In this document: piece by piece, positions 1 to 64,000 of the stretch
Position numbering within the stretch: the first letter of the stretch is position 1
Layout: each line of letters begins with the position of its first letter
Assembly: GCA_947034885.2 (NCBI GenBank)
Contig: OX344754.2
Location: 1,054,001-1,118,000, forward strand
Origin: Thuidium tamariscinum
Lineage: Eukaryota > Streptophyta > Bryopsida > Hypnales > Thuidiaceae
Direction: 5' to 3'
Length of the DNA stretch: 64,000 nucleotides
The notes under the pieces: generated by a model
Told to the model about the DNA's origin: nothing
Database searches by the model: none
Seen by the model: only the letters and a program-made list of their open reading frames with translations
Made by a program: the position numbers and the translations under genes

Positions 1-325
1 TTTTCAAAATCCCTCATGTAGAGAGTTTTAAGTCTACTAGAAGACCATCTCATCCAAATTTCATCTCAAAATCATTAAAAAAAAGGTACTCCTTAGTACT
101 AAAAACCTCCAAATTGTCATTTATAACATTTAATCACTAGTACTATTTTAGTATTAAAATATTTTTGGAAATTATGAAAAACTTATGTAAGGTGTATGAT
201 AGTCATGAGTATCTCTTCTAGAAATCTTGAGTCATTTCAAGCAAAAATGCAAAAGTTATGGCCAAAAAACAGATCAGCACTTAGGTTGTGATGGAAATAG
301 TACAAGTGTTTCTTGCATTCACTCA
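1..325. repeat. Partial copy of foldback family F (right half)
   Basis: The segment matches one arm of the foldback at 6723-7810. Both contain the AAGTCTACTAGAAGACCATC-like stretch and the phrase on cell-sized AT-rich blocks around GTTATGGC, and both finish with the same terminus AAGTGTTTCTTGCATTCAC. Only the right half lies inside the window; the rest would be upstream of position 1. There is no coding potential. The assignment rests on reading the two stretches side by side. Confidence 0.6.
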
Positions 326-562
326 CAACCATGTTCTTTGTTGTTGAACTTTGAATCCTAATTGGATGTTCAAAAGTTTTTCATTTTTCATTTAAAACTT
401 ATTTGTGAATAAGTTTTTTCTAACATTAAACTACAAGTCATTTACATCTTAAATAAAGTTGACAAATTAATAAAAGTTAGAAGCTTGGAATTGTTTTGGC
501 CAATCTAGGCCTAAATTGTAGTTTTCCAAATCCAATTTTAGAAATTCAAATTTTTTATTAGC
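326..562. other. AT-rich spacer
   Basis: Nothing recognised here: no ORF of note and no clear repeat boundary. Confidence 0.5.
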
Positions 563-988
563 TTAATCTCTAAAGGCTTTCTACTATGTTTTCACCAAAA
601 GTGCTCCAAAACTGCCATTTCTAGGACATTAAGTAAAGGACTTCAAAGTTTATTTTAGACTAGACATTCTATAACTTCCAACAAACTATTCACAAACTAA
701 GACTCCTCATAAATTTCATCTCATTAATCCAAATGGCATGAGTCAAAGCTTGGGATGTCTATATAAATCTAGAGAACTAGTTTCAAATTTTTATTTTTAA
801 TGTTTTTCCATGCAATAACGTTTTAACCATGTATTCAAAAGTTATGAAAAATGTTGGGCCTTAAAGCTACTCCTTCAGCACATGTTTTGGAAAAAATTTC
901 AAAGGAAAAAAAACAAAACTCCATCCATAGTGAGTTGCCCAAAATTGCTATGTTGCCATAAAATGCAATTTGGTCCTTTAGGGGTTAA
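563..988 (-). mobile_element. Short copy of TTAA-ended element family A
   Basis: Starts TTAATCTCTAAAGGC and ends CCTTTAGGGGTTAA, matching the two ends of the longer family A copies at 993-1926 and 23268-24215, but with the interior deleted (about 426 bp instead of about 940). It lies head to head with the next copy, so that the two together form a large imperfect palindrome centred near 990. Non-autonomous: no ORF. Ends are clear by comparison; the transposon class is inferred. Confidence 0.6.
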
Positions 989-992
989 CCAC

Positions 993-1926
993 TTAACCCC
1001 TAAAGGACCAAACTGCATTTTTTTGGCAATATAGCAATTTTGGGCAGCTCACTACGGGTGGAATCTTTATTTTTTTTCTTTGAAATTTTCACACAATATG
1101 TGTCTGAAGAGTATCTTGAAGGCCCAACAATTTTCATAACTTTTGACTACATGGTCAAAAAATTATTGCATGACATGTAGTTTTCATTGGTTGGCGGGCA
1201 ACCCAAAAATTTCTTATAAAAATATTTTTCTCTTAATTAATAATTTGAAATTGGTTTTATAGATGTATATATATGCAAAAAGCTTTGAATCATTCCATTT
1301 TGATTTATGAGATGAAAGTTATGGAGAGATTTAGTTTGTGGATAGTTATGGATTCTCTACTCTAAAATAAACTTTGGAAGCCTTTACTTTACTCAATTTT
1401 AAATGTTTTTGAAAAAAAATTAAAATTTTGGATGTTGATTGTTTGTCACAACATTACAACCACTGGGATTGGCCTTTTTTTGATTCTATAATAAAATTTT
1501 AACAATTTAGTACTTTGTATCACTCTCTACTTCTTTCTACTCATTAATTTTTTCCTATATGTTGTACAATTCCAAATGATGCAACTTTTTTTGAGCATGT
1601 AGCCAACTTGCCATGAAGAATGAATCTAAAGAAGAACCACCATTTGGGCATTTTTTCATAGAAATGTGACCTTGTGAAGTGCAACTGCTTGGTTTTTTGC
1701 AGGGACAAAAAAAGGGTTTTTGTCAATTCAAATGCTAATATCTTGCAATGTACATGGTGGAAATTTCTGAAATTTTTTCCACATCTTTTGACACTAATGT
1801 ACTAGAAGATCCTATGGTTACATGTGTCAAAAAATGTTTTAAGAAATAAATTTGGTGCTTGTAATAGAAATGACAGTTTTAGTGTGTTTTTGGTGAAGAC
1901 ATAGTCTTTGACCTTTACAAGTTAAG
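993..1926 (+). mobile_element. Full-length family A element, TTAA ends
   Basis: Begins TTAACCCCTAAAGGACC and ends in a decayed CCTTTACAAGTTAA. The opening ~480 bp is repeated at 32902-33385, the end portion is repeated near 37.4-37.9 kb, and the whole length is found inverted at 23268-24215. The short ORF on the minus strand inside it is not conserved as a reading frame and is not called a gene. Probably a non-autonomous DNA transposon; the TTAA at both ends may be part of the target site. Confidence 0.6.
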
Positions 1927-1928
1927 TT

Positions 1929-3331
1929 GTACAGTGGGGTACCAATCAAAATGTCGTTTTTGAATTCGCAGTGAGAAGAATTTCAGTACTGCCAACTTTG
2001 AAAGCCTCCCGAGAGCTCAAAAATTGGTATTTTATTGCGAAATTTTTACCACAGCATCATCTTTAAGTTAATTATATGCATGCCAAATTTTAAGTCCAAA
2101 AGATTCACCAAAAAAAAGTTATTCAAAATCTACCAACATAAGTAGTGGTGAGAAACATTTCACTACTTTCAACTTTGACACCTTCCTAAGGATTCATTTT
2201 TTTTCTTTTTCCATGAAATTTTTGTCAGTAAACAATCTTTATGTTCTCAATATGTATAAAAAATTTCAAGGTAAAGTAAATTTTTTTAAAGAAGATATTT
2301 GAAATCTCCCAACAGGTGTAGTTTTGAGAAAATTTTCACAATTGCCAACTTTGACACCCTCCCAAGGGCTGAAAAATTGGTTTCTTACCATGAATATTTT
2401 TTTGTGAAGTCATCTCTATGTTGATAATATGTGATACAAATTTCAAATTCAAATGAATTACCAAAAAAAAGATATACAAAATCTCCCAACATGTATAGTT
2501 GTGAGAAAATTTTCACTTTTGCCAACTTTGACACCCTCCCAAGGGCTGAAAATTTGTCTATTTAACATGAATTTTTTTGAATAAGATCAACTTCATGTTC
2601 ATAATATATGTTGCAAATTTCAAGTTCAAAACACTTACCCAAAAAAAGATATTCAAAATCTCTCAACATGTGTAGTTGTGAGGTTGAGTTTTTACATTCG
2701 TGTCAAACTTTGCTCCACAAAATAACACTATACTAAGGCCTCAAAAACTCCTCCTCACAACTACACATCTTGGGAGATTTTGTATATCTTTTTTTTGGTA
2801 ATTCATTTGAATTTGAAATTTGTATCACATATTATCAACATAGAGATGACTTCACAAAAAAATATTCATGGTAAGAAACCAATTTTTCAGCCCTTGGGAG
2901 GGTGTCAAAGTTGGCAATTGTGAAAATTTTCTCAAAACTACACCTGTTGGGAGATTTCAAATATCTTCTTTAAAAAAATTTACTTTACCTTGAAATTTTT
3001 TATACATATTGAGAACATAAAGATTGTTTACTGACAAAAATTTCATGGAAAAAGAAAAAAAATGAATCCTTAGGAAGGTGTCAAAGTTGAAAGTAGTGAA
3101 ATGTTTCTCACCACTACTTATGTTGGTAGATTTTGAATAACTTTTTTTTGGTGAATCTTTTGGACTTGAAATTTGGCATGCATATAATTAACTTAAAGAT
3201 GATGCTGTGGTAAAAATTTCGCAGTAAAATACCAATTTTTGAGCTCTCGGGAGGCTTTCAAAGTTGGCAGTACTGAAATTCTTCTCACTGCGAATTCAAA
3301 AACGACATTTTGATTGGTACCCCCACTATAC
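1929..3331. repeat. Giant near-perfect palindrome with ~177-bp internal repeat
   Basis: The left arm (about 1929-2500) reads almost exactly as the reverse complement of the right arm (about 2750-3331). Outer ends are GTACAGTGGGGTACC on the left and GGTACCCCCACTATAC on the right. Within the left arm and loop, a block starting near GCCAACTTTGACACCCTCCC recurs at about 1991, 2168, 2344 and 2521, a period of about 177 bp. A fragment of a fifth unit is near 2700, just before the turn. A transcript would fold into a hairpin with arms near 570 bp. No protein-coding signal. Confidence 0.85.
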
Positions 3332-3470
3332 AATCCAACATGCCTATTCTTAAATAGTAAAAATGTTTATTATAAAATATTTTAAATAAAAATTAAATAT
3401 GGATGAAGTTTTATTTCTAATTCATCCTTCAAGACTTCATCTATCATTTATTTTTATTTTATAAGCCTAA

Positions 3471-4200
3471 GGGATCATTGCAAGAAAGGGCATTTGAAAA
3501 GGATACCACTTTTTATAGTACTCACTTTTTGCTTCGGGAGTATTTAAACTTTTTTTAAATGTTATATATATATTTAAGAAGAAGGTACCCTAAAAAGGAA
3601 AAGCATAGAAAATTCTTTAAGTAGGTGAACTAGAAAAGTGCAAAATCTCATGAAAATAGTCACTATCACTGTAATTTCACATTATAATTTATAGTAAATA
3701 GGAAAAACAATTTTCTTAAGAACTAAAAATTGTCCATTTGGAAAAAGTTGATGGTGATGAGGTTTCACCAAAAGAATGATCTAAGAATTGCCTTCAATGT
3801 TCAAAAATTGAATTGCAATGGGAGTACTCTTTGTACTCATGTGGAGGACATAAAATAATGTATTTTAAAATTTTCTTTGGTGGATACATGATTCTCTACT
3901 ATTTTAATAGACCATGAAAGTTTGAGCTCTAGATCATTAAATTTGGAAACTCATAACGTAGTGAAAATTCCTAAACCTCAACTTGTGAAATGTGACAAAT
4001 TAACAAAAATAAACTTTAAATATAAAATAATATTTATTAATTTAATAACTAAGTGATTTGATTATTATAAAGTTGGACATGTTCAATAAAAATTTCATGT
4101 TCATTGGATGTACTTCAAAAGTTATAGCAAACAACAAGAGGTTGAAAGAATGGTTTCAATTGTGACTAGGAAATCATTCACCTTTACTTGCAATGACCCT
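3471..4200 (-). mobile_element. Family B element (TTGCAAGAAA termini)
   Basis: Left end GGGATCATTGCAAGAAAGGG, right end TTGCAATGACCCT. Read in reverse complement, the whole ~730 bp aligns with 10878-11608, including shared stretches on TTTATGTCCTCCACATG and TCTCATCACCATCAA. No ORF; a non-autonomous terminal-inverted-repeat element. Confidence 0.65.
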
Positions 4201-5619
4201 AAGTTCATTTTTAACTTCACATTTGAATTCAAAATGTCATTTAAATGGATAGGTTCTTTTTTATCTTAAAGTAAATGAATTATATATATATATAAACACA
4301 TACTAAAACTAGTGCTTTAAACTATTTATTTTTATTGCATTCTATCTTTCATTAATTTTTTTAATTTTTTAAAATGTGATATACTACAAGAAACTTTTAG
4401 AAATTACCTAAGTAATCTTGAATTTCAGGTTGGATTTTATCAAATTCTTAAAAATCTAATTGCAATCTCTGTTACAACAAAAACTACAAAGTGCCAAATT
4501 TAAGGGCATGCTTAGAAATCCATTTCCATGACATGTTCATACTCCAACATGTATACTATAAGTGTATCTTGAGGTTTGCCTTCATTCATTTTTATTGCAT
4601 TTTTTGTTTCTTCATATACAACTTAAACTACAATATTTACGACAAGGTATATAAATTTTATCTATGATCTAATCCTTTTTTAAGTATATGATCTATTTCT
4701 TTATACTTCCCTTCTTCACTTTCTCCACCTTTTTTTCTATATTTTTATTACCCGTTTTATTATTTTTTCTTCTATTTTTTGTCATATTTTAAAATTGCAA
4801 TCTTTGACTTCTATTACTAATACCTACTAATTAATTTATAATTATTCTAGGAATCAAATAATTGTGATAACATAAGCCTTATGAGTACTAACTAAGTATA
4901 TACTTAGGACCTTACAACTTTATTTGGTCGACCATGTATATTATAGTCAATAATCTTTGTTTAACATGTAGTCATACTTCTATAAAGGAATCAAATTACT
5001 TCTAACAATGCATAAAGCTTTAGATAACAACTTAAAACTTCTACTTCTACATCACATACTTAGACTATTCAGTACAAATTGCACTCTCTATTTACTTATT
5101 CCATCACCTCTCTCATATGGATTTTCTCACATTCCTTTTTATCTGCTTTGAATTAGGTTTTTCTTCAAGCATTATGTTTATTTTTTCTAAGCTCTAAAAG
5201 CTACAATCTACATCATTAGTTTAAATGCATGAGATTTCATTTTGTATTAATTACTCTTAATATTAGCTTTTAATTTGTATGAACCATTACAATTTGGATA
5301 TGAGCTTACACATATTTTCTGGGATTCCCTAGGAAGTTCCACCAAAAGTTTTATAATTTTTTGATACTCAAAAGACGCCTCTCTAGATAGTCAAGTACTT
5401 TAACCTTCAATGAGAAATTCATAGAAATTACCTAGGTTGTGTTAAAATCTCACTAAAAATTAAAATAGCCTCTTTTTAATGCTAATAAAAATTTCCAACA
5501 AGTTTCATGACATTTCAATAGCTTAAAATACTCAAATTGAAGAGATTGCAATGGAATTTGATTAGCGTTTCAAGAGCAAATGGAATCAAAATGAGGTTCA
5601 AGTTAGGTTTTTTTAATCC
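4201..5619. other. AT-rich intergenic DNA
   Basis: No gene, RNA or bounded repeat recognised. A short TA-repeat sits near 4278-4296. Confidence 0.5.
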
Positions 5620-6275
5620 TTTAGAGCCAAAGTCAAGAGTGTAGTTAGACCGTCTGAAAAAAGTGATAATATAGATTTGAGTTTAGAATCTCATAGAAGA
5701 AGTTGAGAGTTTAAAAAAAACATAAAATATAAAGAAATTTGAGTTCAAATGAGTAAGTTATGAGCAAATGAAGTTTTAAGCATTGATTAGTAGTTAAAAC
5801 TTCATTCATGCAAAATTTCTACTAGTAAGGTTCCATTTGCAAGTGCCACATTAATTTAGAAATTTGATTTTAGATTATACAAGGAAAAAAATTTAAAAAT
5901 TTAAAAATAGTATTGTATTGAAAGTCAAACCAAGAGCTAGAATACATTTAGGGCTAAGGCCAAGAATATAGTTAGACTATTAGAAAAAGGTGAAACTATA
6001 GATTTAAGTTTAAAAGCAAATAGTAGAAGTTGAGAGCTTTTCCAAAACATAAAATATAAAGAAATCTAGGTTGAAATTAGTGAATTGTAAGTAAATGAAG
6101 TTTTAAGTAATGATTTACCGTTAAAACTTCATCCATGCATAACTTCTACTAAGAAGGTTCAATTTGTAAGTGTCGCATCAATTTAAAAATTAGATCTTAG
6201 CTTCTACAAGAAAAAAATAAAAAAATAAATCTGAAAATAGTGAATTGTCAAAAGTTAAATAGAGAGCTAAAGCAC
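5620..6275. repeat. Tandem duplication, two units of ~327 bp
   Basis: Two diverged direct copies: unit 1 carries TAGTTAGACCGTCTGAAAAA near 5642 and unit 2 carries TAGTTAGACTATTAGAAAAA near 5969. Later landmarks (ACATAAAATATAAAGAAAT; TTAAAACTTCATCCATGCA-like) recur at the same offset. No coding potential in either unit. Confidence 0.65.
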
Positions 6276-6722
6276 ATAGAAGTAGAATAGAAGAGCAGTA
6301 GACGAAAATTAGAAGAAGATAGCAAGAAATTGTAAAAGAAATGACACTATAAGAAAATAGTGTCTCGGGTGATGTCTAAAAAAATGCAAAAATACATCAC
6401 TATTGATGTCACCTAAAATGTGTTATAATAGACAAGCAAAAAACATCCTATGTTTTCAAAAAACCTACCAAATCTTTGCATGTTTTTGAAAAACATGTCT
6501 TGTGATATGGGCCTTCAAAGTCTTGAGAGGGTGCCATGTGGCTATCCACATAAGCAAAAATTTGGTAAGTAGTGCCACATATAAATTTTTTTCATCTATC
6601 TACATGGACCCCAAAATGTGCTAACGTGGACCCCAATTATATTGATGTGGCATATTTTGTCAGTACACTTTGGGGTTACTTGAAAATTTTAATGGTGTTT
6701 TCTAAAATATCAAATTAGGGAT
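6276..6722. other. AT-rich spacer with solo CACTA-like end
   Basis: Holds CACTATAAGAAAATAGTGTC at about 6346, which resembles a CACTA transposon terminus, but no matching opposite end was found. Otherwise nothing recognised. Confidence 0.35.
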
Positions 6723-7810
6723 AAATGCAAGAAACACTTGTACTATTTGTTGCGTTTTGTCACTCTAGTTTTTGATTTTTCTTTTAGCCATAACTTTTTT
6801 GTTTTAGTTCCAAATGACTCAAAATTTATATGGGAGTTATTTTTAGCTATTATGTATCTAAAATGAATTTTGGAGATTTTTCAAAAATAATTTATTATTT
6901 TTAAAAAGCCCTGAAAACTTCTCACAGTACTTGATTTAAGGGTTTTTAGCACCCTGTATCTCCAAAAAAACGAATTTTGATCTAAAATTTAGAGAGTATG
7001 GTCTCTTAAAAGACTTATAGCTACCTTATAAAAGTAATTCTAAAAATATTTATTTTTATGTGTTGTAGAAGTCCACAAAGAGAGCTTCATTTTGCCTTTT
7101 TTTCCCAAGGTATAAAACATTATTTTGGTGAGTTTTTTGGTCAAATCTCATCACCAAAAAGTTTTTTTGAATTCTTTATTTTTATATATTTTTAAAAAAA
7201 ATCCTATTTTTTACAAATAAAAATGTCCCAAGTTGTATTTTCTTCACTGGAACTTTGGACATAGAATTTTCATAGAATTCCGGTGAAGAAAATACAACTT
7301 GGGACATTTTTATTTGTAAAAAATAGGATTATCATTTTTTAAATATATAAAAATAAAAAACTTGAAAATCTTTTTGGTGATAAGATTTGACCAAAAAACT
7401 CACGAAAATAATGTTTTATACCTTTGGGAAAAAAATGCAGAATGAAGCTCTCTTTGTAGACTTCTACAACACTCAAAAATAGATATTTTTAGAATTCCTT
7501 TAGACAGTAGGTATAAGTCTACTAAAAGACCATCCTCTCCAAATTTTAGGCCAAAATTATTTTTTTTGGAGATAAATGATGCTAAAAACCCCTAAATTGA
7601 GTACTGTGAGAAATTTTCGGGGCTATTTAAAAATAATAAATTATTTTTGAAAAATATCCAAAATTCATTATAGATACATAATAGCTATGAGTAGCTTACC
7701 TATAAATTTTGAGTCATTTGGAGCTAAAACACAAAAGTTATGGCTAAAAAAGAAGTAAAAAACTAGGGTGTGACAAAAGGCTTTAAGTGTTTCTTGCATT
7801 CACCCATAGA
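6723..7810. repeat. Foldback element F, ~1.1 kb palindrome
   Basis: Left terminus GGATAAATGCAAGAAACACTTG, right terminus AAGTGTTTCTTGCATTCACCC. The two ~530-bp arms are reverse complements with scattered mismatches and meet at about 7250-7275, near CTTCACTGGAACTTTGGAC and its partner CCGGTGAAGAAAATACAAC. A second copy is cut by the window start (1-325). No ORF; transcription would give a very long hairpin. Confidence 0.8.
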
Positions 7811-10620
7811 AGTTTTTTGAGATGTCAAATTAAACATCAATTAGTATATATTGTATCTACAAGGTCAAGTTAAAAAAATAATAAATTAAAAAATAAATAA
7901 AATAATAAAATAAAATAAATTAAAATTAAAGAAAACTTACCATTTATCTTCTTGAAATTTTTTGATGGTAAAATGAAAAAATTAATTCTCTTAAAGTTAA
8001 TGAAAATGAAGGACAGAAAGAGTATACTATAAGCCTTCAAGGTTGGCACTAGGAACTCTAGGTCCATTTTTTGCGAATGTTTTGTGAAATTTAGTTAAAT
8101 TATAGAGGAAAAATACATAAAAAGAGTGTTAGGAGAGGTTTGGTAGCAGTCTCTACCAAATTAGTGAAGAAATCTCTTAGAAGGTGGAAAATTCCTAATT
8201 CTAGTAATTTCCATCATTCTAAAGTCTTAGAGTGAGTTTGAGAGAATAGTTAGTAATTCCGAGTAATGTGAGGATATGAGAGTTAGCTAGTTGTAGTGTT
8301 TGTCTATGCAAAATCAACCTTTTAAGGATGCACATGGCATACTAGCTAAGCCAATAGAGTCTATTATAGGTCTAAAGAGTTTACAAAAGTCTAGATTCAA
8401 TACTAGTGTGAATTGGATTTAAAAGTAAAAACCTTTATAAATAACTTTGAGAGTTGAAGTACCAGGACATTGAAGATGGTAGAATTGTCAATTGAAGACT
8501 ACAAAGAGGTGTTTCAAAGATAGGAGCATATCAGGAGCCAACGAGAATCAAACAATTATCCAAGATTCCCGGATATCGGGAATTAAATTATCCAATTGGG
8601 CAAAGTAATTCCAAATTACTAAAAATCGACAAGTATAAGTGAGCATGAAACTTATATTTAGAATCTAAGAGTGTCCTAAATGTTACCCAATTTATTTCAG
8701 ATTTTTCTGGAATTCCATGTTGACTCCATGGCAAGTCAACCATGAACAAACATATTTGTAAATTCATAGAAATTACATATATTGCGTTAAAATCTCACTA
8801 AAAATTAGATTAATATTTTGTATTCCAAATAATTTCCCAGTCAATTTTGAAGACATTTCGATAGTCTCAACTACCAAAACCAACAACAACATTGAATTTC
8901 ATGAGAATTTACAACTTGACGGTGGGTTAACTGGTGTACCAGGAGCAAATGATGTCCGATTGGAATGAATGAAGAGACATTCCTTATTCTCACAGACATT
9001 CTTAACAACCATGGCTTGACAGATTCATCAAAAAGTGCAAATTCCAAAAGTTAGATTTTAAACTTTTAATTGGAGTTACCGTAATTCCAATTTGCACTCA
9101 CAAATGGCCTAGGAGTGAGGGGTGAGGGGTCCCTTCGACTATTTGGGGTCTTCTAAAGACAATGGCATAGATAGATTTCCATTTTGAGTTGTTCCCTAAA
9201 AGATAGAGAGATTCAGCTCTTAGTTTGACTTTTTTAATGTTAATTGCGGTTAATTAAAAGTGATTTTGGAAATATCTCTTGGAAAATCAAAGATTGGATT
9301 TGGTCAAGATCTCTTTTTTGCGTAAAAATCCGTCTTTGGACTAAAGAAAGACAACTCTCAAAATAATTTTTAGTTAATTTGCAAAATATTTAGGTAGATT
9401 AGGGTTAATTTCAAAATATCTTGGATTAAGATCTTGGATTAAGATCTTGGATTTGATTTGACCAAGATTTCATTAGCTAAATGGAGAGAGTTCTAAAGTT
9501 TTTCACCATTAAACAAGTATTATTTTGAAATTACATTTAGGGTAGAAAATTATAGTTTTTAACCCTAAAGCACTTCAATGTCTAATTTCTCGATGATGAA
9601 TAGATTGAGAGATGTTTTTCTTACTAGTTACTACTTGGATGAAAGTCATCCTAATTTTTAGAGATTCTTTATGAAGTTGTTGTCCTATCGAAGGGTTGGA
9701 TTTGGTATTACTAGAGTTCATAATTTTCTAAAATTACAAATGTGGAAGTATGTCAAGTGCTTGACTTGTGTTGACTCTAGTCCAAAACCAGATTTGCAAA
9801 AATGAGGTCATAGATATCAAGAATTAAAAAAATCCAAAAAATCCTCCTATAAAAAGAACCTCATTTCAAACTCACTCCAACAAATTTTACTCAAAAATAA
9901 CAATATTGTGCTTGTAATTAAATTTCAAAGGAATTTTGAAATTTTCCTTTTAGAATTTATAAAAAAATATTGGTGAAAGCATTAGAGAATCTAATCATAC
10001 AAATAGAATCTAAAACTCAAAATCTATAAGTGAGTTTTTTTTCTTATCTTTATTTGTAAATTCCTAAACACTTTTTGAATTGTAAATTATTTTGCCTTAT
10101 CGACATTTATAAAGTGGCACCTTGAAACCCAAGCAAATCCGGTTCCCCATATTCATAGCCTGTATTATAGTAGGGCAAAATCATGACATCAGGCCTAGAT
10201 TCATTCAAGTCATATGCAAAGTGATCCTTTGCTATTTTTGTTAAGTGTATCAATTGTAGCAATGCTCTAAGGTTTGTAGTTTGGACCTTCAAAGTATTGC
10301 TAAAGACTTAGCTTGGCAATAGAGAATCTTTATGTAAGACGTAGAAGATAGACACCTCATGACCTTGTCTTTTGCCATTAGAAAAAATCTAAACCTCATA
10401 GGAAGTCATGAGATTGTTTTTATAGTGATGCAATAATATAATTTTTTAAAAATTGAATGACAACATTGACAAGGCACTGCTAATGCTACATCAAATTCAT
10501 GATTTCAATTTTTTTTAAATATAAATATCTTTTGATTTATTAGAAAAAAAATTATAATTCTTTTTCTATAATTTTATTCTAGCCGAAAATTACTCTGCAA
10601 TTAACAATCTTCTCCAAGGT
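7811..10620. other. AT-rich intergenic DNA, no gene seen
   Basis: About 2.8 kb without a supported gene. Short ORFs on the minus strand near 7.9 and 10.1 kb have no start context, splice partner or recognisable protein. A small tandem of TTGGATTAAGATC is present near 9420-9450. Remnants of old repeats are likely but no boundaries could be fixed. Confidence 0.5.
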
Positions 10621-11829
10621 GGGTCATTGCAAGAAAGGGTGAATGATTTCCTACTCACAATTGAATCCATTCTCTTGTTGTTTGCTATAACTTCTGAAGC
10701 ACATCCAATGAACATAAAAATTTTATTGAAGATGTTTAACTTTATAATAATCAGATCCCTTATTTTTTAGAAATTAATAAAAATTACTTTATATTTAAAA
10801 ACTATTTTTGTTAATTTGTTACAAGTTGAGGTTTAGGGGTTTTCACTATGTTATGAGTCCCCAAATTTAAGGGTACCCTGATTGCAAGAAACGCCGGTCC
10901 TATTTCCCGTCACAATTGGAGTTTTGTTGTTCTTTTCTGCTATAACTTTTGAATAAAAATATTTGAGACTATGAAATAATTATTGAACCTCTCTAACGTG
11001 ATGGTTTTTACATCCCTTATTTTTCAGAAATTAAAAAAAATCATTTTATATTTAAAATTAATTTTTGTTAATTTGTCACAAACTGAGGTTTAGGGGGTTT
11101 TACTACGTTAGGAGTACCCAAATTTAATGACCTAAAGTTGAAATTTTCATGGTTCATTTGCATAGTAGGAAAGTATATTCCTACTAAAGAAAATCTAAAA
11201 ATATATTATTTTATGTCCTCCACATGCATGCAAACAACACTCCAATTGCATGCAATTCGTGACCATTGACAATAGTGCTAAGATTATTTTTTTGGTGAAA
11301 TCTCATCACCATCAAATCTTCTCAAATGGACAATTTTTAGATTTGAGAAAAAGAGATTTTCCTATTTTTTACTATTAAAATGTAATTATGCCCATTTTCA
11401 TGAGATTTTCCACTTTTCTAGTTCTCCTAGTTAGAGAACTTTCCTTAGGTTTTCCGCCATAGGGTACCTTCTTCTTTAAGGTGTATACATTGTACATATT
11501 TTTCATATTTTTTAAAAATTGTTTTTCTAATTAAATAGTACTCCTAAAGAAAAAGGGGGTGTACTGCAAAACGCCACGGAAAATGGACGGTGTTTCTTGC
11601 AATGACCCGGTACCATTTCTTTAAAGGGTATATCTTTAAAGATATGCATGAAAGGGTATATCCTTAAAGATATATGCATGAAAGGGTACCATTTCTTAAA
11701 GGTATATGCATGAAACATATTTTTCACTTTAAAAAAATTATTTTCCTAATTTTAAAGTACTCCCAAAGAAAAAAGATGAGTACTGCAAAATATACTACGC
11801 TTTTTGAACGCCCTTTCTTGCAATAACCC
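10621..11829 (+). mobile_element. Outer family B element, interrupted and internally deleted
   Basis: The left fragment 10621-10877 begins GGGTCATTGCAAGAAAGGG; the right fragment 11609-11829 ends CCCTTTCTTGCAATAACCC. These are the two ends of a family B element split by a second, complete family B copy. Compared with an intact copy, about 240 bp of the middle is missing. The right fragment also contains a short tandem array of roughly 32-bp units built around AAAGGGTATATCTTTAAAGA at 11617-11715. Confidence 0.55.
10878..11608 (+). mobile_element. Complete family B element nested in another family B copy
   Basis: Starts ATTGCAAGAAACGCC and ends GTGTTTCTTGCAATGACCC, about 730 bp, colinear with the reverse complement of 3471-4200. 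It is flanked by GGTACC on both sides (10872-10877 and 11609-11614), consistent with a target-site duplication made on insertion into the older copy. No ORF. Confidence 0.6.
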
Positions 11830-12347
11830 AAGTTCACATTTTTCCTAATACTATAATAGTCTTTTCTTTGATCTGCTTGAATTCTATTCAACACAAAATA
11901 GTTAAATTATATTGCTCCAAACTAATTTCTTGACATTTGACACTATATACTCTATATTTATTTCTAGTTATTGTACAAGAATGCACTACTTTTGAATTAG
12001 GTGTTGTTGCAATTAGAACTCATCGAACTCCATGTGTACAAATGGATATATTTTTAGAAACATTTGTTGACTTTGATGGCTTGTAAAGTAACAATCTTGA
12101 TGGAATGCAACCTAGCTTCACTTTTTTGTAAAGCTAAGTAAACCTATAAATGATGCCGTGGATATTTTTTGTTCAATGGATGACAAAAGTTTCCATTGTG
12201 TAGGACAAAATTACAACTATTCATTCTTCACAAAGAAGAAAAGGGAAATCTTGTATATTATTTTGACTTCCAATAAATTCTTTTGAAGTTTTTTATACCA
12301 ATGATTATTCCCATGGTACCAAAATGGATGATTACCAGTCCATCTAT
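11830..12347. other. AT-rich spacer
   Basis: No gene or bounded repeat recognised. Confidence 0.45.
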
Positions 12348-13190
12348 TAACCCCAAAAAGCCCAAGGGGTTAGGACAAAACACAAATGTGCTATAAAATA
12401 TAAGAATTACAACTTTTCTGAAGTTAGTATCAAAGAAGATAATGTAAAGTACAACAAGTAGAAAGTATCCATACAGTCAAAGTAAAAAAAATGTTTTTAG
12501 ATTATTTTTAAATGAATTTTGAAGATATAACTTCAAAAATTCACCAAAAATACAATTTCTATTTTTAGGATTTGAAATTTTTTTTGATTGGTCAGAATTG
12601 TGTTTTTTATTTATTTATAGAAAAATGCAAAATATTCAACCTCTAAAAGCCCAAGGGATTAAGACAAAATACAAATGTGTTATAAAATATAAGCTTTACA
12701 ACTTTTTTGAAGTTAGCATCAAAGAAGATAATGTAAAGCACAAAAAGTAGAAAGTATACATATAATCAAAATTTAAAAAATATTTATAGATTCTCTTCAA
12801 ATGAATTTTGAAGATATAACTTCAAAAATTCACCAAAAATACAATTTCTATTTTTATGATTTGAAATTTTTTTTGATTGGTCAAAATTATGGTTTCTATT
12901 GACTTGTAAGAAAATAAAAAGTATTTACTAATGGGAGCATCATTCAGTAATTCCCCCAAATAGTAAGTTTTTCAACACTAAGCAATTTTAGACACTTTGT
13001 ACTATTTCTCCTTTTTTTTGCTATAACTTTTGTTTGACCGTACTGATCTTAGTTTTGAATATCAATGTTGAAAGAAAACCCAATTTTTTCAAAACTAAAA
13101 AAAAAAAAAATTTGAAATTTTTTTTTTTTTTGCTCAAAAATTCTGCCCGAAGTCAGGCAGCGACCAGAAAATGGTCGCTTGAGCGCTTAG
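12348..13190. repeat. TTAACCCC-ended segment with a 289-bp tandem duplication
   Basis: Begins TTAACCCCAAAAAGCCCAAGG and ends CGCTTAGGGGTTAA, so it could be one TTAA-ended element of about 840 bp. Inside, two direct copies of a 289-bp unit follow each other (landmark CCCAAGG at 12361 and 12650, and the shared stretch ACAATTTCTATTTTTA). The remainder is low-complexity, with long A and T runs near 13100-13130. Confidence 0.55.
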
Positions 13191-13200
13191 GGGTTAAGGG

Positions 13201-13480
13201 TTTAAGGTGGGTACACCTAAAAGTGCCACTTTTTGGTACTGTGCCTAGTAACTATTATTGGTCTAATCAAATTTTCACATAGTCTTCTTGGCAAGTGAAA
13301 GCACGTTCCAATGCACCAAAAAACGCAGCATTTGGATATAGTATGCAAAAGCTATTAACATTCAAAGTCTGTTTCTAAAAGCGCTCCAGCCAAATAGGTA
13401 CATAATGGAATTCAGAAATGTACAGCAATTATAGATGGCACTTTTAGGTGAGGTGCAATTTTAGGTGTACCCACCTTAAA
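13201..13480. mobile_element. MITE-like element with GGTGGGTACACC inverted ends
   Basis: Left end TTTAAGGTGGGTACACCTAA with AAGTGCCACTTTT behind it. The right end reads as its reverse complement, with GGCACTTTTAGGTG, a small insertion, and TTAGGTGTACCCACCTTAAA. About 280 bp, no ORF of its own. A miniature inverted-repeat transposon is the simplest reading. Confidence 0.55.
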
Positions 13481-13689
13481 GAGACCCTTCCACAACTGTA
13501 CAAGCAAGTGTACAAGTCGATAATGTTACGTCACAAAACGAATAGCATCGTCGGTTTTCTATTTTACTGTTTCTCTTCTGGATTTTGGGACAATAGACAC
13601 GTGCACTTGACTGTGGAGTCAGTGCGAATGGGTCAAAATATCTCACTGATGAAATTTTATTCTTGTGGGAGGCAATGAACTCTATTAAA

Positions 13690-14035
13690 ACCAGGGTTTA
13701 TTTTTTAAAAATTTTCTTATGAAGTGACAAAGTGGCAATGTTGCAGTGGTGCTCCAAAGTTCACCATTCATCTTTGTATAGAGTCAAAAACATCTTATTT
13801 GCACAAATCTCAAACCCATAATTTTGCTTTCATCTATTATGTGGCAATTTCATCCGACTAATTTTTATGATATTAAGTTTTTTGGTGATATCATCCAATT
13901 TTTTCTTGTTACTTTGTGTTCTAAGGGCTTGGTGCAAGGTCCAGTACTTTGGTGCAATTTGATGACATTCAAATGGCTGGAAAAAAACCCGCTGACTAGG
14001 ACTAATAAATAATGTTAACGGACCATTAGTACCCT
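13690..14035 (+). repeat. Dispersed repeat D, copy 1
   Basis: Aligns along about 300 bp with 58180-58545, same orientation: GTGACAAAGTGGCAAT, GGCAATTTCATC, TTGGTGATATCATCC and TTGGTGCAATTT all recur in order. The copy here keeps more G and C. The short ORFs in this stretch are not preserved in the other copy. Confidence 0.55.
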
Positions 14036-14580
14036 ATCCTTTTTGAAAGATTTCCACGGAAAGTCTTTTCAATTCTGGAAATGCTGACTATGCAAACATT
14101 GCGCACAATGCAAACAGTTCTAACTTGCTCAATCTCCAGTTCAGCAGATGCTTGAAGAATACCACTAATCAAGAAAAATACCATGAATCAAGGCAATTTT
14201 CCACCTTGCACAAAGCCAGAAACAGACTGCGTGTTTGGGATTTGCCACAAACTGCTTTTGGAAGCACTGCAAATTCTAGAAGCAGGCTCACGATTACTCT
14301 AGAACTGCGCACAAGTTGAACAGTAGCTTAGAGCTACACGTCGAATCAAAACTCAACATTCTCTTGGTCATTCAACTTCACAGAATTTCCATGCACATGC
14401 TCAAGACTGAAGAAAATTTTGGTGTTAAATTTCAGTAACTTGCATATAATGCGGCTACAGACATCAAAATCTCAAAGCACTATTAAATTTAATAGGCATC
14501 TATGTACATCTCAAAGCATCTAATAGACATTTTCTGGATACTGTCCTCAAGATCGAATATTTTGGTGAAGAGTTGTTCAA

Positions 14581-15573
14581 TCATACAGCTTGCACTGGCG
14601 CTGTTTGGGCAGGCAACACGTTAGATCGACTCGGTGTCAAAGACCCGGCAGCTACACTGTTTTCAGCAACCAGTTTATTCGCTCCGTCTTCGAGAAACTT
14701 GAGATTATCTGAGTAGAATTTAATCATAAACTGGGTCAAATACTCCCGAGTAACTGAGATTACGGGATCCACTTCGTAAGTCCAGTTCACCCACGTCTGG
14801 CCTTCTCCTGCTTCTCCTAACTGCAACCCCCCCAAAACATGTAATAAACACAGATCATTAGTTCACATTGCACCCGCGATTAGCTGTACCCTTATCAGTG
14901 ACGAATTCATACAATCTCTAATCGCCATATTGGGTAAAATGACAAGATTGAACCTCGTATCTACACTACTCGTGTCGGTAGAACTCTATGAATTCCACAG
15001 TTTTGGCAATTTGAAACACGCCATTTCAACGAGTATGGCCATTTCAAGCTCCTAAATCGAGCATAACTGTAGATTTCTATTTCCGCCTATAATTGCCAAA
15101 GTAGTGGAATACGTCAAATTGATACGCTAATTATTTGTACATAAATCACTGAGACTATTTGAGGTGGTAAGGTTCGTGGGCTCACGTACTTGGACTCGGG
15201 CGACATAGCCTTGGAAGCCTTGAGGGAAGACGAAGTGATTCTCTTCCATTCTATACGACATGTAATGCTTGGCCTCGTCCATTTCCAGAAGTCGCTCGTG
15301 CACCCACGTGGTGCTGGCTCCTTTGCAGTAGCGCACACAGCCCACAGCATTCGCCTCCCCCTCCACAAGGCGGCTGACGCTGATGATGGGCACCCATTTG
15401 GGCAGCCCCATGAAGTCCGATTGCAGGCTCCAGGCGGCGTCAAGGTTGCAGTTAAGGATGTGGTGCACTCCGCCGGTCCACTTCTCCGCGCACGGCTTGT
15501 TCCAGGCCGTGGAAGCATTCGTACTGGTCGATTCAGGCGGGAGACCTGTCTCGGTTGCTGAAACGCCTGCCAT
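14581..15573 (-). CDS. START/Bet v1-like (SRPBCC) protein, lachrymatory-factor-synthase-like
   Basis: Two-exon gene on the minus strand. Exon 1 is 15190-15573 (ATG at 15573, 128 codons), and exon 2 is 14581-14820 (79 codons plus TGA). The 369-bp intron has GTACGTGAG at the donor and TTGCAG at the acceptor, both in phase 0, giving 207 residues. After a ~27-residue low-complexity N-terminus comes the fold core: EKWTGG, a helix ending in WSLQSDF, GLPKWVP, LVEG..NAVGCVRYC, WVHERLLEMD, YRM..N, then in exon 2 TWVNWTYEVDP and a long C-terminal helix. This order is that of plant polyketide-cyclase/dehydrase-type SRPBCC proteins such as lachrymatory-factor synthase-like and PYR/PYL relatives. These bind a small hydrophobic ligand in a cavity, usually in the cytosol. 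The ligand and any enzyme activity here are unknown. The gate and latch motifs of abscisic-acid receptors were not evident. A possible acceptor (CATTTCAG) 14 bp before the ATG suggests a 5' UTR intron. Confidence 0.85.
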
Positions 15574-17050
15574 TGTTGTAAGTTTGACTGAAATGGGTTA
15601 ATTTGTACTCACACCCGCTCGCCCCAAGGCCGAAGCTCAACGAAGAATGAGTCCCTTCAGAAATAGAGCTTGCTGGTCTCGTCAATTGGGTGCAATTAAT
15701 CTGAGCATCACGTAACACGAGTTTTGAGGTCAGAAATGAGGCGATGAATTGGACACAGCAGGTTCAAATGATCTCGCCCTATCGACCTGTTATCTGCAAC
15801 AGGACAAACCCAGTCGTCCCTTGCAACTCGGTACATTCTTAGAAATTAGTCCACTGAGTATGGGTTTGTATTCTCTCGCAAGCACGTTAATCCATTCTTA
15901 GCCTCTTCCAATTGAATGCACAAATGATTTGTATCTCAAACTCTCTTATGTCCGATTCTCTGGCTAACATGAACTTACCACAGACAACAGACACAGGAGC
16001 TAGTAAATCAAATAGGAAATTGAACAAATGTCCTACAGTAACTGTTCGGATTCCACTCCTAGTGTATCCTACTGCATCCTCTTTTATCATCACTGCACAT
16101 TGACTACGAAATTCTTCCAAAAATCCATCGATGGATGCATTGGATTTCTCCTGAGAGTGCACCTTACTTACAAAGCTAGGATGCTGGAACACGCACAGCT
16201 AGCGCTTGAACAACAGCCAGGGCTTGAATGTCGAACGTCAGTAACTGCGAAGGCTGGATCGAGATCAATGAAAGGAATGTCTGGTCTGAAATGCATAGAA
16301 CGCTTGAATGTGTATCCTTGTGTCTACCGTGATTACTTGTGGGAGCTCAAGAGAATGTGCCAGCAATATATAGCAAACTAAAGCGCGTCACATGCCTGCA
16401 CTCAGACAGTCGTAGTACGAGAATTGAATCATACTAGCCTACGATCGATATATTGTTTTTACGGTCAATACAATGATGACGGAACCACAATCGAGAGTAC
16501 GTAAACACTAGTCTTTCGATTCCCAGTCAATCTACCTTTCGGCGTGCTGGCGATTCGATTCATCTGAAAAGCTTGCCCTGAAGGCCTGGCCTGTTGGTGG
16601 CCAGTCACACTAATTCAAGCGTTACGGACCCCGGTTACGCTGTTGCCGCAATGAGCGGAGGTGGAGGACAAGTAATAGAGCACCGTGCCACTTTGCGTCC
16701 GTGCGTTACTGCGGATCTTCAAATGTTGGTTCCTGGGAAGGCTTCGGTGGCCCTATGCACGTGGTCGTTTGGCGGTTTGATATGACCGTGTGGGGTATGA
16801 CCGTGTGCACAGTACTGTAAAGTGGGTCGCATTCGGCAGCGCCCGGCACAGAGTGAGGGCACTGCAACAATTTGCACAGGTAGCGTAGGGTACGTCGACC
16901 CCGGCCCCAGTGCAGTCACTGCGCCGAGAATCTTCGCCGTGCGCTCCAGGCCTTCCGTATGCACCCCATAATCTGACGGTGTCGTGACGATGCAACTAAC
17001 TATCAAGTGACCGTGCATTGACGGCAACTGATTAGGTAGCCCGACTGCAA
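15574..17050. promoter_or_regulatory. GC-richer upstream region of the SRPBCC gene
   Basis: This ~1.5 kb lies directly upstream of the minus-strand SRPBCC gene. It keeps many CpG dinucleotides, unlike the AT-rich DNA on either side. It probably contains the promoter and 5' UTR. No TATA box or start site could be fixed. Several overlapping short ORFs on both strands (for example 15.9-16.4 and 16.6-17.0 kb) match nothing I recognise and overlap one another, so none is called a gene. Confidence 0.4.
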
Positions 17051-17665
17051 CCTACTGTCCATCCGATTGGTTCTTCACTCGTAGGCGGGGCCTTCCATGT
17101 ATCAGCGGGTGGACAAGGGGTGCTGCAGGTGCAAATAACTTATTAGCAATTGCAAGTTCGTGTGGTCTTGGTGCGTGGCAAGAGAGACAATAAGAAAAGC
17201 ACAGCTATAAGATTTTCTCAAACTTCACAAGTCTCCACCAATGAGATTGTGCATCGAAATTGGTGGAACTTATCCTCCTCCATTCTTGATTGCGTACGTT
17301 AGGAAGACGATTGGTAGAGCCTCTTTCGTCTTATTGCTTGAACAAACACTATGCTTGCCCATTGATTAGCATGTTAGCGGGGCCCTTAGGGCCTCCTTAC
17401 ACACATCAATGAGTGGGACAGCTTCAGAGGAGGTGCTACAAGTATAAATAGCAATTGCAAATTCATGTGGTCTCAATGGGTGGCAAGGATTATAGTAAGA
17501 ATTTCACATGTATTAAATTAGATTCCTTCAAGATTGCTTGATCTCCACCAATGGGGTTGTTCACCAATATTAGTGAAACATGAAGTCTTCTTTCTTCACT
17601 TGCCCACCTTCATAAGACAAATAGTCGAGCATATTTTGTCTTATTACTTGGATTAGACGTACAAC
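17051..17665 (+). repeat. Tandem duplication, two units of ~305 bp
   Basis: Unit 1 runs to about 17355 and unit 2 to about 17665. Shared landmarks in order are GCGGGGCC, GGTGCTGCAGGTGCAAATA / GGTGCTACAAGTATAAATA, CAATTGCAAGTTCGTGTGG / CAATTGCAAATTCATGTGG, TCTCCACCAATG and CGTCTTATTGCTTG / TGTCTTATTACTTG. The second unit has lost most of its CpGs to TpG or CpA. Confidence 0.65.
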
Positions 17666-19332
17666 TATCTACCAAGCTCACATATAAATTGACCTTTATT
17701 CTATAATGACAGTAGGACCTAAAAGGCTTGATGGATGACTTCATTATTAACTATAGAAACAAAGATTCATACATCTATTGGTTCAAAAATCAAAGTTAGT
17801 ATTTGATGATGATTGCCTTTGTCACGGAATTTGATCTACAACATTTGATCTACAACATCTTTAACATGCACACTACAAGATTGTACGGTTCAGATTTTCA
17901 TACGTTACTCACATTTAGACTTATAAAACTTGAAAAGTAGGTTTTTTTTCTGACATGGTTGGGGCTTGGGTGGTGAGGGGTTAAACCAAAGTAAAAGAAG
18001 TCTGCGGAGTCCCTGGAGGGTTATATACTCGCCCTCTTGAAGCATCTTATTTTTTCTAATGTGCCCACATCCGGCCATGCCCCTGAAAGAAATTTATTGG
18101 GACACTCGGTTAGACCAGTCCCCTGTAATAACACCAAATTTGTAACTAATAGGGTAAGTGGGAAGGTACCCTAATGAAGGTAAATAGCCCCATGTTAAAT
18201 ATTCTATTCACACACGTGTATACTTACAATTATAAGGAATGATCTTCCCAAGAAAAGAAGTTACATATCTTTATTTTATGCAAATTGCTTCTTCCTTAAG
18301 CATTTAAGACCTAGAGTTGTTTTGATTAGAACAAGAATGTAGACTAAACCTTTGGCAAATGTAGGATTATCTAAGATGAAAGAGCCGAAGTGAAAAAATA
18401 ACTACGATATCAAATTGAAGAATAAACAATAGGATATGGATGTCTAAAAAATATAATGATCCACCATTGGTGCTCTACAAATTTAGAATTTCTTGATATT
18501 GTATATAATGTTGTTGACATTAATATATGAAAAATACACCAAGTAACAACATGCAACATGGTGACTTCATAATAAATTCACTTCAAGGACCTTTGAATTC
18601 AATGAACATTGCTTTTATATTCATACAAAACAACCAACACACCTTCAATGTGTAAAAATACATGCTTATTATGATAAACAATTAACATAGGTACATACAA
18701 AATCTTTTACTAAAAATTGACCTAAGTTTAGTTTTGTATCTTTTGTGATTGATTGACACATACATAGGGATAGTTGAATGTGAGCATCTATAAAAGAAAA
18801 TTAAAAAAAGATTGAAAAAAGCACATTGTTGGCCATTGTGGCTGAAAATATTGAAGACAATACTATAATTACACAATATGATGTGTCATATTTTTTTAAT
18901 AGTCACCTCCTTTCTAAAAAGTGTCTATCAACTTTTGCCATCTTTGTATTTGTTGTCCTTCCAAAACACCACCAATGTTGTTTAAAATTCAAAAAGGACA
19001 CATGTTTTTTAATTCATTCTATGCATTTCAAAGTATTTCCATATATTATATGGACATTGGCAAACATACCCATGTATAAATGTGAATAACTATTGCATGC
19101 AATTGTATTTTCCAAACCAAATTGCTTCAATTCATTCTCTATCAAATAAATCATTGACCTCATTTTCTTAACTTACTTCTAGACAAGTCTTTTGAGATCA
19201 CAACTTATTTCTATTTTCTTCACTTGAAAAATCAATTTTGTGGTTCCTAGGGACTTCAAATGTGGAGTTAGGGGTGGTGAAACTTGCCTATCATGCATTG
19301 CACCATGGTGGCACCCCTTTGCCTCCAAGGGA
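17666..19332. other. AT-rich intergenic DNA
   Basis: No gene recognised. The short ORFs near 18.7-19.1 kb on opposite strands overlap and have no recognisable protein. A GTGAGGGGTTAAAC string at about 17970 resembles the TTAACCC-type ends seen elsewhere, but no partner end was found. Confidence 0.45.
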
Positions 19333-19645
19333 AGGGTCTTTAAAACCACTCAAGCTCTAAAACCACCACCTTGACAAATAAACACTCTTTGTACATGTTG
19401 CTTTTTCATCTTTTTTGGAATGTACAAAATGTGTACATTTGAGGGGTTGGACAGTTTTAGAGCCCATGCCATTTCCACTTCAAAAAAGCATAACTAACTC
19501 TACAGAGCTCCAAAAAATATGAAAGCATTTGGATTAGATGCCAATTCTACTCGTCTTTCAAGAGAAATTTACTGAAACATAATTCAAGAAGTTTCACCTC
19601 CCCCAAATTCAGTTTCAGCTTTGAAATGGGTGCTTTATGGACCTT
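19333..19645. mobile_element. Family C element (AAGGTAGGAG type), diverged
   Basis: Shares with the copies at 26.43, 31.27 and 33.54 kb the order TTTGTACATGTTGCTTTTTCAT, GTGTACATTT, AGTTTTAGAGCCC, TATGAAA and TTCTACTCGTCTTTCAAG. Its own ends (AAGGGTCTTTAAAA and TTTATGGACCTTA) are weakly inverted. About 310 bp, no ORF. Confidence 0.5.
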
Positions 19646-20598
19646 AGAGCATCCCCAACGCATAGCTCAAAATTTGACTCATAATTGGGTCCTTTGGAGG
19701 GCTCTCCAACTTTGGCCGGGCCGGGTGTTATTCATATGCCCCACTGTTGAACAATGCGAGCAACCCTCTAAAAGAGAATTTTCTTAAAAATCAAGTTTTC
19801 CAATTTTTTTTGCTTTCAATTTGAAGCCAAAGAACATTCAGTTTTTTTAAAATTCTTTGAGATCTCACTCTCCTTTCTTGAGGAGATCTCTAAGTAATTT
19901 GAAAATGAATTAGAATAAGGCTCCTTATATCCCCAGGGGGTGGAGGGAGGTGCTCCAACCCATGTAGGATATAAGGATTTGAACTAGTTTGATTACGAAT
20001 TTAAATTTTAAATTTTGAAAAATTTAAATTTAAATTTTGAAAATTAAAAATTTTAATTCTTAGTTCAAACTAGTTCAAATCCTTATATCCCACATGGATT
20101 GGAGCACCTCCCTCCACCCCATGGGGATATAAGGAGCCTTGTTCTATTGTAAACTCACTTCTTCTTACAACCACATGAAGTGGAAGTAGGAAGGCATGAG
20201 TTTCCATGGGAAGTGGAGCTCACTACATCCTTTTGAAGTGTAGGGAGGAGTTCCAATCCATGTGGGACAAAAGAGAGTTTCAAGTCTATTTTTTGTGAAA
20301 AGCTCAAGCCAAGATGGAAAATAAATTCCATGAAATTGCTTGTAAGCAGTTCATATTAAAAAAAATTGAAATTGGATGGTCAATTGGGGTTTGTACCTCG
20401 ACATCAGGGCCAAAAGTACAATCAAACTCCCTTCCGGGCCCTGCCTTGAACTCACAAATTTCCCGTCTGCTCAGTAAATTAGGCCGTGTTCAACCATATT
20501 TTGAGTTTTATTTTGCGTCCGGTGGGGTACAGACAGTTGGCTAACCCGGTGAAATGCCCAGTTTGAGTCATATTTTGAGTTGTGTTGGGGATGCTTTT
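19646..20598 (+). mobile_element. Foldback element family E, copy 1, with inner hairpin
   Basis: Outer inverted ends: AGAGCATCCCCAACGCATAG on the left and TTGTGTTGGGGATGCTTTT on the right, with the subterminal CTCAAAATTTGACTCA also inverted (AGTCATATTTTGAGTT). Inside, 19915-20140 is a second, strong palindrome: CTCCTTATATCCCC and CCTCCCTCCACCCC arms around an AT-rich centre. A second, inverted copy is at 36441-37443. No transposase. It resembles a foldback or MITE family with a palindrome embedded in it. Confidence 0.7.
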
Positions 20599-21056
20599 AG
20601 AGCATACCCAACACTTGGGGGACTCAGTATCAGCAATTCAACTCTGATCCAGAGAGGCTGGGTCGTGTTTCCACAAAAAGCCCCACGGGCAACACGGAAT
20701 GGGAAGACACGGCCCGGTCACTTTTCCTGATTTTATTGCAACACAAAGAATCTCCCCCCGAATTCAAGTATCCTCCATCAATGAAGTCCGGGCCCCATTC
20801 ACTTTTTGAATATAAAAGTGTATCTTTGGGGAGAATTGTGTTGAATTAATGGATTTGTAACTTGAGAATTGTGCCAAATCGCGTGGAGAGCCACGGCCAG
20901 TGTTCACCATTTGGCCGTTTCTTCTTCAATTTTGGCCGGGCTCAGGCAAATTTTGAGCCCCTTCTTGCGTGCCGTGGGGAAGTTTCTTGGACTCTCACAT
21001 GGCCAAATGCCGAGTTTGAGGCTCTGGCCGTGTCCCCGTGGGAATGCTCTTATAAC
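20599..21056. mobile_element. Shorter element with family-E-like ends
   Basis: Starts AGAGCATACCCAACACTTGG directly after the previous element and ends CGTGGGAATGCTCTTA, so the AGAGCAT-C-CC ends are again inverted. The 455-bp body has higher GC and holds CGGCCGTTTCTTCTTCAATT and TTGGCCGGGCTCAGG. The overlapping ORFs in it are open by chance as far as I can judge. Confidence 0.45.
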
Positions 21057-23267
21057 TTGGGTTTGGCCACTCAGGTCAGCCGTACTCCAAGAGAAAAGTT
21101 CATCGGAGTGCTGTATTGTAACTTCGATGGCTCCCAAAGTCATCAAAATGTCAAAACCATCAATTGAAAACATGGTAACTTATGGTCACTTTCCTTTTCA
21201 GAGTTACCTTTCCCTGAGTGAAGAAAACACACATTTGCACAAGCTGACTACAGTAGTAGTAAATGAAACTAATACCGTACACTGATTGGTGGAGGAGTAC
21301 CGTGAAATATGGCAAAACTCTACTCAGTAGTTTGATTTGGCAATGAAGTATTTTGATTTTGTCAATACCTGGGCAACCTGGGTGCCAGAATCAAGTTGTG
21401 CCATGTGTCATTGTCACTGTTACAATTATGAGCAAATTTTCCTGAAAAAAAAGTCACACTTGTATGTGCTTAGTAATAAAAAATAAACAAGGTTCCATGT
21501 GTTTCAAAAAAAAATCCAGGGCAAATAAGTTACACTGAATTTGGACACTACTAACATCATGGCATCTAAATTTGGGTCTAAAATAAAATGGGGGACATCC
21601 AGAGGACAAGAATTTAGGGTCAATTTTGGATTCACGTATAATCATATAATCATATAATCATATAGTAAAAATGAAATTATAGTTTATTCATAAGGTGAAT
21701 ACAAGATGAAAAAAAAGAAAATGTGAAATGCTTTTTTCATTGCGAATATTATGTAACAAAATTTATTTTACTTAACTCTTATAGGATTGGGGCATACTTC
21801 AACTAGTAATTATTAGAAATTGCTATTTCAGAGGCAACAATTTTTTTTTTAAATTTTCACTTTAAAAAAATTCACTACTATATCAATTTGCACAATTCTA
21901 CTATATTTATAGAAGAATGTGCGAGAGAATGTGTAGGAAACTAATTCGTAAACTTGAACCTTGCTAAATTGAAAGATTGTATATATGCAAGCATTTGAGA
22001 GTTTGAAGAATTATTTGGTTCCAATCCTAGCTAACAAGATCTAAAGTTGATTCTACACGTGGTCTTTTAGGGTAGTTGTATTTGATATTATATTTGTTAC
22101 ATATCTATTGAATATCACATTAAAATATAAGGCAAGTTGTGTATTTGGTGCCTAAAACTTTTGGACAATCCTAATAAACATCAAGCATCATAGCTCTTGA
22201 ATGGCCAGCTATGAGAGAATATCATATGACTACCAATGTGGTATAAGTCTATATCTAATGTCAAAATTTCAAAAAGATTCATTCAAAAGCAACTTCCAAG
22301 GAACCTTCCAAGAATTTCCAATTGGTTGATCAATGATTACTTGGCCTATTTGGAGTTAGTTGTTTTGTTGTCAAAATATTCATAACTGTGTCTCATGGTT
22401 TGATTGGCTAGACTAAATTGTAGTATTAGTGTGCATAACTCCATATTAGTATAATAAAATTATATTATTTGAATAATAATTAAATTAATTTTGGTTAAAA
22501 TTAATACTATTTTTTTCCACAATTCTTTTTGTGGTGTCAGTAATTTTCTAGGCCACTATTATTACTTGAGTAATACATACAAATATGGTCATAAACAAGG
22601 TCATAAATCAATTTAGGGAATAGATTCATGAATACTCTAATTTTGCATTGTTAGAGTTTATTTTTTGGTTTCTAAAAAAATTTTGACCTTAAATTTATAG
22701 ATTTTGAATTAAGGAAAATGTAGAATTATATTAACAAGATCATTTTTCTCTATTTTTAAAAACACAATAATCCCCTAAGTGATTGTCAAGTTAAAACCTT
22801 GAAAGGTCCTTGGAATTTCTCTATATGACCTATATTTTAGCTTTTTAATTCTTTATTTATGACTTAATACATGAATTGTGATACATTGTTATTTATGTAC
22901 TATCACGATCATTTATTTACTTTATATTGAAAATTGCTTACTAATACAATATTTTTCTAATCAAATACTATTGTATTCATAATATACTATATGGCCTCAA
23001 AAGACTTTCAGACTCTTATAAGGTTAAGACAATACTTGGATTTGATATAGAATAAAGCTTTGACAATTTTTGAATTTTGCATCAAAAGAGAGGTTGTTAG
23101 GATCTATTGAATTTTGCTTTATATAGAAAATTTAAAATTCCAAGATGCTTAAAAATTTTCTCTACAAGCAAACTTCAATAGATTTTTTTATGGACATTTT
23201 CCAAATCAATTCAAAAGCATTTAGCTTTGGAAATTCACCCAAAATATTATATTATTAGAATTTGTCT
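21057..23267. other. AT-rich intergenic DNA
   Basis: About 2.2 kb with no gene recognised. A short ATCATATAATC tandem lies at 21640-21663. Confidence 0.5.
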
Positions 23268-24215
23268 TTAACCCCTAAAGGTTTTTGACTATCTTTTTAC
23301 CAAAAATGCTCCAAAACTGCCATTTCTAATATAAGTGCAATTTTTTTTTAAGACAAATTTTTGACTCATGTAACTAGAGGATCTTGTAGTAAGGTGGTTT
23401 GTAAACATGTGGAAAAATTTTCAAAAATTTCCACCGTGTAGATTGCAAGATATAAGCATTTGAATTGACAAAAATTGTTTTTTTATCCCTGCAAAAATCC
23501 GGGCAGCTGCACTTCACAAGGTCACATTTGTGTGAAAAAAAATTCAAAATGGTGGTTACTCTTTGAATTCATACTTCAATGCAAGTTGGATACATTCTCA
23601 AAAAATTTAAAACCATTTGGAATTGTACAACATATAGGAAAAAATAAGTAAGTAGAAAGAAGTAAAAAATGAGCCAAAATACTAAATTGTGAACATTTTA
23701 TTTATGGAATTGAAAATTTTCAGTTCCAATGGTTAAAATGTTGTAATAAACGATCTACACCTTCTATTTTTATTTTTTTTCAAAAATATGAAAAATTGAA
23801 TTAAATGAAGAATTTCAAACTTTTTTTGTACTGTAGAGATTCTGTAACTAGCCGCAAACTACCCCAAATTCAAAATCTTCATAACTTTTCACTCATTGAT
23901 CGGAATGGATTGGTTCAAATCTTCCCATCTCTATTTTAGCCTAAAGAACCAATTTGAAATTTCACTTTTAAAAAAAATAAAATTTTGAAGAAGTTTTTTC
24001 AGCTGCCCGGGCTGCCCGCCGAGTAAAGAAAACAACATATCCTGCCATAACTTTTTAACTGTGAAGTCAAAAGTTATGAAAATTGTCGGGCCTTAAAGCT
24101 ACTCCTCAGGCACACATTTTACTAAAATTTCAAAGAAAAAAAAAACTCCATCCATAGTAAGTTGCCCAAAAAATTTATAATCTCAAAAAATGTTGTTCAG
24201 GGCTTTAGGGGTTAA
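23268..24215 (-). mobile_element. Full-length family A element, inverted copy
   Basis: Starts TTAACCCCTAAAGGTTTTTG and ends GGCTTTAGGGGTTAA, 948 bp including both TTAA. In reverse complement it follows 993-1926 throughout: GGGCAACTTACTATGG, ACAATTTTCATAACTTTTGAC, CTATATGTTGTACAATTCC and CTTGTGAAGTGCA occur in the same order. It keeps G/C-rich patches (GCTGCCCGGGCTGCCCGCCG) lost in the other copies. No ORF. Confidence 0.7.
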
Positions 24216-24963
24216 AAATCATATTTTTCATTGTTCAGTTTAGTGATAGAATGGGAAACTTTAACTAATGTAACTTATATCTTCATTACTTTCCTCAAAT
24301 CATAATTTTGTTAACACTAATTTCATATTAGATACTTTGCATTCATTTCATAATTCATTTGGCATTATATTAGTGTGTTGTCCAATTGACCCCAAAGAGT
24401 CTCTAGACTATTCCAAGTCAACAAAAAGTGTTTTCCATAATGGTCATCTTACCACCTAAAGCATACACAACATTTTCTAATATAACTACAAGATTTCCTA
24501 ACATATCCATGGCATGAAGGAATACAAATTAACTTTTAATGACAAGTTTAAAATAGAAAAGTGTAAGTGTTCTATGACAATCATTAGTAACTCCATGACC
24601 ATCTTCCAAGGCATTGATTATGGCCACAAATCAACCTAATGTAGTCTTAATCATATTATTAATTTTTTTTTTGTGAATTGATATAAACCTCTTATAGGTA
24701 CTAGTTCTCTAGGAATTTATCATAGAAGGTTTGCGTGTTATAGGGAGGTTCACCTTATTAACTTTGTAGGACATCAAATCAAGGCAATGAAAGTGGGATC
24801 CGCCAACGTAGCTTAACATGGACCTTGGCCTAGACTATGGGACCTTGCCAAGCATGTGAATTGCATGACCAAGCTCCTAGGGAATTGTGAATGTGCAAGA
24901 CCATTATGTTCTTGGACAACAACCTTGATGAATTTGAGAACAATGATGATGACTACCATCTTG
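24216..24963. other. AT-rich spacer
   Basis: No gene or bounded repeat recognised. Confidence 0.4.
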
Positions 24964-25549
24964 TGTAGGGCAATTCTTTTATAGTTTAACGTAATAAATT
25001 AGGATTTTAGTTTTTATTGAAGTATGGACTAATTTACATATCCTATGTTGTTTGTCTTACCTCCTACCTCCAAGTGTATATAAAGAGTTGTCTTCTCAAT
25101 TCAAAAGATAATCACAAATCACAAAAAGTTGGAATAACTTTTTCAAATTCTACTTAAACAACATTTTGTGGCACAATTCAAACATCATATTTCAAAGTTC
25201 ATGAAGGATGTATAAAGCTCCATCCCGCATCTACCTTGTACTTCTTAGAAATTTCATAGTTCTATGGATCCCACACAAAATACACTTCAAGCGTTTTAGG
25301 ATCATTGAAAATATAATTTGAGAAGGGCTATGGTTTTTACATCCTACATGGACTTTGAAATATGTTGTATGTATTGCACAACAAAATGTTTTTTAGAAGA
25401 ACTTCAAAAAGTTATTTCAACGTTTTGTGATTTGTATTTGTATTTGAGATGACAACTCTTTATATACTCATTAGGGGATAGGAAGTAAGACAAACAATGT
25501 GGGATATGTAAGTTGAAAAAAATAACTAAAACCTTAATCTACTGCCCTA
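24964..25549. repeat. Foldback element, ~585 bp
   Basis: The left arm (about 24964-25215) and right arm (about 25330-25549) are reverse complements: GTAGGGCAATTC against CTACTGCCCTAA, TGTTGTTTGTCTTACCTCCT against GGAAGTAAGACAAACAATGT, and TATATAAAGAGTTGTCTTCTC against GATGACAACTCTTTATATA. The loop is about 115 bp. No ORF. Confidence 0.7.
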
Positions 25550-26428
25550 AATCCAAGAACCACTAAGGTAGTGTGCTCTAAAAGCGAGCACTGTCTTAAA
25601 ATGGCTCCTACAGTTGAGGATAAAAAAGATATGATGTAGTTCTAAAAGGGAACTGAGATTGATAGTAAATGGCCTGAAAAAGAAGTGAGGGTGCATTAGG
25701 TTGTAGTGTGGATTGGTTTTACATGCAATGTGGTCCATTTCAAAAAGCTGTAACATGTGTACATTAATAAATTTAAAATTAAAGTTAGACGCCCAACAAC
25801 CTCTGAAAAAATATGTACAATCTAAAATCTTTAAAGCTACCATTGGACACACTAACCCTGAAGCGCTCCAACGTCCATATTCTGGACAATGAACAAAGGC
25901 CTTCAAGGCACTGTTTCATCCAATTAACTTCTAATTTATCAAATGTAACATTTGAATCTAGAAAAGACAACCTTCCTTAATGACCAAATTCATTAAATTC
26001 TGGAAAAATGATATATCTGTACAAAACTATAAGCAAAAATGTGCAAAAATTCAAAAAAGGATTGAGACGTTATAGGGTTAAGGACTGTCCCTTATTGTTT
26101 GTAGCAAGTCAGCAGGCTCCTTCTAGATTTCCCGCCATCTCTCTTTACATACTGTCATCTTTGAAAAACCATAACTAATTCAATATTGCTTCAAAAATTA
26201 TGAAACTACTTTCACTACATGTAGCATCCATATTTCTCTCTTTGATAAATAAGAAAAAAAAATTCTTTCCACAAAAGCCCATGAAAAAATGCAACCAGCC
26301 TTTAAATGGTCACTTTTCAAGCATACTACCTTATCCTATGCAAGATGGCAGTGGTGGTGATTGTCATCCTCAATTTCATCAGGGTCATTGTCTTGTGGTA
26401 TCACAGTCTTGCACATTCATTGTCATAT
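25550..26428. other. AT-rich intergenic DNA
   Basis: No supported gene. The minus-strand ORF of 119 codons near 25.55-25.91 kb has no recognisable protein, no conserved motif and no splice partner. Confidence 0.4.
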
Positions 26429-26746
26429 AAGGTAGAAGGCTCTTAAATAGAGTGGGTTCTAAAATGGTGCCCTACCTTAAATGTACAGTATTTGTACATG
26501 TTGCTTTTTCATAGCTTTCAATAGTCTACAAATAGTGTACATTTTAGCTAGGGCACCATTTTAGAGCCCTATGCCCTTTCAACTTCAAAATTTGACAACC
26601 AATTCTACAAAGCTCCAAAATATATGAAACGACTTGGGTAAGATGTCAATTTCACTTGTCTTTCAAGGAAAAAATACTGAAAAATATTTCAAGATGTTTC
26701 ACCTCCCAAGCCCACTTTTGTGGGCTTGATTTGATGTCCTACATTA
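26429..26746. mobile_element. Family C element
   Basis: Starts AAGGTAGAAGGCTCTTAAAT and ends near TCCTACATTAAG. Internal landmarks GTACATGTTGCTTTTTCATAG, CACCATTTTAGAGCCCTATG and TGTCTTTCAAGGAAAA are shared with the copies at 31.27, 33.54 and 19.33 kb. No ORF. Confidence 0.55.
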
Positions 26747-29700
26747 AGTCAACCCTCAACGCCTCTAGAGCGAAAAAATTGCTCCTGACATGTATTTGAA
26801 CATCATTTGCATAGGCAGATGAACCAGCATTCCAAAATTTCAACACAGAACTTGGGTGGGATTTTCCTCAAAACAATTACTTGACTTGTGATTACAATTG
26901 GCAACGTAGGGTTCTGCCGAGAGGGGGCAATTCGCATGACAACTACTTCAGGACATGGTGGTTGAGGGGTTTCCAGATTGCCACCGAAAGTAGCCAGAGG
27001 GAGGCCGGTGGGGCGGTGGGTCTGCCTCAAACTGAAGGAGATTCCAATGCAGTGGTGGGTAGCTTACTTTGAAGGAGACTTTCAGGTGTAGGTCTGTGAG
27101 GATGGTGCTCACTAGCCTCACGCGCATGAGGCCAACGGAGGGCATGTGACGTCAAATGTGAGGGCACCGAAGTGTGGGTTCGCTCAACCCTCACGACACA
27201 GAGCTCACCGGACGTGGGGTCTGAGCTCTCACCATTTGTTTACCCCATAGATTTTTCCACAGGGTGAATCAAGAGGAGCCAAAAATAGGTCTGTCAAACT
27301 GCAAAAGGCACCACACCTCCTCTCTCTTGTGTAGAGCCGCAGGATGTGACTTCCAATTTTTTTCCCCAAAGCCATTAGGCACCATGGGAAAAAGGGCCAC
27401 AACACTGGACAGGGTTGAGCTAAAGCTTGTGGGATGGGGGCTTCAGTTGCCTCAGGCTGTGGGAGATCAGACGGAACCCTCACAGAGCTGCATGTGTTTG
27501 GGCCTACTGCAGCAATCAGTGGTTTGTTTGCCACATCCCCTGAAAGTGCAAAGACCCAATGAAAATGTCTCCAAATCTAACTATCAAGGCCCACTCATTT
27601 GTTATAATCTTGACACCGGCACAATGAAATCAGGCAAAAAAATAAAATTCTCCCCATCTATCACTAAGTTAGCCAGGCAAATCAATGATGAAATGTCAAA
27701 CAAACTCAAATTGATCCTAAGAATTGCTGTGCAGTAGAAACTGTCTGCACACTGTCTGAGACAGCATCCAGGCTGGGGCGGTGAGGGGTTAACATTCCCT
27801 CTAAGTTATAGTGGAAACACCCAAAACCGTGCAAATAAAGAATTCAGCATAGTTTGGGGCAGCGTTTTCCAAAAATGACATTTTTCTAGTATTAGCGAGT
27901 GAAAATCATGAATATTAAAAAAAAAAAGATTTTTCTGATACAGTATGTAATTTCTACAAATCTTCAAAGTGTTGGCTCCCTAGACATGTGAAACCGTCCA
28001 GTAGGTGCCCCCAAAACTGAACCCTGCAAAAATCAGCATTCAGCCAACCAGATTCTCCTATGTGTCCTTGAACTGTGTTAGCTAATTGTAATTACACATC
28101 TGGCAAGCACATTAAGAAAAGTCTACTTACACAATTGGGTGAATCTATGATCCATCCCAAGGAACATGCACGGGAATGGATGTTTTGCCCTTACTGATTT
28201 TTACCTTCCCTGGGAAACCACCACTCTGTTCTAGGAGGTCAGAGTGAATTGACCCCTCTCTTGGCCACTCAGAAAAATGCTGAAATTTTTTATTTTTCAC
28301 GCATGATAAAATTTAGAAATTCTGAATTCACATTTGCAATCAAAGTCCCTCAACTCAACTAGATAGGAGAGGTGTAGTAGGTAAATTACTTGGGCAGAAA
28401 ATAGAGGGCTTTTAATTTTACTTGCACCCCTGGAATGACTTGGTGTGGCCGAGGGAGGGGGCCAGTTCACCCTGACTGTCCAAGTAGGGGTTCATGTATG
28501 CCCAGCAAAACCAAAGAAATCAACATGTCTGTGGCTGGTGGAAAACTGGAAATGTAAAATCACTTGCCTGCATTTATTTATGCAATTTGAAGTTCAAAGG
28601 CTTGGTTTGACATCATGACACCATCTGTTTCAGAGGCACATCAAAGTCTGGTGGCACTGTGCAATTTTTGGGTATAAACTCTGGTTTCAAAAAAAGAAAA
28701 GTTTGGTGGCACCCAGGGCTCTGCCCTCTGCTTTCCCCTGTTTGTTTTTGGTTTTCTTGGAGTAAACTCTGCATTTCAAAAAATAAATAAAAAATTGGGT
28801 AGCACCATCATTAATCACTCAAGGTCCAAGGCTTTTTTGTGTTTAAAAACATTCTTGCTTTTCAAGCCTAATAAGTCTACATGTCACTGAGATATGAAAA
28901 TCTCAACTTTACAATGACAATGACAATGAGCCCAAAAGAGGCGTCCCATGCTTGTGCATGCCCCCCTCTTGTTGCCAATTTATTTCAGTGGTTGGATCTT
29001 TTTCAAGTAAATAAGACCCCCTTCCATCACCGTTGATGCAAACGGGAAAAATCGCCACAATTAGCAGGGAGAGTGGACCATTGATCAAATTTTTAAAAAT
29101 GTGACAGGTACTGTAGAGTCGTTGATGTAATGCTGTTTCTTAAAAAAAGGAGAACCACTGATCTAGCAATAGGGTTTTGTGCGCATGTGTTTCCTTTGAG
29201 TTTCCTTGCACGTGTGTTTCGTTGGGTTCCTTTGCGTGAGTGTCATTGCAATTGGATTCTTTGGGTTCCTTTGTGTGAGTTGGTTTTCTTTTGCTCCAGT
29301 GGGCGAACCTGAAGGGCAGGGTGAAGTGTTGGTCATTGAGGACTCTGGACTGGTGGTGCTCCACAAGGGGGGAGCTGTTTCAGCCATGGCTGCAAGATCA
29401 AGAATACTACAAGATCCAAGTACCACTCTCTTACTTGGTGAAATCAGATTGTGCTCTTTCTGCTGGCTTCAATTTAAGAGGATTGGTAGCTCATCAGAAT
29501 GTTAGCTTGCTTGACATAAATTTTTTCGTGTTTGCAGTGCTTGGTAGTTTACCCCTTTCTTTTCGACGAAGCTCTTTCCTGCTATCACGCCTTGAGATTG
29601 TAATTGTGAATACTGCTTGTCACCTGATGCTTTGAACAAGCACGCATTTGAGTTTTGCAGTGGTAGTGCACCTACTCTTCCATCATTTTGGAATTAGGGT
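26747..29700. other. Moderately GC-rich block without a recognisable gene
   Basis: Base composition rises well above the surrounding DNA from about 26.8 to 29.7 kb. Several ORFs of 60-157 codons overlap on both strands (largest 27264-27737, plus). None shows a known motif, and ORFs overlap antisense, as expected from GC-rich non-coding DNA. GAGGGGTTAAC at about 27785 resembles the end of a TTAA-type element. Diverged direct repeats around GGGTTCCTTTG lie at 29.2-29.28 kb. It may be an old insertion or a captured fragment. Confidence 0.35.
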
Positions 29701-31273
29701 TTATGGATACTTGTAGTGGAATAGCCTTAAATGGATTTTCTAATGCATAGCTGCATTGGAGCTTAGCTGATGCGACCTACTGATATGCTGTAGGGCAGTA
29801 TGTTTTAGCCCATAGTTTTGGTGTGATCGACTTCAAGAGGGTTGGCTTTCAATGTGAAGAATTCAAAAATATGGCAGAAGTGTATGCATCTAAGTCTTGA
29901 ATCTTGGTTGCTGCTGTCTACTTGAAGTACTTGCATTGAGTTTTTGCACACACTGGGGCTTTTATGGAGACACGTTTGTGATAACTTACTGATTTTGAAG
30001 CCTCTTTGAACAGCAACTATCAAATTTTTCCTGAGAACTTGTTGAGGATCATCTCTGAATTCTTTAAGGGTGATTTTCACAATATACCCAAAGTTTTGGG
30101 TGTCAATAAAAAAAATGTGTAAAAGTTTAATAACCAATGGGAAAACAATATGTGTACCCTTTTTATATTTCATGTGTGATTTTCTTGAAAAGTGACAATT
30201 TATCACAATGTACTAAAAAGTGGCAATAACTGCCATTCCAAATTTACCATTCCAATTTGACTTGCAGTGTGCATGTTGTAAATGATGTGGATCGAATTGG
30301 GAGTTATTCGGCCCATAGATTACAAGATTATAATGATTTAGTGTTGAAAAAAGATGCTAAATTTTTTCTAGAAATACATTTGTAGGTCAAATTTGATTTC
30401 TAAACTTACTCAAATGAAAAACTTTAGACTTAAAATCACTATGAAATGAATACCCAAACACATAGGTGAAAAAATATGTCATTCAATTGACTCATTGTAT
30501 TAACAAAATGACTTTGAATTTGCAAAAGAATAGCAAAAAGGGTGCTAAAAACACATCTATGATTTTATCTCCATCTACTTAAATGCTTCTCAATCACTCA
30601 TAACTTCTTGGATTGATATGAAATTTTAGCCACACAAACTAGACTAGAATGTGCAATTTTTCCAATTAAAAAAGAAATTAGAAATGGACATTGTATGAAG
30701 AAGAAACAAGCCACCAAAGTTCACAATAATCCAAAAATGTCTAGTTTTTGAACTTCAAATTGCACCCAAACATTCAAAACAACTTGGATTGCCATGAAAA
30801 TTTGACCACAATAAGTAGACTTCTAGAGGAATATAATCCAACAAATTTTTATTGAAAACAAATATTAGATGAAAGAGGTGCAAGCCATTGAAGTTGCATC
30901 CATCAATTGCAATTTGGTGAACTCAAATTGAACCTCTAAACTTCGATTGGCTTCCAAAAAATCTATACATTTTGAATTGATCTATAAAATTTTATGACAA
31001 AATCTAAAATAGGATGGGCAACTTTACTAGAAAGTTTTATTGAATTTGAACACTAAATGCAAAAATTATAGCACTTTAAATTGGATTGCCAAATTATATG
31101 AGGCAATTTTTTTAGCCTCATGGGCGTTTCGGGGTTAACCCTGGAATGACGTAATGGGAGTTTTGAAAGTGCTCAATGAGTGACAAAGAATCCTTGTAAC
31201 TTTATATAAAACAAAAGTGTAAATTTGAGGCACCAATTGCCAACCCTGCCCTATAGCCAAATTGTATGGTTGC
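29701..31273. other. AT-rich intergenic DNA
   Basis: No gene recognised. The 133-codon minus-strand ORF near 29.8-30.2 kb has no recognisable motif. A TTAACCC-like end (CGGGGTTAACCC) is at about 31131. Confidence 0.4.
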
Positions 31274-31567
31274 AAGGTAGGAGCTCTATAAATGGAACAT
31301 CTCAAGGTTTGAGAACTTTTTTGGAGAGGTGAGACATTTTGAAATATTTTCCACTAAATTTTTCCTTGAAAAGACGTATAGAATTGGCATGTAATTCAAG
31401 ACATTTTATATTTTTTTAGAGCTTTGTAGAATTAGTTATAAAATTTTTAAGTTGAAGTGGTATAGAAATCTAAAATAGAGTATCTCCTAAAATATACAGT
31501 GATTATACATTAATGAAGGCAACAATGTACATTTAAAGAGATGCTCCATTTTAGAACCTCCTACCTT
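31274..31567 (-). mobile_element. Family C element with clear inverted ends
   Basis: Left end AAGGTAGGAGCTCTATAAATGG and right end CCATTTTAGAACCTCCTACCTT are near-perfect inverted repeats; 294 bp in total. The body is the reverse complement of the copies at 26.43 and 33.54 kb. This copy fixes the termini of the family. Confidence 0.7.
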
Positions 31568-32901
31568 AGTATTTCTAAAGTAGAACCACCCATACCCAAT
31601 TACTTAAGCAATTGTCAAATAGTTCATTTAGAGTATGAGGCTATGCAAATTTTTTCCATGTAGAAAGATAGGAAATATGGAGATAGCAAATTTTTCATAA
31701 TTTTATTGCCAAAATTAAAATTATCAGGCTTTTTGGAAGCCAAAAAGTGTTTCAAACCCATAGCCAATGTCTACAATCTTCTAATTTGGATCATAGCTGG
31801 GAGTACTTTTCTACTTGGTACTTCCAAAACACTTCATGATACGTTGGAATATGTATTGTGACTTTATTAGTCCCAACCTTGAAAATGGAAAAAAGTACAT
31901 TCCAAGCTTTGATTGGAAATCTCTTCTAGCCTTGGTTGAAAATAGCCACATCTTACAAGTTGGATATAGGTCCCTGATTGGAAATAGGTGGTTTTACCTT
32001 AATCAAGGCTTGAAATACACCTTTTTAGTCCTTTTTAAAGTTGAGACTAATAAGGTTATATCACATGTCTTCAATTGGTGAACAAGAAAATAAGAAGTAG
32101 GTAGTAAAAAAGTAATTGTTGAATGATTGGAATTGGAAGACTCTAGACATTGGTTACTAGTCAAGAGTATTTTCTAGCTCCCCAGATTCAAAGCAATTTC
32201 AATTTTGAGGAAGAAAATTTTGAATTTTTTTTCAATCTTTGTATTTCCTATTTTGTACGTAGAATTTTTTTAACTCCTCATATTGCACACAATTTGCTCC
32301 AAAATTACTTAAATGATTTGTTAATAGTGCCTCAACCTTAGAAGTACATCTTTGGAAATTTGTGTGAAAAGTGTTTAGGGTTTCAAGGAGAGTAGTTTGA
32401 CCTCTAATGATTGCTCTTTCTAAAAAAAATGGAAATGATTTACATGTTATCAAAATGGATGAATTTCATGGTGACTAGTTTGGTGTTCTAGGGTTAAACT
32501 ATACACCTTAGTTGTTGGAAGTGCCTTCTACCGGACCAAAGGTACACTTTGTTTACACATATGCAAAGTCTCTTGCCATTGTGGAAAAAAAAGAGTTTGA
32601 TTTTTAGTAGTGGGTTTTCATAATTTCCAAATGATGGTTTGGTAAGTGGAATCATTTTCAATGGGTGAAGAATTTTATCAAAGGGAAAAAGAAAAACCCT
32701 AGGAATAGGGAGATAAATATACATCCACCTCCTCACCAACTAGCTTCTTGTCTCTTGGGGTAGACACTAAACTCACTCTTACAACTATTATGGAAGAGGA
32801 CTTAGAGTTCAGTTAAATGATTGAGTAAAAATTTCTAAAAATTGAGAATTTATTTACACCATGAAGACTTTGAATTTTAAAATACTAATATCTATACATA
32901 G
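31568..32901. other. AT-rich intergenic DNA
   Basis: No gene recognised; ORFs up to 88 codons lack motifs and splice context. Confidence 0.4.
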
Positions 32902-33385
32902 TTAACCTCTAAAGGACCAAGTTCCATTATTTGGCAATAGAGGAAATTCTAGACAACTCAATACGATTGGAGTTTTATTTCTTTTCTTTGTAATTTTCAC
33001 AAAACATGGACATAGAATATTTTTAAGGCCCAAAAGTTTTCATAACTTTTGACTATATGGCTAAAAAATTATTGTATCATATGTAGTTTTTTTTCCCTAG
33101 GTAGGTAGTTCAAGTAGATTGAAAACATCACATTTTTTAGAAATAAAAATTAGAAATCATTTTTTTATATGTGGATGAAAGCTTTGAATCATTCTATTTT
33201 TATGAATAATGACATGAAATTATGAGGAATTTTAGTTTGTGGACAATTAAAGATTCCCTATTCTAAAATTAACTTTGAAGTCCTTCATTTAGTTCAATTT
33301 TCAATATTTTTTCAGTATTTCAATTTTTAGGATGTAAATCTTTTTATTATAACATTACAATCGTTGGAATTGGCATTTTCTTTTT
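32902..33385 (+). repeat. Truncated family A element
   Basis: Begins TTAACCTCTAAAGGACCAAG and follows 993-1475 for about 480 bp (TTTTCATAACTTTTGACTA, AGCTTTGAATCATTC, TAACATTACAATC). The right half of the element is missing. Confidence 0.6.
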
Positions 33386-33538
33386 TCTTTTGAAACACAT
33401 GGACAATTTCCATTGAATGAAGAAAAGGTACACATAACCAAAGGAAAACTCCTTTGTAGGGTATTTTTACATTTTCTCTTTGTCTATTTGAAAACCTAGG
33501 AAGAGCCAAAGTAGCTAACAAATACAAATAAGCAACTT

Positions 33539-33868
33539 AAGGTAGGAGGTCTTTAAATAAAGTGGGCATTAAAATCAAACACCTCCTTAAATGAATACAA
33601 TTTGTACATGTTTCTTTTTCATAGCCTTTAGCAATGTACAAATTGTGTACATTTTAGGAAGTGCTCCATTTTAGAGCCCTATGCCACTTCAACTTCAGAT
33701 TTTTATAACTAATTCCACAAAGCTAAAAAAAAATATGAAACATTTTGAGTTAGATGTCAATTCTACTTGTCTTTCAAGGAAAATTTACTGAGAAATATTT
33801 CTAGAAGTTTTCCCTCCCTGAAATTCAATTTCAACTCTTATATGATCCATTATAGGACCTCTAACCTT
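33539..33868 (+). mobile_element. Family C element
   Basis: Left end AAGGTAGGAGGTCTTTAAAT, right end TTATAGGACCTCTAACCTT. 330 bp, same orientation and internal order as the copy at 26.43 kb. No ORF. Confidence 0.65.
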
Positions 33869-33941
33869 AAGACTTGCAAGCAACTGAGTGCCTTGCCAAG
33901 ACAATGGAAAGCATAACTGATGCCATCAACCTAGCATTTTT

Positions 33942-34470
33942 AAGGTAGGAGACTCGAATTTCTAAAAGTCATTTTCAATGGACCATATAGGTAGGTATTA
34001 ACAATGCAAAAAGGTTTTGGGAATGGATCACTTTTTCCACAGCCAAGAAAGGGCAACAATAGTGTTTCTTTTTAGGACATTGTTGTCTTCATATTTGCTC
34101 CTCTCATGAATGTAGCTTGAAGTATTGCAGTGATTGGTTAGTTTAGTTTAAGAAAAACACTGTAGTTAATGAAGTGCTTGAAATTTAATTTAAGACTTCC
34201 ATGAATCATGGGAGGTACCACTGTAATCACTTTTGGGATATCTTTGTTCAATTCAAAGACATGCTATGAGCTATACTAGCGCCCTACTGCATACTCACTT
34301 TAAAATTCTATAGTTAATTCAATTTCACTTGAAAAATTTCAAAAAAATCAACCATTAATTACTTTGCCACTTCTTCCTATGTCAAAAATTTCTCCAAATG
34401 GTTGCCTCCAGTGGTTCCCCAGGAGAGGCCTTTTTATCCTTAGATGCTCCATTTAAGAGCCTCCTACCTT
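33942..34470. mobile_element. Family C-type element with different interior
   Basis: Left end AAGGTAGGAGACTCGAATTT, right end CTCCATTTAAGAGCCTCCTACCTT. It has the same terminal inverted repeats as its neighbour 74 bp upstream, but the 529-bp interior is not the shared family C body. Probably a non-autonomous relative moved by the same transposase. Confidence 0.5.
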
Positions 34471-34589
34471 ACTATCCTCTTAGAAGATGGCACTAAGCAT
34501 TACCATCCCATTTTTTTCAATTAACAATCCTCGTTTTGTAAAAGATTTAGAGTTGTTGATATTTTATTAAGAAATCCTCCACCTCTTGA

Positions 34590-34790
34590 TCATTATTGAT
34601 CCAATTTAATACAAAATATAAATACAAATGTGAATACAAATATAGAATATGGATATGAATATAGGAATCAGAGGTTGGATTTAGGTTTGGATATGGATAC
34701 AAAATACAAATATGAATATGAAATATAATAGATGGATAAGGCTACGGATACGAATATGGATTTCATAATATATCCCATATTGTTTGCATC
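34590..34790. repeat. Degenerate AATAYRAATATGGATA minisatellite
   Basis: Repeated variants of GAATACAAATAT, GGATATGAATAT and GGATACAAAATAC run for about 170 bp. No longer period was clear. Confidence 0.5.
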
Positions 34791-36440
34791 TAAGGGCTCC
34801 CTTGAAAATTACAAATAGGGGGGTAGTTTTTAAAATCAAATAATGTTGTTAATATCAAAATCAAATAAATTAATGCAAATGCATTGAGTATCACACTGTC
34901 ACATACACAGAGTTGTACTTAGAGTGGATAGTCACTCACAAGGGGTTTTCCAAATAAATATATTAATTATTTAATATTATACATGTGTCACTTTTTGGCA
35001 CGCTATCAAAGTTTTATGTATGTTGTAGATAGTAAGAGGCATCTTTAGGAGGAACCATGTCAAAAACAATGAAAACCATACATGATTTATAGAAAGGATA
35101 CATGTGTCAATTTTTCATTGGTTGTAAGAATTTTATACATATTTTAAAAGGGATATAGTACCCATTTTTCTATTGAACGTAAAACTTTTACATTCAATCT
35201 AAAACCCTAATTTCTTCAACAACTTTGTCTTCAATCTCATGTCTCATTCTCCTTAGTTGTCCCTTCATGCTCCTATACTATCTACAAATGACAAAGAAAG
35301 CATCATAAATACAAAAACAAGTGAATAAAAAAGCATCAACAACAAGAATAACGAAGACAATCAAATAATGACAATAATACAACTATCATAAAATGTCAAC
35401 ATTCAAAATTTCAAACATACTCTAATACTAAATTCCTTATTCAAAATTCACAAGAACTTCATTCAACCACAATTCAATTGAAAGAATCAACATGCTTACA
35501 AATCGAGATACAAATTGCCAAAGCCTAAATCTTCTAATTCACCTCCAAATACTACACGTAGTGATGCAAATTGCGTAACATGATATTGTAGTGCAAAATC
35601 TTTTTCTACATGCATCAAGTTGGTTTTCTACTTTCGAAAATGATATCAAAATTAAAAGCAAATACAAAACAATAGGTAGTTGACTTTTCCACAAGAATAT
35701 AATAGCTAACAACTTAGTGAAACACTTAAGGTCCTATGTTTCATCTTTGGCTTACCTTTTGTATTTTGGTTTGTTTTGTCTCCTTCCATAAAGAGCTTAG
35801 TATTGTTGGCTTATTGCACAATAAGAAAAAATAAAAAATCATAGGTCATAGCATGTTGCATTAAAAATAGCTTTCAAAAATTAAAAACTTCAAATAGTAC
35901 TTGCAATGAAATATTGCTTGTTTAGAGGATCATTGCCATGACATTTGAACTATCTTTAATGATTACAAAGAAGAACATATTCATCACTCAAATGTACTCT
36001 ACGTTAAGTAGCAACAACAACAATAATTAAAGCAAGAGCAATGATCATGTACTAATAGGGAAGAAAGATGTTAAAAAAGATTTGAATAGTCAAGTAATAT
36101 TAAGGAAAGAATGTGCATCCTTTGAACATTAAATCGTATATTTGTAAAACCTTTGATTACTATCCTCCCACCAAAATCTTCTCATTGGTAAGAGGGCTTG
36201 AATGCACCATGGATGGTAACATCAACGGCCACCAAAATCTTTTCATACTTTGCAAAAGGGGGGGAGAAAAGACGTGGTTTGTAAACACCATAGATAGTCA
36301 CACTATCCTTTCATATCATACATTGCGATCAAGCTATACCATCCAAATCACCACACCATGAAATAACAACCACATTGTAAACCCACTTTTCAGTCTATTG
36401 ATATGGGAGTTTTGAGTCCAGGATACACTGTTGCCATGTA
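34791..36440. other. AT-rich intergenic DNA
   Basis: No gene recognised. The 82-codon ORF near 36.1-36.4 kb has no motif. Confidence 0.4.
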
Positions 36441-37443
36441 AGAACATCCCCACCGCAATGCAAGATATGATGCAAATTAGGTATTTGGCGAGGTTGGATG
36501 ATAGTCAATACTCCACCGCACGCAAGATAGGACTTAGAAAATGGTAGGGACAACCAAATTAATAGAGTAGATGAGGAATGCTAAGCTTTGGCTAGGGCTT
36601 GGAAGGAGAATTGACTATACTTTTGGCCCCGATATTGAGGTATTGGACTCCTACTAACCTTCCAATTTTAATTTTAATTTTTTTAGAAATGAAATGCTTA
36701 CAATCAATTCTACAAATTGCGACTTTTCTTGTCCCCCCAAAGATGGAAAATGAAATCCATCTTGGTTTGAATTTTTCAAAAGAAGTGGAGCTTACAATAT
36801 CCTCTTGGTGAAGGGAGGTGTTCCAATCCATTTAGGACACCTCCTTCCACCCCAAGAGGATGTAGTGAGCTCCACTTTTGATGGAAAATTCATGCCTTTT
36901 TACATCCACATGGATGGAGAAAACTCATCCTAAAGAATTTTTCAAATTAGAATTAATTAGGAAACTAGTTCTAATTTGAAAACCCCTATATAATGAATTT
37001 CCTCCAACTACTTTATGTGGATGTAGAAAGGCATGACTTTGTAATGGAGTAAGGCTTTTTATATCCCTATGGGATGGACAGAGGTGCACCAACCCATGTA
37101 GGATATAATTCCAAATAGTTGAAATTCACATAGCCCTCACGGGTTGGGGCACTTTTGTCCACTCCATGGAAATATAAGAAGCCTTGCTCCATTGCAAACT
37201 CAAATTATTTTGAGATCTCCTCAAGCAAGGAGAATAAGACCTCAAAGAATTTAAAAAAAATGTTTTGGGGTTCAAATTTAAGGCAAAAGAAAGTTTAAAC
37301 CTTGATTTTTTTTTAAATCCCTTTCAAAGGGCTGCTTGCACTATTCAACAATGGGGTATATGATTATCATCCAACTCAGCTAGAATTGGAGAGCCCTACA
37401 AAGAGCGTCATGCTAAGTCAAATTCTAAGACACATGATGGAAT
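36441..37443 (-). mobile_element. Foldback element family E, copy 2 (inverted, decayed)
   Basis: In reverse complement it follows 19646-20598 over its full length: GCTCTCCAA, CCCCATTGTTGAA / CCCCACTGTTGAA, AAATTCTTTGAGGTCT / AAATTCTTTGAGATCT, the GGATATAA hairpin arms, and GGGGCCAAAAGTATAGTCAA / AGGGCCAAAAGTACAATCAA. The left end AGAACATCCCC matches. An extra hairpin at 36775-36900 (AAGTGGAGCTTACA / TGTAGTGAGCTCCACTT) corresponds to the unpaired stretch near 20.2 kb. Confidence 0.65.
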
Positions 37444-37890
37444 TGCCATTATCAATTCCATAACAAAATTATCGACATTTTAGTATTTTAAATCATTTTA
37501 TAGTTCTTTCTTCTTATTATATTTTCCCTATATATTGTGCAATTTCAAATTTTCCTACAAATTTTTCAAGCATGTATCCAACTTGCCTCAAAGAATAAAC
37601 TCCCCAAAGCACTAGCAATGTGGACATTTTTTCATGCAAACATGACCTTGTGTAATATAGCTGTCTTGTTTTTGATAGGGCCCAAAGAAGATTTTTGGCA
37701 ATTCAAATGCTCATATTTGCAATGAGTGCAATTTATGTAGAGGAAGTTCTAAGAAGAATTTCACCTTTTCTCAAACCAACATACTTTAAGATCCAATAGG
37801 AGTATATATCCAAGAATGTTATTTTTCAAACATTTGGTGCTTGTACTAGGAAATATAATTTTGAAGCATTTTTGATGAAAACAATTGTCA
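37444..37890 (+). repeat. Truncated family A element (right half)
   Basis: Matches the last ~450 bp of 993-1926: CTATATATTGTGCAATTTC, AGCATGTATCCAACTTGCC, ATGACCTTGTG, TTGGCAATTCAAATGC and TTTTGATGAAAACA in order. The left half is absent. The 62-codon ORF inside is not conserved. Confidence 0.55.
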
Positions 37891-38649
37891 AGGAATGTAA
37901 ATAATTAATCTATTAAAGACTAGTCAACTACTTTTTAGTCAATATTGAGACTTTTTCATTGATAACTAGAGTTCTAAAAAGAATTTGAATACAAACAAAA
38001 GGTGATAAGTGTAGGGAATTGAGAATTAATTGGATTTTGGAACAAGAACTAGGGCAATGTGAGTTGGCATGTAGTTTAGAGGTAGAAAAAAAAATTAAAA
38101 TGTGGACTAAAAATATTGCAAAATCTTTCAACAAAGAAACCTTTAATTGACAAAAAGTTTACTTTGGAGCTTCAAACATTCCCAGCAATTTCATTGTTGC
38201 ACTCAACTCTTTGGAAGGCATTACAAATTGGTATTTTTTTCTTTGTTTAACCTAGAACTAGAAATTGTCTTACTTGCCTCCAAAATCAACTACAATCTTT
38301 AATGAGTTAACATGGTCTATGATAACTAAACTAAAATATAAAACTTTAACTACTAGAGTTTAGAAGCATGGTTTTAGGCCATTTTCCACTTTTGAGTAGG
38401 GGTTTTAAAGTGCAATATTTGTTAGTTTCTTGTGAAATTTTTCCCAAAGGTGTATTCCACTATAAGTTTAATTCTTAAAATTTTTTAGGGATATTAAAGA
38501 GACTCAAAAAATTCAACCTCAAAATGATGTGTTTTTAGTTAGAGGTAGGTAGGGATAGCCTTGATGCATGAGTCCAATTGGGCAACAATTTTTTATATAT
38601 ACTCTTAGAAATACTATTAAGATAATTTCAAAATTTGAAAGGCATATAA

Positions 38650-40862
38650 CACTATTAGAAAATGAGATCCAAATCAACAGAAATATGTTAATTTTCTGTT
38701 GATTCGGGTACGGCAATGTCCAATTTCACATTTTTTTGTTACGGGTGACATTTTTTTTGTTGATTTGGACAGTAAGTGACAAAATCAACAAATTTTTGTT
38801 GAATACTTTTTGAACGTTCTAAAATCTTTTGGAATCTCATAGAATCTCTTAAAATCTTTATATTACAATGTCTTTATAAAAAAAAATTTAATATTTAGAT
38901 TTCTGTGTTCAATAAAAAGAACAGACTTTGGAGGTCATTTACACATAGTAAATAAGCATTTTTCAGAGAACTTTCAACTGAGAAAAGTTGTGGAATTAAA
39001 TTTGACTTTCATCTCCAACAAATTTGACTTTCACCTCATTAATCAAAATAGAATAATTCAAAGCTTTTCATATACATATAAATGTTGGATACTAATTTCA
39101 AATGTTTGTTTCAAAATAATAATGATATTTTAAGAATTTTTTGAGATTCATAAGCACCCCGAAGATTAATAAAAATAATATATAATACAATAAATTTTAA
39201 ATCATTTTTATCAAAAGAATTACCTAAATTATTGTACCTCAAAGCTATTTTTGGACACATGTCGATGTATAAAAACTCTAGAGGGAAAAAAAGTTAAAAA
39301 TTGTATCCAAAATCTCTACGTTGCCAAAAGATGCCATTTGATTATTTAAAGGTTGACCCTTAAGTACCCAAGTCTTTTCTAGTCTATTTGGAAAAAGAGT
39401 GTGGGCTTATAGGTATTTATAATAAAGCAAAAAAAAAAATTCAAAATTTAATTGTGTAGATGTTTAAGGAACTTGTGTATATACCAAGTATGCATAGTTA
39501 GTATGCATATATACCAATTTTGAGTGAAAAAATGCATAGGAATTGTAAGATTATAACAAGAAAAATGCACTTTAAAAAAAAAATATGTTGCCCTTCCCTA
39601 CAATGTTTCAAAAATTTGCTATAAAAATTTCTAGAATTCGAATATGCCATAAACAACTACAATTAGTGTTAACATGATACAATGCACTTTTAAAAAACTA
39701 AATATTACGTGAAAAGTTATCAAAATCATTATACACTCCACTTTGCAATTATTGAAATGCAATTTATAAAAAAAGCAAAAATCACAATTACCTCCAATTC
39801 AGCAGTTGCATGTTTAATTTTTCAATGTCCAAAACGATGAAATAGTTTACTATTTTCATTGGGACCAATTTTAAAACAAATGGATAAGTATAATTTCTTA
39901 AATTTCAAATCAAGCGAAATTATTGAACTTTCCTCAAACTCGGAAATTAAGTCAATTCACAAGCTTTTCTTTATACTATTGGTATGTATATGCCTCTGAG
40001 AACCTTTCTAAATTAAATATATATATTTTTCACTAGAAAAATGAAAACTTTCATTAGTCAACCTTAAAATTGCCCATAAAAGTTTTTAATAAGTCGATCA
40101 TTCAAAAATCGGTGTTTTTAAAATTCAGCATACTTTAGAGGCCATTTGCACATAGTAGAATATGATCAAAAGTTATGGGCAAAATACAGAGAGGGGTTCA
40201 AACTGCCTTTCTTGTTTTACACTTTTAAACATCCTCTCGGAATTTTGTCCATAACTTTTGAATTAAGACTCCAAATTGCAAACGGATTTTTGGAGATGAA
40301 AGTTGGTTTTATTTAGCAACTTTTCTTAGTTGAAATGTTTTTCAAACAAGTTAACATACTATGATAAAAAGGCTTTCAAAGTCTGCTGACTTTCAAAAAC
40401 AAAGAAAAATAAAATAAAAAACTAGGTAAATAAAATCGGATTACCTGTGTGGTCATAAGCATTCTTTGGTGGTCTAATGGTTTAAGACAGTGAGTTCTGA
40501 ACCCCAAGGTGCGGGGTTCAAACCTCATGGGTGGTGTGCCCGTGTGGTCCCTAGGGGGTGTTGCCGCGTGGCGAGCGCCACTTGGCAACTTTTGATTGAA
40601 CTTGTTTGTTGTTGTCATTTTTGTGTTCAAATTAACATTTTTTGGGGGTGAAAATTGACACTTTTTGGTTGGAAATTAACATTTTTTTGTTGTCAAAACA
40701 ACACTTTTGTGTTGACAAATAACACCTAATTGATAATTTGAACGTCCAAATCAACATTTTTTTGTTATGCAATGACCAAATTAACACGTCCTAATTAACA
40801 ACTAAATTAACAAAAAAATCAACATTTTTTTGTCAACTTGGACATTGAATTTTCTACTAGTG
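38650..40862. mobile_element. Non-autonomous CACTA (EnSpm/CMC-type) element with TSD
   Basis: The left end CACTATTAGAAAATGAGATC and right end TTTTCTACTAGTG (reverse complement CACTAGTAGAAAA) carry the classic CACTA terminus. The element is bounded by TAA on both sides (38647-38649 and 40863-40865), the 3-bp duplication expected of this superfamily. Subterminal repeats of AAATCAACATTTTTTTG and its complement crowd both ends, another CACTA trait. The interior (2.2 kb) has no transposase ORF, so it would depend on enzymes supplied elsewhere. A tRNA-like stretch and internal inverted segments (near 38.93 and 40.1 kb) sit inside. Confidence 0.8.
40461..40535 (+). repeat. tRNA-Gln-like relic (possible SINE head)
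   Basis: Carries an A-box-like TGGTGGTCTAATGG, an anticodon-loop-like TTCTGAA (CTG, glutamine) and a B-box GGTTCAAACC in tRNA order and spacing. The acceptor stem does not pair convincingly, and it lies inside a transposon. A working tRNA is therefore unlikely; a tRNA-derived fragment is more likely. Confidence 0.45.
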
Positions 40863-41282
40863 TAAGAATACAATTTTGATTTACAAGCCTTTGAAATTGG
40901 GCTTCTCTTCTTTGAACAATATTCAAAATTTACAAAGTTTAGTTTCAAAGGCTTGTAAGTCAAAATCATGCACTTGTATGCCTTTCAACTTTTAAGATAA
41001 TATTAACAATCTTATTGAGAGTATGTTATCAAAAATTCAGCCCCAATGAACCTATCTATAAAGGTTGCCCCTAATTGTCCCTAACTCAAAAATAAACATC
41101 TTTTCGAGGCACAACTTTTTAAATTGTGACTTGGATTGGTTTTAAATTCCTAGTCATTTAGCTTGTAGCGAAAAACACCTTTGGTGAAAATTTCACAAGA
41201 ATCCAACAAATATTGCATTTGGAATAGCTTGCCTTAAAGTGAAAAATTGTCTAAAATCATGCCTTAGGGACTTAAGGGTTAA

Positions 41283-43580
41283 CTCAAGTTTTTCTGATTA
41301 TTTCTAAAAGTTCCTTAGCATATTGTTATGTATATTATTATAAAAATTCATATTATTTGAGATAAAATGAATCTTTTGTGGTTTATACTATTTTTATACT
41401 TTTTCAAATACTATTATTTCCATCTAATATTAATTACACTCACTTTTATCACATTCATTCAATTTTTGTAGTTATTGTTGATGAATCAAATTATCTAGGT
41501 TCAAAGAAGAATCATTACTAAAGGACATCAGGAGAGATTTGAAGCCTTTGGAAGATTGTGAATCTCTAAACTATGGAAATGTTGGGAATGCTACTATGTA
41601 AGCAATTTGACATGGTTGAGTGATTGCTACATTATATAATATTAATGAATTAAATCTCAATTAATTATTAAATGTTAAAAAAATTAAAATTTGAAAAAAT
41701 GATATTCTCATTTTTTTGAATTTTTTTGAAAAATTAATTAATTATTTTTGAAACTTAAGTACATTGACCAACAATGGCTAGTCTACGATATTGGGAATAC
41801 TTTTAGGAAACAACCTTAAAACAATCTTTGGGAAGCCCCAAATCTCTTCTAATAATTCTTATACTACCATGGTAATAAAGAACTAAGCAAGATAGTTCCA
41901 AAGATGAAGACTTGTTCACGACTTTTCATCATTGGAATTATCTAGACTAAATTTTAATGTAAATTGGTCACCTTGATTCTTGTAACCTATTGAATGTAGA
42001 AACCTGAAATTTAAAAAAATACAAAAGTATTCCTAAAATCTTTGGTCAATTTCAATAATATAAAAGTAAAGAAGTTTCTATTTCTCCCTCCATTCCCATA
42101 TTGCATGCACCTAAGCATGTACCACACATTGGCATTCTTGTTTTTGCTTCCATCCATTTTGGTAGTGAGGTCGCCCCCCCCCTCCTTCTTCCAATTGACC
42201 CCACTCCAATTCCAACTTCAAGTTTAAAACACAATTTTGCCTTGTTACATCCCATTGTTGTAAAACTATACATGAAGGGGGTTTGCATTGAAAATCTAGT
42301 ATGGAATTGGATTTAAATTGATGGTTTGGAATTGGGTTGATATATTGAGATTTTATGAATTCAAAGAAAGCTACCATGTGGTTTTCAACATTGCAAATAA
42401 ACCATCCATTACTCAATAATCTTAAGATAGACTTGGGATCATGACTACAAATATGTAGGAAATGAAGAAAACCACTTTAGATTGAATTTGAATAGCCATC
42501 TCAACTTCAAAAATGAGAAGATGAAAATCATGTCTTTTCATGGCTTTAACCACCTATGATAATTTGTTTTTCCTCAAATATAAATTGATCCAAATATATG
42601 TAAATTTTTTTTGGATTTATTGTTTTGTCACTAAATACATTTGTGATTATGATTTGTCTAAATATGTGCACTAGCTAAAGGATGAAAATGGTTCATTGTA
42701 CATTAGACTTTCTTTATACTAAATTTAGAGGTAATGGTGCAACTTTTTGAAGTTTTTAATTTGCTAAATTGAGAATCTTTAGGAAAAATGTTTATGGTTT
42801 TATACCATATTATAATGAGAAGTGACTAGTCTCCTAAGCTAGTATCTCAAAAGGCCTAATGACGTGGAGAATAATTTCTAGTATGTGGCAACAAAAATTC
42901 TCAAATCTTAAATCATCAAATAGTTAGACCCATCTTGCTAAAAAGGGCAAAGAGACAAGAATTTTTTATTTTCATTGATATTTTTTTTTCCATTTCATAT
43001 CTTCTTGGTGGTTTGTACATATTGAAAGGTCATGATCTTTAAAGTATGACTTCTTAATGGCATTCAAACAAGGTGACTTAGGAATCTGAGAGACTTTTCA
43101 ATTTTTTGATCTTGTCGCTTTTAGTTTAAATTAGACCTAATGTCAACCTTAAAGCATCTTTAGTTGAATTGGTATATTGGCTTTCCAAATTCATTTCTAT
43201 CTTTTGATTTGTATATAATTAGAACTTGAAATTCCTATCATTGGAAGCACATCCAAGTATTTAGAATCAAAGTGCAAGAAAATTCAAATCTAGACATTTG
43301 ACTATGAAAATCAATTGCTTCAAAAGCTAGCTAAAAGTCAAAAAATATACTCCAAAATATATGACAAGCCATGGTTTCAAAAATACATTGCACACTAAAT
43401 GTGGAGTGTGATTTGCTTTGATGAGCGTAATTAGTCAACACCTCTATAATTTTTATTTTTTAACTAATTTTTGAAATGGGTTATTTTCATTGTCAAATTT
43501 CTAAATTTAGATTCTCTTGCACCTATCCAAAGTGCTTGGAATGCACTTCCAATTTTTAACATGTCAAGTTCTAATAATAT
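41283..43580. other. AT-rich intergenic DNA
   Basis: About 2.3 kb with no supported gene. Short antisense ORF pairs near 42.05-42.4 kb overlap each other and show no motif. Confidence 0.45.
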
Positions 43581-43934
43581 TCTGGTCAAAAGATAGAAAC
43601 AAATTTAGAAACAAATTTAAAGGTCAATAGAACGGTTACGCTGACGGAGGATGCACTTCGCACATTTGGAACTACAGTACCCTTAAAAACCGAGCCTGAC
43701 CACGTCACCATTAAGTCCAGGTGGCAAATCCGTTTGGCACAACATGGGTCCGAACCAATGTGAGAATTCCTCGTTCCCGCGCTCTGGCCTTCCAATCTTC
43801 CACTGTGCTCTCGCTCGGCTCTTGCATTTGTGCTCCTGGCTGCGCACAAGTTTCTCTAACTTGCCAACGGGTTTGCGGCCGATGCTTAGAGCAAGCTTGC
43901 ATTGTTGGAGTTGTGACAGAAGCGGTAGGAAGTA
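43581..43934 (+). promoter_or_regulatory. Probable promoter and 5' UTR of CTF18
   Basis: Base composition shifts abruptly from AT-rich to GC-richer at about 43.63 kb, 300 bp before the CTF18 start codon, and stays so through the gene. No TATA box or initiator could be fixed. ORFs on both strands here are short and overlapping and are not called. Confidence 0.4.
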
Positions 43935-46900
43935 ATGGAGGAAGCCGATCTGGACGAGTTGGAATGGATGGCCTTCCAGCAGCTGCCGCCGGAGGAAGAA
44001 GAAGATTATTACCTCAACGAGGAACCTCCTCCTGGTATTGTTTTTTCGTTCTATGACCTAAATGTTCATTTCAATTTTGAGTGTCTCCAGTTTCTGTGGT
44101 GGTGTTATTCTTGATTGGGATTGGTGACATGAGAATTGCGTTCGTGGCGTCTCTGTGGCATGTTTGGATGTTAAACTTACTCAAGTTCTGATGTTTTGGT
44201 GATGTACATCCTCGTAATTTATAGTCTCATTGGAAAAGATTTTGTCGCATTGAGGTAGGTGTCGCAATTAGGTTTGATTAGTTAGCCAAGCGATAGTTCT
44301 GATTGTGAATGTAATGCTGGGAACTTGGAATTGAATTGAGAGGATTACCGATTCGTAACGAAATACATTTGGAAAATCATTTAGTATGAAGAGAGCGTTT
44401 AAATGGGACTGACCGTGTCTGTGCATCTTCCGATTGTATGGCACAAAGTCGACCGCCTTATGCAGTCAGGCGCAGTGGGTTCTTTGTTCGAGAAGAGGTT
44501 ATTCATAGCATCAGGACCCTGCTTACTCTTGAAACGAATTTTTAAATATGAGATGTGTGCTTTTCGTTTGGATCTTACAGAAATTGATGCTGACAACTCT
44601 CGGAAGCGGCTTTGGGGCAATGAAGATTCAGCTGTCGTGGAGTCAGCTGGGAATGCAGGTACAATGACTACCTGTGAAACTTGTTATTAGCTTAGTGAGG
44701 TGTATGAATTTTACCTTTTATTGTAACTGGTCTCAAAATTCCTGTGTATGCGCTTTGTTCTCGATGCCGTCAACTGTTGTAGTTCATCTGAACAACGTGG
44801 TTTCATAGGAGTTTTGTACCGTGCGATCATTTCTAACTTCTCGTCTAAGGTAAAGCAGAAAATTACTGTTCGATCCGTCAAAGTCTCACGTGAATTGCCA
44901 TAGTATGATGAAGCAAGAAATCTGAATGTGTAGAATCAGGAGCTGCTAAAAAGCTTCGCGGACAACAGTTGGATCCACCGGTGAATGCGCGAAAGAGATT
45001 AGTACTGTCTATACCTGGAATGGGTTTGGATGTTTCGTCAGAGAAGCCGGGTTGCTCTTCAAATACTGTCTCGGAGGGTACTAAATATTTCCACAGACAA
45101 AGGCAGTCAGTTACATCTGTCTCAAAGGACAAGCCCAAGTCACCACCACCGCCACCACCTACAGTGGAGGAAGCCTATCCAATGTCCCCTCCTAGAGATC
45201 AAGAGGGAGAATCTATGGATGAAGCTGAGCCCTTCACAGCTATAAGCAAATTTCCCTATCGACTTGCAGCAGATATAGATGGTGATTATATCCCAGTAAC
45301 CGGTATTAACGGGGATCGAGTGTATGCCGCAAGAGCGGGGCCGATTAAAACTAATTGCAATGCAAGTTCCGGCACTGTTCGTACTAAAGGTTCACTGCTC
45401 TTTGCACTATCTCCTACTCATATGCTCTGTAAATCGTGATGAAGAGAAAAGAAACACGTTGAAATCGAGTATACACGTTCTGGACCTTAAGTGATGCCTC
45501 TTATCTCGGGAAACAGTCGTTATCTATTTGATGGTCAGTGAGCTCGCATCTTTTGCTCGAAGATTTCAGCTTTTCTCTCTGTAGTTCAGCAATAGCTTGA
45601 GCCAACCTTACGGGTAGATTTATTCAACTTCTTCAGGTCCTGTCTGAATGCCCGATTCACTTCAACAGTTACTGATCTTATGATGCTCTGCGGTGTAGGT
45701 CTGCTGGGAGAGCCAATTGCGAACATGATCGAAAGGCTAGAGCGGGAAATGTTTGAACAGGTTTCAACTAATTAACTTCTCTGGAGATGGAATGGAATTC
45801 TTTGTCATGGAATCAAATTGCTACTGTCTGTCCTTTCGAGTACTGATTGAACTTTGTGGCATCCCAAACCCTACCGTATGAGCATATTGTCTCAACTTGA
45901 AGTATCACGGGCTACTGAAAGACATTTGGGCGTAGGTTATTGCAGAAAGTGACAAAAAGACTCGAGCAGAAGGTGTTATGGAAGAGACGGAAACTGTTTC
46001 AGAGCACGAGGACCTTTGGGTTGATAAGTATGCACCCCGTTCATTCACAGAACTTCTCAGTGATGAACAAACGAACAGAGAGGTATTGATTTATGCGGAC
46101 CCTTAGCATGGAGGACTTGTTCAATTTTGCTACAATGCTGTCACTTGTTCTCGTGCAGTGAAGAAGTATTGCTCAATCAAGTTTCTATGACTCGATGATG
46201 AACAGGTTCTCAGGTGGTTGAAACATTGGGATCAGTGTGTTTTTGGAGGCAAGAAGCGTTCCACTTCTGAGGAAGTTCTTACATCTTTGCGGCGCCAAGT
46301 GACTCAAACCCATGGAAATGGTCATAGAGGAGCGAGGGAATCATATAATAAATACACGAATAGGAACATGCCGTTTCGTAGTGATAATCTGAACAATGAC
46401 TCTGCTAGAAAAGTGACAACGGAGCCGTCCACCCTAGATCGACCTGATGAAAAGGTATCTCTTAGAACTCATTGAGGATTGCTCTAGATCCTTTGTGTGC
46501 TGTGAACTTATTTTGCATGATAGAGGTTTCTGTATTGAATCTGAGAGAAATTGGAATATGCGGGTATGCAGGTTTTGCTGCTGTGTGGACCACCAGGTCT
46601 GGGTAAGACAACACTGGCACATGTTGCTGCAAGACATTGTGGATATCGAGTTGTGGAGGTAAATATATATGAATAGCTTTTACAGCTGCTGGTCCTCTAT
46701 AATAGGTGGATAGTGAACAGTTTGCAATGCCTTTTCTTCAATAATTTGTGTCTATTGCATTGTACATTTGTTTCTCTACTACTCCGTCTAATCGACCAAC
46801 AATAATCTGGACGCTCAATCATGAGACTTACGGAAGAGTTTCTGAATTTTATTGTTCGATTGTACTTCCAAATATTATCGACCTTGCTCTTAAATATCTT

Positions 46901-49900
46901 CGGCTGTGGTACGTCAAATCGCCACCATCTAGGTAGAGTTCAGTATCATGTTGTCTCGAAAATATGTTGGAGTATTATCATCGAGTTCAAATTTGTCGCC
47001 AACAATGAGCATTTTACCGTCTCAGATTAACGCAAGTGATGACCGAGTTGCAACGACACTTCAAGGAAAGATACTGGATGCCATACAGATGCAGTCAGTC
47101 GTGGGTGATAACCGTCCAAATTGCCTGGTGAGTAAAAGACCCCGAGTCAGGGACTTCCTTAGGAAATTTAATTGGTCGTTGTGTGAGGGTTAGTGGTAAC
47201 TTGTACATTTGTTTCGGTTTCCTCGACTCTTAGAAAGTGTTTAGTGTCCACATCAATTCACTGTTCGATCTATTGCAGCTTTCTGCTTGATTTCACGTCC
47301 TTCAAACACTGAAGGCAGAAATGAAGTGAGAAATGTTGTGACGGTACGTCTAGGTATTTTGGGTTCTGCCACCTTGCGAAGAAAGACATGTTGAATATTA
47401 GAAAGTGATTTCTATCCCATTACACTCTGCATTGACCTTAGCTTTCGCAGATGAAGTATTTTCCTTAACTCACCTTTGCTTGAGACTTTGCAAGGGCAGG
47501 TTATTGATGAGATTGACGGAGCACTAAGTGGTACGGAGGGGAAAGGAGCGATTGATGCTCTTCTAGAAATTGTAAGGATTTATCTTTGAACCTTTTGTGC
47601 AATTCACGGTTATTTTGAGGAAATACTCTTGATATTGCTGCTTTAGGAGACTGGGTTCATTAATCCTTGAGCAGAGGGAACAGAAAATAAGGAGTATACT
47701 TAGGTGTGACTGCCTTGGCTTCATGATTAACTATTCTGGTTTATGTTTGCTGTTAGTCATAGCCTTTGGAGAAGTTAAGAGATGCTCATTCAATCAGATC
47801 ACGTGTTCTGGTGCGGAATTTCCTTTTGTCCTGTTTCTCGAGTTAAACTACTTTAGAACCTTTTCTTCTTGAACTTTGAGCACTGCAGTAGAGCTCCTTG
47901 TTTTTCAAGGAGCATGCTGGTTCTGTCTTCACTACTCTGTAGCGGTTGAGTACGTGAGATATTTATGAGTATTGCTTGAAGTACATTGACTTGATATTTA
48001 CCTTCTTAACGTGATCTCAGATTATAGGATAGCTTTACGTAATAGTTTCCTTATATAACATGAGTGATGACGTTAAGTGCACCCATTCTTAGCTCCGGGC
48101 TGAAGTAGTCCCGTTAGTATCGATTAAACTGGTAGGAAGGAATGCAGTAACTGCAACTATCGACAGCGTGGAATAGTGCTAACGAACAATGCACAGACAT
48201 AGAACCTTCCTGACAGCACTCGAAAATATGATGTCAGATCAATGCAGAGAATAAACCCTCCCAAGGCAAAGAGAATGATGGAGAGGAGGGTTTTATCAGA
48301 AAGAACTCTAGAAAGAAAGGAGGTCCAGCAGTGCGTCGGTTATCAAGACCAGTAAGTCGGCCCTTGTCAATTATACTCCATTGTTGATGTTTTTGTCTAG
48401 GCTACAAGTACTGGTCATGGTTGTAGTGAGACGTCAGATTCTACGTTAGTGGGTGATGCAATTCAGGCTTTGAGAACCATCAATATGTGTTGCTCTTCCT
48501 TCAGGTGATATGTATTTGCAATGACCTCTATGCCCCTGCCTTGAGAAATCTTCGGCAAGTGGCCAGGTATGAATGAGCAGGCTCAGGAATATGATTTGGT
48601 ACACTTGATATTGCAAGTGTATGGAGCTGATTGAGTGTATATGTAGGACGATTTTGTGAATCGACTTGTAAACGTCTATTTGAGTGCACTCGCTTTGCTA
48701 TTTCTCTCTATATTAAGGTTAGGTGGTGTAGAGCTCCTTGCTTCGGTCAAAGCAAAATTACAGGGCTTTTGGATGCTGTTGCTCATTCTCTGGCCTTGAA
48801 ACTGCAGAGTGCATGTCTTTTTGCAACCAAGTGTGAGCCGAGTGGTATCCAGGTTCGGATATGTTTGCTTTGTTCCTTGAATCAGTTGCGTTGATTATGA
48901 CCTCACAAATGTGTCTTAACATGCTCATTTTCGTGTAAATGTTCTTCTGGTCGTTCACCGAGAGTTCGATAAACTAGTGCTTTACATGTCATGTTAAACC
49001 TCTAGCTCCTGATAGTGCTCATTTCTACCAGGCTCAAATATATATGTGGAAAGGAGAAGTACATAACAAATGCGCGTGCTCTCTCTGCCCTTGCTTCTCA
49101 TACAGGTGATCTACTGCCTTGCTCTACAGTGCTAAAGTAGGTTTCTTCTTTCGTGTGATTAGTCGGAAAAGGGTCATAACACGATGACTTTGCGTGCTAG
49201 TAGAACTTTGCATGAGATTGTCTTCGGTATCTACTTGCAGTTGTATCCAATGTGAGGAAGGCTTTAGGATTCCGACTCCTACATGTGTGAAAATCCATAT
49301 ATGTGGGTATGTATATTTAGACGTGATTGAATATTTTTAGGTCTGGTACTTTGCTGATCAGTCTTAGGATGTTCTTGATATTATTCGATTTGCGTAAACA
49401 TTTTGAAGGAAGGACATTACTGTGGTCTGTTTAATAATTTAAGCCGTACTGATTGCCTTTTACTCCAGACTATTGAACCTGCTCTTCATGCTGTATTACT
49501 CTTTGTAGAAGAAGCATTATAAATGACCGGCCAGTGTACATCTCAGAAGCTCAGAGGTTTAACTGCTTTCTGGGTTGCTCATGCAGAGTGCGATATTCGG
49601 TCATGCCTCAATACGTTGCAGTTTCTGAACCGGAAGAAGCAGAACTTGAAGACGGTAAACTTTGTCTCAAGTTCTGGAATGCAATGTGCTATGATTAATC
49701 AATTAAAGCAAGAAACGAAAAGAACGAAATTTATCTATTTGCTCAGTTAGAGTATGGAGGAATGACAGTTTCTTGCCTAATATGAACTTCTGCTGGGGTT
49801 CAGTTGGATGTGGGCTCTCAGGTCATTGGACGCAAAGACATGACGAGCAGCATGTTTGATATCTGGGCGGAGGTGTGTGAGGTGTACTGTTTGTGTTTTC

Positions 49901-52900
49901 GTCTATGTAATACGTTACTGGTAATTACTTAGGTCGCTTATTGTGCTGTTTTATTCCATGGCAGATCTTTCATAAGAGGAAAACCCGGCAAGGAACTGCT
50001 ATGCGTGGCATGGTAGAAATTCCGGAAAGCGGCAATCAAGACCACAAAGATTTCGTCCGTCGATATGGATTGTTTTCAAACCAGTAAGAAATCTCCATGT
50101 CTCGATCTTGACACTAATTTCTTCCTTTAGTTTTCACTATCTCACAGGAAGCATATGAAAGACCGTTATGACAAAGTGCTTAACGTACTGTGGCTTTGAT
50201 TCCTGCAGCGGAGATTTTGATCACATTATGAATGGAGTTCATGAAAACGTCCTACACATGCGTTATCTTGATGCTTCTCTACACAAAACTGTAAGTGTCT
50301 GAGAATAATTCTGCTGCCCCTACATCCTTGATTGAAGCAACTAGACGTCTGGAATATAAAGCAACTCGGGTATACCGTGTCTAAGTAAATCAAATGGCGG
50401 GGGTGAACGCAGGTGGAGGTACTCGAATGGATGGGAGACTCAGAAATATTTAACCACCATATCACGTCGAAGCAGCAGTTCCATCTCTTAGGTATTGCCC
50501 ATCCCTACAAGTATCTAGTCAGCTCATGTTCAGAAATTAGTTTTGCATTGGGAAGTGAATGACAATTCAGTCTGATGAGCAGGTAAAATCTTCTTAATTT
50601 CATGAACTATCTATATAGTTAAGTGTAAGGTTCGAATTCGAAGTATGAAAGTTTTGTTTAGCCTATAGTTGTGCCCGAAAGTTGTTCGAAAAGATAGTTT
50701 GGCCTATTCCTTTGACAGCGGCCTTGAATTATCAACTGCTCTTTCCCATCCCTATATTTTGAATGTCATGTTTGTTTGCCAAGTCTAATGATTACTCAAG
50801 CAAGCATCACTGATTTTAAACCTTGTAGGAAATAAGTTGTTTGAACAGATTTGAAGGAATGGATTTTTCTTTTCTTGTCATAAGCATGTCTGCTTCTGTA
50901 CGCTTGTAGACGCCAGTAGCGTGACTGTTTAATCGACAAGACGGAATACAATTAATCAAGGGAATGCTTGTAACTAAACGTTACTCATTCTCGTTTCTCC
51001 CAAGGTCCCAATCGGACCATATTTATCTTTGTCCGCCTCAGCTGTCCCATTGTATAACACTCCCTTCTCACATTACCGTTCCCGCTGCCACTCTGTATTC
51101 ACATGCCATGTCATGTTGTACTAATTCCAAAATGTCTTGGAAAGAACAGCATACCAGCCAATGACAATGATTGCAATTCGAGGACTTGTGGCTCAACAAG
51201 AGCGGCCGCAAGTGAACTGGCCAAAATCATACCAGAAGTGCAGGACTGAGAACGCTGTTAAGAAGGAGATGTTGTGTTCCTGGCTCGCAGCTATGACATC
51301 CTCAATTTCACGCTCATTATCACCTTCTTGTCTTTCACTTGACATAATCACTCCGCTACTTTCAATCCTTACACCCCCAACCATCCGACCGGTAAGGCTA
51401 TCCTTCTTAAATAGATTTTGTTTGTGTTCAACGAATTCTAACTGCACTGTGTGTTTCAATAGTTTATAAACCATTTGTCTCGGTTTAACTTATAGAGAGA
51501 TATGGGTCACAATGTCTTGCCAGGTTGCTTCTCAATTGTTAACCGCAAAAGAGAAAAGCGAAGTTACCGAGCTTGTGGATACTATGATAGGGTTCGGAAT
51601 TTCGTACAAACATCCAAAGCCAGGCCTGCTCAAAGCTGAGCACGGTATGGAAGGGCTGAGTGTCCTTGCATTATTCCCTCCTATTGACACTCTGGTCAAA
51701 TATAAGGTGACTACGACAATCAATCACATCTTTGATCGTTTTTTATTCTTTTTATATGCTTTTATTTGATAGCCACTGGCGACTGTAAAAAGTCAGGTCA
51801 CTTTGAAATTTTTGGGTTTTGATAATAAACCGGCATTCTTAGGCTCGAGTACTATGCATTAATTAGAGTATGTTTTATCAGTTGGGTACTCGAACTAAAT
51901 CGATCAAGGTCAACAATAGTAGAGTATTTGCGTCCTTTGTGTTGCATAGATGCTTTGGCAGTATGATCTCATGTATTTCAAGGCTCCTGTACATGCGTGT
52001 CGAGCTGAGAGATTCTTGGTCAGTCCTAACTACTCACAAGTCTTTTCAGTTCCAGTAGATGTAATGAAGTAGCAAAGTAATTATTTTTGGCATTCTGTAT
52101 TGTTGGTCAGGATTACACAACAGACTATCGCCAATTTTCTAGCACACTCTGCCAATTGCTGTCTCATGAGGTTCAATTCTCCCTGCACCTCTTTGGTTTC
52201 CTATTTTAAATATTCACTCATAAGGCATTCATCACTCCTTTGTTCACCTCAAACTAGTGGCTCTAAAGCTTTTAGAGTTTATTTAATTTAATTTAATTGT
52301 TTGTAAGATCTCTCTCTGGGCTGCTGTTCTCCTATCCAATGAAATAATGGGAACGCTATTTTTGCAGGTTGACATTGAACGCATCCGACGAGAAGGAGCT
52401 ATCCGTGAAAGCAAAGTAGGAGATGTCAATCCTAAAACAAAGGTGCGCCCCAAACATCCACCATCCAGAAATCTTTTTGTTCCGCATTGGGGCCTGGCAT
52501 AGGATTTGAGGGATTGGTTTGTGAATAAAATGACCATATCTCAAAGCTGCTGTTTTATACACTAATATTTGATTACATTATTTGACCTTCACATCTTCTC
52601 ATATGATTATGCATCAGGCGGTCTTTAACAGGTAGGCACTGTCTAGTGAGTCTCTTCATCACATCGTTCAGGACTGTTGTGTTTCGGTTTCTTCACTCTG
52701 TGCGAGTCTGTGTGCATTCTCCTTATCCACTTCCGTAAATTCGAGCTTTCTCACGTTGACGTGCACCGTAACCATTTTAATTCTAAGTCTGGGTTACACA
52801 CCAATTTCCAGTTCGTTTTTGTTCAAGTAGAGATTGAGGTTATCATTGGAGCATGGAAGCGTCTTTTCTCAGTAACGTTCAATGTTTCTGTTCTTGGTGC

Positions 52901-53702
52901 AGGCTGGTGAGGATGAAGTCATGAAAAGAGATGGACAGTCGAATCCTCCTTTCAAACTTTCGGATGGTCATTCAAAAGTTGAATCTGGGCTTGATCACAA
53001 GAAGTGCGATCCTCCTTTACCAAAGGAGATCACACTACTGCAACAAGAGAAAACTCAACCTCACCGGCCTACAAATTTCTTTGACAGGTGAAAGACGTAC
53101 TACCAGTACTAACATTCGCACATCAAGAGGAATTGCTTATAAAATTTAGAATATTAGTAGAGGCTGTGTCGTCCGCATTGTTTATGCCCTTCTTTGCGAT
53201 TGATCCTCATGGTGATTAGTTGCTGGTTTCTTTAACAAAGTCTTCTAAAGGCTGATGAAAAAGATTATGTCATAGAGAACCTCGATATGCAAGTTTGAAG
53301 ATGATGGCAGCTGTTATGGAGCCTGTGTTTTCTCTGGGTTGCATTCTATGATTGGGCTCAACGCCTAAACCTCCTAAGCTATCGTTTAATGGCTTCCCTC
53401 TCCTTTGCTGCAGGTTCAAGAAGTCGGCTCAGACTGGGGTTACTGCTGATGTAAAGGCTAAGGAGAGACTGGCTACCCTACAGCGTGACTCTCGCCCTTT
53501 GCTGTATAAGTTTCACGAGGTAAGATAATAATATCGTCGACATCATCCATGGAGGATTGAAACACCTTGTTAGATTTTATGCTGTATGTAAAATTTGGAG
53601 GTAGTTCAATATTGGATGTAGATAATTAATGAAGATCTTGCTATGTTGCAGGGGTTCACTAATGCTGTCAAGAGGCCAATGCTTGTCCGTGACTTCTTAT
53701 GA
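43935..53702 (+). CDS. CTF18: CTF18, large subunit of the Ctf18-RFC alternative clamp loader
   Basis: AAA+ ATPase that replaces RFC1 in the Ctf18-Dcc1-Ctf8-RFC2-5 complex. That complex loads PCNA at forks in the nucleus and supports sister-chromatid cohesion. My model has 25 exons, all GT-AG and in phase, 988 codons: 43935-44034, 44581-44658, 44934-45389, 45699-45760, 45936-46082, 46206-46454, 46572-46658, 47026-47127, 47500-47571, 48238-48351, 48505-48566, 48808-48852, 49032-49105, 49587-49654, 49804-49872, 49965-50083, 50209-50290, 50413-50491, 51150-51391, 51524-51706, 52111-52170, 52368-52442, 52903-53087, 53414-53519, 53652-53702. Landmarks: acidic N-terminus, [16 protein letters not shown] (260-275), Walker [10 protein letters not shown] (370-378), INASDDR (394-400), Walker B VIDEIDG (428-434), [14 protein letters not shown] (490-503), [15 protein letters not shown] (550-564), WPKSYQK, and the C-terminal [16 protein letters not shown] tail that family members use to bind Ctf8-Dcc1. 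No stop or frameshift. Length is close to other plant CTF18 proteins. Least certain: the exon 3 donor (AAAG/GTTCAC) and the exon 5 and exon 10 acceptors. Confidence 0.93.
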
Positions 53703-54647
53703 AATATATGTATCCGGTGTCACTGGATGCTTCTTAAGAAGGGGACCTGCTACTCAAATCGGTTGGAGTTCCTCGAAGTGTGCTGTTTTAGTTCACTACA
53801 AATTGTCCGCCACCAGGAACTCGATCTTCCGCTGTGATTTCGTACAGCTCGTATCATCGATATTTTTTCAATTTCATGAGTGTGTTGCACCAGTTATCCG
53901 AATGGTATATCTACCCGTAGTCCTTCTGGGCTTGTCATTGAAACTCATCTAGTATGCTAGGATAATGAACTTTCCGCTGGATGTTGAACTTTGCATAGGA
54001 TATAAGAAAGTAAGTTTTAAGATGTGCTGGATTGAGACAGCGCCATACATAGGTCGCTTGCCTTTGCCTAGAAGAGAACCTCCCGTTGCTTGGAAAGTGT
54101 TAGTGTTGATTATTCTCATCAGTTATTGATAACTAGAGCCGAAATTGCCGAATACATTAGAAAGGCATCCTTAGTGCTCCGTCGATTCCGGCATCTTCTT
54201 TTGGAGAAAATTCTCCGGAGTTTGATGCTCTACACTAAAAAATACACGAATCGTGAAATTTTCAGATCTTTGTTCTTAATTTGTATTTGATATGAATGTT
54301 GGATAATTTCAATTTTTGAAATAGATCTGAAAATTTCGATACTTATTTTAGATATATGATTTCAGATTTGGGATAATTTCATCCTGAATAGTGGCTTTGT
54401 GCAGAAAGAAAATATATATTCTAATACATGGAACAGGTGCAGAGAAGGGATCCTGTGCCTGTTTCCATGACATAGTATCAATGAGGGAAGCTTGCATATT
54501 ATTGACAGTAGTACCATCCCCAATTTTTGAGGAATTCAACTCATTGACTCATGTAAGAAACTCAATTGAAGATGAGTTTATAGTATATAGGAATGTTTAG
54601 TATTAAAATTTCAGAATTCAAGACCTTGGAAACTAAAAATTTTAGAC
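53703..54647. other. 3' flank of CTF18
   Basis: The 3' UTR and terminator of CTF18 probably lie in the first few hundred bases. The 107-codon ORF overlapping the last exon (53629-53952) is in another frame and is not a gene. AGATCTGAAAATTTC at about 54325 pairs with GAAATTTTCAGATCT at about 54256 to form a small inverted repeat. Confidence 0.4.
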
Positions 54648-55199
54648 TTAACCCCTAGACCAAGGTCTTTTTTGGCAAAAAAACACTTAAAACTGCCATT
54701 TCTATAGCAAGGAGTAATAAAATCTGAAAACTATTTTTTTTGCACATCTAATTGTACGATCTTAGACCTGACTAACATGAGTGGAAAAAATTTCAGAAAT
54801 TTTGATTGCTTAGATTTCAAGATATTTGTGATATGATACTTGTTACATATTTGTGATATGATTTCACATATTTGTGATATGATACTTGCATTGTCACATG
54901 AATTCAAAGAGTAACCATCATTTTGGGTACTTTTTCATATAAAAGTGACCTTGTGAAGTGTAGCTATCCGGGTTTTTACAGGGATAAAAAAAGGATTTTT
55001 GCCAATTCAAATGTTAATACCTTACAATCTACACAGTGAAAATTTCTGAAATTTTTTCCACATCTTTTCAAACCACCTAACTACAAGATCTTGTGGTTAA
55101 ATATGTCAAAAAAAAATTCAAAAGAATTGCATTTGTATTAAAAATCGCAATTTTGGAGTGATTTTAGTGGAAACATAGTCAAAAACCTTTAGGGGTTAA
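54648..55199. mobile_element. TTAA-ended foldback element made of two family A right arms
   Basis: Starts TTAACCCCTAGACCAAGG and ends AAAACCTTTAGGGGTTAA. Both halves match the right end of family A in opposite orientation (AAAACTGCCATTTCTA against its complement-like CGCAATTTTGGAGTGATTTT; GTGGAAAAAATTTCAGAAATTT on both strands), so the 552-bp element folds on itself. Near the centre, ATATTTGTGATATGATA is repeated three times in tandem (54830-54892). Confidence 0.65.
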
Positions 55200-55675
55200 A
55201 AAATTGCTAGAAGTAGGTACAAGATAGAAGGAAAATCTAAATTATTAATATCTCTAAGATGGAATTAAAATGCACTATTCCTAATAGTGAGATTGATTTT
55301 TACAATTTTTCAAGAAGATGATCAAATTGCTCAAAAAACAAGATTGTCCATAACTTTATGATAACAAATCCAAATAGAATGAATCAAAGCTCCCCATGTA
55401 GACAAAAATATAATCTATGAGAATCAAATCTTACTTTTCTTAAAACTCAAATTTTGAAACTTTTTTCGTTGCCCGGTCTTCCTTATTTTGAGCTTATTTA
55501 GGCATAACTTTTATTTCAAGGCATTGATTGAAAAAAAAATATATTCCCATGAAGATAATCAATTTTTCTATCTTCAATTTTTTTTTGAAAAAACAAGATA
55601 AAAATTGAGCATGTAGGTACCTGCCCGAAATCCCATTTGTCTCCCAAAAGGACAATGGGCTTCTAGGGATTAAGT
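55200..55675. repeat. Family A-related fragment
   Basis: Shares scattered stretches with 23.87-24.06 kb (CATAACTTT, GAATCAAAGC / GGTTCAAATC, TTGCCCGGTCTTCC / TGCCCGGGCTGCCC) and ends CTTCTAGGGATTAAG, a decayed TTAA-type end. Boundaries uncertain. Confidence 0.35.
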
Positions 55676-56491
55676 TGTTTCTTTTGAAGATTGTATGAAT
55701 ATTCTAATGTATAGGCCTCGAATATTGGAAGTTTGCAACCTCTATTTATTGGTGTGCTTATTTTGCGCACAATCGAGAAGTTATATTGCAAGATTTGCTA
55801 CGGTTGGGTACATTGTGTATTTTTCATTATAGAATTCACCTTGTTGCCTCCTCTAGCAAACTTCAATACAAAGTGAGTTTGTCACATCTCAAGATGGAAT
55901 GCTTTGCTTACAATACCAATATATACATTGAATTGTTGATCTGAATTTACATACAGGAATATGAGATTCAAGTTACAAATTTGGACTTTTGCATACAATG
56001 AACAAATCTTAATCTATTTCACAAATTCTTAGAACATTAAAATTTTTTTTTTTTATCAATTTGCAATAAATTTTACAAGACTCTAATGCTTTTTTCTTCC
56101 TCTCCTATTTTTCACCATCATCATGTTATTGCTATTTAGTATTCTAAAATAGGGATTATATTATCTTAACAACCATTGATGGTTGTGCATAGCAATGCAA
56201 ATATCTAGTTGATACATACAAAAAAAATTACAAAACTATGAGACACTTAAGATAGGTACACTCAAAATCACACCTTCACAAAAATCATCATTGTCACTCT
56301 GTATACATCTCTAAAATCAATATATGCATATGTTGAAGAAATAGTTCTGAACCATCTACAAAAAATAACTTTGTAACTTTTACACATGTCATGTTCTTTA
56401 GTACGGTGGAACCTCTTGTCATTTAGCAACAAGAAAATATGAAATTTTGACCTATAGTAATTAGGCCGAGAAGCAGAAAGTGGTGGTTTGG
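55676..56491. other. AT-rich spacer
   Basis: No gene recognised; the minus-strand ORF near 56.3-56.5 kb shows no motif. Confidence 0.4.
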
Positions 56492-56635
56492 GGGTACCCA
56501 CCAGTGATCTCAGAACAGATTTAGGATTTTTAGTCAAATGTTCATTTTTGGAAGACTTTTTAAAATTTATACAAAGGGCAAATTAAGTAGAAAATGAGCG
56601 AAATTTAGCCTGTTTTGGGATCACTGGTACCCACC
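56492..56635. repeat. Short inverted repeat GGTACCCACCAGTGATC
   Basis: GGGTACCCACCAGTGATC at 56492-56509 faces GATCACTGGTACCCACC at 56619-56635 as an inverted repeat around a ~109-bp AT-rich centre. It immediately precedes the GC-rich island. It could be a small MITE or the flank of an insertion. Confidence 0.5.
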
Positions 56636-57450
56636 GCAAATCTGGGAGGAAGTTCCAGCCGATCCAGGCTTTCCCCGCTTGCATTGAAAATTGCACCAGG
56701 TCAGATAAGCTCGAGCACGGATCCCACAGTCCTCTCCCGCCGTCGTCAACGTGCAACTGAAGGTTCTTCTTCACGTGGGCGGCTGCAGCCAGGTCTTCCC
56801 TCCAGTGCATTGTTGCCCCTCCTGGCCACAGCTGCCCAGGCTCCCAGTCGGCCCTTCCTTGGTCTTGCAGCTGCTCTGTCTCTGACTCCAGATGAGTTTG
56901 CTCTTCTTGCAGATCGGGTTTCTCGGCGCGCACCTGCACCCAGAAGTGCTCTTTAGGTTACTGATCGAAAAGAAGTCGCAATTGGAGTCTTTGCCAATGC
57001 TCGAGACATACAGGCAGTGATTCAGGGAGCTAGACAGGAAGGAGCTCCGGCTTTTCTGCTCTTGGCCGTCCTCTCTGCGTCCTTTAATTTGCGCATCAGT
57101 CTGTTGGTTGCCAGTTCTCGAGCTATGGCGTCTCCGCATCTATGTCCCGCGAGCCTCTGCGCACAAGGAGGATAAGACGATCGAGGCACTGCTCTTGTGC
57201 ATGCAACGTTGTTCCTGCCTGTGGAGTTCTTCGATTCTCTGCTGCATCATTTCCTCGCTGGAGTGTTTTACACGCGAGAGAGAGCCCACCCCAGTTGATC
57301 TTGGATCCTCACAGCAGTAAGGTATGTGCACTGATCGAAACCCCTGCAAGTTGGAGTTGGAGTTGGAGTTGGAGCGTGGTTCCCTGTGCTACTCTGTGCT
57401 CAGATTTGGTTGGGTTTTGTTAGCAGTTGATCAAGCATTTCAGCAAGTCT
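56636..57450. other. GC-rich island, unidentified
   Basis: About 800 bp of CpG-containing, GC-rich sequence in AT-rich DNA. The longest frames are 56615-56956 (plus; Ser/Arg/Ala/Leu-rich, ending in a TPDEFALLADRV-like stretch), 56583-56939 (minus) and 56771-57139 (minus). They overlap antisense and show no motif I recognise. A hexamer GTTGGA repeats four times at about 57353-57377. A donor-like CAGTAAG/GTATGT at about 57320 suggests the island could be a non-coding or 5' exon of a transcript running right. Captured gene fragment, promoter island or unknown gene remain open. Confidence 0.35.
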
Positions 57451-58179
57451 CGGGGTGTCATTTTGGTATATCTTGTGAGTGAACAATGGATTATGGAAGT
57501 GCTGCCTGGTATCAGTGTTCCCAGTTCGTGTTCCTAGGCTCTTGTGTTGAGTCGGTTTTGAGTTGGACTCGTGTTTGAGAATCTGCAGCGATCGCTTGTG
57601 GGGAGGGTTGCAATTGGGTGTAGTAGCTTTCTATTGGCTTTGCAGCTCCAGGGGTGATACTTGAGTTGGAATTTGTTACCTCCGTGTTGTTCTACTGTAG
57701 AAACTTGTCGATGGAGGGCTGGTTGAATATGCTAAATATAGTATGTCATCCCACAATATGCTGTGATCCATTGCAAATTGGTGCAAGAATTTGGCTCATC
57801 TAATGAATGGTTGCAATTGCTTGTACAGAGACAAGCAAACTTGCAAACAGTTGTAGAGATGGAGGATTTAGACCTCTCAACAGGACCAGTTGGTGTAGAG
57901 TGTGGACATTGGTAGCGTTGACTATGAATTTTCAAGAAGACGAGTGGTGAAAGTGAAGCTTCTTATTTCATTTACAAGGTAAGATTTGTCCTAGAAAAAC
58001 TCTATTTTATGTGTCCTAGTTGTCATTTGCTAACAAAATATGGCATTGCATTTTGCAATTTCAATGTGGAATTCCTTTGAGGGTTTAGTTGTGAGATTGG
58101 GGATAGTGTGTGTATTGTACGTGGTGAATAAACATAGATAAAATTCATAAAATCAAAATTTTGCAACATATATTTAAAT
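57451..58179 (+). other. Transitional sequence, possible 5' leader
   Basis: Intermediate composition with a good donor-like TTTACAAG/GTAAGATTTG at about 57978. It may include 5' untranslated exons of the kinase-NB-ARC gene 4 kb downstream. This is inference only; no coding sequence recognised. Confidence 0.25.
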
Positions 58180-58545
58180 GTTCCACTCGAAAATCTTATT
58201 TGATTTTGTTCATATTGAATGATATTAGGGTTGTTTTCTTCATTTCTTGTGAAGTGCCAAAGTGGCAATATTTCATTTTATTGTAGAATTCCAAATCTCA
58301 ACATTCATCCATATATTGGATAGAAAATACCATATTAGCACATAATACATATCTATCATTTTATTTTCATCCATTATTTGGCAATTTCATCTACTATTTT
58401 AAAAAAGTTTAAAGTCTATTGGTGATTTCATTCGAAATTTTATTGTTTTTTTCCTATAAGCTTAGTACCAAGCCAAAAAAATTGGTGCAATTTTGCACCA
58501 AGTTGCTAGAAAAAAACACATTGAATGACATTAGTTGTTAATAAT
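58180..58545 (+). repeat. Dispersed repeat D, copy 2
   Basis: Same order of landmarks as 13690-14035: GTGCCAAAGTGGCAAT, TTTGGCAATTTCATC, TATTGGTGATTTCATTC, TTGGTGCAATTTTGCACC. More AT-rich than copy 1. Confidence 0.5.
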
Positions 58546-61500
58546 TTTTGAGCCCAATAATACACTACTCAAATATTGTTTGCAAGGCATCAATTTTTAG
58601 TTTGATCTGGTATAAAGTAATCAAGTCATATCATTTTGTTTACAATAATTCTTTGGAGTGTTCGTAACATTAAGTAGCCCATGGAAGGACTGCCTTCCCC
58701 TTGGTGAAGTCCCCATCACATAATTTCATCTGACATTTCTTGGAGTTGCAACTTTAGTTACTAAATGGTGTGGAATGCCATTGGTGTTGGATGGAATGGT
58801 GTGGGATATTCCACACCATTTCATCCGCTAGGAGGCAATGTGACAGTCTACTACTGAATGTAATGTTACTTTTTGGTGTATATATTCTAGTATTCTAGTA
58901 AGAAAGGGCAGTAGTAATAGTCCAATGGTGGTCATCACCTTACAAGACTATCTGATCTCAATTAATATATTATGCTAGGATTGATTATATGATATGAGTT
59001 CTTCCAAAGGCACTATGTTTTTCTCCTGCAACCGCCTTGAAATCTTATTTTATTTTATATACATTTGAGTTATTACAAATGGAGTTGTATAGTAGTCCAA
59101 TAATGCAACTTCTAATAGTCTTTTCAAGTGAGGTACAAGTTTGTGTTTTGGAAGAAAATAAATTTTAATTAATAAATTAACACCCCCACCCCCCAACTTA
59201 TAATTTTTATAAAGCTAATTTACAACAAACAATGTGGGACAACTCCATATATATATTTATATATTTATATATGTATGTATGTATGTATTTTGATTAGTAT
59301 TTGTATTCACATTCATATTTCAGATTGTATTTGACATCAACAAATTTTGTTTTTTTAGAAATTGATAGCATTGGGGGAGCATTTAAAAAAAACAAAAAGA
59401 ATAGGAGCTCTGCATTATTTCATAGTGAAATTTCACTATCTAGAATTCCTTGTTCATTTTTAATTAATGAAGTGCTACAAGGCATCAAAAGATTATAGGT
59501 TGTTTCATATAGTAATTGGTAAATGTTTGTTCATCCAACTTTATTGTACTTTTTTTTTCCACTCAATGATTTTGTTTGTAAGTAGGGTTTCAATTTAAGC
59601 ATGTGGTCATGGCATGAGGTATATACATTATTTCATTGTGCTAGCTTTATGATGGAGTACAAATGAAAGTCATCCAACCTTCAATTTAATTTTTGTTTTG
59701 AACTTTTCAAACTAGTTATGAAATTTTGAAGGTTGAATGAAAAGTTTTTGAATGCATCCCTACTTTGACACGTTTGTTTTTGGTTCATTGAAAAATCCAA
59801 TACATAACTTCGTTTTAGAGTCTCTTGCCTTTTTAGATGAGGAACTAAAATAGATTTGGCGGCTTTCAATTGGAAGAATGATGTTATGTGCAAGCATTGC
59901 CACTATGTTCGCTTTGTGCATTGGAACTTCAATATAAATGATGTGACGATGTGACTGGAACGATGTGACTGGAAAGCTTTGTCTTAGATGAACAATAATA
60001 TTAGTTTTATTGCTAAAAACATACTAAAATACTAAATAGAAAGGAAATTAAACAAAATGATTAAGTTGAAATAAATAGTGAGTTCAACAAAGTTTGCCTA
60101 GGCAACCCTCGTTGGCCATCGAGGGGTTTGCCTAAGTGCTAAGCAACTTCTCCCTTGACCAAACAAGTGCCGAGGCAGCCCCCCCAAACAATCATTTATC
60201 TATGTCATTGTATTGCAGTGTGAATAGGGTAATAGATAAGATTTGGAAATAGAGATCCAAAACCCACCAAGTTGATGCCGTGGACTCTGTCCAAAAAGAT
60301 AGAGCCAACAAAAGAAATCAAGTAATAAACATTTTAAACTTTATTTGTATCTCATAGAAATTCTCATTCATTTTAGAATTTTAAGTCATTTACTTTTGAT
60401 TGATTTGAAGAAGTTGTACTATTTTTTATTTGGAAGCTATATTGCCTTTTGAATTGATAATAATTTTATCCCTAAGTTTAAGCTTTGGTTTGAAATATTG
60501 ACAATCAAGCTATTGAAGGAACTTTGTTTCAACTATGATTTGATGTCATTAACATGCATTGTGGTTAAAAATGAAACAATTACTAATTTTTTTATTTGTT
60601 TCAATTTTTGAAATATGAAATTTGAAAGTATACAAGTATGATAGCCTTGAGAGAAAAACATATGCTAGTAAATCAATCTTAATGCTATTTAGTTCAAATT
60701 TGTAAGTAATGGTGAAATATGGATGTTAATGGATAAGAGTTGGAATTAACCTTGTTTTGCTAGAGTTGGATAAGGATTTTGTAGATGGGTAGAAATGAAC
60801 ATGGTGTTAAAGAGTTGAGAATTTTAGGTTGAGGGCAGTGAAGAATACAATACAAATGCAATGATGAAGACTTACTTTATTGTCATGGGTTGAAATGCAA
60901 TTTTCATCATTCATTGTTTTCATTGTTTCATATTTGATAATAATCAATCATTTTCTAATGGAAGCCTTGAAAACAAGCATGTGAATTAAGTTTGCAAGAT
61001 GGTGTTTGGGGGGTGTTTGACATGAATGAAAGTAAAGAATAGTGACAAAAGTTTATTGTTGTATTGATATGGGTCCAATGACCCATGGTATTATGAGCTT
61101 AATTGATTGTTGTACCTCCAATAAATGTAAGAAGTAACAAAATTTTCATGTATTTAAACTTTATGGTGTTGTATTTGGGTATTATTACATTTACAAGTTG
61201 ATTGTTGAAATGACGTTCAAATAGAAGTTGATCATTGTAGAATGATTAGTCTTCCAGTGTATACCTTGCCACATTTTAGTATATAATTTGAATTCTAGAA
61301 AATGAATACCATATTCTCTATAGTTATTTTGAGGATTAATATACATAATGAAATTGTTCTTTTGATATTCACAAATTATAATTCTATGATTATACCTTGT
61401 TTCTTATAGATAAGAATGTGGTATCTTGCAACTTTCATATTAATATTTTGTTGTTTTTTTGACTTGTTTTCTTTGGATTTGTTTTGAAGCTATTGTAGAA

Positions 61501-61964
61501 TTTTAATATATTGGACTATTTGATGAATGAAATGGCGTGCTTTTTGATGTGGATGGCAACCTTCTTCACTCTTTTTTGGAAATACATGGCTACTATATGG
61601 TTTATTTGGTGAGTATAAATGTTATTTTGTATATATAGGCAATTGAAAAGTACATATTAGAACATAACATTGTTCAAATTACAAAGCTCTTGTATAGTTT
61701 TCTATTTATTTATTTTGAGCTCTACAAAGATTAATTTTTTAAAGTATTTATATACATGATCAAGCTAAAAAGCATATATTCTAATTTCAATAGATTGACC
61801 ATTTTCTTCTTTACCAATGTTCCATGATGTTTAATTTGTAGAATATGTTTAAATCATTAATTTAACATCATATTTGGGGTAATTTCTTTCTTTACACCAC
61901 AACAAAATATCTCATTGACAATTGATATTGAATAATTTGCAAGAAAAAGAAGGATTCCTTACAA
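58546..61964. other. AT-rich DNA upstream of the kinase-NB-ARC gene
   Basis: No gene recognised over 3.4 kb. It holds a small palindrome at 58768-58828 (GGAATGGTGTGGGATATTCCACACC), a TATATTTATATA/GTAT microsatellite at 59248-59290, a tandem GATGTGACTGGAAC at 59940-59972, and an isolated GC-rich patch at 60090-60190 (GGCAACCCTCGTTGGCCATC). Upstream exons of the kinase-NB-ARC gene may be hidden here. Confidence 0.4.
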
Positions 61965-64000
61965 ATGCAAAGTGAATATTGTAAAAGACTATGCAATGTT
62001 ATATCAAGTCTTGAAAAATACTTGAAAGGTATGGAAGGATCTTCCAAGACAAAAGTCTTGAACAAAAATCAATGTATACATCTTTACCGCAAACTCTTAC
62101 ATGTCATGAAAGGGATCAACCAAATGTTGTCAAGTGCTACTAAGGATCTCAAATTCCAATCTATTTTTGAAGAATTATGTCATCTTCAAATGAAAGTAGA
62201 GATAGTAGGAAAAAATTGCCTTGTACAAGATCGATGGCGTCATTCAGTTGTATTTCAACTCCAACACAAAGAAACTTTTCGTGAACTACTTTTAGATTTG
62301 AAGTGTTGTTACAATGCAGCTCAAGATATGTATTTACTTGGCCATCCAATTCAATCAAATGATATCCTACCAATTAAATTTGATGAAACTACCTACGAAG
62401 AAGTCTTTGAAGATGGACAAGTACTAGAGAAGAATTTGGAACTTGTACTTCAAGAAGAAGTTTAAGAGGATTATGAAATAGCAAAACATCTATTGTTGAG
62501 ACTTAGAAATTTGGATTGAGTTGATGGTGGAGACTTGGATGCTCTAGAGGTTCCTAGTAATTTTAAAGCACCAAAATTAATCAAAAAAATTGGTACAGGA
62601 AGTTACGAAGATGTATACATGTCAAATTGATGTGGTCTTACATGTGCTTCAAAAGTATTGGACGGTAGTTTTGAATATCTTATGAACCCTCGAAAAGAAG
62701 CAGGCATCTTGGCAGGCTTGAGCCATCCTAATCTTGTCCAATTTTATGGTTGTGGAACTTCTAAAAAGAATGATGAAAAAGCTAGAATGGGTGAGATGCA
62801 TTTGGTGATGGAACTCATGGAAACAAATTTGTCATCTATATTAAAGACATTGAAAAGACCCTGATCCTATCATCTTGCAATTGATATGATGCACCAAATT
62901 TCAAAGGGTGTGTATTACCTTCATGACATGCAAGTTGCTCATCTTGATTTGAAACCTGATAATGTATTGTCAAATTCAATACCTATGGAGGAGTTGGATC
63001 CTCGCTACATATTTAAAGTCACCGATTATGGAACTTCTCAATTAGAAGTTTGTAGCAATCCAAAGGATCCTAAACCTTCAATGGACACAATTGGAACTCG
63101 TGGATATATGTCCCCTGAAGTGATAAAGGGAAGTAAAACTTCATTGTATCCATTTCAAGCTGATGTGTGGTCATTTGCCATGATATGTTCATAGATTCTA
63201 TCTGGAAAGGTTCCATACTCTAATTTGAAACGAAAAGATTATTATGATCAAATTTCATATATACATGGTAGTAGCAATAAAAACTTGCGACCAGATCTAC
63301 CCAACAATTGTGAAGAATTGACAAATTTAATTCAAGAATGTTGGTCTCAAGACCCTCTTCAACGGCCAACATTTTCCAACATTTGTGAAAGGCTCACAAA
63401 TTTAAAGAAGTCTTTCTTGGAGGGAAAATATTCATATGACATGGTTCCACAATTTGGTTCATCTTACACCTCTAGATGTTTGAGGTTCATCTTGGACTTT
63501 ATAAAATATAGAGTCCATCATGTCCCAAAGGTATGAAATTATTGACCTACAAAACTTCTTTAGTGATCTTTGGTTTTTGCAATTCTCTTTGATGATTGAC
63601 ATTCTTGGTTGTAAGTGAAATCTTTTTTATTTATATAAAAAAATATAGTAAATATGAATTTTGTATTTATACTTGGATTGTACAGGTGGGTGAACCAATC
63701 ACACTCCCAAAGGAAATTCTGGTTGATTTAGATAAACAATTGTCTAGAGCCAAAAAGTTTTTGAAAATGGATTATGTAGGCATTGTTGGCATGGGTGGAA
63801 TTGGCAAGACTACACTAGCAAAGGCAATACTTGATGATGCAACAATGAATTTCTCATACCAAGCATCATGCTTTATTGAGCCTGAAAAAGGTCAAAGCTC
63901 GTATGACATATTGTGCAAGATATTACCAAAACTTGGAAATGATAGGAAACCAACAAATTTCAAAGATGCCAAGGAGATGATGAAGATACTCTTGGTTAAA
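61965..64000 (+). pseudogene. Kinase-NB-ARC (PK-NLR) immune-receptor-like gene, partial, with in-frame stops
   Basis: The first visible exon is 61965-63530 (522 codons, one frame). It is followed by a 155-bp GT-AG intron in phase 0, and exon 2 from 63686 is still open at the window edge. Residues 1-166 are a helical, Leu- and Cys-rich domain (CKRLCNVISSL; ELLLDLKCCYNAAQ). The kinase follows: glycine loop IGTGSYEDVY (209-218), a Lys in CASKVL, HLDLKPDNVL (326-335, Leu where RD kinases have Arg), DYGTS in place of DFG (354-358), GTRGYMSPE (377-385) and ADVWSF. Exon 2 has the NB-ARC start and P-loop GMGGIGKTTLA (557-567). LRRs would lie beyond the edge. From family knowledge, such kinase-NLRs are intracellular immune receptors of mosses and relatives. 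Five stops interrupt the frame: TAA 62463, TGA 62517, TGA 62628, TGA 62862, TAG 63192. There is no frameshift, and homology resumes after each. The ATG may not be the true start; upstream exons are possible. Confidence 0.85.

Follow-up and report, generated by a model that had tools for sequence, protein, structure and literature searches.

A disabled kinase-NB-ARC-LRR gene in the moss Thuidium tamariscinum, probably a recently dead member of a birth-and-death family

The window considered here is a stretch of 64,000 nucleotides from the moss Thuidium tamariscinum (contig OX344754.2, positions 1,054,001 to 1,118,000), at the end of which lies the first part of a gene. The rest of this gene is carried by the sequence beyond the window (L009), where the NB-ARC exon is followed by an exon built of 72-nt LRR units (Table 1). 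The initial annotation had described a kinase encoded in a single frame with five stops over 522 codons, and translation of 61965-63530 on the plus strand bears this out, the stops being TAA, TGA, TGA, TGA and TAG. The remaining five frames of the same stretch contain 29-46 stops each, and 1000 base shuffles gave a mean of 39.8 stops and a minimum of 23, so the openness of the kinase frame is far beyond chance. RNA structure predicted for 62400-62700 was unremarkable (z -1.0).

Table 1. Features of the kinase-NB-ARC-LRR gene, in window positions unless prefixed with L009; relatives are the 17 aligned paralogues.
Feature	Position	Strand	Remarks
Exon 1	61532..61608	+	77 nt, open; phase 2 end at GGTGAGT; encodes MACFLMWMATFFTLFWKYMATIWFI...
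Intron 1	61609..61943	+	acceptor AG shifted by one base at 61941-61943
Kinase exon	61944..63530	+	N-terminal region of ~200 aa, then protein kinase domain; donor at 63531 in phase 0
Stop TAA	62463..62465	+	codon 167; relatives Leu, Ser or Pro 17/17, Gln 0; transversion from nearest codons
Stop TGA	62517..62519	+	codon 185; relatives Arg 15/17, Gln 1, same stop 1 (L037); one transition, at CpG
Stop TGA	62628..62630	+	codon 222; relatives Trp 17/17; one transition
Stop TGA	62862..62864	+	codon 300; relatives Leu 16/17, Ile 1; transversion
Stop TAG	63192..63194	+	codon 410; relatives Glu 16/17, Lys 1; transversion
Intron 2 (kinase/NB-ARC)	63531..63685	+	phase 0
NB-ARC exon	63686..64000, continuing past the window (L009:2687-3727)	+	open, 347 codons; phase 0 at both ends
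LRR exon	from L009:3928	+	10-base deletion near L009:5480

Four stop-free pieces of the kinase exon were searched against Pfam; the short one bounded by stops two and three was not among them. The N-terminal piece returned no Pfam match and the second scored 19.3 bits against PF07714, under the cut-off of 23.1, whilst the third and fourth matched kinase models (PF00069/PF07714) above cut-off. The PF00069/PF07714 domain is whole in the paralogues L031 and L033, and it is on these pieces and paralogues that the N-terminal protein kinase domain expected of the PNL class is recognized. In an alignment of 13 copies (A1), K241, K344, N347 and D368 are invariant and D342 is nearly so, and the subfamily kinases carry HLD where HRD is usual; we presume that these residues and this motif have the customary catalytic roles. 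With a subfamily kinase as query (L031:28-1614, alignment A1), the best PDB sequence match was 6ka4_A (F22L4.1 protein), and 6lba_A came next in a profile search; we take both to be Arabidopsis MLKL proteins. The region of ~180 aa preceding the subfamily kinase had no PDB match up to E 5 and no Pfam match. An MLKL-like module, a helical bundle plus kinase, may conceivably stand ahead of the NB-ARC, and is offered as an open lead.

The NB-ARC exon matches PF00931 (E 3.4e-34) as well as a winged-helix model, and includes GMGGIGKTT, which we take to be the P-loop (this name and that of the MHD motif are used as we understand them). It had been reported as open, and this holds over all 347 codons, without stop or frameshift. 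From 63686 to L009:3727 the exon measures 1041 nt and is in frame at both ends, which points to phase-0 introns at the PK/NBS and NBS/LRR borders. C-terminal LRRs are detected by PF23598 and other models at L009:3928-5517 and 5478-6539. One pair of LRR units is 10 nt short, at 134 nt where 144 are expected, and this deletion shifts the frame after ~14 units have been read. The shifted frame stays open until it meets TGA at L009:6540 and 6612, positions at which Trp is encoded in several sibling units; the comparison is with the exon's own repeat units only, and the two codons perhaps lie near its natural end. With an N-terminal kinase, an NB-ARC containing a P-loop, C-terminal LRRs and phase-0 introns predicted at both borders, the gene, judged by its sequence, belongs to the known PNL class of kinase-NB-ARC-LRR genes, and the kinase stretch forms its second exon.

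The PNL (PK-NBS-LRR) class of Physcomitrella patens comprises kinase, NB-ARC and LRR with phase-0 introns at both borders, as set out in the available extract of PMC3352924, and the window gene shares both the domain order and the phase-0 introns on either side of the NB-ARC exon. Unlike the Physcomitrella genes of that extract, the window copy is disabled; it also has a short additional first exon with a phase-2 intron, on which the extract is silent. Stops within this kind of gene are reported in the accessible part of PMC3991678, according to which Physcomitrella PpC24 transcripts contain a stop where the NBS ends, and two kinase-LRR homologues with stops in every frame are transcribed. PpC24 and the PpKNLs share their architecture with the window gene, in which the stops lie instead in the kinase exon (PMC3991678, same part). 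Among 80 Arabidopsis accessions, NBS-LRR genes belong to the families in which frameshift and premature-stop alleles abound, as summarized in an extract of PMC3521719; that case concerns a different plant and alleles, whereas the present one concerns paralogues. Kinase-NLRs themselves are a known type that is prominently expanded in mosses (extracts of PMC10952240 and PMC11218826).

The kinase exon had been taken to start at the ATG at 61965, and the separate exon 1 had been overlooked. Paralogue kinase exons have a common acceptor ~22 bases upstream of this position, and the ATG is therefore not the start. With 61450-61640 as query, 20 matches were obtained; one is the window itself, and a by-eye comparison with the kinase-exon search placed the other 19 at ~0.3-1.5 kb upstream of paralogue kinase exons. 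Two paralogue copies of exon 1 were retrieved; they encode MARFLMWMASFF... and MVRFLMWMASFF..., are 83 nt long, end in phase 2 and have the same donor. The acceptor AG occupies the aligned place in 18 of the 19 paralogue exons having upstream sequence (17 by script pattern, L036 by eye) and is absent in L044, another broken copy. In the window copy it is displaced by one base, the difference from the paralogues being a transition, and we infer that the displacement would cost the kinase exon one nucleotide. The N-terminus encoded by exon 1 is short, hydrophobic and aromatic, of the form M-A/V-x-FLMWMA-x-FF in the window copy, L063 and L064; its product could possibly be a membrane-acting first helix, by resemblance.

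When the genome (363 Mb, 19 contigs) was searched with the kinase exon, 93 matches were obtained; only the best candidates were scored, and the locus counts are therefore lower bounds. At least 25 close kinase-exon loci exist besides the window copy, with 59-71% amino-acid identity, and the subfamily is dispersed, with at least 26 loci in this genome when the window copy is included. Twenty of the loci were retrieved and 17 entered the codon alignment. L044, L045 and L050, which are frameshifted or 5'-truncated, stayed outside it; L042 was kept despite a local out-and-in frameshift. The two stops that L042 has at locus positions 235-240 were attributed to this frameshift and left uncounted, and the shifted-frame stops of L044 were treated likewise. 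Close NB-ARC loci other than the window number 24 in our table, and 12 of these were retrieved. A tree gave the window copy no close sister, its placement being weakly supported (27 and 24). Kinase matches from a Pfam search of the genome, 20 of which were retrieved as 10-kb stretches, proved to be other kinases with ~26-34% identity and were dropped.

Comparison with the 17 aligned paralogues shows that two of the five stops, at 62517 and 62628, are one transition away from the relatives' codons, whilst those at 62463, 62862 and 63192 need a transversion. The expectation of Trp at 62628 in the initial annotation was correct, as all 17 paralogues have it. The broader claim, that every stop could be reached by a single C-to-T or G-to-A change, is true of 62517 and 62628 alone; moreover, the annotation had named paralogue codons requiring transversions as grounds for abandoning its account, and three of the five stops face precisely such codons. 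A two-step path via Gln at 62463 is conceivable, with Gln shown by none of the 17 relatives. Placing the stops inside introns was considered and provisionally rejected, as the 17 paralogues have open or coding-aligned sequence across the same places. Because all five stops are upstream of the NB-ARC exon, a full-length receptor is impossible by ordinary translation.

The account in question held that a silenced copy decayed through methylation and deamination of cytosine, its stops arising by C-to-T or G-to-A only. As a sole process this is already refuted by the paralogue codons that need transversions, and we regard the account as very unlikely, even though two of the five stops fit it, one of them lying at a CpG and shared with L037, and the acceptor difference is likewise a transition. 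With kappa set at 1 to 3, transitions make up 12-28% of the single changes that could create a stop in the kinase exon, and two transition stops in five thus need no special process.

The deamination account was also weighed against private differences, counted in alignment columns with no more than one dissenting paralogue. In the window kinase exon there are 43, of which 16 are transitions and 27 transversions, and C-to-T and G-to-A, which should dominate if deamination had been at work, make up 6. The same count over the 17 paralogue rows gave a pooled 323 transitions and 175 transversions, with C-to-T and G-to-A at 138/498. Both proportions are lower in the window copy (p 0.05 for C-to-T plus G-to-A and 0.0005 for transitions, the latter strict value coming from one row chosen out of 18). 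Observed/expected CpG in the window kinase exon is an ordinary 0.30 (paralogue range 0.16-0.43, the lowest being L037). Taken with the three transversion stops, these figures leave the earlier claim of transition-driven decay in the kinase exon unsupported. More favourable to deamination is the NB-ARC exon, where 36 of 51 private differences are transitions (15 transversions) and 21 are C-to-T or G-to-A, against 114/371 in the paralogue rows (summed by hand).

The two exons thus contrast in their private changes (16:27 versus 36:15 transitions to transversions, p 0.0017), although the kinase value depends on the threshold. At 80% agreement the kinase exon has 41 transitions and 40 transversions, with L033 then lower, and at 70% the ratio is 73:53, with L040 then lower. 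An excess of transversions as a distinctive mutational process is not established, since it fades at these looser thresholds and is opposite in the NB-ARC exon; the kinase exon lacks a transition excess, and nothing beyond that is claimed. Among the matches listed by our literature searches, judged by title, there was no paper on the mutation spectrum of moss NLR pseudogenes, which does not prove that none exists. L040 (G000:C3:17457924-17459582) is unusual in another respect: its exon is open, the aspartate of HLD reads His, and its private differences comprise 42 nonsynonymous and 9 synonymous changes, 23/51 being C-to-T or G-to-A. It is perhaps a copy that is losing constraint without stops.

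The decay of the window copy had further been said to involve no frameshift and no indels. This stands for frameshifts within the kinase exon, in which every indel specific to the window copy preserves the frame (21 nt gained close to the 3' end, 3 and 6 nt lost); it fails for the gene as a whole, given the displaced acceptor and the 10-base LRR deletion. Five stops with zero frameshifts in one exon have p 0.010-0.085 at 0.03-0.05 frameshifts per substitution and p 0.0008-0.009 at 0.07-0.10, these rates being our own assumption. Against the family tally outside the window copy, 10 nonsense codons and ~5 frameshifts counted by hand, the ratio of 5:0 gives p 0.27. The nonsense codons are distributed over L037 (1), L042 (1), L050 (3), L054 (1), L055 (1), L057 (1) and L061 (2), and the frameshifts over L042, L044, L045 and L050 (two). 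It is highly improbable that the stops of the window copy stem from assembly or sequencing error. Substitution-type stops spread over ~730 bases, the in-frame 21-nt insertion, the displaced acceptor and the LRR deletion resemble decay, and the best paralogues of the kinase exon are only ~79-80% identical in nucleotide sequence along its full length and at most 84% in parts of it, making a collapse of near-identical copies unlikely.

Broken copies are frequent in the subfamily. Stops or frameshifts occur in 5 of the 20 retrieved kinase exons (L037, L042, L044, L045 and L050) and stops in 4 of the 12 retrieved NB-ARC exons (L054, L055, L057 and L061); in the NB-ARC table, 5 of the 24 other close loci have stops. 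Three of the four stop-bearing NB-ARC exons adjoin open kinase exons (L035, L036 and L048), and either part may therefore die first. Eight of the 10 nonsense codons are one transition from the codons of relatives, another requires a transversion, and the last, in L050, which was compared with 7 other sequences only, is ambiguous, so that deamination fits these other members better than the window copy. The contrast in stop spectrum, 2/5 transition stops in the window against 8/9 unambiguous ones elsewhere (p 0.09), is suggestive only; as the stops of the window copy differ from those of the others, a single story of C-to-T decay does not suit the family as a whole. L037 (G000:C7:2278355-2279972), which shares the TGA of window 62517 and whose NB-ARC exon (L061) adds two more stops of the transition type, would be a better candidate for decay by deamination.

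The preferred reading is that the window gene is a recently dead kinase-NB-ARC-LRR gene of the PNL class and an ordinary member of a birth-and-death family, which we hold to be very probably correct. That the kinase-NB-ARC gene is disabled, as first annotated, is supported by the lesions and by reading the gene beyond the window. It displays disabling lesions, retained introns and intact relatives, as an unprocessed pseudogene does, and its stops stand in a mixed transition and transversion relation to the relatives' codons; the presence of intact relatives in the same genome makes it look like an ordinary pseudogene and not like the sign of a special silencing process. After duplication the gene would have evolved under constraint, as its relatives did. 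Constraint would then have been lost, and ordinary substitutions and small indels would have gathered along the gene, giving the kinase exon its five nonsense codons and displaced acceptor and the LRRs their frameshifting 10-base deletion. The locus is probably non-functional, and this is the probable order and timing of the lesions. Nothing observed requires silencing, editing or a new code. Against the birth-and-death account, it leaves the exon contrast in private changes unexplained, the NB-ARC exon is free of lesions, and five stops without a frameshift are rare under the assumed rates.

With stops excluded, pairwise dN/dS has a median of 0.320 in the window kinase exon (paralogues 0.286-0.388) and of 0.267 in the NB-ARC exon (paralogues 0.244-0.328). 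The measure is coarse: it combines the two lineages of every pair and does not respond to a loss that is very recent. These paralogue-like values are consistent with most of the divergence of the window copy having accrued under constraint and with a loss that is recent relative to duplication, in agreement with the earlier suggestion that the loss may be recent. They also bear on whether, with the kinase dead, the NB-ARC-LRR part remains in use, being translated from a downstream start as a kinase-less NL receptor or regulator. To this we assign a low probability. The NB-ARC is open with P-loop and MHD motifs, its dN/dS falls within the paralogue range, and the LRR units ahead of the frameshift could be read; however, that frameshift lies within the LRR exon, and if lesions fell evenly on the 869 codons that the two exons comprise together, all five would miss the NB-ARC with p ~0.08, so an open NB-ARC is not strong evidence of retained function. 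A little less probable still is that the kinase module alone was shed by nonsense mutation with the NB-ARC exon under selection, which would make a kinase-less NLR within the same gene; if this were so, the differing patterns of private change in the two exons would be the trace of different fates.

Pseudogenes in general can yield small RNAs that act on members of their family, and a silenced copy acting on active members in this way was also proposed for the locus. Inverted repeats of at least 25 nt are absent from window 56000-64000; in L009 a single AT microsatellite accounts for five pairs, and there is one other pair, weak and distant. This speaks against such a role, which we consider exceedingly unlikely. 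As the recently dead member of a birth-and-death family that we take it to be, the window copy is one more dead copy among immune receptors. It has modest value as a control, since the stops of other broken copies are mostly of the transition type and its own are not, and the subfamily, with its stop-bearing and frameshifted members, is well suited to the study of how kinase-NLRs die. Elsewhere in the window, an ORF at 15130-15597 on the minus strand matches Pfam Polyketide_cyc2 (E 2.6e-12), and tandem repeats lie at 12345-12900 (289-nt unit, 1.9 copies) and 2235-2682 (177-nt unit, 2.5 copies).
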